Shown piece after piece: positions 1 through 64,000 of a stretch of 64,000 bases of DNA. Positions within the stretch are counted from its first letter, which is position 1. Each line of letters starts with the position of its first letter. The stretch is from positions 1 through 64,000 of the forward strand of contig SEEL01000018.1 of the NCBI GenBank assembly GCA_004144345.1. The letters run 5' to 3'. This DNA is from Hyphomicrobiales bacterium (lineage in GTDB: Bacteria; Pseudomonadota; Alphaproteobacteria; Rhizobiales; Devosiaceae). A program made the position numbers and the translations under genes. Below the pieces are notes generated by a model. It was given only the letters and a program-made list of their open reading frames with translations. It was not told the DNA's origin and did no database searches.

Positions 1-90
1 GGACCGGCGGAGCCGGTGGGTGGGGGTTGGGCTGGCACAGCGTTCGGCACCAGCCCTTCATCCACAGCCCGCCCTCCCCGGGCTCTATGG

Positions 91-105
91 TTAGCTCTGG
101 ATTAA
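91..105. promoter_or_regulatory. CtrA-like box TTAG-N7-TTAA upstream of ftsK
   Basis: ttagctctggattaa, 58 bp before the ftsK start. Confidence 0.45.
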
Positions 106-163
106 CCACGGCAATCTAGGATCGCTCTTCGACCGGGTTTTCGTCCGGTGCTTCCAGTTAAGA

Positions 164-2722
164 GTGATTTCGACGATGCCGCCACGCGCCCTGCTTGAAG
201 ACCATTCGGCTCCCGCGCCTGCCATCGCCATCACCATTCCCGTGCGACTCATCGGGATGATCGTGCTGACGCTGGTTGGCGTGATGATGGTGTCGCTCGC
301 CTCGTGGCATGTCGACGACCCCTCGCTGTCCTATGCCGTGTCGGCACCGGCGCGGAACTGGCTGGGCTTTCCCGGCGCCGTGGTGGCGGATCTGAGCTTC
401 CAGATCCTCGGACTTGGCGTCATTGCCTTCCTCGTGCCGCCGGCGCTGTGGGGCTGGAGCTTCGTGCGCCGCCGCGTGCCTGCGGTGATGGGGCTGCGGC
501 TGATCACCTGGATTGCCTCGAGCCTGCTCGCGACGGGCGTTCTCGCCTTCATGCCGACGCCCGAGAGCTGGCCGCTGCCCACTGGGCTTGGTGGCCTGAT
601 CGGCGCCGGCTTCACCAATGTCGCGGCGCTGGTGACCGGCGACAATCCGCAGCCGGTAACGGCTTGGCTGTTCGCCATCATTCTGTTCGCGCCGACCGCG
701 GCGCTGTTCTGGATTGCCATGGGGCTGGGCGCCGTGTCGCTGCCCAAGATGCCGGTGGCGAGTGTCAAGGCCGGCAAGGCTGGCCGCAAGGCGGCGGCCG
801 ACGACGAGCCGGAGAAGAACGGCATTCTTGACGTGGCCATTGGCGGCCTCGTGCATTTCGGCTTCATGGCGCAATCGGCCCTACGCCGCGCCATCGTCAA
901 GGCGCGCGACAACGCCGCTGCCCGCCGCGAAGCCGATGCCGCGCCCTGGCGCGACGGCGCGGTGGAGCCGAGCATGGCCGGCCGCGCCCCTGCCGTGCTG
1001 CCCGAAGGGCGGCAGGAACCGCAGATGCATGTCGAGCGCCGCATCTACGCGCCGAGCCAGCCCGAGGAATCGGAAGACGATTATTATCCGGCCGAAGAGG
1101 AAGCGGACGAGCCGCTTGCCGCCTCGCCGCGCGTTGCCGCCCCGGCCCGCCGCCCTGCCCCCGGCCGCCGCGCCGCGCGCGAAGCGCAGCCCTCGCTGCT
1201 CGATGAAACGGACGGCTTTGAACTGCCGGCGCTGAACCTGCTCGCCGAGGCCAAGCATCGCGGCCCGAGCCCCGAGCATGCGCCCGAGCGGCTTGAAGCC
1301 ATGGCCCGCCGCCTCGAAGGCGTGCTGCAGGATTTCGGCGTCAAGGGCGACATCATCAATGTCCGCCCCGGCCCCGTGGTCACGCTCTATGAACTGGAGC
1401 CGGCGCCCGGCATCAAATCGAGCCGCGTGATTTCGCTGGCCGACGACATCGCCCGCTCGATGAGCGCCATTTCCGCCCGCGTTGCTGTGGTGCCGGGCCG
1501 CAACGCCATCGGCATCGAACTGCCCAACGAGGTGCGCGAGACGGTTTATCTGCGCGAAATGCTGGCGAGCCAGGATTTCGAGAAGATGAAGGGCAAGCTG
1601 CCCATCTGCCTCGGCAAGACCATTGGCGGCGAGCCGATCATCGCCGACCTCGCCCGCATGCCGCATCTGCTCATCGCCGGTACCACCGGCTCGGGCAAAT
1701 CGGTGGGCATCAACACCTTCATTCTGTCGCTGCTCTACCAGATGACGCCCGAGCAGTGCCGCCTGATCATGATCGACCCCAAGATGCTCGAACTGAGCAT
1801 CTATGACGGCATCCCGCATCTGCTGACACCCGTGGTGACCGATCCGGCCAAGGCCGTGATCGCGCTGAAATGGGCCGTGCGCGAGATGGAAGACCGCTAT
1901 CGCAAGATGTCCAAGATCGGTGTGCGCAACATCGACGGCTTCAACCAGCGCGTCACCGAAGCGGCCGAGCGCGGCGAGACCATCACCCGCACGGTGCAGA
2001 CCGGCTTCGACAAGGAGACCGGCGAGGCGATCTTCGAGAGCGAGGAATTTGCGCTCGAGCCCCTGCCCTTCATCGTCGTGATCATCGACGAGATGGCCGA
2101 CCTCATGATGGTGGCGGGCAAGGAAATCGAAGGCTCGGTGCAGCGTCTCGCGCAGATGGCGCGCGCCGCCGGCATCCACGTCATCACCGCCACACAGCGC
2201 CCGTCGGTAGACGTCATCACCGGCACCATCAAGGCGAACTTCCCCACTAGAATATCGTTCATGGTGACCTCGAAGATCGACAGCCGCACGATCCTCGGGG
2301 AACAGGGCGCCGAGCAGCTGCTGGGCAATGGCGACATGCTCTACATGGCCGGCGGCGGCCGCATCCGGCGCCTGCACGGCCCGTTCGTTGCGGACGGCGA
2401 AGTGGAAGCGATCGTGCGCCACCTCAAGTCGCAGGGTGCGCCGGACTATCTCGAATCGATCACCGCCGAAGAGGAAGAGTTCGACCCGGCCAGCGCCCTC
2501 GACGAGGGTGGCGGCTCCAATTCGGGCGACGAGCTCTACGACAAGGCGGTCAACATCGTGCTGCAGGACAAGAAGGCCTCGACCTCCTATGTGCAGCGCC
2601 GCCTCGCCATCGGCTACAACAAGGCCGCCTCGCTGATCGAGCGCATGGAGCAGGAAGGCGTCATCTCGGGCCCCAACCATTCGGGCAAGCGCGAGATTCT
2701 CGTCGGCAGCGATCCATACTGA
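164..2722 (+). CDS. ftsK: DNA translocase FtsK
   Basis: 852 aa; N-terminal TM segments, Walker [15 protein letters not shown]-terminal winged-helix gamma domain ([29 protein letters not shown]). Confidence 0.97.
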
Positions 2723-2735
2723 GCTGGCGCGATAC

Positions 2736-2755
2736 ATATAAGCATTGACTTATAT
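2736..2755. promoter_or_regulatory. Palindromic operator ATATAAG-N6-CTTATAT, probable ArsR-family site
   Basis: atataagcattgacttatat upstream of the SRPBCC-ArsR pair; overlaps a TTGACT -35-like hexamer. Confidence 0.6.
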
Positions 2756-2801
2756 AAGCGCCGGTTGATATCTCTCCCGCCAACAACACGGGAGATGAGC
2801 G

Positions 2802-3434
2802 ATGGCTATGGCAGCCCTGGACTATGCCGGCGCAGTGGTGCGCGGCGTCAAATCGGTCGAGCGCGACGGCAAGCCTGCCAAGGCGGTGATCGCCACCGCG
2901 ACCTATGACACCGACCTCGAGGATCTGTGGCACGCGGTGACCACGGCCGACCGCATCAAGCGCTGGTTCCTGCCGATCAGCGGCGACCTGAAGCTCGGTG
3001 GCCGCTACCAGCTCGAGGGCAATGCCGGCGGCACCATCACCGATTGCGACGCGCCGCATTTCTTCGCCACGACCTGGGAGATGATGGGCCAGACCAGCTG
3101 GCTCGAAGTGCGCCTCACAAGCGCCGGCGCCGGCAGATCGACGCTGGAGTTGAGCCACATCGCCATCGTCGATGAGGCGTTCTGGCCGACATACGGGCCG
3201 GGCGCGGTGGGCGTCGGCTGGGATCTGGGCCTGTTCGGCCTGCAGCGGCACATCGAGAACCCCGCCGCCGAGCGCCCGCCCGAGGGGGTCGCGGAGTGGC
3301 AGACCTCGCCCGAGGCGCTGCAATTCTACCGCGCCGCCAGCACCGCCTGGGGCAAGGCCGCCGCCGCCGACGGCATGGTCAACGCCGCCGAGGCGGCCGA
3401 GAACACGCGGAAGTTCTATTCGGGCGAAGCCTGA
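2802..3434 (+). CDS. SRPBCC (AHSA1-like) family protein
   Basis: 210 aa; DLEDLWHAVTTADRIKRWFLPISGDLKLGGRYQLEGNAGGTI typical of AHSA1. Confidence 0.85.
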   Translation: MAMAALDYAGAVVRGVKSVERDGKPAKAVIATATYDTDLEDLWHAVTTADRIKRWFLPISGDLKLGGRYQLEGNAGGTITDCDAPHFFATTWEMMGQTSWLEVRLTSAGAGRSTLELSHIAIVDEAFWPTYGPGAVGVGWDLGLFGLQRHIENPAAERPPEGVAEWQTSPEALQFYRAASTAWGKAAAADGMVNAAEAAENTRKFYSGEA

Positions 3435-3444
3435 GGCCGCGCCG

Positions 3445-3780
3445 ATGCATGCCTTCGATGTCCTCGGCGATCCGGTCCGCCGCCGCATCCTCGAATTGCT
3501 GGCGGCGGATGAACTGGCCTCGGGTGAGGTGGTGGCGACCATCTCGGCCGAGTTCGGCATCACCCAGGCGGCGGTGAGCCAGCATCTGAAGGTGCTGCGC
3601 GATTCGGGCTTCGCGACGGTGCGCGCCGCGGGTACCCGCCGGCTCTACACGCTCGATCCGGCACCGCTCGAACAGGTCGACGCCTGGCTGGACCCCTTCC
3701 GCGCCTTCTGGGCTCCCAAGCTCATGGCGCTCGGCACCGAAATCGCCCGCGGCAAGAAGCAGCGGCGCGACAATATCTAG
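3445..3780 (+). CDS. ArsR/SmtB-family HTH transcriptional regulator
   Basis: MHAFDVLGDPVRRRILELLAADELASGEVVATISAEFGITQAAVSQHLKVLRDSGF; internal start within ORF 3172..3780. Confidence 0.9.
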   Translation: MHAFDVLGDPVRRRILELLAADELASGEVVATISAEFGITQAAVSQHLKVLRDSGFATVRAAGTRRLYTLDPAPLEQVDAWLDPFRAFWAPKLMALGTEIARGKKQRRDNI

Positions 3781-4691
3781 CGGAACAGCGGCATCCATTT
3801 GGCGTGCGCAAGCAGCGCGTCGAGCGCCGCAGCCAAATCGCCGACATTGTGGTCCCAGAACAGCGAGCCGCCGAAGCGCGGATTGATTTCGAGCATGCGG
3901 ATGCGCCCGTCGGAACCGCGCTTGAAATCAAAGCAGACCGGACCATCGTAGCCGAGCGGCAAGAGGAAGCGCTCGAGATCGGCCCGGTCGCTGTCCGATA
4001 GCGCCGCGGCCGCGGTCGGTTGTTGCGGCAGCGGCGCGCGAATGGCGAAGGGCGGCAGCGCCTCGTGTCTGTAGGCCGTCACCCAGACGAGGCGCCCGCC
4101 GACGGCAATGGCATGCGCCGCATATTCTGGCCCCTCGACATAGGCCTGGAGCACGAAGGGACGGCCGGACCAGGGTCTGCTCAAGAGATGGTGCTCGAGT
4201 TCGGCGGCGCTGTGCGCCACCACGACACCCTGCCCGCCCCACAGATCAGTGCGCTTCAACACGCAGGGAAAGCGCGCCTCTGCGACACTGGCGAAATTCG
4301 CGGGCGCCAGCGCCGCGAGGCCCTCGGCCGCAGTGAAAGCAGCAAAGCGGCGCTTGTCGTTGAGCACATGCACCGCGCGCCGGCTCGGCAACAGGCTCCA
4401 GCAGCAGCGCGGGGCAGCGAGAATGTTGCCGATCTGGAAGACGATGGCGAATTGCTGCGTTCCCCGCCACCAGGGCCAGCCCGGCCGCGCTGCGCCATCG
4501 CGCGTCAGGGCGACGCTGCGAACGCCGCGGACACCGCGCCATGCCGCACCGCCGGCGCGCAGCGTTGATTCCCAGTTTCCATAGGGCTTACCGACGATCA
4601 CGACGTCGAACGCAGCAGGCCGCGACACGCCAGGCAGCCATCTCCATGCTTTGGCGACCAACAAAACCGAAACTGCCCCCCAAAGCGCCAA
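3777..4691 (-). CDS. ATP-grasp domain protein
   Basis: 304 aa; FPCVLKRTDLWGGQGVVV and MLEINPRFGGSLFWDHN ATP-grasp motifs. Confidence 0.75.
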   Translation of the reverse strand: MALWGAVSVLLVAKAWRWLPGVSRPAAFDVVIVGKPYGNWESTLRAGGAAWRGVRGVRSVALTRDGAARPGWPWWRGTQQFAIVFQIGNILAAPRCCWSLLPSRRAVHVLNDKRRFAAFTAAEGLAALAPANFASVAEARFPCVLKRTDLWGGQGVVVAHSAAELEHHLLSRPWSGRPFVLQAYVEGPEYAAHAIAVGGRLVWVTAYRHEALPPFAIRAPLPQQPTAAAALSDSDRADLERFLLPLGYDGPVCFDFKRGSDGRIRMLEINPRFGGSLFWDHNVGDLAAALDALLAHAKWMPLFR

Positions 4692-4778
4692 CCGGGACGC
4701 TTCCGGGGCGTTGCAGCATCTCTAGCTCTTGCCGCAATTGTGCCCTAGCACCTACATGGTCCGATACGAGGTTTTTCG

Positions 4779-5411
4779 ATGCAGCGACGTTCCCTTCTCG
4801 CCCTGATCGCCACTTCTTTCGCCCTGCCGGTGACCGGTGCGCTGGCGCAGGAATCGCCGCGCCGGCTGACCGAGGAAGAGGTTGCGCTGATCAATGAGAT
4901 CTCGGCCTATAACAGCCAGATCACCACGATGACCGGGCGCTTCCTGCAGATCGACACGCAGGGCAACCGCATCGAAGGCACGTTCGGGCTCGAGCGACCG
5001 GGCAAGATTCGCTTCCGCTACAATCCGCCCTCGCGCGAAGAGATCATGTCGCTGGGCAATGGCTTTTACGTCATCGACCGCAAGGAGAAGACGCAATACG
5101 CCTATCCGCAGGACAAGGTGCCGCTGCGCCAGTTCCTCGATGCCAAGATCGATTTGCTGCGCGCCGGCCTCGTCGCCATCAACCACTCCGACAATTATGT
5201 CGAGCTGACGCTGCAGGACGACACGCCCGCCGGCACGGTGCGCGTGGCGCTGGTGTTCGACAAGGCCACCAAGGATCTCGTGCAGTGGGTGCTGACCAGC
5301 CCCGATGGCAGCGAACTGACCTTCTCGCTGTTCGACGTGGAACGCGGCGTGCCGATCCCGGCGGCGTTCTTCTACCTCAACATCAACGAGTACAATCAGA
5401 TCAAGAACTGA
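4779..5411 (+). CDS. lolA: Outer-membrane lipoprotein carrier protein LolA family
   Basis: Signal peptide; MTGRFLQIDTQGNRIEGTFGLERPGKIRFRYNPP. Confidence 0.9.
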   Translation: MQRRSLLALIATSFALPVTGALAQESPRRLTEEEVALINEISAYNSQITTMTGRFLQIDTQGNRIEGTFGLERPGKIRFRYNPPSREEIMSLGNGFYVIDRKEKTQYAYPQDKVPLRQFLDAKIDLLRAGLVAINHSDNYVELTLQDDTPAGTVRVALVFDKATKDLVQWVLTSPDGSELTFSLFDVERGVPIPAAFFYLNINEYNQIKN

Positions 5412-5507
5412 GGGCAGGGCGGACGCTGTCCGCTGCCCAACCGACGGTGCTTGCATCCCTCTCGCGTGACCGGCAAAAGATGAGGCACCCCTCCTGCCGA
5501 GTCCCCC

Positions 5508-6311
5508 ATGCCCTTCGCCCTTGCTACGTGGAACATCAATTCCGTTCGCCTGCGCCTGCCGCTGGTGCTCGATTTTCTCCAGCGCCATCCCGTCGATGTG
5601 CTGTGCCTGCAGGAGATCAAATGCCAGAACGAGCAGTTCCCGGCTGAGGCCTTTGCGGCGGCAGGCTATCCGTATCACGCCGTGCATGGCCAGAAGGGCT
5701 ATCACGGCGTCGCCATCGTCTCGAAATTCCCGCTCACCGACATTTCGAGCCGCGTGTTCTGCGAGATCGAGGATTGCCGCCATGTGTCGGCGAGTGTCGG
5801 CTGGGGCAGGGAGCCGCTGACCGTCCATTCGATCTACATTCCCGCCGGCGGCGACGAGCCGGACCCCGACATCAATCCGAAATTCGCCCACAAGCTCAAC
5901 TTCCTCAAGGAGCTGAAGCAGTGGTTCGGCGAGCCTAGCTTCAAGCAGGGGCAACTGATCTGCGGCGATTTCAATATCGCGCCGCATGAGGATGATGTGT
6001 GGAGCCACAAGCAGCTGCTGAAGGTCGTGAGCCACACGCCGGTCGAGACCGAGGCGCTCGATGCGCTGCTCTCCGGCAATCACGGCTGGACCGATCTGGT
6101 GCGCAAGCATCTGCCCTATGGCACCAAGCTGAGCTCCTGGTGGAGCTATCGCGCCGCCAATTGGGAAACCTCGGACCGCGGCCGCCGCCTCGACCACATC
6201 TGGTCGACGGCGGATATCGCGGCGCATTCGACCGGCGCCGAGATCATCCGGCCGGCGCGCGGCTGGAGCGACAAGCCGTCCGACCACGTCCCCGTCATCG
6301 CCCATTTCTGA
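5508..6311 (+). CDS. xthA: Exodeoxyribonuclease III
   Basis: ATWNINSVRLRLP, LCLQEIKCQNEQFP, DYRRLDHIW-like and SDHVPV motifs. Confidence 0.95.
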   Translation: MPFALATWNINSVRLRLPLVLDFLQRHPVDVLCLQEIKCQNEQFPAEAFAAAGYPYHAVHGQKGYHGVAIVSKFPLTDISSRVFCEIEDCRHVSASVGWGREPLTVHSIYIPAGGDEPDPDINPKFAHKLNFLKELKQWFGEPSFKQGQLICGDFNIAPHEDDVWSHKQLLKVVSHTPVETEALDALLSGNHGWTDLVRKHLPYGTKLSSWWSYRAANWETSDRGRRLDHIWSTADIAAHSTGAEIIRPARGWSDKPSDHVPVIAHF

Positions 6312-6322
6312 GGGAGAGGCCG

Positions 6323-6715
6323 ATGGCCGATCGCAAGCTCGTCAGTTCCGGCTCTTACCTCGAACCGATCATCGGTTTTTCCCGCGCTATTCGCGTCGGC
6401 AATTTCATCGCTGTCGGCGGCACGGCGCCGATCGCGGCCGGCGGCGGCACAGCAGGGAAGGGCGACGTCTATCTGCAGGCGAAGCGCGTGCTTGAGATTA
6501 TCGGCAAGGCGCTGGACGATGCCGGCGCCGGCTTTGAGCACGTCGTCAGGACTCGTGTTATATTGACCGACATGGCGCTGTGGGACGCAGCCGCCAAAGC
6601 TCACGCAGAAATCTTTGCCGACATCCGTCCGGTGACGACCGTGATGGCGGTGTCAGGCTTCGTCGACCCGGATTGGCTGATCGAACTGGAAGTCGACGCG
6701 ATCGTGCCCGACTAG
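6323..6715 (+). CDS. RidA/YjgF/YER057c family protein
   Basis: MADRKLVSSGSYLEPIIGFSRAIRVGNFIAVGGTAPI; internal start within ORF 5999..6715. Confidence 0.9.
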   Translation: MADRKLVSSGSYLEPIIGFSRAIRVGNFIAVGGTAPIAAGGGTAGKGDVYLQAKRVLEIIGKALDDAGAGFEHVVRTRVILTDMALWDAAAKAHAEIFADIRPVTTVMAVSGFVDPDWLIELEVDAIVPD

Positions 6716-6725
6716 GGCAGGGGCC

Positions 6726-7187
6726 TTAGCCCTTGGTGCCGCCGATCTTGCCGCGCACCTGTTCGATGGCGCCCAGATAGCCCATCAGTTCGGTGCGAAT
6801 CCGGTCAGCCGCGCGCGCCGCGAGATCCGGCGCCTGATTGGCCAGCTTCATGAAAGCCGAGCGTGGGACGAATAGCGTCTCGACATTGTCTACTGCCTTG
6901 ACGGTCACTGGCCGAGGCCGCGACACGACCAGCGACATGGCGCCGAGCACCGAGCCGAGCGAGGTGATGACATAGGGGTTGGTTTCGTCGCCTTCCTGGT
7001 AGGTGGCGAGGGTGCCACTGACCAGTACGTGGGCACCCTCCGGCGTATCGCCGGCCTGGTAGAGCACTGCATTTGGACGCCACTTTTTGCGCTCGCTCGC
7101 GAAGGCGAGGAGACGGCGCTGCTCGGCGTCGCAGATTGAGAAAAAATCCGCGCGCCCCAGGATCGTGGTCGCGTCGTCGAGCTGCAT
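6726..7187 (-). CDS. Cyclic nucleotide-binding domain protein
   Basis: 153 aa cNMP-binding fold (VLYQAGDTPEGAHVLVSGTLATY); downstream of the response regulator. Confidence 0.88.
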   Translation of the reverse strand: MQLDDATTILGRADFFSICDAEQRRLLAFASERKKWRPNAVLYQAGDTPEGAHVLVSGTLATYQEGDETNPYVITSLGSVLGAMSLVVSRPRPVTVKAVDNVETLFVPRSAFMKLANQAPDLAARAADRIRTELMGYLGAIEQVRGKIGGTKG

Positions 7188-7316
7188 CGGCCCCTTAGCC
7201 TATATTCACGAACCGCCCCCACGGCCCAGCGCTGATATAGAGCATGCCGCTCTCTTTGCGAGAACGGATTTCACCGTTTTGGGGCGGAGAGGCGGGGGAA
7301 AGTGACGCGCCGGTGC

Positions 7317-8000
7317 CTACGGCACCAGGCGGTAGCCGCCATCCTCGGTCACCAGCAGCCGCGCATTGGACGGATCGCGCTCGATTTTCTGCCGCAGTCG
7401 GTAGATGTGCGTCTCGAGCGTGTGCGTGGTGACGCGATTATTATACCCCCATACTTCCTTGAGCAGCACGTCGCGCGTGATGGTCTTGGGGCCCTGGCGG
7501 TAGAGGAATTTGAGAATCGACGTTTCCTTGTCGGTCAGCCGCACCTTGTTGCCGTCGGTCGCTTCGAGCAGCTTCGCCGCCGGCTGGAAGCTGTACGGCC
7601 CGATGGTGAACACGACGTCCTCGCTCTGGTCGTGCTGGCGCAGCGCCGCACGGATGCGGGCGAGCAGCACGGAAAAGCGGAAGGGCTTGGTAACGTAGTC
7701 ATTGGCGCCCGATTCGAGCCCCAGGATCTCGTCGGAATCGCTGTCATGCCCGGTGAGCATGATGATCGGGCTCTTGAACCCGTCGCGGCGGAGGATCTTC
7801 ACGGCCTCGCGGCCGTCCATGTCGGGCAGGCCGACATCAAGCAGCATCAGATCGACATGCACTTCGCCGACCTTGCGGATGGCTTCGGCCGCGGAATCCG
7901 CCTCGACGAGGTCGAACTCGCGGTAATGCGCGAGTTGATCGATCAAGGTCTTCCTCAGGTCCGCATCATCATCGACAAGGAAAACGCGGCGACGGATCAT
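7317..8000 (-). CDS. OmpR-family response regulator (CenR/OtpR-like)
   Basis: REC domain plus winged helix (TLETHIYRLRQKIE); pairing with a cNMP-binding gene resembles the Brucella otpR locus. Confidence 0.85.
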   Translation of the reverse strand: MIRRRVFLVDDDADLRKTLIDQLAHYREFDLVEADSAAEAIRKVGEVHVDLMLLDVGLPDMDGREAVKILRRDGFKSPIIMLTGHDSDSDEILGLESGANDYVTKPFRFSVLLARIRAALRQHDQSEDVVFTIGPYSFQPAAKLLEATDGNKVRLTDKETSILKFLYRQGPKTITRDVLLKEVWGYNNRVTTHTLETHIYRLRQKIERDPSNARLLVTEDGGYRLVP

Positions 8001-8161
8001 GCAGCACTCCTGAATTTGCTGAACGTGAGTTAAGCCGGCCCTCGAAGCCCAGCCAGTCACAATGTGTTTATGCCCGTGCAGTAACGCACCGGAGGCCGCA
8101 AAGTTGCGAACTCACGACGGGTTAACGTTGGAAATACGCAGTTATTCCGCCAGTGGATTAC

Positions 8162-8719
8162 TCAGCGCGGAAAGTTTCCGGCATTGATGACGGACTGCCA
8201 CAGCGCGCGTTCCTGTACGTAGATGCGGGCCTCGAACGTCTCTTCACCATCCTGCAGCACGGCGTCGTGGTCCGGCCGCATGCCGAGCCGCTCCATCACC
8301 CGGTGGCTCCGGAAATTGGGGACGTCGGAAATCGAGATCAATCGCGGCGCCCCGAGCGTCGCAAAGGCATGGTCGCGCCAGACACGCGCCGCCTCGGTGG
8401 GGTAGCCCTGGCCCCAGTGGTCCTTGAAGAAGCGCCAGCCGATCTGCAGATCGTCGGGGTACCAGGGTTCGTAGGAGAGGCCGCAAATGCCGAGGAACTG
8501 GCCATCCTCGCGCCGCTCCACGGCCAGCATGCCAACTGCTATGGCGGCATATTGCTTAGAGATCGCCTCGATTTCGCCGATGCAATGCTCGGCCGATTTC
8601 GGTCCGCCCAGATAGCGCATGATCTCGGGGTCGGCGCTGAGCGCGACATAGAGCGGCACATCCGATGGCGTGAAATCGCGGAGGACCAGCCGATCGGTCA
8701 CCGCGACGGGGGCGTTCAT
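8162..8719 (-). CDS. GNAT-family N-acetyltransferase
   Basis: [13 protein letters not shown]...[18 protein letters not shown]...[13 protein letters not shown]. Confidence 0.9.
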
Positions 8720-9387
8720 GGTCGCGGGCGATGCCCGAACAGCGCCGAGCCGACCCGCACATGGGTGGCGCCCATGGCGATGGCCGTTTCGAAATCCGCG
8801 CTCATGCCCATCGACAGCGTCGTCGCGCCGGTCTCACCGGCCAGGATCGCCAGCTGCGCGAAATAGGGCCCCGCCGGCACGCCTTCGGGCGGAATGCCCA
8901 TCAGCCCGTCGATGGTCAGCCCATGCACCTCGCGGCAACGTTTGACGAAAGCCACCGCTTCGGCGGGCGGGATGCCGGCCTTTTGCGGCTCGAGCCCGAT
9001 ATTGACCTGCACCAGGAGACGCGGCTGGCGGCCGGCCTTCTCCATCTCGGTCTTGAGCACGCCGGCGAGCTTGTCGCGATCGACCGTCTCGATCACATCG
9101 AACAGCGCCACGGCCTCGCGCGCCTTGTTGGTCTGCAGCGGACCGATCAGATGCAATTCTATGCCGGCATAGGATGCCCGCAGCTCGGGCCATTTGCCGG
9201 CGGCTTCCTGCACCCGGTTCTCGCCGAAGATGCGCTGCCCCGCCTCGAGGAAGGGGCGGACCTCGTCGGCCGAAAAGGTCTTCGAGACCGCAACCAGTTC
9301 CACCCGCTCGGCCGGCGGGCCGAAACGGCGGTGCGCGGCGTCGATGCGGGCGCGAATGCTATCGAGACGTTCGGCGGCGCTGTCCAT
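8716..9387 (-). CDS. YggS-family pyridoxal phosphate-dependent protein
   Basis: [10 protein letters not shown]...[14 protein letters not shown]...[28 protein letters not shown]. Confidence 0.95.
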
Positions 9388-9446
9388 CGCCCTGCTGTTG
9401 ACCCATTTCGAGTTTCGTGGTGTTGGTCCGCTACCCTAAAATTCCC

Positions 9447-9467
9447 CGGCAAAGCAACTCTTTGCCG
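9447..9467 (+). other. Hairpin in the leuS leader
   Basis: CGGCAAAG-CAACT-CTTTGCCG, perfect 8-bp stem about 19 nt before the leuS start. Confidence 0.5.
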
Positions 9468-9486
9468 CCTCAAGGACGTACCCGAA

Positions 9487-12105
9487 GTGAAACCTATCGA
9501 GCGCTACAACCCGCGTGTCGAGGAACCGCGCTGGCAGAAAGCGTGGGAGGACCAGCAGTCCTTTGTCGTCTCCAATGACGATCCGCGCCAGCGCTATTAC
9601 GTGCTCGAGATGTTCCCCTATCCGAGCGGGCGCATCCACATGGGCCATGTGCGCAACTATGCGATGGGCGACGTGCTCGCCCGCTACAAGCGCGCCCGCG
9701 GCTTCAATGTGCTGCATCCGATGGGCTGGGACGCCTTCGGCCTGCCGGCGGAAAACGCCGCCAAGCAGACCGGCAGCCATCCCAAGACCTGGACCTACGC
9801 CAACATCGCGGCGATGAAGAAGCAGCTCAAGACCATGGGCCTGAGCTTCGACTGGTCGCGCGAATTCGCCACCTGCGACGTCGACTATTACGCCAAGCAG
9901 CAGAAGCTGTTCCTCGATTTCCTCGAGGCAGGCCTCGTCACGCGCAAATCCGCCAAGGTCAATTGGGACCCGGTGGACGAGACCGTGCTCGCCAATGAGC
10001 AGGTGATCGACGGCCGCGGCTGGCGCTCCGGCGCCCTGGTCGAGCAGCGCGAGCTGACGCAGTGGTTCTTCAAGATCTCGGACTTCTCCGAGGATCTGCT
10101 GAAAGCCATCGACGGCCTCGAGGGCTGGCCCGAAAAAGTGCGCACCATGCAGCGCAACTGGATCGGCAAGTCCGAAGGCATGCGCCTGCTGTTCGAGATG
10201 ACCGACCCGGCCGCCGCGCCGGCGACCGCCATCGAAGTGTTCACGACGCGCCCCGACACCATCTTCGGCGCGAGCTTCATCGCGCTGTCGCCCGACCATC
10301 CGCTGGCGACCGAACTGGCGAAGTCGAACCCGGCGCTGGTCGATTTCATCGCCGAGTGCCATCGCCAGGGCACCGCCACCGAGACGCTGGAAAAGGCCGA
10401 AAAGCAGGGCGTTTTCACCGGGCTGACGGTCAAGCATCCGGTCAAGCCGGGCGAGACGCTGCCCGTCTATGTCGCGAATTTCGTGCTGATGGACTACGGC
10501 ACCGGCGCCATTTTCGGCTGCCCGGCGCATGACCAGCGCGACCTCGATTTCGCCCGCAAATACGATCTCAACGTCATCCCGGTGGTGCTGCCGCCCGATG
10601 GCGACGCGGCGAGCTTCGCCGTGGGGACCGAGGCCTATGTCGGCCCCGGCCGCATCTATCACTCGGAGTTCCTCGACGGGCTGACCGTCGACGACGCCAA
10701 GAAGCGGATCGCCGCCTATTTCGGCGAGCGCCGCGTCGGCAACGGCCCGCAGGGGACGGTCGAGACCAATTATCGCCTGCGCGACTGGGGCGTCTCGCGC
10801 CAGCGCTATTGGGGTTGCCCGATCCCGATCATCCACTGCCCCGAACATGGCGTGGTGCCGGTGCCGGCCGCCGATCTGCCGGTGGTGCTGCCCGACGACG
10901 TGACCTTCGACCGGCCGGGCAATCCGCTCGACCACCATCCGAGCTGGAAGCACGTGAACTGCCCGCTCTGCGGCACGCCGTCCCGGCGCGAGACCGACAC
11001 GATGGATACGTTCGTCGATTCGTCCTGGTATTTCGCCCGCTTCACGGAGCCGAAATCCGCCGACCCGACCGTGCCCGCCGTCGCCAATCAATGGCTGCCG
11101 GTGGACCAGTATATCGGTGGCATAGAACACGCTATCTTGCATCTGCTCTACAGCCGCTTCTTCACCCGCGCGATGCACAAGACCGGCCATCTGGGCATGG
11201 ATGAGCCGTTCCACGGCCTGTTCACCCAGGGCATGGTGGTGCACGAGACCTATCGCGACCAGAACGGCGACTGGGTGCTCCCGGCCGACATTCTGCTCGA
11301 GGGCATGGGCGACGGCCGCAAGGCGACGCATGCCGCGACCGGTGCACCGGTCGAGATCGGCTCGATCGAGAAGATGTCGAAGTCCAAGAAGAACGTCGTG
11401 GACCCAGACGAGATCGTCCAGACCTACGGCGCCGACACGGCCCGCTGGTTCATGCTGTCCGACTCGCCGCCCGAGCGCGACGTGCAATGGACCGAGGCCG
11501 GCATCGAGGGCGCCAGCCGCTTCCAGCAGCGCGCCTGGAAGCTGCTGCACGAATCGATAGAACTGAGCGGCACCGCCTCGACGGGCGAGACGCCGGCCGG
11601 CGAGATCGAGGCGATCCGCAAACTCATCCACCGCGCCGTCGATGGCGTGGCCCAGAGCATCGAGGCGCTGCGCTTTAACAGCGCCGTGGCCCAGATCTAT
11701 GAGCTGACCAACGGCCTCGCGAAGTTCTCGGCTACCCTCGAGGTGAAGCCCACCGCCAATGGCGCGGCCGCGCTGGGCGAAGGCGTTGAGCATCTGGTGC
11801 AGCTGATCGCGCCGATGATGCCGCATCTGAGCGAGACCTGCTGGGCAGCGCTCGGCAAGACCGGCATGGTCGCCGACGCCGGTTGGCCTGAGGTCGATCC
11901 GGCGCTGCTGGTCGATTCGGCCGTGGTGATCGCCGTGCAGGTGAACGGCAAGCGCCGCGGCGAGATCACGGTGCCGGTTGGCGCCCCGCGCGAGCAGGTC
12001 GAGAAAGAAGCCTTGTCTCTCGACGCGGTTGCCCGCATGCTGGAGGGCGTGACGCCCAAAAAGATCATCATTGTGCCCGACAGGATCGTGAATGTGGTCA
12101 TCTGA
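9487..12105 (+). CDS. leuS: Leucyl-tRNA synthetase
   Basis: [29 protein letters not shown] and [15 protein letters not shown] start, longer track ORF rejected. Confidence 0.97.
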
Positions 12106-12595
12106 CACGCGGCGCATTCGCGGGCTCGGCTGGAGCGTCGTTCTGGTCGCGGCGCTCGCGCTGGGCGGCTGCACCGGCCTTCGTCCGGTCTATGGCGACA
12201 ATGGCATCGCGGCGCAGCGCGTCGAGGTGCAATACGCCAAGCCCAACAGCCGCCTCGAGCAGGTGATCTATCAGGAGCTGGCGCTCAAGCTCGGCAAGTC
12301 GACCGGCGAAGTGCCCGTTGTGGCGATTGCCGTCAGCCAGTCGTCGCGCAATCTCACGAGCAACAGCGTGACGCGGCCGCATGATCAGCGGCAGGTGACG
12401 GTGAGTGCCCTGATCACGGTGACATCGCCTGCGGGCGACGTACTGTTCTCCGGTTCGCGCTCGCAGACCGCCGATTACACCACCAGCGCCCAGGCCGGCG
12501 CCAATGAGCAGGCCGCGCAAACCGCGGCGCTGCAGGCCGCAAAGCTGCTGGCCGACACGGTGCGTCTGCAGATCCTGGCGGCTCTCGCCAATTGA
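12092..12595 (+). CDS. lptE: LPS-assembly lipoprotein LptE
   Basis: Lipobox LALGGCTG then LRPVYG; position between leuS and holA. Confidence 0.88.
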
Positions 12596-13614
12596 CCGCG
12601 CTCAAGGCGCATGAGGTCGAGCGCTTCCTCAAGCGGCCCGACCTCGAAGCCGGCATCATTCTGATCTATGGCCCGGATACCGGGCTGGTTCGCGAATCGG
12701 CACAGCGCCTCGTGCGCTATTATGCCGGCGGCGACAGCGACGGCATGGGCCTCGTAACGCTCGACGGCGGCGACCTCGACAAGGACCCCGGCCAGTTGCT
12801 GGTCGAAGCTAGAACGTCGTCCTTGTTCGGCGAGAAGCGCGTGGTGCGTGTGCGCGGGGCAGGCAAGGCGATCACAACCGTACTGAGCCAACTGGGCGAT
12901 GATCCTTCCGGGGCGATCGTGATTCTAGAGGCCGGCAATCTCGTGCCGAAGGACGCGCTGCGCGCGCTGGCCGAAGCCTCGCGCAATGCGCGCGCCTTGC
13001 CCTGCTATGCCGATAGCGATGAAACGATCCTGCGGCTGATCAATGAGAGTTTCGCCAAGGCCGGCGTGCGTGCCGAGCCTGAAGTGGCGCAAACACTGAA
13101 GGATCTGCTGGGCAATGACCGCGAAGTGACGCGCCGCGAGCTCGAAAAGCTCACCCTGTACGCGCAGGAGAGCGGGATTCTAGTCCGCGAGGACGTCATC
13201 ACGCTCTGCGCCGACAATGCCATGCTGGTGCTCGACGAGGTGGCGGATGCCATCGGCACCGGCCACGCCGAGCGGCTCGACGCCGCGCTCGGCCGCGCGC
13301 TGTCGGCGGCCGTGAACCCGCAGCAATTGCTCTCGTCGGTGATGCTGCACTTCACGCAGTTGCGGCGCTGGCGTTCGGTCGTCGATTCGGGCGTTTCGGC
13401 GCGCGATGTGCTGGAAGGGGCTCGGCCGAAGCCGCATTTTTCACGTAAATCAGCGCTGGAGCAGCAATTGCGGCTCTGGTCCGATCCGGCACTCGCCATC
13501 GCCACCGAACGGCTGCACCAGGCCGTGGCCGAATCGCGCAAGAATTACGGGCGGGCCGAAACGCTGACGCGCCGGGTGTTCCTGGCGCTGACGCAGATGG
13601 TGGCGCACCACTAA
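12592..13614 (+). CDS. holA: DNA polymerase III subunit delta
   Basis: YGPDTGLVRESAQRLVRYY...; conserved leuS-lptE-holA order. Confidence 0.93.
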   Translation: MTALKAHEVERFLKRPDLEAGIILIYGPDTGLVRESAQRLVRYYAGGDSDGMGLVTLDGGDLDKDPGQLLVEARTSSLFGEKRVVRVRGAGKAITTVLSQLGDDPSGAIVILEAGNLVPKDALRALAEASRNARALPCYADSDETILRLINESFAKAGVRAEPEVAQTLKDLLGNDREVTRRELEKLTLYAQESGILVREDVITLCADNAMLVLDEVADAIGTGHAERLDAALGRALSAAVNPQQLLSSVMLHFTQLRRWRSVVDSGVSARDVLEGARPKPHFSRKSALEQQLRLWSDPALAIATERLHQAVAESRKNYGRAETLTRRVFLALTQMVAHH

Positions 13615-13629
13615 GGCGCGCCGGCGGCC

Positions 13630-14496
13630 TCAGCGCTGCAGTTTCTCAATCACCAGGTCGAGCTGTTCTAGCGAACGGTAGCGAATCTCGACTTTGCCGC
13701 CCTTTTCCTTGTGGTCGATGGCGACGCTCATGCCCAGTACATCGGACAGGCGCTTCTCGAGCGCCAGCGTATCGGCATCGCGGGGCTCTTCCGACTTGGG
13801 CTCGCGCTTCGGCACACTGCCGCGCTGGCTGAGCACTTCGGCTTCGCGGACGGAGAGGCCATCTTCGATGATCTGCTTGGCGAGCGCCATCGGGTCGTCG
13901 ACGGTGATCAGCGTGCGCGCATGACCCGCCGTCAGCTGGCCATTGGAGACCATATCGCGCACATTCTGCGGCAGCTTGAGCAGCCGCATGGTGTTGGCGA
14001 CGTGCGAGCGAGATTTTCCGATAACCTGCGCAAGGTCTTGTTGCGTATATGAAAACTGCTCAATAAGCTGTTCATAACCCTGTGCTTCTTCCAGTGGATT
14101 AAGGTCCACTCGCTGCACGTTCTCAATGATCGCCAGCTCGAGCGATTCCTTGTCATCGACCTCGCGGATGATGACCGGCACGTCATGGAGGCCAGCGCGC
14201 TGGGCGGCGCGCCAACGGCGCTCGCCGGCGATGATCTCGAAAATGTTCGGATCTTCGCTCGGACGGACGAGCAGGGGCTGCATCACGCCCTTCTCGCGAA
14301 TCGAATTGGTCAGCTCTTCGAGCTGTTCCGGCGCAAATTCGCGGCGCGGATTGGCACGGTTGGCGATGATGAAGTCGAGCGGCAGGCGCTTCTGGTTGCC
14401 ATTGCTGGCCTCAGCGACGCGCGGCGCCTCGATCGGGGCCATATCGCCGATAAGAGCCGCGAGGCCGCGCCCGAGTCTGTTGGGTTTTTCTACCAT
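13630..14496 (-). CDS. parB: Chromosome-partitioning protein ParB
   Basis: RLGRGLAALIGD; IIAGERRWRAAQRAGL; HTH IGKSRSHVANTMRLLKLP. Confidence 0.98.
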   Translation of the reverse strand: MVEKPNRLGRGLAALIGDMAPIEAPRVAEASNGNQKRLPLDFIIANRANPRREFAPEQLEELTNSIREKGVMQPLLVRPSEDPNIFEIIAGERRWRAAQRAGLHDVPVIIREVDDKESLELAIIENVQRVDLNPLEEAQGYEQLIEQFSYTQQDLAQVIGKSRSHVANTMRLLKLPQNVRDMVSNGQLTAGHARTLITVDDPMALAKQIIEDGLSVREAEVLSQRGSVPKREPKSEEPRDADTLALEKRLSDVLGMSVAIDHKEKGGKVEIRYRSLEQLDLVIEKLQR

Positions 14497-14503
14497 TTTG
14501 GCC

Positions 14504-15304
14504 TCATGCAGCGTTCAGTTGCCGCTCGCGGCGGATGACTTCGGTGGCGAGCCGCAGATAGGCCTGGCTCCCGGCACATTTCAGATCGTAAAGCAAAGCC
14601 GGCTTGCCATAGGACGGCGCTTCGCTCAGCCGGACATTGCGAGGAATTACAGTGTCATAGACGAGATTGCCCATCGTCCCGCGCACGTCCTGCAGCACCT
14701 GCTCACTGAGCGAATTGCGCTTGTCGAACATGGTCATCACGACGCCCTGGATCTGCAGGCGCGGATTTAGCGTCGTCCGGATTTGTTCAATGGTTTGAAG
14801 GAGTTGGCTCAAACCTTCGAGCGCAAAGAACTCGCATTGCATCGGCACCAGCACGGCGTCCGCCGCGACCAGCGCGTTGACGGTGAGGAGGTTCAGCGAG
14901 GGCGGGCAGTCGATAATGACGTAGCTGACCGGCTGCTGCTCGATGGCCAGCTGCGGCAACTCCTTGAATGCATTGCGCAATTTGAATGCGCGGTCGGGCT
15001 GCTGCGAAATCGTCTGTTCGACACCGAGCAAATCGAGCGTCGAAGGCACAATCGCAACGCGCGGCACGTCGGTCATGATCGAGGCCTGGGCAACCGTAGC
15101 GTCGCCGACCATCAGATCATAGGACGACACGTCGCGGTCCTGCCGGTCGATTCCCAAGCCCGTAGAGGCATTTCCCTGCGGATCGAGGTCGACAATAAGG
15201 ACGCGCTCGCCGATTGCGGCGAGGGCAGTGGCCAGATTGATGGCGGTCGTCGTCTTGCCGACGCCGCCCTTCTGGTTCGCGAGGGTGATAATGCGTGGTG
15301 CCAC
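14504..15304 (-). CDS. parA: Chromosome-partitioning ATPase ParA
   Basis: ITLANQKGGVGKTTTAINLATALAAIGERVLIVDLDPQGNASTGLG. Confidence 0.98.
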   Translation of the reverse strand: MAPRIITLANQKGGVGKTTTAINLATALAAIGERVLIVDLDPQGNASTGLGIDRQDRDVSSYDLMVGDATVAQASIMTDVPRVAIVPSTLDLLGVEQTISQQPDRAFKLRNAFKELPQLAIEQQPVSYVIIDCPPSLNLLTVNALVAADAVLVPMQCEFFALEGLSQLLQTIEQIRTTLNPRLQIQGVVMTMFDKRNSLSEQVLQDVRGTMGNLVYDTVIPRNVRLSEAPSYGKPALLYDLKCAGSQAYLRLATEVIRRERQLNAA

Positions 15305-15319
15305 GCCCGTCTCCTGCCG

Positions 15320-15907
15320 CTAAGCGCTTGATTTGTCGCGTAAATTGCTGATCTCGAGAACGACGCCCTCGGGATCGGACTCGCTATTGTGAACTACCAC
15401 ATCGAAGTGGAAATGGGCAGTCGCCGCGTCAAGTTCTTGACGATAATTGCGTCCCTTTGGCAGCAAGCAGCGGGTGCTTTGGCTCGCGAAAGTCGCGCAA
15501 TAACGCAGCAGCACGGGCAGGGCGGCGAGCGCCCGCGACGTAATGACGTCGTAAGTTTCACGTGAATCAATGTCCTCGGCGCGCAGCGCGAGGACGGTGA
15601 TTGGCAGGCTCAGGTCGCGCGCTACGGTGCGAAGGAAAGACGCCTTCTTGGCAATCGGCTCTACCAGCGTGAAGCGCCGCTGTGTTTCACGTGAAGCAAT
15701 CGCCATCGGGATAGCCGGGAAGCCGCCGCCGGAGCCAATGTCGAGCAGGTTGAGATCGTCGTCGCGCAGGAACTTCACCAGCTGCAGGCTGTCGGCGATG
15801 TGGCGGGGCCACAGCTCGCCGATTGTTTCACGTGAAACGAGATTCTGAACCGCGTTCCACTTGATCAACAGCTTTGCATAGGCTTCGAGGTCGGATTGCT
15901 GGCTCAT
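15320..15907 (-). CDS. rsmG: 16S rRNA (guanine(527)-N7)-methyltransferase RsmG
   Basis: [18 protein letters not shown]; order parAB-rsmG-mnmG. Confidence 0.96.
15555..15568 (+). promoter_or_regulatory. parS site, variant GTTTCACGTGAATC (inside rsmG)
   Basis: TTCACGTGAA core; overlaps GAATC (GANTC). Confidence 0.85.
15683..15698. promoter_or_regulatory. parS site TGTTTCACGTGAAGCA (inside rsmG)
   Basis: TTCACGTGAA core with near-consensus arms. Confidence 0.88.
15824..15839. promoter_or_regulatory. parS site TGTTTCACGTGAAACG (inside rsmG), perfect GTTTCACGTGAAAC core
   Basis: Perfect 14-bp palindrome. Confidence 0.93.
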
Positions 15908-17766
15908 CCGGCTTTCCGCAGCCCGCCACGCCGGATGATAGCCAGCAACAGCGTCGCTGCCGCCGGCGTCATGCCATCCAGCGCCTGGGCCTGCGCCAGC
16001 GTGGCCGGCTTGGCCGTCGAAAGCTTCTGCCGCAGCTCCGCGGAGAGCCCGGGAATCACGTTATAATCCAGCCATTCCGGGATGTTGACGGCTTCGTCGC
16101 GCCGCATGGCCTCGACATCCGCCCGTTGCCGGTCGAGATAGACCGCATATTGCGCGTCGATGGAAAGCTGTTCCAGAATCGGCGTTCCAATCGTGCCGAT
16201 TACGGGCCAGACTCGTGTTATATCGCTACTGTCGACGCTGGGGTAGGCGAGCAAATCGAACGCCGTTCTGCGCTGACCATCGGCATTGACGGCAATCCCG
16301 GCCTTGCGTGCCTCTGTCGGGGTAACGTTCAGCGAATCCAGCAGCTTGCGCCCGTCGTCCAGCGCCTTGATCTTCGACTGGAAGGCCGCTTGACGAGTCG
16401 CGCCAACGAGACCCTTCTCGATGCCGAGCCGCGTCAGGCGCTGGTCGGCATTGTCGCTCCGCAGATGCAGCCGGAACTCTGCCCGCGAGGTGAACATGCG
16501 ATAGGGTTCGGCGACGCCGCGCGTCACCAGATCGTCCACCATCACGCCCGTGTAGGATTCCGTGCGCGACAGAACGATCTGCTCATCGCCCTTGGCCTTC
16601 AGCCCCGCATTGGCGCCCGCAAGCAGACCCTGCGCGGCCGCTTCCTCGTAACCGGTCGTACCGTTGATCTGGCCGGCGAGGAACAGGCCCGGCAGCTTCT
16701 TCAGCTCCAGCGTGGCGTTGAGCTCGCGCGGATCGACATAGTCATACTCGATTGCATAGCCCGGGCGGATGATCCGGACATTCCCCAACCCCGGCATGGT
16801 CTTGAGGAACGCCTCCTGGACCTCGGCGGGGAGGGAGGTCGAGAGGCCATTCGGATAGATCGTCGGGTCGTCGAGCCCCTCGGGCTCAAGGAAGATCTGG
16901 TGGCTCTCCCGGTCGGCAAAGCGAACGATCTTGTCCTCGATGGACGGGCAATAGCGCGGCCCACGGCTCTGGATCCGGCCGGAATACATGGCCGAGCGGT
17001 GCAAATTGTCCGCGATGATCCGGTGCGTATCGGTCGTGGTGCGGGTGATATGGCACGAGATCTGCGACGTGGTGATCGCCGCTGTCAGCGTCGAGAAGGG
17101 CTCGGGCGGCGTGTCGCCCGGCTGCTCCTCGAGCACCGAAAAGTCGATGGAACTGCCGTCGAGCCGGGCAGGGGTGCCGGTCTTGAGGCGGCCCAGCCGT
17201 AGCCCAAGCTGCTCGAGCCGCACGGAAAGACCCAGCACCGGCTTCTCGCCGACCCGGCCGGCCGGAATGGTCTCTTCGCCGCGATGGATCAGGCCACGGA
17301 GGAACGTACCGGTCGTCAAGACGACGGACGATGTCGAAAAACGGCGGCCATCCAGCAGGATGACTCCTGTTATGTTGCCATTCTCGACCGTCAGATCGTC
17401 GACTTCACCCTCGATGATCGTGAGATTGGGCTGCGCCGACAGCGCTGCCTGCATCGCCTGCCGGTAGAGCTTCCGGTCCGCCTGCGCGCGGGGGCCACGG
17501 ACGGCTGGGCCCTTGCGGCGATTAAGGACGCGGAACTGGATGCCGGCGGCATCGGCGACCTGGCCCATCAGCCCGTCCAGCGCATCGATCTCGCGCACCA
17601 GATGGCCCTTGCCCAACCCGCCGATCGCCGGATTGCAGCTCATCTCGCCGATGGTCGCGAATTTGTGGGTGATCAGCGCCGTCGGCACGCCAAGGCGCGC
17701 GGCTGCCGCAGCCGCTTCCGAGCCGGCGTGTCCGCCGCCTACAATGATCACACCGAAATCCGTCAT
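15904..17766 (-). CDS. mnmG: tRNA uridine-5-carboxymethylaminomethyl(34) synthesis enzyme MnmG
   Basis: [49 protein letters not shown]. Confidence 0.98.
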
Positions 17767-17810
17767 GGCGGCGGTCTATACAGCGCGCGCGCCTCGCTCA
17801 CAACGGCAAT

Positions 17811-17826
17811 GGTTTCACGTGAATCG
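17811..17826 (+). promoter_or_regulatory. parS site GGTTTCACGTGAATCG (mnmG-mnmE intergenic)
   Basis: TTCACGTGAA core; overlaps GAATC. Confidence 0.9.
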
Positions 17827-17833
17827 TTGGCGG

Positions 17834-19129
17834 CTACTTGCCGATGCAGAAACTGGCGAACAGCCGGTCCAGCACCTGCTCGGTATCGATTCGCCCGAGC
17901 AGCCGTTCGAGCGCCAGCGACGCCTGACGCAGATGCTCCGCGGCAATCTCGTCGGTCGCCCCTTCGTCAAGGAACGAGTCGATTGCCGTCTGGGCCGATT
18001 GCAGCGCCACGAGGTCACGCTCACGGCTGACCAGCGCCGGTTGACCGGCCCCCACCGCGTCCTCGGCAAAGATCGTCAGAGCTGACAGCAATTGCGGAAT
18101 GCCGATGCCATCCCTGGCCGACAGCGCATATTCGGCCGGCACGGGGGCGATGTCTGCCTTGGTGCCGACGGTCCAGAGCGGCGGGCCTTGCGGCGGCTCA
18201 AGCGGCTCGACATCCGGCGCCACCAACCAGAGCACCAGATCGGCGCGGGCAATTTCGGCCTCGGCGCGACGGATTCCCTCCGCCTCCGCCCGGCTTTCGG
18301 TGCTCCGCAGCCCGGCCATGTCGACGAGGACCACCAGCCGGCCGCCGAGATCGAGCTGCACCTCGCGCACATCGCGGGTGGTGCCGGGTTCGTCGCTGAC
18401 GATCGCGAGGTCCGATCGGGCCAGCGCGTTGAGCAGCGAGGATTTGCCGGCATTGGGCGGACCGGCCAGCGCCACGCGCAGGCCTTCGCGCACGATCCGG
18501 CCGCGGGCGACGGAATCGGCGGCCTCGCGCAACTCGCCGGCCAGATCGCGAACCGCCTGAATCACGTTATGTGGCAACTCGTCCGAGACGTCGCCCTCAT
18601 CGGAGAAGTCGAGCCGGGCTTCCACCTCGGCCCGCGCATCGAGCAGCATCTCGCGCCAGCGGCCGATCTTGTCGGAGAGACCGCCGGCCAACCGGGCCAC
18701 CGCCTGCTGGCGCTGGGTCTCGGTTTCGGCATCGATCAAGTCACCCAGTCCTTCGACTTCGGTGAGATCGAGCCGGCCATTGAGAAAAGCGCGGCGGGTG
18801 AATTCTCCCGCTTCCGCCAGCCGCACGCCCGGCATCGCCGCCATGCCGCGGAGCAGGGCGCGGACCACGGCGGGCGAGCCGTGGACCTGGAGCTCTGCCG
18901 TGTCCTCGCCGGTAAAACTCTGCGGCCCTGGCATCCAGGCGATGAGGCCGGAATCGATGATCTCGCCGTTGAGCCGGATTTCCCGCAGCGCCAGGTGTCG
19001 GGGCGCGGGGCGATCGATCGAGAGATGGGTGAGGACGGCAGCCGTCGCCGGACCGCTGAGCCGGATGATCGCCACGCCTGAGGGCAGGGCGCCGGAGGAG
19101 AGAGCGATGATGGTGTCGGAGTCGGTCAT
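17834..19129 (-). CDS. mnmE: tRNA modification GTPase MnmE
   Basis: DTIIALSSGALPSGVAIIRLSG; AGPPNAGKSSLLNALARSDLAIVSDEPGTTRD; C-terminal CIGK. Confidence 0.97.
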   Translation of the reverse strand: MTDSDTIIALSSGALPSGVAIIRLSGPATAAVLTHLSIDRPAPRHLALREIRLNGEIIDSGLIAWMPGPQSFTGEDTAELQVHGSPAVVRALLRGMAAMPGVRLAEAGEFTRRAFLNGRLDLTEVEGLGDLIDAETETQRQQAVARLAGGLSDKIGRWREMLLDARAEVEARLDFSDEGDVSDELPHNVIQAVRDLAGELREAADSVARGRIVREGLRVALAGPPNAGKSSLLNALARSDLAIVSDEPGTTRDVREVQLDLGGRLVVLVDMAGLRSTESRAEAEGIRRAEAEIARADLVLWLVAPDVEPLEPPQGPPLWTVGTKADIAPVPAEYALSARDGIGIPQLLSALTIFAEDAVGAGQPALVSRERDLVALQSAQTAIDSFLDEGATDEIAAEHLRQASLALERLLGRIDTEQVLDRLFASFCIGK

Positions 19130-19155
19130 GATGCGGATACCGCAGTCGGCGTTCC

Positions 19156-19280
19156 TCTCCCGCTTGCGGGGGAGGGGGACCAAGCGAAGCTTGGTGGAGG
19201 GGGGTGCCCAGCACACCAGTGCAACTGGCGCCCCCCTTCCGTCGCCTTCGGCGCCACCTTCCCCCGCAAGCGGGAGAAGG
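19156..19280. repeat. Palindromic intergenic element, two inverted copies of the CTCCCGCTTGCGGGGGA...GGGGACC type
   Basis: cttgcgggggagggggaccaagcgaagcttggtggagggggg followed by the inverted gccttcggcgccaccttcccccgcaagcgggag. Confidence 0.75.
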
Positions 19281-19316
19281 CACCGACTGCCGAAGCCGGC
19301 GGACGGGACGGCACTG

Positions 19317-20582
19317 TTAGGTGTTCATCGAGTCGAAGAAATCGGAATTCGTCTTGGTCTGCCGCAGCTTATCCATGAGGAATTCCATGGCGTCGACCGT
19401 GCCCATCGGGTTGAGGATGCGGCGGAGGACGTACATTTTGCGCAGGATGTCGCTCTCAACCAGCAGCTCTTCCTTGCGGGTGCCGGACTTGGTGACGTCC
19501 ATGGCCGGGAAGATGCGCTTGTCCGAAACCTTGCGGTCGAGGACGATTTCGCTGTTACCCGTGCCCTTGAACTCTTCGAAGATCACTTCGTCCATGCGCG
19601 AGCCGGTGTCGATCAGCGCGGTCGAGATGATGGTCAGCGAGCCGCCATCCTCGATATTGCGGGCGGCGCCGAAGAACCGCTTCGGGCGCTGCAGCGCGTT
19701 GGCGTCCACACCACCGGTCAGCACCTTGCCCGAGCTCGGCACCACCGTGTTGTAGGCGCGGCCGAGGCGGGTGATCGAATCGAGGAGGATCACCACGTCG
19801 CGCTTGTGTTCGACGAGACGCTTGGCCTTCTCGATCACCATTTCGGCGACCTGGACGTGGCGGCTGGCCGGCTCGTCGAAAGTCGAGGAAATGACCTCGC
19901 CCTTCACCGAGCGCTGCATGTCGGTGACTTCCTCGGGGCGCTCGTCGATGAGCAGCACGATGAGGTAGCACTCGGGGTGGTTGACGGCGATCGACTGCGC
20001 AATGTTCTGCAGCAGCACGGTTTTACCGGTACGCGGCGGGGCAACGATCAGGGCGCGCTGGCCCTTGCCGATCGGCGCCACCAGATCCATCACGCGGGCC
20101 GATTTGTCCTTCACGGTCGGATCGGGCAGTTCGAGTTTCAGCCGCTCATCGGGATAGAGCGGGGTGAGGTTGTCGAAATTGACCTTGTGGCGGATCTTCT
20201 CGGGATCCTCGAAATTGATCGTCGCCACCTTCAGCAGCGCGAAATAGCGCTCGCCTTCCTTGGGAGAGCGGATTTCGCCCTCAACCGTATCGCCCGTGCG
20301 GAGCGAGAAGCGGCGGATCTGGCTGGGGGAGACGTAGATGTCGTCCGGGCCGGGGAGGTAGTTCGCGTCAGGGGAACGGAGGAAACCGAAGCCGTCGGGC
20401 AGGACTTCCACCACGCCTTCGCCAACGATCTCGATCTCGCGCGCCGCCAGCTCCTTGAGGATGGCGAACATCAGTTCCTGCTTGCGCATGGTCGACGCGT
20501 TCTCGACCTCGTACTGCTCGGCAAAGGTGAGCAGGTCGGCGGGAGATTTGGCCTTGAGCTCGCTGAGCTTCATAGTTTCCAT
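19317..20582 (-). CDS. rho: Transcription termination factor Rho
   Basis: [68 protein letters not shown]. Confidence 0.98.
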
Positions 20583-20703
20583 AAGGTGGTGACCCTGGGG
20601 GAATCGTAATTTTGGGAGGGGATGCACCGCGCTTTGCGCCGGGCGGCGCGCGCTTTGGTGGTGCGATCGCAGTGAGATAGCTTGAAGCGCGGTCGCATTC
20701 AAG

Positions 20704-20718
20704 GGGCGTCGAACGCCC
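20704..20718. other. Short hairpin GGGCGTCGAACGCCC in the rho-hemJ intergenic region
   Basis: 6-bp stem beside parS. Confidence 0.4.
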
Positions 20719-20731
20719 GGCCGTGATTCAT

Positions 20732-20747
20732 GGATTCACGTGAAACG
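20732..20747 (-). promoter_or_regulatory. parS site GGATTCACGTGAAACG (rho-hemJ intergenic)
   Basis: TTCACGTGAA core; overlaps GATTC; reverse complement of the 15555/17811 variant. Confidence 0.9.
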
Positions 20748-20783
20748 CGACGCGCGCCGCCAGTAGGGGACTGATCGCCCGGC

Positions 20784-21215
20784 TCAGAACGGCCGGACGA
20801 TCACCATCACGACGATGATAATGGCGAGCACGAAGGGCAGCTCGTTGATCATCCGAAAGAAGGTATGGGGCCGGGTATTCCCGTCGGCCGCGAAATCCTT
20901 GAGCAGCCGGCCGAAGAAACCGTGGACCCCCGACAGCGCCAGCACCGATCCGACCTTGATCCACGACCAGGCCATGCTCCAGTCGAAGGCGCCCTGCCAC
21001 AGCATGATGAGGCCGAAGAGCCACGTGGCGATCATCGCCGGCGTGGTGATGCCGCGGTACAGCCGGCGTTCCATCACCTTGAACGTTTCGGATTTCTCCG
21101 AACCGACCGGGGCCTCGGCGTGATAAACGAACAGCCGCGGCAGGTACATCATGCCCGACATCCAGGCGAGCACGCTGATCACATGCAGCGCCTTGACCCA
21201 GCTGTACCAATCCAT
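20784..21215 (-). CDS. hemJ: Protoporphyrinogen oxidase HemJ (CopD-like membrane protein)
   Basis: WVKALHVISVLAWMSGMMYLPRLFVYH; adjacent to hemE. Confidence 0.93.
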   Translation of the reverse strand: MDWYSWVKALHVISVLAWMSGMMYLPRLFVYHAEAPVGSEKSETFKVMERRLYRGITTPAMIATWLFGLIMLWQGAFDWSMAWSWIKVGSVLALSGVHGFFGRLLKDFAADGNTRPHTFFRMINELPFVLAIIIVVMVIVRPF

Positions 21216-22249
21216 CAGCGACCCCTTTTGACGATTTCGACCAGCCGCTCGACATGGGCGATCGGCGTCTGCGGCACGATGCCGTGGCCCAGATTGAAGA
21301 TATGCGGCCGGCCCGCAAAGCCGGCAATGATGGCTTCCACCCGCGCTTCCATCTGCTCGCCGCCGGCAATGAGCCGCAGCGGATCGAGATTGCCCTGGAC
21401 GGGGAGGGCGGCCGGCAGCGCCTTGTCGATGGCGGCGACCGGGGTCATGTAGTCGAGGCCGAGCGCATTGACGCCGGTCTTTTCCGCATAAACCGGCAGC
21501 ATCGCCGCCGCGCCGCGCGGAAAGCCGATGATCGGGGCGCCGGGGATTTCGCGCCGCACCGCCTCGACGATCCGCCGGTTCGGCTCGATCACATAGGCGG
21601 CAAACTGCTCCTCATCGAGATTGAGCGCCCAGCTCTCGAACAGCTGCACCACATCGGCGCCGGCCCGGAACTGCGCCACGAGATAAGCAGTCGACGCCTC
21701 GACCAGCATGTCGATCAGCCGGGCAAAGGCCTCCGGCTGGGTCAGGGCGAAAACCCGCGCCACCGCCTGGTCGGGCGAGCCGCTGCCATTGATCATGTAG
21801 GTCGCGACCGTCCAGGGCGACCCGCAAAAGCCGATCATCGTCTTGTCGGGGGCGAGCTCCGCCGTTACCCGGCGCAGCGTTTCGAGGACCGGGGCGAGAT
21901 GGTCGAGCACGGCATCCGGCTTCAACTTCCCCAGCCCTTCCGGCGTGATCGGCTCGAGCAGGGGACCTTCCCCCACCTCGAAGCGAACCTTCTGGCCGAG
22001 CGCATCGGGGATCACGAGAATGTCCGAGAACAGGATCGCGGCATCGAGATCGAACCGGCGCAGCGGCTGCAGCGTTACTTCCGCAGCATATTCGGGCGTG
22101 TAGCAGAGCTCGAGGAAGCCGCCGACCTTTTCGCGCACGGCGCGATATTCGGGCAGATAGCGGCCGGCCTGCCGCATGATCCAGAGCGGTGGCCGTTCCT
22201 GGCGTTCACCCATTACGGTCTTCAGCAGTGGTTTGCTCACCGGGCTCAC
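21215..22249 (-). CDS. hemE: Uroporphyrinogen decarboxylase
   Basis: RPPLWIMRQAGRYLPEYR; GFCGSPWTVATYMINGSGS. Confidence 0.98.
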   Translation of the reverse strand: MSPVSKPLLKTVMGERQERPPLWIMRQAGRYLPEYRAVREKVGGFLELCYTPEYAAEVTLQPLRRFDLDAAILFSDILVIPDALGQKVRFEVGEGPLLEPITPEGLGKLKPDAVLDHLAPVLETLRRVTAELAPDKTMIGFCGSPWTVATYMINGSGSPDQAVARVFALTQPEAFARLIDMLVEASTAYLVAQFRAGADVVQLFESWALNLDEEQFAAYVIEPNRRIVEAVRREIPGAPIIGFPRGAAAMLPVYAEKTGVNALGLDYMTPVAAIDKALPAALPVQGNLDPLRLIAGGEQMEARVEAIIAGFAGRPHIFNLGHGIVPQTPIAHVERLVEIVKRGR

Positions 22250-22427
22250 AGTCGCGCCTCTAAGAAAGAGATAGATTCTTTTATCATCAGTATCATAGCG
22301 GTGTTTTGCAGGAATTCATGGCGGCGACCAGCCGGAACGCATCCTGCGGGCCCGCGCGAAGAGTCGCATCCGCAAGCTGGGGACGGGCTTCTGTGAATCC
22401 GGGAGAAGAGGCCGGGACTCGCCTGCG

Positions 22428-22442
22428 TTAACGGGTCGTTAA
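22428..22442. promoter_or_regulatory. CtrA box TTAA-N7-TTAA in putative oriC
   Basis: ttaacgggtcgttaa. Confidence 0.75.
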
Positions 22443-22477
22443 CCATTTCAGCCCGGCCGCTGCCCTTGGGGACAAGA

Positions 22478-22486
22478 TGTGGACAT
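22478..22486 (-). promoter_or_regulatory. DnaA-like box (ATGTCCACA on the minus strand)
   Basis: tgtggacat. Confidence 0.4.
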
Positions 22487-22507
22487 CCGGCCACCGCTGG
22501 AATCACG

Positions 22508-22516
22508 TTATCCCCG
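22508..22516 (+). promoter_or_regulatory. DnaA-like box TTATCCCCG
   Basis: Two mismatches to TTATCCACA. Confidence 0.35.
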
Positions 22517-22525
22517 TTCCGGGTC

Positions 22526-22540
22526 TTAACCTTTCATTAA
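22526..22540. promoter_or_regulatory. CtrA box TTAA-N7-TTAA in putative oriC
   Basis: ttaacctttcattaa. Confidence 0.75.
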
Positions 22541-22582
22541 CCGCTCGGCTGAACGGAGTGGGGACGCCTGGACGGGCCAGCG

Positions 22583-22597
22583 TTAGCAACTCGTTAA
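22583..22597. promoter_or_regulatory. CtrA-like box TTAG-N7-TTAA in putative oriC
   Basis: ttagcaactcgttaa. Confidence 0.6.
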
Positions 22598-22652
22598 CCC
22601 TGCGGTCGGCGGCCGGATACCCACAGCCCGAACCGCGGGTCTGGGATGACTC

Positions 22653-22661
22653 TGTGGATTG
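22653..22661 (-). promoter_or_regulatory. DnaA-like box (CAATCCACA on the minus strand)
   Basis: tgtggattg; intact ATCCACA core. Confidence 0.55.
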
Positions 22662-22736
22662 GCGTCGGCGACCGGCGGCCTCGACAGAATCGCCGCCCCG
22701 GCAAAGTGAGGGATTGCAGGCCGGACTCGAAACTGC

Positions 22737-22751
22737 GAGTCGAGTCGAGTC
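22737..22751. repeat. Tandem (GAGTC)3, three consecutive GANTC sites
   Basis: gagtcgagtcgagtc just upstream of aroE. Confidence 0.9.
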
Positions 22752-22777
22752 CAATCAAGGGAAGCGGCCGCGGCCGT

Positions 22778-22793
22778 GGATTCACGTGAAACG
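22778..22793 (-). promoter_or_regulatory. parS site GGATTCACGTGAAACG overlapping the aroE start
   Basis: TTCACGTGAA core; overlaps GATTC. Confidence 0.9.
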
Positions 22794-23607
22794 CGCTTTC
22801 GTCATCGGCCATCCGATCAACCATTCCCGCTCGCCGCTGATCCACGGCCATTGGCTCAAGAGTCACCGTATCGACGGCTCCTATGAAGCGATCGATGTGG
22901 CGCCCGCCGACCTGCCGGATTTCTTCGAGCGGGTGCGGTCGGGCGAGTTCGCCGGCGGCAATGTCACCATCCCGCACAAGGAAGCCGTGTTCGCCCTGGC
23001 CGATGAGCGCGACCCGCTGGCCGAAACGATCGGCGCCGCCAATACGCTGGTGCACCGGCCGGACGGGGTGTTTGCCTTCAACACCGACTATCTCGGCTTC
23101 CTCGGCAATCTCGACCAGAATGTCCCGGGGTGGGACAAGGGTGTTAACGAAGTGGTGGTGCTGGGGGCAGGGGGATCGGCCCGCGCCATCCTCGTGGCGC
23201 TCAAATCGCGCGCCATCCCGACCATCCATCTTCTCAATCGCACGCTTCAGAATGCCGAGGATCTGGCCATCGATATTGGTGGGCCGATCCGGGCAGGGGG
23301 GCTGGGCGATTTCGCCAGCGTCGCGCCCGGCGCCGGGCTGGTGGTCAATTGCTCGTCGGTCGGCATGCATGGCAGCCGCTTCGACAGCGTCGATCTGAAC
23401 CTCCTGCCGAAATCGGCCGTCGTCACCGACATTGTCTATGTGCCGCTCGAAACCCCGCTCCTCGCCGATGCCCGCGCCGCCGGCCTGCGCACCGTCGATG
23501 GCCTCGGCATGCTGCTGCATCAGGCGGTGCCCGGTTTCGAGGCCTGGTTCGGCGTCCGGCCGGAGGTGACGCCGGAACTGCGCCGTCTCGTGGAAGCGAC
23601 ACTCTGA
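22786..23607 (+). CDS. aroE: Shikimate dehydrogenase
   Basis: FVIGHPINHSRSPLIHGHWL; GNVTIPHKEAVF; GAANTLV; GTG start inferred. Confidence 0.93.
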   Translation: MKRAFVIGHPINHSRSPLIHGHWLKSHRIDGSYEAIDVAPADLPDFFERVRSGEFAGGNVTIPHKEAVFALADERDPLAETIGAANTLVHRPDGVFAFNTDYLGFLGNLDQNVPGWDKGVNEVVVLGAGGSARAILVALKSRAIPTIHLLNRTLQNAEDLAIDIGGPIRAGGLGDFASVAPGAGLVVNCSSVGMHGSRFDSVDLNLLPKSAVVTDIVYVPLETPLLADARAAGLRTVDGLGMLLHQAVPGFEAWFGVRPEVTPELRRLVEATL

Positions 23608-24218
23608 TGTGGAAGCTCGGCCTCACCGGTTCGATCGCCTCGGGCAAGTCGACCGCCCTCGCAGCTTTTGCCGAACTGGGCGTGCCGGTGTTCTCGTCCG
23701 ACGAAGCGGTGCACGAGCTCTACCAGGGCGAGGCCGTGCCAGTGGTCGAACAGCTTTTCCCCGGAGTTACCAAGGACGGCGCCATCGACCGGGTCGAGCT
23801 TTCAAAGCGCGTGCTCGGCCATCCCGAAAAGCTCAAAGCCCTTGAATCCGCGGTGCATCCGCTGGTGCGCGCCCGCATTGCCAAATTCCTTGCCGACGCA
23901 GAATCCACCGGCGCGGCGCTGGCCATTGTGGATATCCCGCTGCTGTTCGAGGGCGGCCATGATTACGGGCTCGACCGCGTCGCGGTGACCATCGCCGAGG
24001 ACGAAACCATCCGGAAGCGGGCGCTGGCCCGGCCGGGCATGAGTGTGGATAAGCTGGACGCCATCCTTGCCCGGCAGATGCCGCAAGCCGAAAAACGGAA
24101 GCGCGCCGATTATCTGCTCTATACCGAGCGTTCGGTGGCGGCGACGAAAGCCGCCGTCAAAGCCCTGGTCGAGGCGCTGCGCGCCGCCCCTCAAGGACTG
24201 CCCAAAGGATCACAATGA
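23607..24218 (+). CDS. coaE: Dephospho-CoA kinase
   Basis: MWKLGLTGSIASGKSTALAAFAELGVPVFSSDEAVHELY. Confidence 0.96.
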   Translation: MWKLGLTGSIASGKSTALAAFAELGVPVFSSDEAVHELYQGEAVPVVEQLFPGVTKDGAIDRVELSKRVLGHPEKLKALESAVHPLVRARIAKFLADAESTGAALAIVDIPLLFEGGHDYGLDRVAVTIAEDETIRKRALARPGMSVDKLDAILARQMPQAEKRKRADYLLYTERSVAATKAAVKALVEALRAAPQGLPKGSQ

Positions 24219-24925
24219 CCCGCGAGATCGTCTTCGATACCGAAACCACCGGCCTCAATCCGCTGGGTGGCGACCGGGTGGTCGAGATCGGCGCGGTCGA
24301 ACTGATCAACCACATCCCGACCGGGCGGCACTTCCACCAATACGTCAATCCCGAGCGCGACGTGCCGGTCGAGGCGTTCCGTGTGCACGGGCTCAGCGAA
24401 GACTTCCTGCGCGACAAGCCGCGCTTTGCCGAAGTCGCCGACGAAATGCTGGCCTTCTTTGGCGACGCGGTGCTGATCGCCCACAACGCCCCGTTCGACA
24501 TGCAGTTTCTGAATTTCGAGCTGGAGAAGTCGCGCCGCCGCCCGATCGCCAACACCGTCAAGGACACGGTGGTGATCGCCCGCGAGAAGCACCCCGGCGC
24601 CCGCGTCAGCCTCGACGCGCTCTGCAAGCATTACGGCATCGACAATTCGAAGCGCACGCTGCACGGCGCCTTGCTCGACAGCGAGATCCTCGCCGACGTC
24701 TATCTCGAGCTGATCGGCGGCCGCCAGGTCGCCCTGGCGCTGGTCGAGGAAGTCCGCATCAGCGCCGCCGGCGCCGCGCCCGTCATCTACAATGCGCCCC
24801 GGCGCCCCGCGCCGCTGCCGTCGCGTCTCGACGACCAGCAGCTCGCCGCCCATCTGGGCCTGATCCGCACCATGGGCGAAGCCGCGCTCTGGGGCTATTA
24901 CCGCGACGAAGAAGCGGCGGCCTGA
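24215..24925 (+). CDS. dnaQ: DNA polymerase III subunit epsilon
   Basis: MTREIVFDTETTGLNPLGGDRVVEIGAVEL; HNAPFDMQFLN. Confidence 0.97.
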   Translation: MTREIVFDTETTGLNPLGGDRVVEIGAVELINHIPTGRHFHQYVNPERDVPVEAFRVHGLSEDFLRDKPRFAEVADEMLAFFGDAVLIAHNAPFDMQFLNFELEKSRRRPIANTVKDTVVIAREKHPGARVSLDALCKHYGIDNSKRTLHGALLDSEILADVYLELIGGRQVALALVEEVRISAAGAAPVIYNAPRRPAPLPSRLDDQQLAAHLGLIRTMGEAALWGYYRDEEAAA

Positions 24926-24943
24926 GCCACGCGGCAAACGAAA

Positions 24944-24963
24944 ACGGCGCCCGAAGGCGCCGT
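24944..24963. terminator. Convergent hairpin terminator between dnaQ and secB
   Basis: ACGGCGCC-CGAA-GGCGCCGT; T-tract on the minus strand (cgttttcg). Confidence 0.8.
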
Positions 24964-24991
24964 CCAATTCCTGCTACCGGAGCTCGAAAGC

Positions 24992-25501
24992 TCAGTTGAC
25001 CTGCGGCGGCACGTCAGCCGGAGCGGCCTGCTGGGCCTGCATCTGGCGCAGCTTCTGCATGTAGATCGCGTTGAAATCGACCGGCTCCATCATCAGCGGC
25101 GGGAAGCCGCCCTGCTGGGTGACGGAGGCGAGCACCTGGCGCGCGAACGGGAATATCAGCCGCGGGCATTCGATGAACAGCAGCGGGGCGAGGTTGTTTT
25201 CCGGGATGTTCTTCATCCGGAACACGCCGCCATAGATCAGCTCGACATTGAACAGCACGTTCTTCTCGCGCTCGGCCTTGGCGTTGAGCGAGATTTCGAC
25301 GGCGTAGATGTCGTCCGACTGCTTCTTGACGTCGGTATTGATGCCGACATTGAACTGCGGGTTCGGGCCACCGAGCATGATCGAGCCGGGCGCGCCCGGA
25401 TTCTCGAAGCTCAGATCGCGGATGTACTGGCCGATGAGATTGAAGCTCGGCGCGGGCTGCGCATTGGCGGGGTTCGCACCAGCGGCGGTTTCGTCGGCCA
25501 T
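24992..25501 (-). CDS. secB: Protein-export chaperone SecB
   Basis: FNLIGQYIRDLSFENPGAP; PRLIFPFARQVLASVTQQGGFPPLMMEPVDF. Confidence 0.97.
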   Translation of the reverse strand: MADETAAGANPANAQPAPSFNLIGQYIRDLSFENPGAPGSIMLGGPNPQFNVGINTDVKKQSDDIYAVEISLNAKAEREKNVLFNVELIYGGVFRMKNIPENNLAPLLFIECPRLIFPFARQVLASVTQQGGFPPLMMEPVDFNAIYMQKLRQMQAQQAAPADVPPQVN

Positions 25502-25563
25502 TTCCTGAATATCCTTCAATAAGGGCGGGGCGGGACTAGCAGGTTTGGCTTTTGCTCACAAGC

Positions 25564-26001
25564 TCAGCGCGTCCGCCAGTCATCCTGATCGAGCTCGATC
25601 AAATCGGGCTGAGTGTTGCGATAGCTGCCCGGCGCCACCTCGACCACGCGGAAATTGCGGGCCAGCAGCCGGTAGATCAGCTCGCGCGTCCACGGCAGCA
25701 GCAGCAAAATGCCGATCAGATCGGTGAAATAGCCCGGCAGCAGCAGCAACACGCCAGCCAGCCCGATCAGCATCGTGTCGCCCATGGCGCGGGCCGGCAA
25801 TTCGCCCCGGCTCATCCGCAAGCGCATCTCGTTGACCGCCGCCATGCCCTGCCAGCGCAGCACCAGGCCGCCGATCACCGCGGTGAGCAGCACGCCGAGC
25901 AGCGTCGGCACGAGGCCGATCGTCTGGCCGATCACGATGAACAGCGCGATTTCGACCAGCGGTAGCGCCAGCAAGGACAGGAGTAGAAAACGGCCGAACA
26001 T
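25564..26001 (-). CDS. fxsA: FxsA family membrane protein
   Basis: LLLSLLALPLVEIALFIVIGQTIGLVPTLLGVLLTAVIGG. Confidence 0.9.
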   Translation of the reverse strand: MFGRFLLLSLLALPLVEIALFIVIGQTIGLVPTLLGVLLTAVIGGLVLRWQGMAAVNEMRLRMSRGELPARAMGDTMLIGLAGVLLLLPGYFTDLIGILLLLPWTRELIYRLLARNFRVVEVAPGSYRNTQPDLIELDQDDWRTR

Positions 26002-26142
26002 CAAGGTCTCCCAACGGGGGCGGATTTGCCGCACGATTGCTCCAGTTTTCGTGAACTGGTTTCAGGGTACGGCATTGCCTATATAGGGAGGGTGCGCGAC
26101 GACCTCAAAGAGGCACGCATCGATTCCAAAGGCTGGAGTAGC

Positions 26143-26859
26143 ATGGACGAGTTTTTCGATATTCCCACTTTGATCGTCATCGGTGTTGCGATCTTCGTGT
26201 TGTTCCGCCTGCGTCAGGTGCTGGGTACCCGCACCGGCAATGAGCGGACGCCGCTGCAGCGCCAGCAGCAGCAGCAGCAGCAAAAGCCAGCCAATGACGA
26301 AAAAGTCGTCCCCATGCGTCCCGTCCCGCCCGCCAATGATGGCGACGCCGAGCGCCGGGCGCTCAAGCTCAATGCCGAAATCGAGCAATTGTCGCATGGC
26401 GACGCTGAACTGGCCGCGGGCCTGCGTGCCGTGGCCGACGCCGATTCGGGCTTCACGCCCAAGAGCTTCCTCGAAGGCGCCAAGAGCGCTTACGAGATGA
26501 TCGTCACCGCTTTCGCCACCGGCGACCGCAAGACGCTGAAGAATCTGCTCGAAAAGGACGTCTATGACGGCTTCGAGCGCGCCATCACCGACCGCGAAGC
26601 CGCCGGCCGTACGGTCGATTTCACCTTTGTCGGCCTGCCCAAGGTCGAGATTTCGGACGCCGATTACGACAAGCGCGAGATCCGCGTCGTCGTGAAGTTC
26701 AATGCCGAGATCGTCCAGGCGACGCGCGACAAGGACGGCACGCTCATCGAGGGCAATGCCGACCAGGTGCAGCTCATCGCCGACGAATGGACCTTTGCCC
26801 GCAACCCCAAATCGCGTGATCCGAACTGGAAGCTGGTTGCGACCAACCAGCTTTCCTGA
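26143..26859 (+). CDS. Tim44/TimA family protein
   Basis: MDEFFDIPTLIVIGVAIFVLFRLRQVLGTRTG; Tim44-like C-terminal domain. Confidence 0.93.
   Translation: MDEFFDIPTLIVIGVAIFVLFRLRQVLGTRTGNERTPLQRQQQQQQQKPANDEKVVPMRPVPPANDGDAERRALKLNAEIEQLSHGDAELAAGLRAVADADSGFTPKSFLEGAKSAYEMIVTAFATGDRKTLKNLLEKDVYDGFERAITDREAAGRTVDFTFVGLPKVEISDADYDKREIRVVVKFNAEIVQATRDKDGTLIEGNADQVQLIADEWTFARNPKSRDPNWKLVATNQLS
26263..26283 (+). repeat. CAG microsatellite encoding polyglutamine
   Basis: (CAG)6 CAA in the Tim44-like ORF. Confidence 0.9.
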
Positions 26860-26876
26860 GGATCGCGGGGGCGATC

Positions 26877-27449
26877 ATGGCCATGAAGGGCGGCAGCCGA
26901 AAACCGCCCGTTCCGGATTTCCACCTCTGGCACGACGTCGCCGAGACCGTGCTGCCGCTCAAGCCGCGGCGGCGCGTACGCCCGGCCCAGCCCTTGCCGC
27001 TGCCGCCGGCCGTGTCGCCACCGCCCAAGCCGCCCCGCTTTTTTGCTATGACGGCATATCAATCGCCGCAAACGCCCGGCATCCAGCCGCCTGGCGTGAT
27101 CGAGCCCAAGCTCCGGAAAAAACTCGGGCGGGGCCGCATCGCCATCGACGGCACCCTCGATCTGCACGGCATGCGGCAGGATGAGGCTTACGCCGCCCTC
27201 ACGCGTTATCTGCATGCGCGCGCCGGCCGCGGCGACCGCACTATTCTGGTGATCACAGGCAAGGGGCTCAAGAAAGTGAACGGCGACCCCACCACCATTG
27301 TCGAGCGCGGGGTACTCCGCACCATGTTGCCGATCTGGCTGAGCTCGCCCGAATTTCTGCCCATCGTCGCCGGCTGGGACCAATCGGCCCAGACCCATGG
27401 TGGCGAGGGCGCCTGGTATGTCCGCCTGAAGCGGCAGGAGCAAAGATGA
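26877..27449 (+). CDS. Smr/MutS2 domain protein
   Basis: IAIDGTLDLHGMRQDEAYAALTRYL...VITGKGLKK. Confidence 0.95.
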   Translation: MAMKGGSRKPPVPDFHLWHDVAETVLPLKPRRRVRPAQPLPLPPAVSPPPKPPRFFAMTAYQSPQTPGIQPPGVIEPKLRKKLGRGRIAIDGTLDLHGMRQDEAYAALTRYLHARAGRGDRTILVITGKGLKKVNGDPTTIVERGVLRTMLPIWLSSPEFLPIVAGWDQSAQTHGGEGAWYVRLKRQEQR

Positions 27450-27805
27450 CCCCGCTCGGCCAGAAAATGCGCGAGTTGCGTGAAGCGCGCGGCGTCACGC
27501 TCAAGGAAATGGCCAAGGCGCTCAACGTCTCGAGCGCCTATCTGAGCGCCCTCGAGCACGGCAAGCGCGGCCGGCCCACCTGGGGCATGCTGCAAAAGAT
27601 CATCCACTATTTCCAGGTGATCTGGGACGAAGCCGAAGAACTGCAGCGCCTCGCCGAACTTTCTGATCCGCGCGTCACCATCGACACGGCCGGCCTCGAG
27701 CCCGAGGCCACCGAACTCGCCAACCGCCTGGCGCGAGACATCCATCGCCTCGCCCCCGAAGATCTGGCATTGCTGAAGGCCGAACTCATCAAGCGGGTAA
27801 AATAG
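27446..27805 (+). CDS. XRE-family helix-turn-helix regulator
   Basis: MRELREARGVTLKEMAKALNVSSAYLSALEHGKRGRPTW. Confidence 0.95.
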   Translation: MTPLGQKMRELREARGVTLKEMAKALNVSSAYLSALEHGKRGRPTWGMLQKIIHYFQVIWDEAEELQRLAELSDPRVTIDTAGLEPEATELANRLARDIHRLAPEDLALLKAELIKRVK

Positions 27806-27866
27806 ACTGACGACACCGGCCGCCGCCCTGCTGCAGCTTCTGCCCGAGACCGCGCGCCTCGTCAGT

Positions 27867-29234
27867 GTGCGCTCCGGCGCGAGCCTCGACGCCTCCGCTA
27901 TCCGCGCCGCCATCGCCTCTCGCACCAACGACCTTGCCCGCCTTGGCCTCGATGCCGGTGATCGCATCGTGGTCGGCGAGGCCGATCCCGTCGATTTCAT
28001 CATCGCCTTGTTCGCCTGCTGGCAGGCGGGGCTCGTGGCTGTCGCGGTCAATCCGGCGCTGGCCGGGCCGGAGCAAGCCAACGTCATCGCCACCACTTCG
28101 GCCTCGGCCTGGCTGGGCGAACTCCGCACGACGCTGCCGCCGCCCACTACCGGGAAGAACGATGTTCTGGTGCCGCTCGGAGTAGATGCGCCGGCGCTCA
28201 TCCTGATGACGTCGGGCACGACGGGCCGGCCCAAGGGGATCGTCCATACCCAGCGCAGCCTCAGTGCTCGCATCGAGCTCAACATCGCGGCGATCGGCAG
28301 TAAAACGCTGTCTCACTCGCTGTGCGTGCTGCCGGTGTTCTTCGGCCACGGCCTCATCGGCAATGCGCTGACCCCATTGCTGTCGGGCGGCACGGTGCAT
28401 CTGTGGCCCACACCTGGCCTCGCCGAACTGCCCAATCTCGGGCCCTATCTCGACTCCCACCGCATCGGCTTCATGAGTTCAGTGCCGTCCTTCTGGAAAC
28501 TGGCGCTGCGCCTGTCGCCCAGACCGTCGCAGCCGCTGCAGCGCGTCCATGTCGGTTCGGCCCCGCTTGGCGTCGGCCTCTGGCGCGATATCGCCGCCTG
28601 GGCCGGCACCGATAGCGTGCTCAACATGTTCGGCATGACCGAAACCGCCAACTGGATCGGCGGCGCCACGCTGGCCGAGGCCGCCGGTCGCGACGGCCAT
28701 GTCGGCCGCATCTGGGGCGGCAGCTTCGCGATCCGGGCAGACGATGGCACAGTCCAGCCGGCGGGCCGCGGTGAGGTGCTGGTCAAATCGCCTTCCATCA
28801 TGCGCGGCTATTTCGAGCGCCCCGACCTCGACGCCGAAGCGTTCGCCGACGGCTGGTTCCGCACCGGCGATACCGGCGATCTCAGCGCCGACGGGGACCT
28901 CACGCTTGTCGGGCGCATCAAATCCGAGATCAATCGCGGCGGCATCAAGGTGCAGGCCGAAGAGGTGGATATGCTGCTCGAGCGTCACCCCGATATCGCC
29001 GAAGCCTGCGCCTTCGGCATCCCCGATCCGTCGGCTGGCGAAGCGGTGGCCGCCGCCATCGTCCTGAAACCCGGAGCGGTTCTCGATCCCGAGGCCATCA
29101 AGCGCTGGTGCCGCAACGAGGCGCGTGCCGATGCGGTCCCGTCGCGGCTCTATGCAGTTGGCGCCATCCCGCGCAACGATCGCGGCAAGATCGTGCGGGC
29201 CGATGTGCGCGCGCTGGTCGAGTCGCCCACATGA
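27867..29234 (+). CDS. AMP-dependent acyl-CoA/acyl-ACP ligase
   Basis: LILMTSGTTGRPKGIVHT; GWFRTGDTGDLSADGDLTLVGRIKSEINRGG; start uncertain. Confidence 0.9.
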   Translation: MRSGASLDASAIRAAIASRTNDLARLGLDAGDRIVVGEADPVDFIIALFACWQAGLVAVAVNPALAGPEQANVIATTSASAWLGELRTTLPPPTTGKNDVLVPLGVDAPALILMTSGTTGRPKGIVHTQRSLSARIELNIAAIGSKTLSHSLCVLPVFFGHGLIGNALTPLLSGGTVHLWPTPGLAELPNLGPYLDSHRIGFMSSVPSFWKLALRLSPRPSQPLQRVHVGSAPLGVGLWRDIAAWAGTDSVLNMFGMTETANWIGGATLAEAAGRDGHVGRIWGGSFAIRADDGTVQPAGRGEVLVKSPSIMRGYFERPDLDAEAFADGWFRTGDTGDLSADGDLTLVGRIKSEINRGGIKVQAEEVDMLLERHPDIAEACAFGIPDPSAGEAVAAAIVLKPGAVLDPEAIKRWCRNEARADAVPSRLYAVGAIPRNDRGKIVRADVRALVESPT

Positions 29235-29818
29235 AGCTCACCTTCAAGCGACCCAACCAGCTTCTGGCTCAGCGGCTCGAAACGGCACGCTTCATCCTCA
29301 CGCCGCTCACCGTGCGCAGCGCCTTCAAGCTGACCGCGCCCTGGCGCAACGACGCGGAGATCCTCGCCGCGCTCTATCTGACGCGCTCGATGAATCTGCT
29401 GAACTGGCTGCATCACGGGCCGATGCCCAATAATGTCGATCGGTTTACCTATGCGATCACGCCGCACGGATCGGCGACGCCGATCGGCATTTTCACCGTG
29501 CGCTTCCGCCCGTGCCGCACCGCCAGCACGGGTGTCGCGCTGCGCGATCGCGACTGGTGGGGCAAGGGCGTAACCGTCGAAGTGCGCCGCAAGCTGATGA
29601 ACCATTTCTTTCGCCATGGCGGGGTCGATCGCTTCATCGGCCAGATCTATGGCCGCAACCCGGCATCGGTGTTCAACTACCAGCGCCTCGGCTTCCAGCA
29701 CATCGGCACCTGGCATCGCCATGTCTGGGATCGCGCCAGCGGTGCTCCGGTAGACCTCACCATGTTCGAAATGCAGCGCGAAAACTGGGAGAAGGGTCCG
29801 CATGCCGACGCCGATTGA
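29231..29818 (+). CDS. GNAT-family acetyl/acyltransferase
   Basis: LETARFILTPLT...GIFTVRFR...RNPASVFNYQRLGFQHIG; ATGA overlap with the ligase. Confidence 0.85.
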   Translation: MKLTFKRPNQLLAQRLETARFILTPLTVRSAFKLTAPWRNDAEILAALYLTRSMNLLNWLHHGPMPNNVDRFTYAITPHGSATPIGIFTVRFRPCRTASTGVALRDRDWWGKGVTVEVRRKLMNHFFRHGGVDRFIGQIYGRNPASVFNYQRLGFQHIGTWHRHVWDRASGAPVDLTMFEMQRENWEKGPHADAD

Positions 29819-30026
29819 TGCCTGCGCCCTCGTCGCCCGCGCGCTCGAGATACAGGGCAGCGTCGACCTGGGTGATACCGTGTCGACGCTGCCGGCATGG
29901 GACAGCCTGGGCCATCTGCGTCTCATGCTCGAACTCGAGGCCGTCACCGGCCGCCCTCTCACGGCCGACGAGATCGCGACGCTGAGTTCGGTCCGCGCCG
30001 TCGAGCGCATTCTCGCCGGCGCTTGA
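29802..30026 (+). CDS. Acyl carrier protein
   Basis: 74 aa; 4'-phosphopantetheine motif in PAWDSLGHLRLMLELE. Confidence 0.88.
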   Translation: MPTPIDACALVARALEIQGSVDLGDTVSTLPAWDSLGHLRLMLELEAVTGRPLTADEIATLSSVRAVERILAGA

Positions 30027-30035
30027 GCCGAGGCG

Positions 30036-31874
30036 CTACGCCGCGCCGAGGAAGCCGCCCGACTGCCGCGCCCACAATCCAGCATAGATACCGCCGGCGT
30101 CCAGCAGCGCCTGATGCGTGCCTTGTTCGGCAATGCGGCCTCGATCCAGCACCACGATCCGGTCCATCCGCGCAATGGTCGAGAGCCGGTGCGCGATGGC
30201 GATCACGGTCTTGCCCTCCATGATGCCATAGAGCGTCGACTGGATCGCGGCCTCCACTTCGCTGTCGAGCGCCGAGGTCGCTTCGTCGAGGATTAGGATC
30301 GGCGCATCCTTGAGGATGGCGCGAGCCAAGGCGACGCGCTGGCGCTGGCCGCCCGAAAGTTTCACGCCGCGCTCGCCCACGAGCGTGTCATAGCCGGTGC
30401 GGCCGTCGCGATCGGCGAGCCCGAGGATGAACTCATGCGCTTCGGCCTGCCGTGCCGCGGCCTCGATCTGCGCCGCGCTCACATCGGACCGGCCATAGGC
30501 AATGTTGTCGCGCACACTGCGATGCAGCAGGGTCGCTTCCTGCGTCACCATCGAAATGTGCCGGCGCAGTGTATCCTGCCTCACCGTGCCGATGTCCTGC
30601 CCGTCGATCAGGATAGAACCGGATTCCGGATCGAAGAACCGCAGCACCAGATTGACCAACGTGGATTTGCCGGCGCCCGAGCGCCCGACCAGCCCCACCT
30701 TCTCGCCCCCGGCGATATCGAGGCTCAGCAGGTCGAGCCCGCCATCGTCCTTGCCATAATGATGGCTCACCGCGCTGAAGCGGATGGCGCCGCTGCCGAC
30801 GGCCAGCGGCTTGGCATCCGGCGCATCGACCAGCGCCAGCGGCTGCGCCACCGTCTTCAACGCCTGGTTGAGCGCGCCATAGGAGGTGAACAGCGACGAC
30901 ACCGCGTCGAGCAGCCATTCGCCCATTGCCGTGATGCGAAAGCTCAGCGCCACCGCGATGGCGACCAGCCCCACCGGGGCGCTGCCCGCCTGCCACAGCA
31001 CGATGGCGTAGCCGATCAGCCCCACCATCAGCAGCGAACCGAGGAACAGCATGCCCATGTTCATCGTCACTTCGAGCCGCTGCAGCACGAAATAGCTGTC
31101 GCGCTGCCTTTCGAACATCTGCCGCCCCTCGCGGTCCTCATCGGACTGCGTGAACAGCTTCACCGTGTCGATATTGGCGTAGGTGTCGACAATGGTGCCC
31201 GACAGCACCGCATAGAGTTCCTGGTAATGCTCCACCGCCCGCTTGAGGCGCGGCACGCAATAGGCCATCAGCGCCAGGTAGAGCACCAGCCAGATGAGCA
31301 GCGGAATGACGAGGCTCGCATCAATCGCCGCCATGAGCCCGATCGAGCCCAGAATATAGCCCGTCACGTAGACCAGCGTGTGGATCACCGAATAGGCGAG
31401 CCCCGCGCCGGTGCCGCCGGTGATCTGCACCATGCTCGAGATGCGGCCCGCCAGATCATTGCGGAACCAGCCGACCGGCTGGCGCAGCACATGCTTGTGC
31501 GCCCGCCAGCTCATCAGGAATGTCGCATTGGGCCGGAAGGCGATGTCGTTGAGCGCTTCACGGATGAGGCCCGTCAGCGGCCGGGCGATCACCACGATCA
31601 GCGCCACCAGCAGCAATTCGCCGCCGCGCAGCGCCCACAGCGTCGCCGGCGAACTCGCGGCGAGCATGTCGACGAGCGAGCCGGCATAGCCGATCAGCCA
31701 CACTTCGATGCCGGCGTTGATCACCGTGAACACGAGGCTCACCGCGATCACCCAGCGGAACGGGCGCAGATTGTGGACGAGATAACCCCATACGCTGGCC
31801 GGCGGCTGCGCATTGTCATCGGGCTGGAACGGGTCGACGAGAGTCTGGAAGAACCGGAGCATGAAGAGCCTCAA
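30036..31874 (-). CDS. ABC transporter, fused permease/ATP-binding (exporter type)
   Basis: GLVGRSGAGKSTLVNLVLRF; VKLSGGQRQRVALARAILKDAPILILDEATSALD. Confidence 0.95.
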   Translation of the reverse strand: MRLFMLRFFQTLVDPFQPDDNAQPPASVWGYLVHNLRPFRWVIAVSLVFTVINAGIEVWLIGYAGSLVDMLAASSPATLWALRGGELLLVALIVVIARPLTGLIREALNDIAFRPNATFLMSWRAHKHVLRQPVGWFRNDLAGRISSMVQITGGTGAGLAYSVIHTLVYVTGYILGSIGLMAAIDASLVIPLLIWLVLYLALMAYCVPRLKRAVEHYQELYAVLSGTIVDTYANIDTVKLFTQSDEDREGRQMFERQRDSYFVLQRLEVTMNMGMLFLGSLLMVGLIGYAIVLWQAGSAPVGLVAIAVALSFRITAMGEWLLDAVSSLFTSYGALNQALKTVAQPLALVDAPDAKPLAVGSGAIRFSAVSHHYGKDDGGLDLLSLDIAGGEKVGLVGRSGAGKSTLVNLVLRFFDPESGSILIDGQDIGTVRQDTLRRHISMVTQEATLLHRSVRDNIAYGRSDVSAAQIEAAARQAEAHEFILGLADRDGRTGYDTLVGERGVKLSGGQRQRVALARAILKDAPILILDEATSALDSEVEAAIQSTLYGIMEGKTVIAIAHRLSTIARMDRIVVLDRGRIAEQGTHQALLDAGGIYAGLWARQSGGFLGAA

Positions 31875-32035
31875 GGGCTGAAATTGTCGAATGAGATCAA
31901 GGGCCGACGCGGCAACCCTGACGGCTGGCCGGTCAGTTGATGGCGGTGCCGATAAATCTCATGTCGAACAATGCTCCGGCGCGGGCGTACGCGCTGGCCC
32001 ATGCATACGCTGCTAGCGCGCGCCAGCACAAGCAC

Positions 32036-32055
32036 CGGCCAGTCCGTACTGGCCG
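32036..32055. terminator. Stem-loop downstream of recQ
   Basis: CGGCCAGT-CCGT-ACTGGCCG; no clear T-tract. Confidence 0.45.
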
Positions 32056-32081
32056 TTACGTGTCGCGCGCGCAACACCCGG

Positions 32082-33890
32082 CTAGACTGTTGCTCTAATC
32101 ACCTTGAGGAAGGACTTGCCGTAGCGCTCAAGCTTGGCGGCGCCGAAGCCCGGCAGTTCCGTCATGTCGTCGAGGCTTGCGGGCCTGGCCATCGCCATGG
32201 CCTTCAGCGTCGTGTCGTGGAAGATCACATAGGGCGGCACGCCCTGCTCTTTCGCCAGCCGGCTGCGTTCGGCGCGCAGCGCGTCGAACAGATCCTGCGC
32301 ATGGGCCGGCAGCTCCACTGCCTTCTTCAGCGCCCGCCGCGTATCGGCCGCCTTCTTGGGCTGGTCCTTGCGCAGCATGATCGTGCGCTCGCGCTTGAAC
32401 ACGTCACGCGCCCCGGCGCTCAGCCGCAGCGAACCAAAGCCTGCCGTATCGACAGTGATCAGCCCGGTCGCCGTCAGCTGGCGGATCACCGATTGCCACC
32501 CCTTGGCGTCGAGCTCCTCGCCCTTGCCGAACACCGGCTGGTTGTGGTGCCCGTTCATCAGCACCTTCTCGGTTTCCTTGCCCACCAGCACATCGACGAT
32601 ATGCCCCGCGCCGAAGCGCTGGCCGGTACGATAGATCGCGGCCAGCACCTTGATGGCGGCTTCCGTGCCGTCCCAGGTCTCGGCCGGGTTGAGGCAGGCA
32701 TCGCAATTGCCGCAATTGCCCGGATGCGGCTCACTGAAATGGTTGAGGATCGCCTGCCGCCGGCAGCTCGTCGTCTCGCAGATGGCGAGCAGCGCGTCGA
32801 GCTTGCCGCGCTCGATCCGCTTGATCTCCTCGGGCGCCTCGCCCTCCTCGATCATCCGCCGCCGCTGCACCACGTCGGCCATGCCATAGGTCATGAACGC
32901 GTCGGACGGCAGCCCGTCACGGCCCGCGCGGCCGGTCTCCTGATAATAGGCCTCGACCGAACTGGGCATGTCGAGATGCGCCACGTAGCGCACATCCGGC
33001 TTGTCGATACCCATGCCGAACGCCACCGTCGCCACGAGGCAGATCGCGTCTTCCTTGAGGAACGCATCCTGGTTGCGGCTGCGCGTATTGGCGGGCAGCC
33101 CCGCATGATAGGGCAGTGCCGGCACGCCCTGCCCGGTCAGCCATTCGGCCGTGTCCTCGACCTTGGCGCGGCTCAGGCAATAGACGATGCCACTTTCATT
33201 GGGGTGGCGCTTCAGGAACTCCAGCAGCTGCTTCTTGCCATTGTTCCGCTCGACGATGGTGTAGCTGATGTTGGGCCGGTCGAAGCTCGTTGAAAACACC
33301 CGCGCTTCGCCGAGCTGCAGCCGCTCGACGATGTCGGCTCGCGTCAGCTCGTCCGCCGTCGCCGTCAGGGCGATGCGCGGCACATGCGGGAACAGTTCGG
33401 CCAGACGGCTCAGTTCGCGATAATCCGGCCGGAAATCATGGCCCCACTGGCTGACGCAATGCGCCTCGTCGATGGCGAACAGCGCGATATCGACGCCTGA
33501 TATCAGCTGCAGGAAGCCCGCGGTCATGATCCGTTCCGGCGCCACATAGAGCAGGTCGAGCTTGCCCTGCCGCAGCAAATTCCGCACGCCGGAGGCTTCC
33601 TCGGGGCTGAGCGACGAATTCAGCGCTTCCGCCCGCACTCCCTGCTGGCGCATCGCCTCCACCTGGTCGCGCATCAGCGCGATCAGCGGCGACACCACGA
33701 TGCCGACGCCGTTCCGGCAGAGCGACGGGATCTGGTAGCAAACCGACTTGCCGGCGCCCGTCGGAAACAGCACCACCGCATCGCCGCCCCCCACAATGTG
33801 GTTCACCACCTCTTCCTGCTGCCCACGAAACGCCGAGTGCCCAAAAGTCTTGTGCAGCACATCAAGCGGATTGGGCATCAGATTGAGCAA
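32082..33890 (-). CDS. recQ: ATP-dependent DNA helicase RecQ
   Basis: [36 protein letters not shown]-terminal HRDC. Confidence 0.97.
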
Positions 33891-33962
33891 GGCAAAGTGT
33901 CCGTGAGTCGGGTGTCTATTGATACGATATTGGAGGCCGTCGCGGAAACAGCATCAGCGCCC

Positions 33963-33980
33963 CGACCGTTGAAACGGTCG
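33963..33980. other. Perfect 7-bp stem-loop CGACCGTTGAAACGGTCG
   Basis: Inverted repeat between recQ and 34026. Confidence 0.5.
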
Positions 33981-34025
33981 CGGCGTCCTGTTTAGCTAAC
34001 CCGTCGGCATTCGGAGCCTTTCAGC

Positions 34026-34493
34026 GTGCTCGCCAAGTCCATTCGCGTCGTGCTCGTGCTGCTCGCCGTCTTGGCTCTGACGTCCATTGCCCTTGTCTTG
34101 GTTGTCCCGGTCGCAACCAATGAAATCGCGGCGAGGGCGTTGACCAGCCAGAACCTCCAGATGCCTCATCCGTCAGGCACAGAGCGCATCGCCGTGAGCT
34201 ATGGCGTCCATAAATGGTCGAACAGTGACAATTGCGACTTCGCCTATCTTGAAGCACGCTCCTACGATGCCAAGGATCGGGATACGATCTCCAGGTTCTA
34301 CGGTCGGCTCGATCCGATAGGGTCACTTGGCAGCCGGATCCACCCAAATTTTGAGGCATGGGAAACCTACGCCCCGACCGACCAATCTACCGTCCACCGC
34401 GACTTCGCGAAGGAACTCGAAGGAGCAGCAGGCACGCTGTACTACACGCTGGAAGGCTACGATCAACTCGGGATTGACCTGCGCTGCATGTAA
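34026..34493 (+). CDS. Hypothetical membrane-anchored/secreted protein
   Basis: N-terminal TM segment; 155 aa ORF flanked by a terminator. Confidence 0.65.
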   Translation: MLAKSIRVVLVLLAVLALTSIALVLVVPVATNEIAARALTSQNLQMPHPSGTERIAVSYGVHKWSNSDNCDFAYLEARSYDAKDRDTISRFYGRLDPIGSLGSRIHPNFEAWETYAPTDQSTVHRDFAKELEGAAGTLYYTLEGYDQLGIDLRCM

Positions 34494-34500
34494 ATCAAAA

Positions 34501-34527
34501 CGGGCGGCGCCATCACAGCGCCGCCCG
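34501..34527. terminator. Bidirectional hairpin terminator (hslU side)
   Basis: CGGGCGGCGC-N7-GCGCCGCCCG, 10-bp perfect stem; A/T-rich flank. Confidence 0.88.
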
Positions 34528-34552
34528 CAAAACCTGAATCGCGATTCTACGC

Positions 34553-35857
34553 TTACAGCACGTAGCGGCTGAGATCCGTGTCGCCGGCCAGTTTGCCGAT
34601 GCGCTCCTCGACATAGGCGCGGTCGACAGTGATGACCTCGCCCTTCTTTTCCGGCGCGTCGAACGAGATGTCCTCGACCAGCCGCTCCATGATGGTCTGG
34701 AGGCGGCGGGCGCCGATGTTCTCGACCGTCGAGTTCACCTTCACCGCCGCATCGGCAATCGCCTCGATGCCGTCGGGCTGGAAGCTGAGCGTCAGCCCCT
34801 CGGTGCCCATCAGCGCCACATACTGCTTGATCAGCGACGCGTCGGTGTCCTTGAGGATGCCGACCAGATCGTCCTTGCTCAGCGCCGAGAGCTCGACGCG
34901 GATCGGCAGACGGCCCTGCAGTTCCGGCAGCAGATCGCTGGGCTTCGACACATGGAACGCGCCCGACGCGATGAACAGGATGTGGTCGGTCTTCACCGGG
35001 CCGTACTTCGTCGACACGGTCGTGCCTTCGATCAGCGGCAGCAGATCGCGCTGCACGCCTTCGCGGCTCGGGCCGGAATAGCCGCGGTCACCACCGGCAA
35101 CCTTGTCGATCTCGTCGATGAACACGATGCCGTGGTTCTCGGTCAGCTCCACCGCTTCGCGCGTCAGCTGGTCCTGGTCGAGCAGCTTGTCGGCCTCGTC
35201 GGCCATCAGCAGCGCGTGGCTCTCCTTGACCTTCACCTTGCGCTTGGCGGTCTTGCCGCCCATCGCTTTCGAGATCATGTCCTGGATGTTGATGACATTG
35301 GGCTGGCCCGGAATGTCGAACATGCCGTTCTGCGGCCCGCTCGACCCGGTCACCTCGACCTCGATCTCCTTGTCGTCCAGTTCGCCCGCGCGCAGCTTCT
35401 TGCGGAACGAGTCGCGCGTGGCCGAACCGGCGCTGGCGCCGACCAGCGCATCGAGCACGCGCTCCTCGGCCTTCTCATGCGCCTGCTGCTTCACGTCATC
35501 GCGGCGAATGTCGCGCAGGACTGAAATGCCGTTCTCGACGAGGTCGCGGATCATCTGCTCGACGTCGCGGCCGACATAGCCGACTTCGGTGAACTTGGTC
35601 GCTTCGACCTTGATGAACGGCGCCTGGGCGAGCTTGGCAAGCCGGCGCGAAATCTCAGTCTTGCCGACGCCGGTCGGCCCGATCATCAAGATGTTCTTGG
35701 GGGTCACTTCGGCGCGCAGTTCCACCGGCAGCTGCTGGCGGCGCCAGCGGTTGCGCAGCGCCACGGCCACGGCGCGCTTGGCGTCCTTCTGGCCGATGAT
35801 GTAGCGGTCGAGTTCGGCGACGATCTCGCGCGGCGAAAGTTTGGTCGGGTCTGCCAT
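34553..35857 (-). CDS. hslU: ATP-dependent protease ATPase subunit HslU
   Basis: [52 protein letters not shown]; in-frame extension to 35941 possible. Confidence 0.97.
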
Positions 35858-35942
35858 TGCTTTGTCCTTCGTGACGCCTTCGCCCGGAAGCGCGTCGTCC
35901 TGCCCGCTGCTGCCAGCCTGGCTGTTCGGTTCGTTGAGCATC

Positions 35943-36500
35943 TTAGGTCTCGATCTTCTCGAGCGTCACGCTTTCATTGGTGTAGATGCAGATCTCGGCG
36001 GCGATCTTCATGGCCTTGCGGGCAATGTCCTCGGCGTCGAAATCGGTGTTCTCGGCCAGCGCCAGCGCGGCGCTCTGCGCATAATTGCCGCCCGAGCCGA
36101 TGGCGATCACGCCCTTGTCCGGCGTCAGCACGTCGCCATTGCCGGTAATGACCAGCGTCACCTCCTTGTCGGCGACGATCATCATCGCCTCGAGGTGGCG
36201 CAGATAGCGGTCGCCGCGCCAGTCCTTGGCGAGTTCGACGGCGGCGCGCATCAGCTGGTCGGGATATTGCTCGAGCTTCTTTTCCAGCCGCTCGAACAGC
36301 GTGAACGCGTCGGCGGTCGATCCGGCAAAGCCGCCGATCACCTTGTCGCCCACCAGCCGGCGCACCTTGCGGGCATTGTGCTTCATCACCGTGTTGCCGA
36401 CGGAAACCTGTCCGTCGCCGGCGATCACCACCTTGTTGCCCTTGCGGACCGACACGATCGTCGTGCCGTGCCAGCCCGGAAATTCGTTGTCCTTCGACAT
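35943..36500 (-). CDS. hslV: ATP-dependent protease peptidase subunit HslV
   Basis: [40 protein letters not shown]. Confidence 0.98.
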
Positions 36501-36582
36501 TCAAGACTCCAAAAGGATTTCACCGTATTTAGGGGCAGGAACGGCGAATGCAATATCGGCATCTGCCGATGAAATGCCGCCC

Positions 36583-36626
36583 AGCGGTTGGCCGGACGCG
36601 CCATCGTCGGAGCGTTTGGACTGAGC
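36583..36626 (+). repeat. Copy G of the 44-nt AGCGGTTGG...GAGC hairpin repeat (hisB leader)
   Basis: agcggttggccggacgcgccatcgtcggagcgtttggactgagc. Confidence 0.55.
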
Positions 36627-36638
36627 AAAGAGACAATC

Positions 36639-37232
36639 ATGCGTACTGCCAAGATCGATCGCAAAACCAACGAGACCGACATTTCCGTGTCGATTAACCT
36701 CGATGGTACGGGCGTTTACGACATCGAGACCGGCATCGGCTTTCTCGACCACATGCTCGACCAGCTGTCCAAGCACTCGCTGATCGATATCAAGATCCGC
36801 GCCAAGGGCGACCTTCATATCGACTTCCACCACACGGCCGAGGATGTCGGCATCGCGCTCGGCGAAGCGGTCAAGCGCGCCCTCGGCGACAAGAAGGGCA
36901 TCCGCCGTTACGCCTCATCGGATCTGGTGATGGACGAAGCGCTCACCCGCGTCGCGCTCGACGTGTCGGGCCGGCCTTTCCTCGTCTGGAAGGTCGAGTT
37001 CAGCCGCGACAAGGTCGGCGACATGGATACCGAGCTGTTCCGCGAGTGGTTCCAGGCCTTTGCCATGAATGCCGGCATCACGCTCCATGTCGAAACGCCC
37101 TATGGCGACAACAACCACCATATCGCCGAATCCGCCTTCAAGGCGCTGGCCCGGGCCCTGCGCGACGCGGTCGAGATCGATCCGCGCGCCAAGGACAAGA
37201 TTCCCTCGACCAAGGGCACCCTGTCGGCGTGA
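36639..37232 (+). CDS. hisB: Imidazoleglycerol-phosphate dehydratase
   Basis: [47 protein letters not shown]. Confidence 0.97.
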
Positions 37233-37759
37233 CCGACCGGCTGAGCTGCAGCTGCGGGAAACTGACGCTTGAGGTCGAGGGCCCCTCGATCATCAATGCC
37301 GAATGCTGCTGCAATTCCTGCCGCACCGCCGGCGACCGCTTCGAGACCCTGCCCGGCGTGCCGATCTTCCGCACGCCGCAGCGCACCACCCCCTATGTGC
37401 TGCAGCGCAAGGACCGGGTGCGCTTCACCTCAGGCACCGAGCATCTCGCCGAATACCGGCTGACCGGCAAATCGCCCACCCGCCGGGTCGTCGCGACCTG
37501 CTGCAACACGCCGGTCTTCACCGAATTTCAGGCCGGCCATTGGCTCAGCCTCTATGCCAGCCTCTGGCCGGCCGCCTCCCGCCCGAAGATGCAGCTTCGC
37601 ACCATGGTGGCCGATCTGCCCGATCCCGGTGTGCTGCCGCCGGATCTCCCCAATGCCAAGGGCCAGACCGGCAACTTCATGCTGAAGCTCCTCGGCGCCT
37701 GGATCGCCATGGGTTTCCGGGTACCCAAGCTCGACGTGCCGGGAAAACTCGCGCTCTGA
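37229..37759 (+). CDS. DUF6151-like cysteine-rich protein
   Basis: [14 protein letters not shown]...[19 protein letters not shown] start overlapping the hisB stop. Confidence 0.7.
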
Positions 37760-37842
37760 ACTCCTAACCGGCGTTAACCATGCTGGTATTTCAATGGGTT
37801 AGCGCAAGGTTTCATTAAGCGGCCCATGTTGATTCAAATCCC

Positions 37843-38712
37843 ATGTTTGCCGCTGCCCTGCCCCGCCGTCCTTCCCTGCTGTGGAAGGCCATCGCCGCTG
37901 TCGCCGTCCTCTGTGCGCTGTCCGCCTGCGCCCGGGGCCCGTCCGATTTTCAGAGCGATCGTAATGTCAGCAAGGTCGGCGCGCCGATCCATGGCGACAA
38001 TCGTCCGCATCCCGGCGTCAACCGCGCCCGCGCCTTGCCGATCCAGGGCATCGACGTCGCCCGCTACCAGGGTGTCATCGATTTTGACGCCGTGCGCCGC
38101 GAGGGCATCCGCTTCGTCTATATGAAGGGCACCGAGGGCAAGGACTACATCGACCCCGTGTTCAAGACCAACTGGGCCCGCTCCCGCGCCGCCGGCATGG
38201 CCCATGGCGTCTATCATTTCATGACCTGGTGCTCGACCGCCGCCGAACAGGCGCGCTGGTTCATCAAGAACGTCCCGCAGGACCCCACCGCCTTGCCGCC
38301 GGTTCTCGATCTCGAATGGAACAACCATTCGAGCTGCAAGAACAAATTCGGCAAGGAGGACATTCTCGAAAAGGTCCGCGTCATGCTCGACGCGATGGAG
38401 CGCCACACCGGCAAGCTGCCCATCATCTACACCGACATCTCCTTCCACCGCGACATCCTTGCCGGCGAGCATTTTGACAATGCCTTCTGGCTGCGCTCCA
38501 CCGCCGCCGAACCGCATGAGCGCTACAGCAACCGCCGCTGGACCTTCTGGCAGTGGACCCAGACCGGCAGCATCCGCGGCATCAATCACGAGGTCGATCG
38601 CAACGCCTTCTATGGCGACGAGAACGACTGGACCGTGTTCCTGCTCACCGGCTGCGACCCGCGCATGGTCGAAAAGCTGGGCCCCGGCGGCCGCTGCCGC
38701 CTGGTGAAATAG
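37843..38712 (+). CDS. Glycoside hydrolase family 25 lysozyme, lipoprotein signal
   Basis: QGIDVARYQGVIDFDAVRREGIRFVYMKGTEGKDYIDP; lipobox LSACA. Confidence 0.93.
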   Translation: MFAAALPRRPSLLWKAIAAVAVLCALSACARGPSDFQSDRNVSKVGAPIHGDNRPHPGVNRARALPIQGIDVARYQGVIDFDAVRREGIRFVYMKGTEGKDYIDPVFKTNWARSRAAGMAHGVYHFMTWCSTAAEQARWFIKNVPQDPTALPPVLDLEWNNHSSCKNKFGKEDILEKVRVMLDAMERHTGKLPIIYTDISFHRDILAGEHFDNAFWLRSTAAEPHERYSNRRWTFWQWTQTGSIRGINHEVDRNAFYGDENDWTVFLLTGCDPRMVEKLGPGGRCRLVK

Positions 38713-38807
38713 CGCTCCACTCCCTTGAATGACCGCACTTGCGGGCCTAGCTTCAGCGTTGTGATTTGCCGGGCGCCGGGCCCGGCCCCATCAGGGGAGA
38801 TGAGAAC

Positions 38808-38927
38808 ATGGCAAAAGGTCAGATGCGCTCCAACAAGGAAGCGAAGAAGCCCAAGAAGGAAAAGCCAAAAGTGCTCGCCACCGCCGGGATGACGCCCGTC
38901 GTGTCGAACGCCGGCAAGAAGAAATAA
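38808..38927 (+). CDS. Small lysine-rich protein (39 aa), not in the ORF track
   Basis: MAKGQMRSNKEAKKPKKEKPKVLATAGMTPVVSNAGKKK; SD-like ggggaga upstream, terminator downstream. Confidence 0.8.
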   Translation: MAKGQMRSNKEAKKPKKEKPKVLATAGMTPVVSNAGKKK

Positions 38928-38951
38928 CAGCTTCCGGCTGCATGAAATTCG

Positions 38952-38979
38952 GGCCGCTCCCCACGGGGCGGCCTTTTTA
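38952..38979 (+). terminator. Rho-independent terminator of the small ORF
   Basis: GGCCGCTCCCCACGGGGCGGCC followed by TTTTTAT. Confidence 0.85.
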
Positions 38980-38996
38980 TTTGGGTGAATTGGCGG

Positions 38997-39632
38997 CTAC
39001 GCGCCGAGAATGCCCGAGGTCTTGATCCCGTCGATCAGGAACTGGATGGCGAGCGCCGCGAGCAGCACGCCGACGACCCGGCTCACCACCGCAAGGCCGG
39101 TGATGCCGAGCAGCCGCTGGATCGGGATCGCCACCAGCATGGCCGCGTAGCAGACGAGGAGGATCGTCAGCATCGCGGCGATCACCAGCACCCAGCCCAC
39201 GCTGAAGGCGCCTTCGGCCGTCGACAGCAGGATCACCGCGCTGATGGCACCGGGCCCGGCGATCAAGGGCGTCGCCAGCGGGAACACCGAAATGTCGGGC
39301 CGCGTCTTGGCCTCGTTCTCTTCCTCGGGTGTCGTGCCGGTACCGCCCGAATGGCGCGCGAACACCATGTCGATCGAGATCAACAGCAGCAGCACGCCGC
39401 CCGCAATCCGCAACGCCGGAATGGTGATGCCGAACAGCTTCAGCAGCGGCTCCCCGAACACCGCGAAGAAGACCAGGATCCCCGTCGCGATCAGCGTGCC
39501 ACGCAGCGCCATCACGCGCCGCTCCTTGGTCGTCATCTTCTCCGTCAGCGCGGCAAACACCAGCACCAGATCGGCCGGGCCGATCGTGGCAAAGAAGGTC
39601 GACAGCGCGAGGAGGAAGGTGTCGAGACGCAT
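38997..39632 (-). CDS. MarC family integral membrane protein
   Basis: FLLALSTFFATIGPADLVLVFAALT; PLATPLIAGPGAISAVILL. Confidence 0.93.
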   Translation of the reverse strand: MRLDTFLLALSTFFATIGPADLVLVFAALTEKMTTKERRVMALRGTLIATGILVFFAVFGEPLLKLFGITIPALRIAGGVLLLLISIDMVFARHSGGTGTTPEEENEAKTRPDISVFPLATPLIAGPGAISAVILLSTAEGAFSVGWVLVIAAMLTILLVCYAAMLVAIPIQRLLGITGLAVVSRVVGVLLAALAIQFLIDGIKTSGILGA

Positions 39633-39677
39633 CGCCGGACAATGGCTGAATTTTCAGCGCCGCGAAAGGCGCTTCGC

Positions 39678-40526
39678 TCAGGGCACCCGAGCCGTCGCGA
39701 TGTGGACGCCCGGCGCCATCGGCCGGCCGGCATTGGGCCCGGTGAAATAGGGCCGGGCCATCGCCTCCGGCCCGTCATCCTGCACATCGACAAAGCCGCG
39801 GCGGGTGAGGAAGCCCTCGATATCGCCGGCGTCGATGCCAAAGGTGGTCTTCTCGCCCATCAGCGCGGTGAAGAAGCGGATGGTCGCTCCGCCGCCCTGG
39901 CTGACCTCGCGATTGTCGTAATAGTCGAACACGATCACGCTGCCCGCCGCCGCCCGATTGGCGACAAAGGCCAGCGTGTGGTCGACGCCCGCCGCCGTCA
40001 GATACATCGTCACGCCCTGCCAGACGAAGAGCGTGCGCTTGTGCGCGTCAAAGCCCTCGGCGCTCAGCCGCTCGCCCAGATCGTCATGGTCGAAATCGAC
40101 GCCGACGAAGCGCACATTTTGCGGCAGCGGATCGACCACGCCCTTCAGCGCCTCGCGCTTGTTGGCCTGGGTCAGCGGATGATCCACTTCGAACACCGGC
40201 ACATCGGTGCCGAGCCGATAGGCCCGCGTGTCATAGCCCGCCCCGAGGATGACGATCTGCCCGAGGCCATCAGCCAGTTCGCGCTGCATCAAGGCTTCGA
40301 TGGCGCGCTCGCGCACGATGGCGAAATTCATCATCGGCTCGACGCCGATCAGCCGCGAAATGCCGAGCGCATTCACCAGCCGCATGCCCTGCACCGACAG
40401 CGGATTGCAGAAGCGGTGCGCATAGGGATCGGACGCCACGCGCTGGCTCGCCGGCCGCGTCATCTCGATCGCCCGCACCAGGGCGACGCCCCTCGCCGTG
40501 CTGATCGTTTTCTTTGAATTGTGCAT
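39678..40526 (-). CDS. Class I SAM-dependent methyltransferase (TIGR00027/LCMT-like)
   Basis: QIVILGAGYDTRAYRL; FEVDHPLTQANKREAL. Confidence 0.88.
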   Translation of the reverse strand: MHNSKKTISTARGVALVRAIEMTRPASQRVASDPYAHRFCNPLSVQGMRLVNALGISRLIGVEPMMNFAIVRERAIEALMQRELADGLGQIVILGAGYDTRAYRLGTDVPVFEVDHPLTQANKREALKGVVDPLPQNVRFVGVDFDHDDLGERLSAEGFDAHKRTLFVWQGVTMYLTAAGVDHTLAFVANRAAAGSVIVFDYYDNREVSQGGGATIRFFTALMGEKTTFGIDAGDIEGFLTRRGFVDVQDDGPEAMARPYFTGPNAGRPMAPGVHIATARVP

Positions 40527-40530
40527 GGCG

Positions 40531-41472
40531 CTAGGCCCGGCGGCGTTCGATCGCGTCCCAGATCATCGGGGCGACATCGGGTCCGCCAAAACGCTTGATC
40601 TCACGAATGCCCGTCGGCGAGGTCACGTTGATCTCGGTGAGATAGCCGCCGATCACGTCGATGCCAACAAAGATCATGTCGCGCGCCTTCAGCGCCGGCG
40701 CGATGCGCGCGCAGATTTCGCGCTCACGCTCGGTCAGTTCGCTGAGCTCCGGCCGTCCGCCCACATGCATGTTGGAGCGCGCCTCGCCCTCCGACGGAAT
40801 GCGATTGAGGCCGGCCACCGGCTCGCCATCGATGATGATGATGCGCTTGTCGCCCTTGCGCACTTCGGGGAGATAGCGCTGCACCATGAAGGGCTCGCGG
40901 AATGCCTGCTCGAACAGTTCGAGCAGCGACACGAGATTGTGGCTGCCCTCTTCGATGAAGAACACGCCCGCCCCGCCATTGCCGTAGAGCGGCTTGACGA
41001 TGATGTTGCCATGCTCGCGGCGGAACGCCTGGATCTGCTCGCGGTCGCGCGTGATCAGCGTCGGCGGCATCAGATCGGGGAATTCGGTGACGAGGATTTT
41101 CTCGGGCGCATTGCGCACATGGCCCGGCGGGTTCACCACGAAGGTCTTGGGATGAATACGCTCCAGCATGTGGCTGATGGTGATGTAGTTCATGTCGAAG
41201 GGCGGGTCCTGCCGCATCAACACCACGTCGTAAGTCGACAGGTCGCGCCGCGCCGTCTCGCCCAGCGCAAAATGCTCGCCTTTCGGCTTGTCGAACACCT
41301 CGACCGGCTGCACCGATGCCGTCAGCACATTGTCGCGCAGCCCCAGCGAGCCGACCGTGTAGTAATCGAGCTTATGCCCGCGCGCCTGCGCCTCGAGCAT
41401 CATCGCAAACGTCGAATCCCCCGCGGGATTGATCGAAGCGATCGGGTCCATCTGCACGGCGACTTTAAGCAT
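40531..41472 (-). CDS. gshB: Glutathione synthase
   Basis: [54 protein letters not shown]. Confidence 0.97.
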
Positions 41473-41546
41473 CGGGTCAGTCCAGTTCAGGGTATTGCTG
41501 GAACGATCTGACGCGGTGGGCCGCCCGGTGCAAGGAAATTCGCCCG

Positions 41547-42635
41547 CTACGGGTCGGGCGTCTCCAGCGCCTTGCGCATCGGGTTCCAGTCGAACTTGGC
41601 GCGCACCTGCCCGTGGTCGCTGGCCCCCATCGCCGTCCGGTCCTCGGCCGATTCGAGCGCCAGATGGTCGTTGAGCACCACCGTTTCGTTGAATGACCAT
41701 TTGCGCGAGATGGCGTGGTCATAGAACGCGTCCGACACGAGGATATGGTCGAGGCTCTCCATGTTCTGCTGGAAGATGTGGGTGAAATAGACGTCGCGGA
41801 ACGAGCGCAGCTGCTGCAGCTTCTCCACCGAATAGAGCCCGGCATCGGATTTCGAGCCGGCCTTGCTCGCCTCGATGAAGCGGTATCCGGGCTGCCCGGT
41901 CAGCAATTCCGTCGAGGTCGCGAGCGTCCCGTCATTGAGGTCGCCGATCACCACCACCGGCTTCTCATTGCCCTTCATGTCGTCATTGAGGATGGCCCGC
42001 AGCGCCCCTGCCTCGACGATGCGCCGCACATGCGACACCACCGATTGCGCGATGCTCGGATAGGCCTCCAGCACCGCCGCTTTGGGCGGCTTGAACGACA
42101 GCGTCGCCGGCCCCTTCGATTTGAGATGCGCCACATAGATCGTGATCGGCGGCGGCTTGGGCTTGCTGCCCTTGGGCTGGATGGTCACCCGCAGCGGTGG
42201 CCGCGAGAATTTGCGGATCGTCACCGTCACCGTTTCCTTGGCGTCGCGCCGCTCCCGCAAATCGACGAAGCGCGCGTTCTCGGGAAATTCCTCGATCCAG
42301 AGCGGCTCGCCGGTGAGCAGCCCCTTGCGCGCCGCCAGCGCCACCTGGATGCCCGGCGACGGGGGCTTGCGCGCCACGATGTCATATTCGTCGTCGAGCT
42401 TGGCCGCCTTGAAGCAGGCGAGCAGCGCCTTGGGATCCCAGCATTCCTGGAAGCCGATCACATCGGCATCGAGCGTCTGCAATTGCCGGGCGATCCAGGC
42501 GACCTTCACCTTGTAATCGTCCGCCGACCAGCCAGTCTCGTTGTCGTAGATCGGCTGTCCGGGAAGGTTCAGATTGTAGAGGTTGAACGTCGCGAAACTA
42601 ATGTCACGAGAATTGGGCACGACACGTCTCCCCAT
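41547..42635 (-). CDS. Endonuclease/exonuclease/phosphatase family protein
   Basis: [15 protein letters not shown]...[14 protein letters not shown]...[13 protein letters not shown]...[10 protein letters not shown]. Confidence 0.9.
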
Positions 42636-42706
42636 GGGATGTGTAAATGCCTCGCCATCCTGAACCTCTGCCGCGACAATTCAAATCCCGGCCGCGCTCT
42701 TTTGCA

Positions 42707-43111
42707 CTAGATCAAGCCGGTCCCGTCAAACGCATTGGTGATGTGGCGCGGCGGCGCGAAGGGCGCAAGGAAAATCACGTCGAAGCGCAGCTCGCCATCG
42801 GCGCGCTTGGGTTCGCGGATCAGCCAATATTGCGCGGCGCGCACGATGCGCTTGCGGTTCACCGCCTCGAGCGCCTCGAACTCCTGAGGTGAAAAGCTGC
42901 GCGATTTCACTTCGACGAACACGGTGAGCTTGCCCCGCGCCGCGATCAGGTCGATCTCGCCCACCGGCGTTTTTACGCGGCTGGCGAGGATGCGGTAGAA
43001 TTTGAGCCTGAGCAGCAGCGCCGCCCAGAACTCGCCGCGGCGCCCCGCGCTTTCGGCGAAGCGCCGGAAGGCGCTCGGCTTACGCTTCGGCTTTGAGGGC
43101 GAGCGCGGCAT
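42707..43111 (-). CDS. yraN: YraN family protein (UPF0102 nuclease-like)
   Basis: GRRGEFWAALLLRLKFYRILASRVKTPVGEIDLIAARGKLTVFVEVKSR; start uncertain. Confidence 0.9.
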   Translation of the reverse strand: MPRSPSKPKRKPSAFRRFAESAGRRGEFWAALLLRLKFYRILASRVKTPVGEIDLIAARGKLTVFVEVKSRSFSPQEFEALEAVNRKRIVRAAQYWLIREPKRADGELRFDVIFLAPFAPPRHITNAFDGTGLI

Positions 43112-43958
43112 CATAGACGTCCTTGCGCTTGAGGCTGAACCGCGCCGCGATTTCGTCCACCGCCGCTCGCAGCGGCTGGTCGACCATCGCCTCGGCCAGG
43201 GCCGTTCGCCACTCATCGGGGTCGGCGACCACATCGCCCGCCCCCGCCACGAGGATCACCGCTTCCCCCTTTTCGGCCTCGCCGAACTGCCCCGCCAACT
43301 CGCCCAGCGGTGCGCGGAACACCCGCTCGAATTTCTTGGTCAGTTCCAGCGCCACCACGCCCAGCCGGTCGGCCCCGAAAATCTCGGCCATCGCGCCAAG
43401 GCTGTCCCCCAGCCGCCGCGGCGATTCGTAGAACACCAGCGTCTCGCGCCGGTCGCGGAGCGCGGCGAGTGCCGTCTTGCGCCCCTCTGCCTTGGGCGGC
43501 AGGAAGCCGAGGAAGCTGAACGCATCGGTCGGCAGCCCCGCCACCGCCAGCGCCGCCAGCAGCGCGCTGGCCCCCGGCGCCGCGAACACCGGCAGTCCGG
43601 CCTCGCGCACCGCCCGCACCAGCGGAAAGCCCGGATCGCTCAGGAGCGGCGTCCCCGCGTCCGAAATCAGCGCCACCCGGCCGCCACGGCGCAGATCCTC
43701 GATGATCGTCTCGATCAGCGCCCGCTCATTGTGCTCGTGCAGCGCCTTGCGCGGCGTGGCGAAGCCGAAATGCTCGCTGAGCTTCCCCGAGGTGCGCGTG
43801 TCCTCGCAATAGATCACGTCGGCCGCCGCCAGCGTTTCGAGCCCGCGGATCGTCATGTCGCGCAGATTGCCGATCGGCGTCGCCACCACATGGAGCCCCG
43901 GCGCCAATTCGGGCGCTTCAAACCCCGTGCCTGCGATGAAGTAGCGTCGCTCGCGCAT
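43080..43958 (-). CDS. rsmI: 16S rRNA (cytidine(1402)-2'-O)-methyltransferase
   Basis: LAPGLHVVATPIGNLRDMTIRGLETLAAADVIYCEDTRTS; VALISDAGTPLLSDPG. Confidence 0.97.
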   Translation of the reverse strand: MRERRYFIAGTGFEAPELAPGLHVVATPIGNLRDMTIRGLETLAAADVIYCEDTRTSGKLSEHFGFATPRKALHEHNERALIETIIEDLRRGGRVALISDAGTPLLSDPGFPLVRAVREAGLPVFAAPGASALLAALAVAGLPTDAFSFLGFLPPKAEGRKTALAALRDRRETLVFYESPRRLGDSLGAMAEIFGADRLGVVALELTKKFERVFRAPLGELAGQFGEAEKGEAVILVAGAGDVVADPDEWRTALAEAMVDQPLRAAVDEIAARFSLKRKDVYDAALALKAEA

Positions 43959-43973
43959 TTGCCGCCCTAACAA

Positions 43974-43997
43974 GTCCTTAATGCCAGCTTTAAGGAC
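43974..43997. promoter_or_regulatory. Perfect palindrome GTCCTTAA-N8-TTAAGGAC in the rsmI/LpoA-like divergent region
   Basis: gtccttaatgccagctttaaggac. Confidence 0.55.
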
Positions 43998-44060
43998 GCC
44001 CCTCCGTTTTGTATAGGACGGGAAGCCGGCAACGCGCCGGGCGCATGCGAGGGGTTTGGC

Positions 44061-45254
44061 GTGTCGGGTATTGAGATCAGCCGCAGATCATTGCTGGGAG
44101 GCCTGTCGCTGCTGGCGCTCTCGGCCTGCTCCGGCCGCTCCTTCGATTTCGGTGGCTTCGGCCCGAGCCCGCCGCCCGACAACAATCAGAACCTGCCGCT
44201 CGCCCAGGGCCAGACTTTCGGCACCGGCCCGGTCCGCGTCGCGCTGCTCCTGCCGCTCACCGGCGATGCCGCGAGCATCGGCGTGTCGATGGCCAATGGC
44301 GCGCAACTGGCGATGGATTTCATCGCCCAGAGCGACACCATCGCCGACAACATCACGCTCGTGCTGAAGGATAGCGGCTCCTCCGCCGGTACCGCTGCCA
44401 GCGTCGCCCAGCAGGCGGTGGGCGAAGGCGCTTCGCTCATCCTCGGGCCGCTGCGCGCCGATCAGGTCAACGCGGCCGGCGGCGTCGCCCGCTCGGCCGG
44501 CATTCCGCTCATCGGCTTTTCCAATAATTCCGGCGCCGCGCAGCCCGGCGTCTATCTGCTCAACGTGCTGCCCGAAAGCGAGGCCCGCCGCTCGCTGCGC
44601 TACGCCCAGTCCATCGGCAAGCGCGCCTTCGCCGGCATCTTCCCCAATTCCGATTTCGGCCGCATCCAGCAGAGCGCCTTCACCCAGGCCGCGTCCGAGC
44701 TCGGCCTGCGCGTCGTCGGCGTCTACACCTTCTCGTCCGAAGCCGAAGCCCGCACCGTCGTCAGCCAGGTCGCCCCGACGCTGCAAGCCGGCCAGATCGA
44801 TACGCTGTTCCTGCCCGATCGTGCCACGGCGCCGAGCTTCGGCGTGCTGTTCGAGGAAGCCAAGATCGCCGGCGGCGCTATCCAGATCATCGGCTCCGCC
44901 GATTGGAACGGCGACCAGGCCATCATGAACACGCCCTGGCTGTCAGGCGCGCTCTATCCCGCGGTCGACGATCAGGGCTACCAGGCCATCCTGCCGCTCT
45001 ATCAGCAGAAATTCGGAGGCGCCGCGCCCCACCCCTTCGTCACGCTCGCCTATACCGGCGTCATCCTCGCCAATGTCTCGGCCCTCTCGATGGGCACGCC
45101 CCGTTACGACCGCACCCAGCTCACCGCTCCCGGCGGCTTCAACGGCCGCGACGGCATCTTCCGCTTCCTGCAGGACGGCCGCAGCGAATACGCCCTCGTC
45201 ATCAAGAAGATCGTCATCGGCGGCGCCCAGATCGCCGACGGCGCCAAGCTCTAG
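44061..45254 (+). CDS. Penicillin-binding protein activator (LpoA-like, periplasmic-binding fold)
   Basis: Lipobox LSACSG; VRVALLLPLTGDAASIGVSMANGAQLAMDF; position next to rsmI. Confidence 0.88.
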   Translation: MSGIEISRRSLLGGLSLLALSACSGRSFDFGGFGPSPPPDNNQNLPLAQGQTFGTGPVRVALLLPLTGDAASIGVSMANGAQLAMDFIAQSDTIADNITLVLKDSGSSAGTAASVAQQAVGEGASLILGPLRADQVNAAGGVARSAGIPLIGFSNNSGAAQPGVYLLNVLPESEARRSLRYAQSIGKRAFAGIFPNSDFGRIQQSAFTQAASELGLRVVGVYTFSSEAEARTVVSQVAPTLQAGQIDTLFLPDRATAPSFGVLFEEAKIAGGAIQIIGSADWNGDQAIMNTPWLSGALYPAVDDQGYQAILPLYQQKFGGAAPHPFVTLAYTGVILANVSALSMGTPRYDRTQLTAPGGFNGRDGIFRFLQDGRSEYALVIKKIVIGGAQIADGAKL

Positions 45255-45369
45255 CGTTTCTGCCTAAGCCGTCGCTTCTTCCCGGACTTCCTCGCGAAAA
45301 CCGCAAACAAGTAGGCCTCAGGGAGCATTATGCAGAAAGTGCATATTGCGTCAGGCGTGGCGGAAGAGG

Positions 45370-45507
45370 TCACTCTTCGCGTTCGGGGAGCGGCTCTGAT
45401 CGTGTCCAGAAGCGTCCGTAGCTGTGCTTGGTCTCCAGCTTCAGCTCTCGCGCCGCGACGTGGTCGAGTTCGAAGATCAGCTGTTCGACAATTGTTGGCT
45501 GCCGCAT
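45370..45507 (-). CDS. Small hypothetical protein (45 aa), possible gene remnant, not in the ORF track
   Basis: MRQPTIVEQLIFELDHVAARELKLETKHSYGRFWTRSEPLPEREE. Confidence 0.45.
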   Translation of the reverse strand: MRQPTIVEQLIFELDHVAARELKLETKHSYGRFWTRSEPLPEREE

Positions 45508-45558
45508 AAGCCAGACGTCATCCAGGGCGGCAATTCCGGCTCACCCTCAACCATCTTG

Positions 45559-46749
45559 CTAAGCCGCGAGATCCGCCACCACGGCATCGAGCACCGGCCA
45601 GCCCTTGTCCGTCACGCGGATGAAGCCATTGGGCAGCGTCTCGACGAAGCCGATGCGCTTCAGCTCATCGATCTGCGTCTGTGCAATGCGGCGGCCGCTG
45701 AGCGTGGCGAAGCGGTTGGGGTCGATGCCTTCGCGCAGGCGCAGGCCCATCACCAGCAGTTCGTCGCCCTCTTCTTCCCAGCTGAGGATATCGTCGGTCG
45801 CCATGCCGTGGCCGCGCGTTAGAACGCGCTTCTGCCAGTCGAACGGCATCTTCTCCATCGCGGTCGCGTGGCGCTTGCCGTCGAGCAGCAGGCGTCCATG
45901 CGCCCCTGGCCCGATGCCGGCATATTCGCCATAGCGCCAGTAGATGAGGTTGTGGATCGATTCCTGCCCCGGCCTGGCGTGGTTCGAAATCTCATAGGCC
46001 GGCAGCCCGGCATCCTTCGTAAGCTCTTGCGTCAGCTCGTAGAAATCGGCGCTCAGATCCTCGTCGGGCATCTTCAGCTTGCCGGCATTCCACAAATCGA
46101 AATAACGCGTGCCCATCTCGATGGTCAGCTGGTAGAGCGACAAATGCCCCTGGCTCAGCCAGATCGCTTCCTTCAGCTCGTCCTCCCAGTCGCTCAGCGA
46201 TTGCTTGGGCCGCGCATAGATGATGTCGAAGCTCGAACGCGGGAAGATCGATTGCGCAAGGCGCACCGCGCGGATCGCTTCATCGACCGTATGGCGCCGG
46301 CCGAGTTCGGCCAGCGGGCCTTCGCGCAGCGATTGCACGCCCAGCGACACGCGGTTCACGCCAGCGGCGCGATAACCGCGGAAGCGGTCGGCTTCCACCG
46401 ATGTCGGATTGGCCTCGAGCGTGATCTCCGCCTTTGGAGCAATGTTCCAATAGCTACCGATGGTCTCAAGGATGGCGCCCACCGAGCGCGGGTCCATCAG
46501 CGAGGGCGTGCCGCCGCCAAAGAACACCGACTGCACCGTGCGGCCGCGCGTCTGCCGCGCGAAATAGCCGATTTCCTGCTTATAGGCCTCGACATAGGCG
46601 GCCTCGTCGAAAGCGCCGCGATGCACATGCGAATTGAAGTCGCAATACGGGCATTTGGCGGCGCAGAAGGGCCAGTGGATATAGACCCCGAAGAGCCCAT
46701 TCCCGCGGTTGTCAGGACTGCTCAATCGCGCGCTCCACGAATAATGCAA
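45559..46749 (-). CDS. hemW: Radical SAM heme chaperone HemW
   Basis: [37 protein letters not shown]; start uncertain. Confidence 0.96.
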
Positions 46750-47374
46750 AGGCCCGCGCCCGGTGGCTCAAACCCACCTGGCCCGGGGCCCATGAATGCT
46801 TGGCGCTCGACGGCATTTCGCCGAACGTGATGTCGAACCCATCGGGCATGAAGGACGGATCGAAGCCGAAACCCTTGTCGCCGCGCGGCGGCCAGACCAT
46901 CGTTCCAGTCGCCTTGCCTTCATAGATGTCGTCGCGTCCATCGGGATGCGCGAGGCAGAGCGTTGCGTTGAACGCGCCCTTGCGCTTGCCCGGCGAATCC
47001 GCGCCCACCGCCTGCAGCCGGTCTTCAACCCGCTTCATCGCCATCTGGTAGTCGCGGCCATGCGGCGTCTCGGCCCAATTGGCCGTATAGACGCCCGGCT
47101 CGCCACCGAGCGCATCGACCGTAAGGCCGCTATCGTCGGCCAGCGCGACCATTCCGGCAGCGCTCGCCGCGGCATGCGCCTTGATGCGGGCGTTCTCGAT
47201 GAAAGTCGTGCCCGTTTCCTCAGGCTCCGGCAGATGCAGATCGGCCGCCGAGATCAGCACCAGCCCAAGCGGCGTGAACAGCTCGCGGAATTCGGCGAGC
47301 TTGCCGGCATTGTGCGTCGCGATCAGCAGCTTCTCGCCGCGCTTGAGCCGGGGAATGCTAGCCACCGATGGCAA
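46712..47374 (-). CDS. rdgB: XTP/dITP pyrophosphatase
   Basis: [44 protein letters not shown]. Confidence 0.97.
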
Positions 47375-48074
47375 CCTTCTGTAGCGCCGTGAGGTCGGTA
47401 ATGCCCGACTTGGCCAGCGACATCAGTGCGCCGAGTTCTTCCTCCGAGAACGGCTCCTGTTCGGCCGTACCCTGGATCTCGACAAACTTGCCCGTGCCGG
47501 TCAGCACGAAATTGGCGTCCGTATGCGCCTCGACATCTTCGAGATAGTCGAGATCGAGCACCGGCGTGCCGCGATAGATGCCGCAGCTCACCGCCGCCAC
47601 CGAGTCGCGCAGCGGCTCGCCCTTGGTGAGGTTGCGGGCCTTCAGCCACTGGATCGCATCGTAAAGCGCCACATAGGCGCCGGTGATCGAGGCGGTGCGG
47701 GTGCCGCCATCGGCCTCCAGCACGTCGCAATCGAGCGTGATCTGATTCTCGCCCAGCGCCTGCATGTCGACCACCGCGCGGAGCGCGCGACCGATCAGCC
47801 GCTGGATTTCCTGCGTCCGGCCGCTCTGCTTGCCCGCGGCGGCTTCGCGCCGGCTGCGGGTATGGGTGGAGCGCGGCAGCATGCCATATTCGGCCGTCAC
47901 CCAGCCAAGGCCCGAACCGCGACGCCACGAGGGGAGGGTCGTTTCAACCGAGGCCGTCACGAACACCTTGGTGTTGCCGAAGGTGATCAGGCAGCTGCCT
48001 TCGGCCTTCTGCGCCACATTGCGCTCGATCGTCACGGCTCGCATCTGGTTGGGTTCGCGGCCGGAAGGGCGCAT
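47358..48074 (-). CDS. rph: Ribonuclease PH
   Basis: [44 protein letters not shown]. Confidence 0.98.
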
Positions 48075-48098
48075 GGAATCTCTCGGGTTCTAGGGACG

Positions 48099-48113
48099 TT
48101 AACCGCCTCTTAA
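48099..48113. promoter_or_regulatory. CtrA box TTAA-N7-TTAA between divergent rph and hrcA
   Basis: ttaaccgcctcttaa. Confidence 0.6.
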
Positions 48114-48216
48114 CCCTGCCAAAGCCCGGCCACAACCCGGCCTTGGCTTTCATCGACCGGCGTTTTTGCCTAGATGGTTACAGGCGCAATTTGATCGAAA
48201 AGGTCAGCCAACCCAA

Positions 48217-49287
48217 ATGCCGAAGGTCAGCGACGATTTCCTGCAGGTGCTCAACACCCGCAGCCAGGACATCTTTCGCAAGATCGTCGAGCGCTATCTT
48301 GAAACCGGCACCCCCGTCGGCTCGCGCGATCTGAGCCGCATGCTGTCGGTCGGCCTCAGCCCGGCCTCTGTCCGCAATGTCATGGCCGATCTCGAGGATC
48401 TGGGCCTTATAGCGGCCCCGCACACCTCCGCCGGCCGCCAGCCCACCCAGCAGGGGCTCCGCTTCTTCGTCGATGCCATGCTGGAGGTCGGCGCCGTCGA
48501 TGAGCGCGAGCGCAGCCAGATCGCCCGCCAGATCGAGGGCCAGTCCGGCAAGCTCGAGGATCTGCTCACCGAGGCCTCCTCGCTGCTCTCAGGCCTCAGC
48601 CACGGCGCCGGCGTCGTCATCGCCGCCAAGGCCGACATGGTGCTCCGCCACATCGAATTCGTCCGTCTCGACGCCAATCAGGGCATGGCCATCCTCGTCG
48701 GCCAGGACGGCACGGTCGAAAACCGCGTCCTGCCGCTGCCCGCCGGCCTCACCACCTCGGCGCTCACCCAGGCCTCCAACTATCTGGGCAATCTCGCCGC
48801 CGGCAAAACCATCGCCGAAGTCCGCGCCGCCGTCCGCACCCAGCGCGCCGAGCGCGTCGCCGAACTCGACGAATTGACGCAGAAACTGGTCGACACCGGC
48901 CTCGCCACCCTCTCCGACAGCGGCAGCCAGCAGGCGCCCACCGTCATCGTCCGCGGCCGCTCCAACCTCCTCAACGACGCGATGGAGTCCGAAGAACTCA
49001 GCCGCATGCGAAAACTCTTCGACGAGCTGGAGCGGCAGGACGGGCTGATCGAACTGCTCGGCGATGCCGAAAAAGCCGAAGGCGTCCGCATCTTCATCGG
49101 CTCCGAGAACAAGCTCTTCTCGCTCTCCGGCTCCTCGGTGATCCTCAGCCCCTACAAGGACGCCAACGAAAAGATCATCGGCGTCCTCGGCGTCATCGGC
49201 CCCACCCGGCTCAACTACGCCCGCATCGTCCCGGTGGTTGACTACACGGCACAGGCCATTTCCGCGATCATGGCGCGCAAGAAATGA
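48217..49287 (+). CDS. hrcA: Heat-inducible transcription repressor HrcA
   Basis: RSQDIFRKIVERYLETGTPVGSRDLSRM...SPASVRNVMADLEDLGLIAAPHTSAGRQPTQQGLRFFVD. Confidence 0.97.
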   Translation: MPKVSDDFLQVLNTRSQDIFRKIVERYLETGTPVGSRDLSRMLSVGLSPASVRNVMADLEDLGLIAAPHTSAGRQPTQQGLRFFVDAMLEVGAVDERERSQIARQIEGQSGKLEDLLTEASSLLSGLSHGAGVVIAAKADMVLRHIEFVRLDANQGMAILVGQDGTVENRVLPLPAGLTTSALTQASNYLGNLAAGKTIAEVRAAVRTQRAERVAELDELTQKLVDTGLATLSDSGSQQAPTVIVRGRSNLLNDAMESEELSRMRKLFDELERQDGLIELLGDAEKAEGVRIFIGSENKLFSLSGSSVILSPYKDANEKIIGVLGVIGPTRLNYARIVPVVDYTAQAISAIMARKK

Positions 49288-49736
49288 GCGAACGCCGCGG
49301 CCCCAGTCCGGTCGTGGTCCTCGCGCTCATCGCATTTCCGGTCATGCTAGGCGGCTGGTTCGCTTACGAGACCTTCCGGCCCCGCCACCCGCTCGATGTG
49401 CTGTTCCATCGGGTAATCCGCGAAGCATCATTGTCGGGGGCTTATTCCGCGGCAGGCTGGCAGCGTCTGGATGTCAGCGCTCAAATTTGTCCCCGGGTGG
49501 ACAGACTGTCGTTGGCTACCCTCGAGCTTGATGAGGGCTACTATCAGGGCGAGGTGGCCCCGGAAGACGAGAAATATGGCCTGCTCGATAACGCCGACGT
49601 CTGGCAGGTCAATGAAGACAAGAATGTTTTCGCCCTCTGCACCGACCACAGCTTCCGGGCTCTAAAGATTCAGATTCAGCGGGGAACGGACCAATGCATG
49701 GCCCATGTGATCGACCTGCCGGCCTGTGATCCCTAG
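49284..49736 (+). CDS. Hypothetical protein with N-terminal TM segment
   Basis: 150 aa ORF overlapping the hrcA stop. Confidence 0.6.
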   Translation: MSERRGPSPVVVLALIAFPVMLGGWFAYETFRPRHPLDVLFHRVIREASLSGAYSAAGWQRLDVSAQICPRVDRLSLATLELDEGYYQGEVAPEDEKYGLLDNADVWQVNEDKNVFALCTDHSFRALKIQIQRGTDQCMAHVIDLPACDP

Positions 49737-49838
49737 GCATTCCGGCCGGCAATCCCGCCAAGGGTTGAACTTTCGCCCCCTTTGGCCGATATCCGGGGCA
49801 ATCGGGCCGGAAACTCCGGCACTCCCAACTATTTTGAG

Positions 49839-50432
49839 ATGATGATGAGCGACGACACGATGGCGCAGGACGGTTTCGAGCCGCGTCCGGAGATGGAAAA
49901 CCCCGCCGCTGAGACCGATCCCGTCGAAGCGCTGACGGCCGAGAATGCGGATTTGCGCGACCGGCTGCTGCGCCTTGCCGCGGAGATGGACAATCTCCGC
50001 AAGCGCATGGACCGCGAGATCTCCGACACCCGCTCCTATGCGATCACCAAATTCGCCCGCGACATGCTGACCGCCACCGATTCGCTGAGCCGCGCCATGA
50101 TGGTGCTGCCCGCCGAAGCGCGGGAAACCGCCGATGGCACCACCAAATCGCTGATCGAGGGCATCGAGCTCACCGAGCGCGAAATGCAGCGCCTGCTGGC
50201 CGTCCATGGCGTGAAGCCCATCGAGGCCGAAGGCCAGAAATTCGACCCCCACAAGCACCAGGCGATGTTCGAGGTCCCCGACCCGACCCGCCCGGAAGGC
50301 ACCGTGGTCCAGGTCGTCCAGGCCGGCTATTCCATCGGCGACCGCGTTCTCCGTCCGGCCATGGTCGGCGTCGCCAAGGGCGGCACCGCCACCCCGCCGC
50401 CCGCCGAAGGCCATATCGACAAGAACGCCTGA
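49839..50432 (+). CDS. grpE: Nucleotide exchange factor GrpE
   Basis: [54 protein letters not shown]. Confidence 0.96.
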
Positions 50433-50465
50433 CGCGGCCGCCTCGCCGGCAGTCAACCCGGACAT

Positions 50466-50491
50466 CCTCTCCCGCCTGCGGGGGAGGGGAC
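50466..50491. repeat. Palindromic intergenic module CCTCTCCCGCCTGCGGGGGAGGGGACC
   Basis: Same module at 19156, 58613 and 61933. Confidence 0.7.
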
Positions 50492-50498
50492 CAGCACT

Positions 50499-50541
50499 AG
50501 CGCTGGCCGAGCGAGCCTTCTTGGGCTCGTTCGGGCACGCC
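50499..50541 (+). repeat. Copy A of the 44-nt hairpin repeat
   Basis: agcgctggccgagcgagccttcttgggctcgttcgggcacgcc; stem about 12 bp with a 1-nt bulge. Confidence 0.6.
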
Positions 50542-50613
50542 ACCGATAACTATTCCCCAAGTATTCGGCCCAGTCCTCGGCAATATGCTCATGCGGCATT
50601 GCGAGGGAACATC

Positions 50614-50916
50614 ATGTTCAGGCCGATCGCTATTTCAGCTCTTCTTGCCTTTGTGCCTACCGTAGCGCTGGCGGCGGATTTCCAGCTCACTGTCAAGAAT
50701 GGTTACACCGACGCCGTCAGCGGAATCTCGGTTAGCGGCGGTAAAGTCCATGATTTTAAGCGGGTGCCCGCCAATGGCACGCGCACCTTCACCATCACCC
50801 TTGCGGACGACAAATGCGTCACGAAGGTTTTGATGACCTACGCCAATGGCCAGAGCCAGGACGGAGACTTCGACTTCTGCCAATACGACATGATCACCCT
50901 GGGCTGGGTCGAGTAG
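50614..50916 (+). CDS. Small secreted hypothetical protein
   Basis: Signal peptide MFRPIAISALLAFVPTVALAA; DFQLTVKNGYTDAVSGISVS. Confidence 0.7.
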   Translation: MFRPIAISALLAFVPTVALAADFQLTVKNGYTDAVSGISVSGGKVHDFKRVPANGTRTFTITLADDKCVTKVLMTYANGQSQDGDFDFCQYDMITLGWVE

Positions 50917-50917
50917 C

Positions 50918-51550
50918 CTACAGAAATTCGGCGATCTGCCGGCGGCCGACGCCGGCTTTCTTGAGCCGGCTCCAGGCCGTCTCGAGCGAGCCATTATTGT
51001 CGATGGCGCGCGTCGCGTCCTCGATCACATGGCACTCGAAGCCGGCGGCCATGCCGTCTTCCGCCGTCCAGGCCACGCAGAAATCGGTGGCAAGGCCGCA
51101 GATGAACAGCCGCTTCAGCCCGCGCTCGGTGAGATAGCCGGCCATGCCGGTGAGCGTCGAATGGTCGTTTTCCCGGAAGCCGGAATAGGAATCGATGGTC
51201 TCGCGATAGCCCTTGCGGATCACCGCCTGCACATGGGGGATATCGAGCGAGGTCGAAAACTGCGCGCCCTTGGTGCCGATCACGCAATGGTCGGGCCACA
51301 GCACCTGCGGCCCATAGGGCAGCTCCACCACCTGGAACGGCTCGAGCCCTTCATGGCTCGAAGCGAAGGAAATGTGCCCCTTGGGGTGCCAGTCCTGCGT
51401 CATCACCACATTGCGGAAGCGCCGGGCGAGCGCGTTGACGGGCTCGATGATTTCGTCGCCCCCGGCGACGGCAAGATTGCCGCCGGGGAGGAAGTCATAC
51501 TGGATATCGACGACGATCAGCGCGTCGTCGGCGGTCAGTCGCATCGACAT
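50918..51550 (-). CDS. pncA: Nicotinamidase
   Basis: DALIVVDIQYDFLPGGNLAVAGGDEII; FICGLATDFCVAWTAEDG. Confidence 0.96.
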   Translation of the reverse strand: MSMRLTADDALIVVDIQYDFLPGGNLAVAGGDEIIEPVNALARRFRNVVMTQDWHPKGHISFASSHEGLEPFQVVELPYGPQVLWPDHCVIGTKGAQFSTSLDIPHVQAVIRKGYRETIDSYSGFRENDHSTLTGMAGYLTERGLKRLFICGLATDFCVAWTAEDGMAAGFECHVIEDATRAIDNNGSLETAWSRLKKAGVGRRQIAEFL

Positions 51551-51559
51551 CCGTGGGGC

Positions 51560-51946
51560 CTACTGAGCAGAGGGAGCCGCGTCGCCCGGGGGCGGCAGCA
51601 GGGCAATGCAATCTTCGAAGCTGTAGCGGGCGCCCTCGCCATTGCCGGTCACCACGGGGGTCACTTCGGCCAGCAGATCGGCCTTCACCTTGTCCACCGC
51701 TTCCTGGGTGAAGCCGGCATCGAGATGGGCCTGCGTCGCATTGTCCGTCAGCACGGCGCCGCCGTCGATGAAGCTCTGCGCCTGTGCCAGCTGTTCCTCG
51801 GTCACGCCCTCGGGCGGGCTGCCGAACGCCACGCTCAGCGCGGTGCCGCACCACAGCTGCTTGGTAACGTCGTCGGAAACGGTCTGGGCGAAAGCGCCGG
51901 TGGTCAGCAAGGCCGACGCAACGGCAAAGGCGATAAGCCTGTTCAT
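51560..51946 (-). CDS. Secreted hypothetical protein
   Basis: Signal peptide MNRLIAFAVASALLTTGAFAQ. Confidence 0.7.
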   Translation of the reverse strand: MNRLIAFAVASALLTTGAFAQTVSDDVTKQLWCGTALSVAFGSPPEGVTEEQLAQAQSFIDGGAVLTDNATQAHLDAGFTQEAVDKVKADLLAEVTPVVTGNGEGARYSFEDCIALLPPPGDAAPSAQ

Positions 51947-52009
51947 GGAAAAGTTCCTGTTGCAGGGGGGTTAAAGCATATCGGCGCCAACGCGCCAAGG
52001 AAGGACACA

Positions 52010-52053
52010 GCGGTTGGCCAAGCGAGACCTCTTGGACTCGTTTGGCCTGAGCC
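52010..52053 (+). repeat. Copy B of the 44-nt hairpin repeat
   Basis: agcggttggccaagcgagacctcttggactcgtttggcctgagc; 11-bp outer stem. Confidence 0.7.
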
Positions 52054-52067
52054 AGGGTAGGAAGCTA

Positions 52068-52110
52068 CCGGTTGGCCAGCGAGACCTCTTGGACTCGTTT
52101 GGACACAGCG
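52068..52110 (+). repeat. Copy C of the 44-nt hairpin repeat, tandem to B with 58-bp period
   Basis: accggttggccagcgagacctcttggactcgtttggacacagc. Confidence 0.7.
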
Positions 52111-52225
52111 CGGTAGGATCGCCTGGACAGAGCCAGAGCGGAGCATCCGTTGGTCACCATGGCCGACCTAATGTGGCTGAACGACGACAGTGCCTAAACG
52201 CCCGGAAAATAGCTCTAGGGCGGCG

Positions 52226-52255
52226 CTTGCAGGGCCAAAATACCGCCCCTATATA
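52226..52255 (+). promoter_or_regulatory. Putative RpoH-type dnaK promoter CTTG-N18-CCTATATA
   Basis: cttgcagggccaaaataccgcccctatata, about 125 bp upstream of dnaK. Confidence 0.55.
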
Positions 52256-52381
52256 CCGGCCAAGGCCCGATCATGGGTCAGTTTCCAAATTCAGCGAGGA
52301 GCCCGGTTCCCTTCGGGGGACGTCCGAACTGCCGAAGTCTGAGGAGTTCGGTTCCGGGTTCGCTTAGGAAAGAGGCAGAGT

Positions 52382-54289
<1,908 letters not shown>

Positions 54290-54405
54290 TTGACCGGGCC
54301 TCTGGCCAATTCAAGGGAAGCGCTGCGGAGCAACACCGCGGCGCTTTCCGCTTTCGGGGGCCTTCCGCCCTCGCCCAAACGCGAATACCTAGTGCAGATT
54401 GATAA

Positions 54406-54449
54406 TGCGCTTGGCCGAGCGCACCGGCTTCGGGCCGATCGGACAGGGC
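54406..54449 (+). repeat. Copy D (divergent) of the 44-nt repeat
   Basis: tgcgcttggccgagcgcaccggcttcgggccgatcggacagggc. Confidence 0.55.
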
Positions 54450-54540
54450 ATCAAAAAACGATGGCGAAGCGCGACAACCCGCGCAGGCGCCGGATAGCGG
54501 GCATGATCGAGAATCTTCCAGTCGGGACCAGGGTCCCCAA

Positions 54541-54584
54541 AGCGGTTGGTCGAGCGGACGTTCTTACGGCCGGTCGAACAGGGC
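54541..54584 (+). repeat. Copy E of the 44-nt repeat, ending 10 nt before dnaJ
   Basis: agcggttggtcgagcggacgttcttacggccggtcgaacagggc. Confidence 0.65.
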
Positions 54585-54594
54585 GTGGGGTCTG

Positions 54595-55743
54595 ATGGCT
54601 ACCAAGCGCGACTTTTACGATGTGCTGGGTGTGCCCAAGGGCTCCGATGAGGCGGCCCTCAAGGGCGCCTACCGCAAGCTGGCCATGCAGTTCCACCCGG
54701 ATCGCAATCCGGGCAATGCCGACGCCGAGCATAAGTTCAAGGAAATCAACGAAGCCTACGACACGCTGAAGGATCCCCAGAAGCGCGCCGCCTATGACCG
54801 CTTCGGTCACGCCGCCTTCGAGAATGGCAGCCGTGGCCCGCAGGGCGGACCCGGCTTCGGCCCCGAATTCTCCTCCTCCATGTCCGATATCTTCGAGGAC
54901 ATCTTCGGCGACTTCATGGGCGGCAATGGCGGCGGCCGTCGCGGCGGCGGCCAGCAGTCGCGCCTGCGCGGTTCCGATCTGCGCTACAATCTCGAAATCG
55001 CACTCGAGGAAGCCTATTCCGGCCACACCGTCGAGATCGACGTGCCCACCCTCGTCACCTGCAAGACCTGCGATGGCGGCGGCGCCAAGCCCGGTACCGG
55101 CATGTCCACCTGCAAGCATTGCAGCGGGCACGGCAAGGTTCGCGCGGCGCAGGGCTTCTTCACCATCGAGCGCACCTGCCCGGTCTGCCAGGGCCGCGGC
55201 CAGATGCTCGATCAGCCCTGCACCGATTGCGGTGGCCAGGGCCGCAAGCAGGAAAACCGCAAGCTCAGCGTCGATATCCCGCGCGGCATCGAGGATGGCA
55301 CCCGCATCCGTCTCGCCAATGAAGGTGAAGCGGGCCTGCGCGGCGGCCCGCCCGGCGATCTCTACATCTTCATTTCGGTCAAGCCGCACGACCTCTTCCA
55401 TCGTGACGGCGCCGATCTCTATGCGCGCGTCCCCATCGCCATGACCACGGCGGCGCTCGGCGGCGAATTCGAAGTGCCCACCCTAGATGGCGCCCGCGCC
55501 AAGGTGAAAGTCTCGCCCGGCACCCAGCCCGGCCAGCGCGTTCGCCTCAAATCGAAGGGCATGCCCGTGCTGCGCTCCAAGGATCAGGGCGATCTCTACG
55601 TCCAGCTCGACGTCGAGACCCCGCAGAACCTCAACAAGCGCCAGCGCGAACTGCTCGAAGAATTCCACCGCGCCACGACGAAAGACACGTCACCCACCTC
55701 CGACGGTTTCTTCGCCAAGCTCGGCAAGCTGTTCGAAAGCTGA
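54595..55743 (+). CDS. dnaJ: Molecular chaperone DnaJ
   Basis: J-domain with HPDRNPG; four CxxCxGxG-type zinc motifs. Confidence 0.99.
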
Positions 55744-55755
55744 TCCGGCGCCGCC

Positions 55756-56136
55756 ATGGAGTTCACCAGACTCGAAACGGCGGCGCTCGCGCAATTCACG
55801 GCATATTACGCGCACGAATTTCCCGCGCTGGGCGAGCATCTGAGGCACGCCCGGCCCGTGGCGCGCCTCAACACCGGCAATGGCTTCTATACCGATCTGG
55901 CGGTGGCGCTCCACCTGCCACGACTAGAATGCGATTCGCCTCTCGATAACCTCACCTGCCGTTTCGACGGAATGAAAGAGGGTCTCGAGCTGTTACTCTT
56001 CTTCAGGAACGGTGCAGCCTCTCTGCTCGAAGGCTACGCCATCGCCGGCGAGGACACATCCTCGATCGATCTCGTCACTTCTGGCTTCAGCGACATCGTC
56101 CCGCTCTGGCCCGCACGGAAAGACACAAATGGCTGA
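55756..56136 (+). CDS. Hypothetical protein
   Basis: 126 aa ORF between dnaJ and the FMN reductase. Confidence 0.6.
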   Translation: MEFTRLETAALAQFTAYYAHEFPALGEHLRHARPVARLNTGNGFYTDLAVALHLPRLECDSPLDNLTCRFDGMKEGLELLLFFRNGAASLLEGYAIAGEDTSSIDLVTSGFSDIVPLWPARKDTNG

Positions 56137-56695
56137 CCCGACATCCCGCACCGCCATCACCCTCTGTGGCTCGCTTCGCGCCGGCTCGATCAACGAAGTG
56201 CTGCGCCAGCACATGTCGAAGAAGCTGCGCGAGGCCGGCGTTGATGTCACCGATCTCGATCTGGCCGATTTCGACATGCCGGTCTTCAATCAGGATCTTG
56301 AGGCCGGGCACACGCCCGAGGCTGCGGTGCGTCTCGCCGAACTGTTCCGCTCGCACGACATCGTCCTCATTATCTCGCCCGAATATAATGGCGGCGTTAC
56401 CCCGTTGGTCGCCAACACCATTTCGTGGATCTCGCGGCAGAAGCCGAGCCCGTTCCGGCATGCCATCTTCGGCATCGGCGGCGTCAGCAACGGCAAATAC
56501 GGCACCATCTTCGGCCTCTCCCACCTGCGCGATACGCTGAGCAAGGTCGGCGCGCTGGTGGTGCCGACGCTGCTCGGTCTCGGCCCCTTCGAGGACGCCA
56601 TCGACGCCGATGGCAATCCCACCGAATCCGGCATCCAGTGGAAGGTCGGCCAGATGGTGAAGGAGCTCACCCATTTCTCGCGCGGCGGCATCTGA
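56129..56695 (+). CDS. NADPH-dependent FMN reductase family protein
   Basis: LCGSLRAGSINEVLRQHMSKKL; ISPEYNGGVTPLVANTISWIS. Confidence 0.92.
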   Translation: MADPTSRTAITLCGSLRAGSINEVLRQHMSKKLREAGVDVTDLDLADFDMPVFNQDLEAGHTPEAAVRLAELFRSHDIVLIISPEYNGGVTPLVANTISWISRQKPSPFRHAIFGIGGVSNGKYGTIFGLSHLRDTLSKVGALVVPTLLGLGPFEDAIDADGNPTESGIQWKVGQMVKELTHFSRGGI

Positions 56696-57204
56696 TGCTT
56701 GAGACACCGCGCCTGAAGCTGGTGCCGCACGCGCCGGAATATTTCGAGGCCTATGCCGAGTTCTGGTCGAAAGACCCCGGCCCCTTCCTCCGCGGCCTCG
56801 CCCCCATGCATCAGTCCGACGCCTGGACGCGCCTGCTTCGCCATTACGGCCACTGGACCGCCTTCGGTTACGGTCCCTTCCTCGGCTTCGACGAGAACAA
56901 CGTTCTGGTGGCCGAGGCCGGTTATCTCGATTTCAAGCGCGGCGTCTCACCGCGCTTCGATGGCGTGCCCGAGGGCATGTGGAAGATCGACCTCGCCTAC
57001 CACGGGCTGGGTCTTGCCACTGAAACCATGGCCGCCATCACCGCCTGGTACGATTCCCGGCGGATCGCCCCCCGCGCCGTCTGCATGATCGACCCGGCCA
57101 ACACCGCCTCGATCAAGGTCGCCCAGCGCCTCGGCTTCACCGAATTCGGGAGCACCACCTACCGCGACACCCCCGTCACCCTGTTCGAGCGCCCCGCGCC
57201 CTGA
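56695..57204 (+). CDS. GNAT-family N-acetyltransferase
   Basis: ETPRLKLVPHAPEYFEAYAEFW; GLATETMAAITAW; NTASIKVAQRLGF. Confidence 0.9.
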   Translation: MLETPRLKLVPHAPEYFEAYAEFWSKDPGPFLRGLAPMHQSDAWTRLLRHYGHWTAFGYGPFLGFDENNVLVAEAGYLDFKRGVSPRFDGVPEGMWKIDLAYHGLGLATETMAAITAWYDSRRIAPRAVCMIDPANTASIKVAQRLGFTEFGSTTYRDTPVTLFERPAP

Positions 57205-57223
57205 AGCCTGTCTCGCTTGCCGC

Positions 57224-57826
57224 TCAGCGGAACGGCGCGAGAGTGTCCAGCAGGGACATGCCCGCCATCCAGTGTTTCGCCTGCCAGCCCGCAAGCCGCG
57301 CACCCTCGACATTGGGCAGCGTGTCGTCCACCAGCACCAGCTGTTCGGCCGCTTCCCCTACTTGGACTGCAGCGCGCTCGAAGAACGCGGGCTCTGGCTT
57401 TCGCGCGCCCAGCGCCGCCGAATAGACGATGCCATCGAGATGGGCGCCAAGGCCGAGCGTCTCCATCAGCCAGTGCGCCCGCAGATGCTCCTGATTGGTC
57501 GCCAGCATCACGCGCAGCCCCGCCGCCCGCAGTTCACCGATGTCGTCGAGCATGCCGGGGGTCAGGCGTGAATCGTTGCTGAACCAATAGTCGATGAGGG
57601 TCTGCGCCTCGATCTGCGGCGCGATGTCGGCCAGCACGTCCGTCAGGCGCGGCAGCATCGGCTCGCGGCCCGTCACGATCGCCGTCCAGTGGCGCTCGAA
57701 GAATGCCGCCTTCAGCAGTGGCAAGGGCAGGCCCAGATCGGTCTCGAGGTCGGTGAACAGCGGCTTGCCGTCCTGCGGCCGCCCGCTGATGAGCACGCCA
57801 TCGACATCCAGCATCAGGACTTTCAC
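57224..57826 (-). CDS. HAD-family hydrolase
   Basis: KVLMLDVDGVLISGRP; VMLATNQEHLRAHWLMETLGLGAHLDGIVYSAALGARKPEPAFF; GTG start inferred. Confidence 0.88.
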   Translation of the reverse strand: MKVLMLDVDGVLISGRPQDGKPLFTDLETDLGLPLPLLKAAFFERHWTAIVTGREPMLPRLTDVLADIAPQIEAQTLIDYWFSNDSRLTPGMLDDIGELRAAGLRVMLATNQEHLRAHWLMETLGLGAHLDGIVYSAALGARKPEPAFFERAAVQVGEAAEQLVLVDDTLPNVEGARLAGWQAKHWMAGMSLLDTLAPFR

Positions 57827-58071
57827 TTCGCCTCGCGCGCCAGCTTCTCGCGCTGCGTCACGGTCAGCCTGTGCCACCGCACCCCGCGTACCGCCCCGGC
57901 CAGCGCATAACGCGTCGACACGCACGCATCATCGGGCAGCACATGGCGGATACGCCTGAACGCCTCGGCGTCGCCGATCTCCGTCAGCTGTTCCGCCGTC
58001 TCGACGCCCGCCTCGCGCAGCCGTCCCGCCAGCACCTTGCCGATATTGGGCAGATGTTCGAGCGCACTCAT
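57823..58071 (-). CDS. TfoX C-terminal domain-like helix-hairpin-helix protein
   Basis: LPNIGKVLAGRLREAGVETAEQLTEIGDAEAFRRIR. Confidence 0.85.
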   Translation of the reverse strand: MSALEHLPNIGKVLAGRLREAGVETAEQLTEIGDAEAFRRIRHVLPDDACVSTRYALAGAVRGVRWHRLTVTQREKLAREAK

Positions 58072-58520
58072 CGTCCATGTCCTCCCCCCGGCAGGTGGCC
58101 GTCGAGCCCGAACAGCTCCACCGCATCTTCCAGCGCCGCTTTCAGCGCATCGAGCCGCGCCGGATCGGTCTCGATCTCGCGCAGCCGGTTCGGCCCGGCC
58201 ATCGGCGCCCGCGCCACCAGCTCGCGTCCCTTGTCGGTCAGTGCCACATTGCGCGCCCGCTTGTCCCGCTCGTCGCGGCTGACGCTCACCAGCCCCATCA
58301 CCCGCAATTCGTCGATCGCCTGGCCCAGCGTCGCCGGATGCATCACCAGCGATTTGCGCAGCGCCGCCAGCGGCAGGGCAGGGCGCTCGGCCAAGAGCCG
58401 CAGCACCGCCAGCTGCAGCCCGGTCACCCCGAACTCCTTGCGAAGCGTCTGGTTGAAATTCTGAATCGCCTGGTCCAGCCGGACCCAGGCGACAATCGCC
58501 GACAAAGCCTGCATCTGCAT
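58068..58520 (-). CDS. MarR-family regulator
   Basis: winged helix LAVLRLLAERPALPLAALRKSLVMHPATLGQAIDELRVMGLVSVSRDERDKRARNVALTDKG. Confidence 0.9.
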   Translation of the reverse strand: MQMQALSAIVAWVRLDQAIQNFNQTLRKEFGVTGLQLAVLRLLAERPALPLAALRKSLVMHPATLGQAIDELRVMGLVSVSRDERDKRARNVALTDKGRELVARAPMAGPNRLREIETDPARLDALKAALEDAVELFGLDGHLPGGGHGR

Positions 58521-58612
58521 AGCAATCCTATGCCACCATAATAGCCGCGCCGGAAGGGGCTCGCAGGTGCTATGCCGCCATAATACCGGCAATTCTGTCA
58601 GTCGGCACGGAT

Positions 58613-58643
58613 ACCCTCTCCCGCCTGCGGGTGAGGGGGGACC
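58613..58643. repeat. Palindromic intergenic module CCTCTCCCGCCTGCGGGTGAGGGGGGACC
   Basis: Same module as 50466, directly followed by a 44-nt repeat. Confidence 0.7.
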
Positions 58644-58648
58644 GCCCA

Positions 58649-58692
58649 AGCGGTTGGACGAGCCAGCCTTCTTGGGCTGGATCGGACAGAGC
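58649..58692 (+). repeat. Copy F of the 44-nt hairpin repeat
   Basis: agcggttggacgagccagccttcttgggctggatcggacagagc; 9 of 10 paired stem. Confidence 0.7.
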
Positions 58693-58807
58693 ACAAGAAT
58701 GCAACCGGGTGGGAGAGGGGTGCACCTTGCACCGGCCCCCGGATCGGGCTTCCCGCCTTGCCACCCGCCGCCAACTCAGGCAGAAGCGGCAAAATCGGAG
58801 ATCGCCC

Positions 58808-59503
58808 ATGACCGGTACACTGATCGTCGCCCTCGATGTGGATAGCCGCAGGGAGGCCGAGTCGCTCGTGTCCGCCCTCGATGGCACCGCCGACTTCTTC
58901 AAGATCGGCTACCAGCTGTTTTACGGCGGTGACGGCTTCGCCCTCGGCAAGGATCTGCTCCGCGCCGGCAAGCGCGTGTTCTTCGACCTCAAGCTCCTCG
59001 ATATCGACAACACCGTCGAACGCGGCGTCGCCGCCATCGCCGGGACGGGCGCCACGATGCTCACCGTCCACGCCTACCCCCAATGCATGCGCGCCGCCGT
59101 CAAAGGCGCCGCCGGCACCGGTCTCACCATCCTCGGCGTCTCCGTGCTCACCTCGATGGACGACAATGACGTCGCGGAGGCCGGCTTCGCCCGCGACACC
59201 GCCGGCCTCGTCTCGCTGCGCGCCGGCCAGGCCCGCGCCGCCGGCATTGGCGGTCTCGTCTGCTCGCCGCTCGAGGCCGAAATGGTCCGCTCGATCGTCG
59301 GGCCCGGCATGGCCATCGTCACCCCCGGCATCCGCCCCGCCGGTGCCGCCGCCGGCGACCAGAAGCGCATCCTCGGCCCGGCCGAGGCGCTCGCCGCCGG
59401 TGCTAGCCATCTCGTTGTCGGCCGCCCGATCACGGCGTCAGCCGATCCCGCCGAAGCCGCCCGCCGCATCGTTGCCGAAATGCACGGCCACGCCTTTGCC
59501 TGA
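58808..59503 (+). CDS. pyrF: Orotidine-5'-phosphate decarboxylase
   Basis: LIVALDVDSRREAESLVSALDGTADFFKIGYQL; FFDLKLLDIDNTV. Confidence 0.97.
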   Translation: MTGTLIVALDVDSRREAESLVSALDGTADFFKIGYQLFYGGDGFALGKDLLRAGKRVFFDLKLLDIDNTVERGVAAIAGTGATMLTVHAYPQCMRAAVKGAAGTGLTILGVSVLTSMDDNDVAEAGFARDTAGLVSLRAGQARAAGIGGLVCSPLEAEMVRSIVGPGMAIVTPGIRPAGAAAGDQKRILGPAEALAAGASHLVVGRPITASADPAEAARRIVAEMHGHAFA

Positions 59504-59550
59504 GGCACCCGCCGGTGGAATAGTGCGGCTGTGACGCGTAAGGAACTGCC

Positions 59551-60366
59551 ATGACCGATCTTCGCATTGCCATCGCCGGCGCCGGTGGGCGCATGGGCGC
59601 CGCCAACATCCGCGCCGTCGCCGCCACCCCCGGCCTCGTCGTCCACGCCGCCTTCGACCGTCCCGGCTCATCGGCCATTGGCCGCGACGCCGGCGACTGG
59701 GCCGGCATCGACACGCTCGGCGTCACCATCGGCGACAATGCCGAAGCCGCGCTGGCGGGCGCCGACGGCCTCATCGATTTCACCGCCCCGGCGGTCAGCG
59801 TGCTGCTCTCCGAACTCGCGGCGCCGCGCGGCCTCATCCACATCATCGGCACCACCGGCTGCTCGCGCGAGGAAGACTGGGCCATCCAGAAGGCCGGCTC
59901 GGCCGGTGCGCGCATCGTCAAGGCGGGCAATTTCTCGCTCGGCCTCAATGTGCTGCTCGGCCTCGTGCGCCAGGCGGCGCAGGCGCTGCCGGATTACGAC
60001 ATCGAGATCCTCGAAATGCACCACAGCAAGAAGGTCGATGCCCCCTCGGGCACGGCGTTGATGCTGGGCGAAGCGGCCGCCGAGGGCCGCGGCATCGATC
60101 TGGCGCAGCATTCCGTGCGCGTCCGGGATGGCCACACCGGCCCGCGCGAAGCCGGCACCATCGGCTTTGCCACGCTCCGCGGCGGCAATGTCGTCGGCGA
60201 TCACAGCGTCATCTTTGCCGGCGAGAACGAGCGCATCGACATTGCGCATCACGCTGCCGATCGCGGCATGTTCGCGGCGGGCGCGGTCAAGGCCATGCTC
60301 TGGGCCGCCAACCAGCCGCCGGGATTTTACGATATGGCCGACGTGCTCGGCTTCAAGGGGAACTGA
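59551..60366 (+). CDS. dapB: 4-hydroxy-tetrahydrodipicolinate reductase
   Basis: [45 protein letters not shown]. Confidence 0.98.
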
Positions 60367-60368
60367 TA

Positions 60369-60980
60369 ATGGCCGGAACGCTGATCCTCGTCCGTCATGG
60401 CGAGAGCGAGTGGAATCTCAAGAACCTCTTCACCGGCTGGAAGAACCCCGATCTCACCGAAAAAGGCATCGGCGAAGCCACGGCCACCGGCGCCAAGCTC
60501 AAGGCCGCCGGCCTCGTGCCCGACGCCTATTTCACCTCGGCGCTGCGCCGCGCCCAGCACACGCTCGACCTCATCCTTGCCGAGCTCGGCATCGTCAATG
60601 TCGTGATCGTCAGGAACCAGGCGCTCAACGAGCGCGACTATGGCGATCTCGCCGGTCTCAACAAGGCCGATGCCGCCAAGCAATGGGGCGATGAGCAGGT
60701 CCACATCTGGCGTCGCTCCTACGACATCCCGCCGCCCGGCGGTGAATCGCTGAAGGACACCGCGGCCCGCACGCTGCCCTATTACGAAGAACACATCCTG
60801 CCGCTGGTCCAGGCCGGCAAGACCGTCCTCGTCGCCGCCCACGGCAATTCATTACGCTCCATGGTCATGGCCATCGAGAACCTCAGCCCCGACGAAATCC
60901 TGAAGCGCGAAATCGCCACCGGCGAACCCGTGCTCTACCGCATCGGCACGTCGGGAAGGCTCGAAAAGGCGGAACTGTAA
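60369..60980 (+). CDS. gpmA: 2,3-bisphosphoglycerate-dependent phosphoglycerate mutase
   Basis: [41 protein letters not shown]. Confidence 0.97.
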
Positions 60981-60984
60981 TAGG

Positions 60985-61005
60985 GGTGGGGCACCGAGCC
61001 CCACC
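60985..61005. terminator. Convergent stem-loop between gpmA and ada-like gene
   Basis: GGTGGGGC-ACCGA-GCCCCACC, 8-bp stem. Confidence 0.65.
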
Positions 61006-61007
61006 AG

Positions 61008-61877
61008 CTACGCGGCAATGACTCCGGCTTCCCAGCCAAGGATCGCGCGCTTGCGCGGCACGCCCCAGTGATAGCCGGTCAGCGCCCCGGTCGAGCCGAC
61101 CACCCGGTGGCACGGCACCACGAAGCTGATCGGGTTCTTGCCCACCGCCGCGCCCACCGCGCGTGAGGCGCTCGGCCTGCCGATATGCTCGGCCACATCA
61201 TGATAGGTCGTGGCGCGGCCCACCGGTATCTTCAGCAGCGTCTCCCACACCTTCACCTCGAAATCGGTGCCGATCAGCACCAGCTTCACCGGCTGCTGCG
61301 GGTCCCAGCGGCCGGGCTCGAACACCCGTGCCGCCACCGGCGCCACCTTCGCATCGTCGCGGACAAACCGCGCATTCGGCCAGCGGTCGCGCAAATCCTC
61401 GAAGGCCGCCTCGATGCTTGTCTCGCCATCGGCAAAGCCGATCCCGGCCAACCCATAATCCGTGACGACAAGCACCGCCGTGCCGAACGGCGAGGGCGCC
61501 GCGCCCCACACCATGTCGAGCCCCGCGCCGCGCTGCCGGAACGCGCCCGGCGGCATCGCCTCATAGGTCACGAACAGATCGTGCAGCCGCGAGGTCGAGC
61601 TCAGCCCCACCGCATAAGTTGTCGCCAGCACGCTTTCCTTTTCGGCCAGCAGGCGCTTGGCATGATTGAGCGCCACCGCCTGCGCAAAACTCTTCGGCGT
61701 CAGCCCGCACCAGCGCCGGAAGAGATCGGTCAATTGCCGCTCGCTCATCCCGAGCGAACGCGAAAAGCGCGCCAGATCCACATCCTCCGCCCCGGTCTCG
61801 CTCAGATAGGCGATCGCCGCGCGGACGGTCTCGTAATCATCTTGAGGGGTAAAAGTCGGGTGCTGTGTCATGCCCAT
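61008..61877 (-). CDS. Bifunctional AraC-type regulator/methylated-DNA--protein-cysteine methyltransferase (Ada-like)
   Basis: AraC HTH then NPISFVVPCHRVVGSTGALTGYHWGVPRKRAILGWE. Confidence 0.95.
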   Translation of the reverse strand: MGMTQHPTFTPQDDYETVRAAIAYLSETGAEDVDLARFSRSLGMSERQLTDLFRRWCGLTPKSFAQAVALNHAKRLLAEKESVLATTYAVGLSSTSRLHDLFVTYEAMPPGAFRQRGAGLDMVWGAAPSPFGTAVLVVTDYGLAGIGFADGETSIEAAFEDLRDRWPNARFVRDDAKVAPVAARVFEPGRWDPQQPVKLVLIGTDFEVKVWETLLKIPVGRATTYHDVAEHIGRPSASRAVGAAVGKNPISFVVPCHRVVGSTGALTGYHWGVPRKRAILGWEAGVIAA

Positions 61878-61932
61878 TCAAATAGGCCCCGCCGTCAGGA
61901 GAAACGACCCGGTTTTCACGCAGTCGGCACGA

Positions 61933-61992
61933 ATATCCTCCCCCGTGCAACGGGGGAGGGGGACCGCGTAGCGGTGGTGGGGGCGGTCGAGA
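61933..61992. repeat. Palindromic element CCTCCCCCGTGCAACGGGGGAGGGGGACCGCGTAGCGGTGGTGGGGG
   Basis: Two adjacent stem-loops. Confidence 0.75.
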
Positions 61993-62017
61993 ACACCGCG
62001 TCTCGTTGCACCCACAA

Positions 62018-62099
62018 CGTCATTCCCGCGCAGGCGGGAATCCAGAAACCACAACCACCATGCCGACTTCCCTGGATCCCCGCCTGCGCGGGGATGACG
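62018..62099. repeat. Inverted pair of dRS3-like palindromes (MITE-like)
   Basis: CGTCATTCCCGCGCAGGCGGGAATCCAG and CTGGATCCCCGCCTGCGCGGGGATGACG, 28-nt inverted ends. Confidence 0.8.
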
Positions 62100-62112
62100 C
62101 AGTGGGCTGCCT

Positions 62113-62175
62113 ACCCCACCCACCACGCTACGCGTGGTCCCCCCTCCCCAGCGCTACGCGCCGAGGAGGGAGACC
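62113..62175. repeat. Inverse-orientation GGGGACC palindromic element
   Basis: ccccacccaccacgctacgcgtggtccccctcccc. Confidence 0.7.
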
Positions 62176-62204
62176 TGACTGCGGGCACCTTGAGTGGAGC
62201 CCAT

Positions 62205-62255
62205 CCCTCCCCACCGGGGAGGGGGGACCGGCGAAGCCGGTGGGTGGGGCAGGCC
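62205..62255. repeat. GGGGACC palindromic element
   Basis: cctccccaccggggaggggggaccggcgaagccggtgggtggggc; close to the partial copy at 1..27. Confidence 0.75.
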
Positions 62256-62271
62256 ACACCCACAGCGTCGC

Positions 62272-62751
62272 TCACCCCCGCGCCTTGCGCAGCGCCGTAC
62301 CAAACACCTTGCTCAGGCTCTGCTTGTCGTCGGCGCTGAGGAACGCGCCCACTCCCACCTTGCGGCCATTGTCCTTCAGCCACAGTGCATTGACCCGCTC
62401 ATTGTAGTCGCGGTCGATGACGAAGCGCACAGCCGCCGGCACGAAGCTCAGCACTTCCTCGACGCCCTTGGCATCCACCTTGCGCAGTTCCAGCGCGCCG
62501 GGCCACAGCGTCAGCACCTCATACGCCTTGCCCGCCCGCATCGAGATCGTCAGCGCCAGCCAGATCGCCAGCACGTCGAGCCCCATGAACCCGACCACCG
62601 GCCACGCCCCGGCGAAGTAGAAAACCACGCCCGGCACCAGCGCCAGCGCCGCCACCAGCCCGATCACCACCCGCTTGCCGCGCGGGCTCAGCGACCGGTG
62701 CGGCGTCAGCGTCGCGGCGAAAAGCGGCTTGGCTTGAGTTTTGGTCGACAT
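62272..62751 (-). CDS. DUF2244 domain-containing membrane protein
   Basis: LFAATLTPHRSLSPRGKRVVIGLVAALALVPGVVFYFAGAWPVVGFMGLDVLAIW. Confidence 0.92.
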   Translation of the reverse strand: MSTKTQAKPLFAATLTPHRSLSPRGKRVVIGLVAALALVPGVVFYFAGAWPVVGFMGLDVLAIWLALTISMRAGKAYEVLTLWPGALELRKVDAKGVEEVLSFVPAAVRFVIDRDYNERVNALWLKDNGRKVGVGAFLSADDKQSLSKVFGTALRKARG

Positions 62752-62787
62752 GAGCCTGACTATAGCCCCCGAATCGGAGTTTTGAGA

Positions 62788-63486
62788 ATGGCGAAGGCGC
62801 CCGCCCGTCGATCAACTAAGCGACTGAAGCCTGACGAAATCGAGGCGATCTTCGCGACCTTCGCCGCCGCCAATCCCGAGCCCAAGGGCGAGCTGGTGGC
62901 GAGCAACGCCTTCACTTTGCTGGTCGCCGTGGTGCTCTCCGCCCAGGCGACCGATGCCGGCGTCAACAAGGCCACCCCGGCTCTGTTCAAGCTCGCCGAC
63001 ACACCGCAGAAAATGGTGAAACTCGGGGTCGAGAAGATCACCGACCTGATCAAGACCATCGGCCTGTTTCGCGGCAAGGCGAAGAACGTCTTCGCCCTCA
63101 GCCAGATCCTGATCGAGCGCTTCGATGGCGAGGTGCCCGCCGATCGCGAAGCGCTGGAATCGCTCCCCGGCGTCGGCCGCAAGACCGCCAATGTCGTCCT
63201 CAACATCGCCTTCGGCCAGCCCACCATCGCGGTCGACACGCATCTCTTCCGCGTCTCCAACCGCACCGGCCTCGCCCCCGGCAAGAATCCGCTCGAGGTC
63301 GAGCTCGGGCTGCTCAAGATCGTGCCGCAGCACTACATGCTGCACGCCCATCACTGGCTGATCCTGCACGGCCGCTACATCTGCAAGGCGCGCAAGCCCG
63401 AATGCTATCGCTGCCCCATATCAGAATGGTGCCGCTTCGAGCCGAAAACCCCGCCGCCCAAGAACTGGGACGGCGCGCCGGTCTAG
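62788..63486 (+). CDS. nth: Endonuclease III
   Basis: LVAVVLSAQATDAGVNKATPALF; LPGVGRKTANVVLNIAFG; C-terminal 4Fe-4S cysteines. Confidence 0.98.
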   Translation: MAKAPARRSTKRLKPDEIEAIFATFAAANPEPKGELVASNAFTLLVAVVLSAQATDAGVNKATPALFKLADTPQKMVKLGVEKITDLIKTIGLFRGKAKNVFALSQILIERFDGEVPADREALESLPGVGRKTANVVLNIAFGQPTIAVDTHLFRVSNRTGLAPGKNPLEVELGLLKIVPQHYMLHAHHWLILHGRYICKARKPECYRCPISEWCRFEPKTPPPKNWDGAPV

Positions 63487-63487
63487 C

Positions 63488-63946
63488 TCACAACGCGCCG
63501 TAGCCCCGCGCCATCGCCGCGGCAAAGGCCGGGATGAACGCAAACGCCACCAGCTCGCCCGCAAAGAACCGGCGTAGCCGTGCCACTTCGCCAGCATCGG
63601 GCGAAAACCCCGGCTCTGCCGCGAGCTTCCGGCGCCAGCCCATCACCGCCAATGTCGGCGGCAGCGACAGCAGGCCCACCAGCAGGAACGCCGCCATCTT
63701 GGCCCAGAACGCCCAGTTGGTGACGTAATACTCCCAGCCCGCCGCGCCCCAGATCACCCGCGCCACGCCGGCGATGATCACCAGCAGCGACATCGCGCCA
63801 TAGGCGCCGTCGATCGTGCCGAGCTGCTTGATCCGGTCCGCCGTCAGCCCGGGCCGCAGCAGCACCACCTCCGCGATCAACAGGCCAAACACGCTGAACA
63901 CCGCCACATGGTGGGCAATGGCGAGAACGAGGTCGATGTCGATCAT
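63488..63946 (-). CDS. DUF2214 family membrane protein
   Basis: IALAHHVAVFSVFGLLIAEVVLLRPGL-like start, about 4 TM. Confidence 0.88.
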   Translation of the reverse strand: MIDIDLVLAIAHHVAVFSVFGLLIAEVVLLRPGLTADRIKQLGTIDGAYGAMSLLVIIAGVARVIWGAAGWEYYVTNWAFWAKMAAFLLVGLLSLPPTLAVMGWRRKLAAEPGFSPDAGEVARLRRFFAGELVAFAFIPAFAAAMARGYGAL

Positions 63947-64000
63947 GTGCTGTCCTCCCGAGACCGGCCTAATCTGGGTTGCGCCGCCGCGCCCCGCAAC

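Follow-up and report, generated by a model that had tools for sequence, protein, structure and literature searches.

What is a crowd of GANTC sites doing between hemE and aroE, in DNA where this word is otherwise scarce? The window, that is the whole stretch of 64,000 nucleotides analysed here, is placed by HemE comparison in or near the genus Devosia, to which its four closest named relatives belong (HemE identity 70-73%; six loci from named GTDB genomes). Its genes follow one another in the order parB-parA-rsmG-mnmG-mnmE-rho-hemJ-like ORF-hemE-[gap]-aroE-coaE-dnaQ, the names other than hemE, aroE and parB having been assigned by reading the open reading frames. The succession par-rsmG-mnmG-mnmE-rho-hemE is the classic origin neighbourhood of alphaproteobacteria, and the gap occupies in it the hemE-adjacent position that characterizes a Cori-type origin. 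Synteny, parS sites and motif content together make it very probable that the gap between hemE and aroE is oriC. GC skew is weak, both in the window and in the complete genome of a congener (G014), and rightward of hemE its sign is locally wrong. Across 16 species the origin is best conserved in TTTATCATCAGTATCATAGCGGTGTTTTGCAGGAATTC (22280-22317), a comparatively AT-rich block that could be the hemE promoter or an unwinding element.

The preliminary description of this DNA had counted twelve GANTC sites in about 510 bp, three of them back to back, and all are there, starting at 22274, 22361, 22395, 22416, 22500, 22648, 22687, 22724, 22737, 22742, 22747 and 22779, with the contiguous three forming (GAGTC)3; a thirteenth, at 22860, lies within aroE. 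Its expectation of one site per about 300 bp turned out to be too generous, as the window holds one per about 550 bp, 116 in total against 313 +/- 17 in dinucleotide shuffles. Given this scarcity of GANTC, the cluster stands out even more than had been thought: from the observed background one would expect 0.84 sites in 510 bp (Poisson p ~ 1e-10), and when the region was shuffled 5000 times no shuffle reached twelve (mean 2.7), which rules out chance or base composition as its cause. No similar enrichment is seen for the 15 remaining palindromes of NNxNN type. A scan of 1.64 of the 4.1 Mb of the genome (about 40%), with coding and intergenic DNA separated by a simple codon-usage gene finder, gave 22.4 sites/kb in the gap against 1.36/kb overall, some 16-fold more. 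The gap is the only intergenic region of at least 300 bp in the scanned part to exceed 15 GANTC/kb, and the next best 510-bp cluster holds 8 sites, so that no comparable cluster, which the preliminary description would have taken as evidence against its reading, was found at a non-origin locus within this fraction. That second densest window belongs to a 912-bp, apparently intergenic stretch (L087, 11444-12355).

CcrM and GcrA, the writer and a candidate reader of such sites, are both encoded in the genome. The preliminary description had made its reading hang on the presence of CcrM and had proposed a search for a SeqA-like or GcrA-like binder. CcrM is a full-length orthologue of 376 aa, with an N6_N4_Mtase domain and a C-terminal RAMA domain, and its identity amounts to 88-91% in near relatives and 78-84% in the rest of the genus. 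Against the NCBIfam equivalog NF050803, a model whose name points to Caulobacter, it scores 632.7 bits, below the cut-off of 830, with positions 2-349 of 350 aligned. GcrA (190 aa) is recognized by the Pfam GcrA family with 173.9 bits; against NCBIfam NF050816 it scores 145.5 bits, below the 280-bit cut-off.

As the preliminary description had proposed, relatives were compared, and the cluster recurs beside hemE. Measured against flanking DNA, GANTC is enriched over the 600 bp upstream of hemE 7.1-fold in Devosiaceae (n=36 origins), 4.8-fold in other Hyphomicrobiales (n=20) and 4.2-fold in other CcrM-bearing alphaproteobacteria (n=36); for seven control palindromes composed of the same letters the ratio is mostly close to 1. 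The value falls to 0.83-fold in 11 alphaproteobacteria without a full CcrM match. This contrast is confounded with phylogeny; most of the 11 are small genomes rich in AT, and in them hemE may fail to mark oriC. One GC-rich exception (L125) has 5 sites, and reduced genomes that do carry CcrM (L132-L136) likewise have few. Within the genus, GANTC words are better conserved than the other words of the origin, both over 15 species (p 3e-4) and over three close ones (p 2e-5), values that are nominal because the species are related.

The sites are set among other elements of a Caulobacter type (Table 1). Perfect CtrA boxes number only 8 in 1.58 Mb elsewhere in the genome, 0.003 being expected per 540 bp; the two found here, 98 bp apart (22428-22540), are retained across much of the genus. 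The origin holds six DnaA-like sites, each with 2 mismatches and none perfect. Several GANTC sites adjoin such boxes, but a rule that places GANTC beside DnaA-like boxes found no support (25 of 124 lie no more than 8 bp away, where shifted positions lead one to expect 19.7; p 0.12). An inverted repeat at 22724-22741 was dismissed as a cruciform or hairpin, the DNA fold being not significant (z = -1.4).

Table 1. Features of the putative origin and its surroundings; positions are those of the window.
Feature	Position	Strand	Remark
parB	13630..14496	-	
Three parS sites in rsmG	15554..15839 (15554, 15683, 15824)		best matches of the genome
hemE (uroporphyrinogen decarboxylase)	21215..22249	-	divergent left neighbour of the gap; TIGR01464 above cut-off
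Putative oriC, hemE-aroE intergenic gap	22250..22785		536 bp; all 12 GANTC inside; from synteny
GANTC	22274..22278		near hemE 5' end; belongs to 24/31 pair in relatives
GANTC	22361..22365		kept in 3/3 close maf-less relatives
GANTC	22416..22420		adjoins CtrA box 1; retained in 80% of 15 species
CtrA box TTAACGGGTCGTTAA	22428..22442		perfect TTAA-N7-TTAA
DnaA-like ATGTCCACA	22478..22486	-	2 mismatches
GANTC	22500..22504		3 bp from DnaA-like TTATCCCCG; retained in close relatives
DnaA-like TTATCCCCG	22508..22516	+	2 mismatches
CtrA box TTAACCTTTCATTAA	22526..22540		perfect TTAA-N7-TTAA
CtrA-like TTAGCAACTCGTTAA	22583..22597		1 mismatch
GACTC	22648..22652		abuts DnaA-like box (TGTGGATTG)
DnaA-like CAATCCACA	22653..22661	-	2 mismatches
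Inverted repeat GACTCG-N6-CGAGTC	22724..22741		kept in four maf-less species, loop variable
Candidate relic of maf codons 19-25	22733..22753	+	in-frame L R V E S S P; intact relatives L R F E S S P
YGAKTCG match CGAGTCG	22736..22742	+	GcrA extended motif
(GAGTC)3 tandem	22737..22751		unique in genome
YGAKTCG match CGAGTCG	22741..22747	+	overlaps the first
parS-like GGATTCACGTGAAACG, degenerate	22778..22793	+	right end of gap; includes last GANTC (22779)
aroE (shikimate dehydrogenase)	22786..23607	+	GTG start within parS-like site

The tandem at the right edge deserves separate consideration. Its sequence, GAGTCGAGTCGAGTC, occurs a single time in the 4.1-Mb genome, and it carries the word YGAKTCG, known as the extended GcrA motif in Caulobacter (Haakonsen 2015, as reported in PMC7987155). 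All 16 origins examined in the genus have one or two matches to this word, at the tandem spot only and nowhere else in the origin, the word being fitted by 310 of the 2116 GANTC of the sampled genome. To all appearance the tandem is a GcrA-type element in what was the 5' end of maf, not a generic pad. GcrA is a cofactor of sigma-70. A consensus scan of 22200-22900, the GcrA-type element included, found no sigma-70-like promoter, so that binding without transcription, or a promoter invisible to such a scan, must be considered; a terminator was also looked for at the tandem, and none was found.

The history of maf is what makes this spot informative. Thirteen congeners have maf after the origin, and the tandem spot corresponds there to maf codons 20-25, which read GATTC-N5-GAGTC and encode L-R-F-x-x-S-P, spelled CGA TTC ... 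AGT CCA. The codons chosen are rare ones, yet almost without variation: Arg20 is CGA or AGA in 13 of the 13 maf-bearing congeners (codons that account for 17% of Arg in these genes), Ser24 has AGT in 11/11 (usage 14%) and Pro25 has CCA in 13/13 (usage 25%). When the 126 conserved degenerate columns are ranked by how well the codon is kept, Ser24 comes first, Pro25 third and Arg20 joint seventh, and the remaining top-ranked columns also fall mostly in codons 1-40, including the CTG-GGG of codons 38-39, which resembles origin words of the CTGTGGA type. GANTC itself reaches 16/kb in codons 1-40 against 2.2 in the rest of the gene (1.4 against 0.9 in sister genera). This synonymous constraint is located within codons 1-40, and oriC function therefore appears to extend some 120 bp into the maf coding sequence. 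Codon by codon, synonymous constraint is seen over L007-L030 at maf codons 1, 10, 20, 24, 25, 38 and 39.

The origin-linked maf is absent from the window and from L005, L006 and L009, where the sequence has drifted and the GANTC sites remain. Over three close species, 72% of the GANTC words of this former maf zone are kept, against 12% of other words (p 3e-6). The only Maf-family gene of the genome lies away from oriC (G000:C124:3278-3841, L095), so the origin-linked copy was lost or moved. As the maf-bearing L007 pairs with the maf-less L009 in a HemE tree (95/89), maf may have been lost on two separate occasions, which a single-gene tree cannot prove.

How should we understand such a setup? 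That the GANTC sites have been kept by selection seems to us very probable on comparative grounds. That they form, in the chromosomal origin, a CcrM site set whose hemimethylation is read by GcrA, and which marks the origin, is on balance probable. In this process CcrM would fully methylate the twelve sites late in the cell cycle, and firing of the origin would make them hemimethylated before all other loci, and for the longest time. GcrA, a cell-cycle regulator sensing GANTC, would then read hemimethylation at (GAGTC)3 (22736-22752), at the right edge of oriC, a step that we put forward tentatively. Hemimethylation would probably also tune the binding of proteins beside the CtrA and DnaA-like boxes. 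The origin would thereby be marked as just replicated, and this may affect initiation, or transcription at the origin.

Other accounts have to be weighed against this one. The preliminary description had likened the tandem to a methylation-sensing landing pad, and the corresponding process would be a sequestration of the SeqA kind, in which a protein with a preference for hemimethylated GANTC covers the origin once it has fired and keeps DnaA blocked until CcrM has restored full methylation. In its density the cluster resembles, in kind, the GATC of E. coli oriC, and this, together with the sites that abut DnaA-like and CtrA boxes, is what one would expect of it. We know of no protein that sequesters hemimethylated GANTC, and no sign of one came up in the analysis, which did not cover SeqA itself; SeqA is known to us only from gammaproteobacteria. 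Older models required a fully methylated Cori (PMC2217572), and work cited in PMC3973325 has the chromosome number of Caulobacter rise when CcrM is over-expressed. Data from both model species nevertheless oppose the analogy: initiation control is normal in Caulobacter without CcrM (PMC3973325), and the DnaA-dependent ori1 of Agrobacterium is essentially unaffected by CcrM depletion or over-expression, while ori2 responds to CcrM through the repABC promoters and GcrA (PMC11514494). Sequestration is in consequence quite unlikely, and a role in initiation may be absent altogether. Less improbable, if still unlikely, is a role in transcription, the sites belonging to GcrA/CcrM-dependent promoters for hemE, for maf or aroE, or for an origin non-coding RNA similar to CcnA of Caulobacter. 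GcrA works via promoter GANTC sites (PMC3667746, PMC7987155), the GcrA-type motif stands some 35-50 bp before aroE, a pair of GANTC directly precedes hemE, and a non-coding RNA is made from the Caulobacter origin (PMC8959179). Yet the motif falls within codons 20-25 of maf in the 13 congeners, past the start of that gene, the consensus scan returned no sigma-70-like promoter, and twelve sites far exceed what any promoter region of the sampled genome holds.

Accounts that dispense with function fare worse. The tandem, taken alone, could be an accidental and functionless remnant of maf codons (R-V-E-S-S), and the reading frame that survives in it does resemble the intact Maf protein. Around it, however, the former maf sequence is scrambled among maf-less species while the GANTC sites are retained, where maf is intact, codon choice is constrained at precisely the bases in question, and the HemE tree permits two losses of maf with the site retained each time, all of which makes such an accident improbable. 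Neutral accumulation, with GANTC counter-selected in coding DNA and merely tolerated in a long intergenic region, is the least likely account. Intergenic GANTC is indeed generally commoner in alphaproteobacteria (PMC3973325), and in the 1.64 Mb scanned it amounts to 3.04/kb against 1.13/kb in coding DNA. This bias is real but too small to be the whole cause: oriC exceeds the intergenic mean 7-fold and shuffles of itself 4.4-fold, the sites are conserved in register, and those within the maf coding sequence are conserved via rare codons. We consider this last account very improbable.

The word extends beyond the gap, into the segregation sites. The genome's best three matches to parS are found 7-8 kb from the gap, and the degenerate site GGATTCACGTGAAACG is conserved at the aroE start in relatives. 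A parS-like form with an embedded GANTC, GATTCACGTGAA, is present in the window at 15554, 17811, 20732 and 22778, and nowhere else in the genome. Over 16 Devosiaceae genomes (relatives L004-L031 and L096-L100), 90 of the 118 TTCACGTGAA sites show GATTCACGTGAA on one arm, where chance would give 2/16 (nominal p 1e-56). All 87 GANTC-type parS sites on hemE contigs lie within 100 kb of hemE (median 6.8 kb), and a genome from elsewhere in the Hyphomicrobiales usually has 0-3 of these, with 7 as the maximum. The GATTC arm is turned toward oriC in 35/39 cases in the genus and in 34/48 in other genera, a polarity that could be due to gene strand or codon use. It is conceivable, although we think it rather unlikely, that the whole Devosiaceae origin domain is written in the CcrM code, with a GANTC array, a GcrA-type element and the asymmetric parS GATTCACGTGAA. 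If true, methylation would report replication of the origin both to the initiation and to the segregation machinery, a role of CcrM of which our literature search found no description.

The meaning of CcrM methylation at alphaproteobacterial origins has been in question ever since GANTC sites were noted in the origin of Caulobacter, where the knockout phenotype argued against it. The answer obtained here is an evolutionary one and hangs on no single model organism: enrichment of the sites extends over the orders that carry CcrM, rare codons preserve them within maf, and they are retained after maf disappears. This persistence points to a role for methylation of the origin as such in these bacteria. 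That GANTC sites occur in the origin of Caulobacter and in those of repABC type was already known, as were the genome-wide depletion of GANTC and its intergenic excess in alphaproteobacteria (PMC3973325). Our search of openly accessible papers brought up no mention of a class-wide enrichment linked to CcrM, of constrained maf codons, of sites that outlast maf, or of the parS variant.

Among known systems, E. coli oriC with its GATC sites, Dam and SeqA is alike in having dense sites for an orphan adenine methylase in the origin; enzyme and motif differ, and loss of CcrM leaves initiation control undisturbed in Caulobacter. The repABC origins (Agrobacterium ori2, pTi, pAMI4) share an excess of CcrM sites, which is thought to couple replication with the cell cycle (PMC11514494, PMC6090056, PMC9040568), whereas the Devosia-type origin is of the chromosomal DnaA type, without repABC. 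With the epigenetic promoter module of GcrA and CcrM it has in common a GANTC of the YGAKTCG type and the presence of both proteins, but its site stands in an origin, within a coding start in relatives, and no promoter was detected there. In Brucella, also a member of the Hyphomicrobiales, CtrA was reported not to bind the origin (PMC2877005); the present genus, in contrast, has a Caulobacter-like origin that is putatively under CtrA control. A further parallel is Cori of Caulobacter crescentus, linked to hemE, with CtrA boxes of the form TTAA-N7-TTAA, DnaA-like boxes and several GANTC sites (PMC3973325, citing Shaheen 2009), from which the Devosia-type origin is set apart by its twelve sites, by (GAGTC)3, and by a conserved YGAKTCG at the maf/aroE edge.
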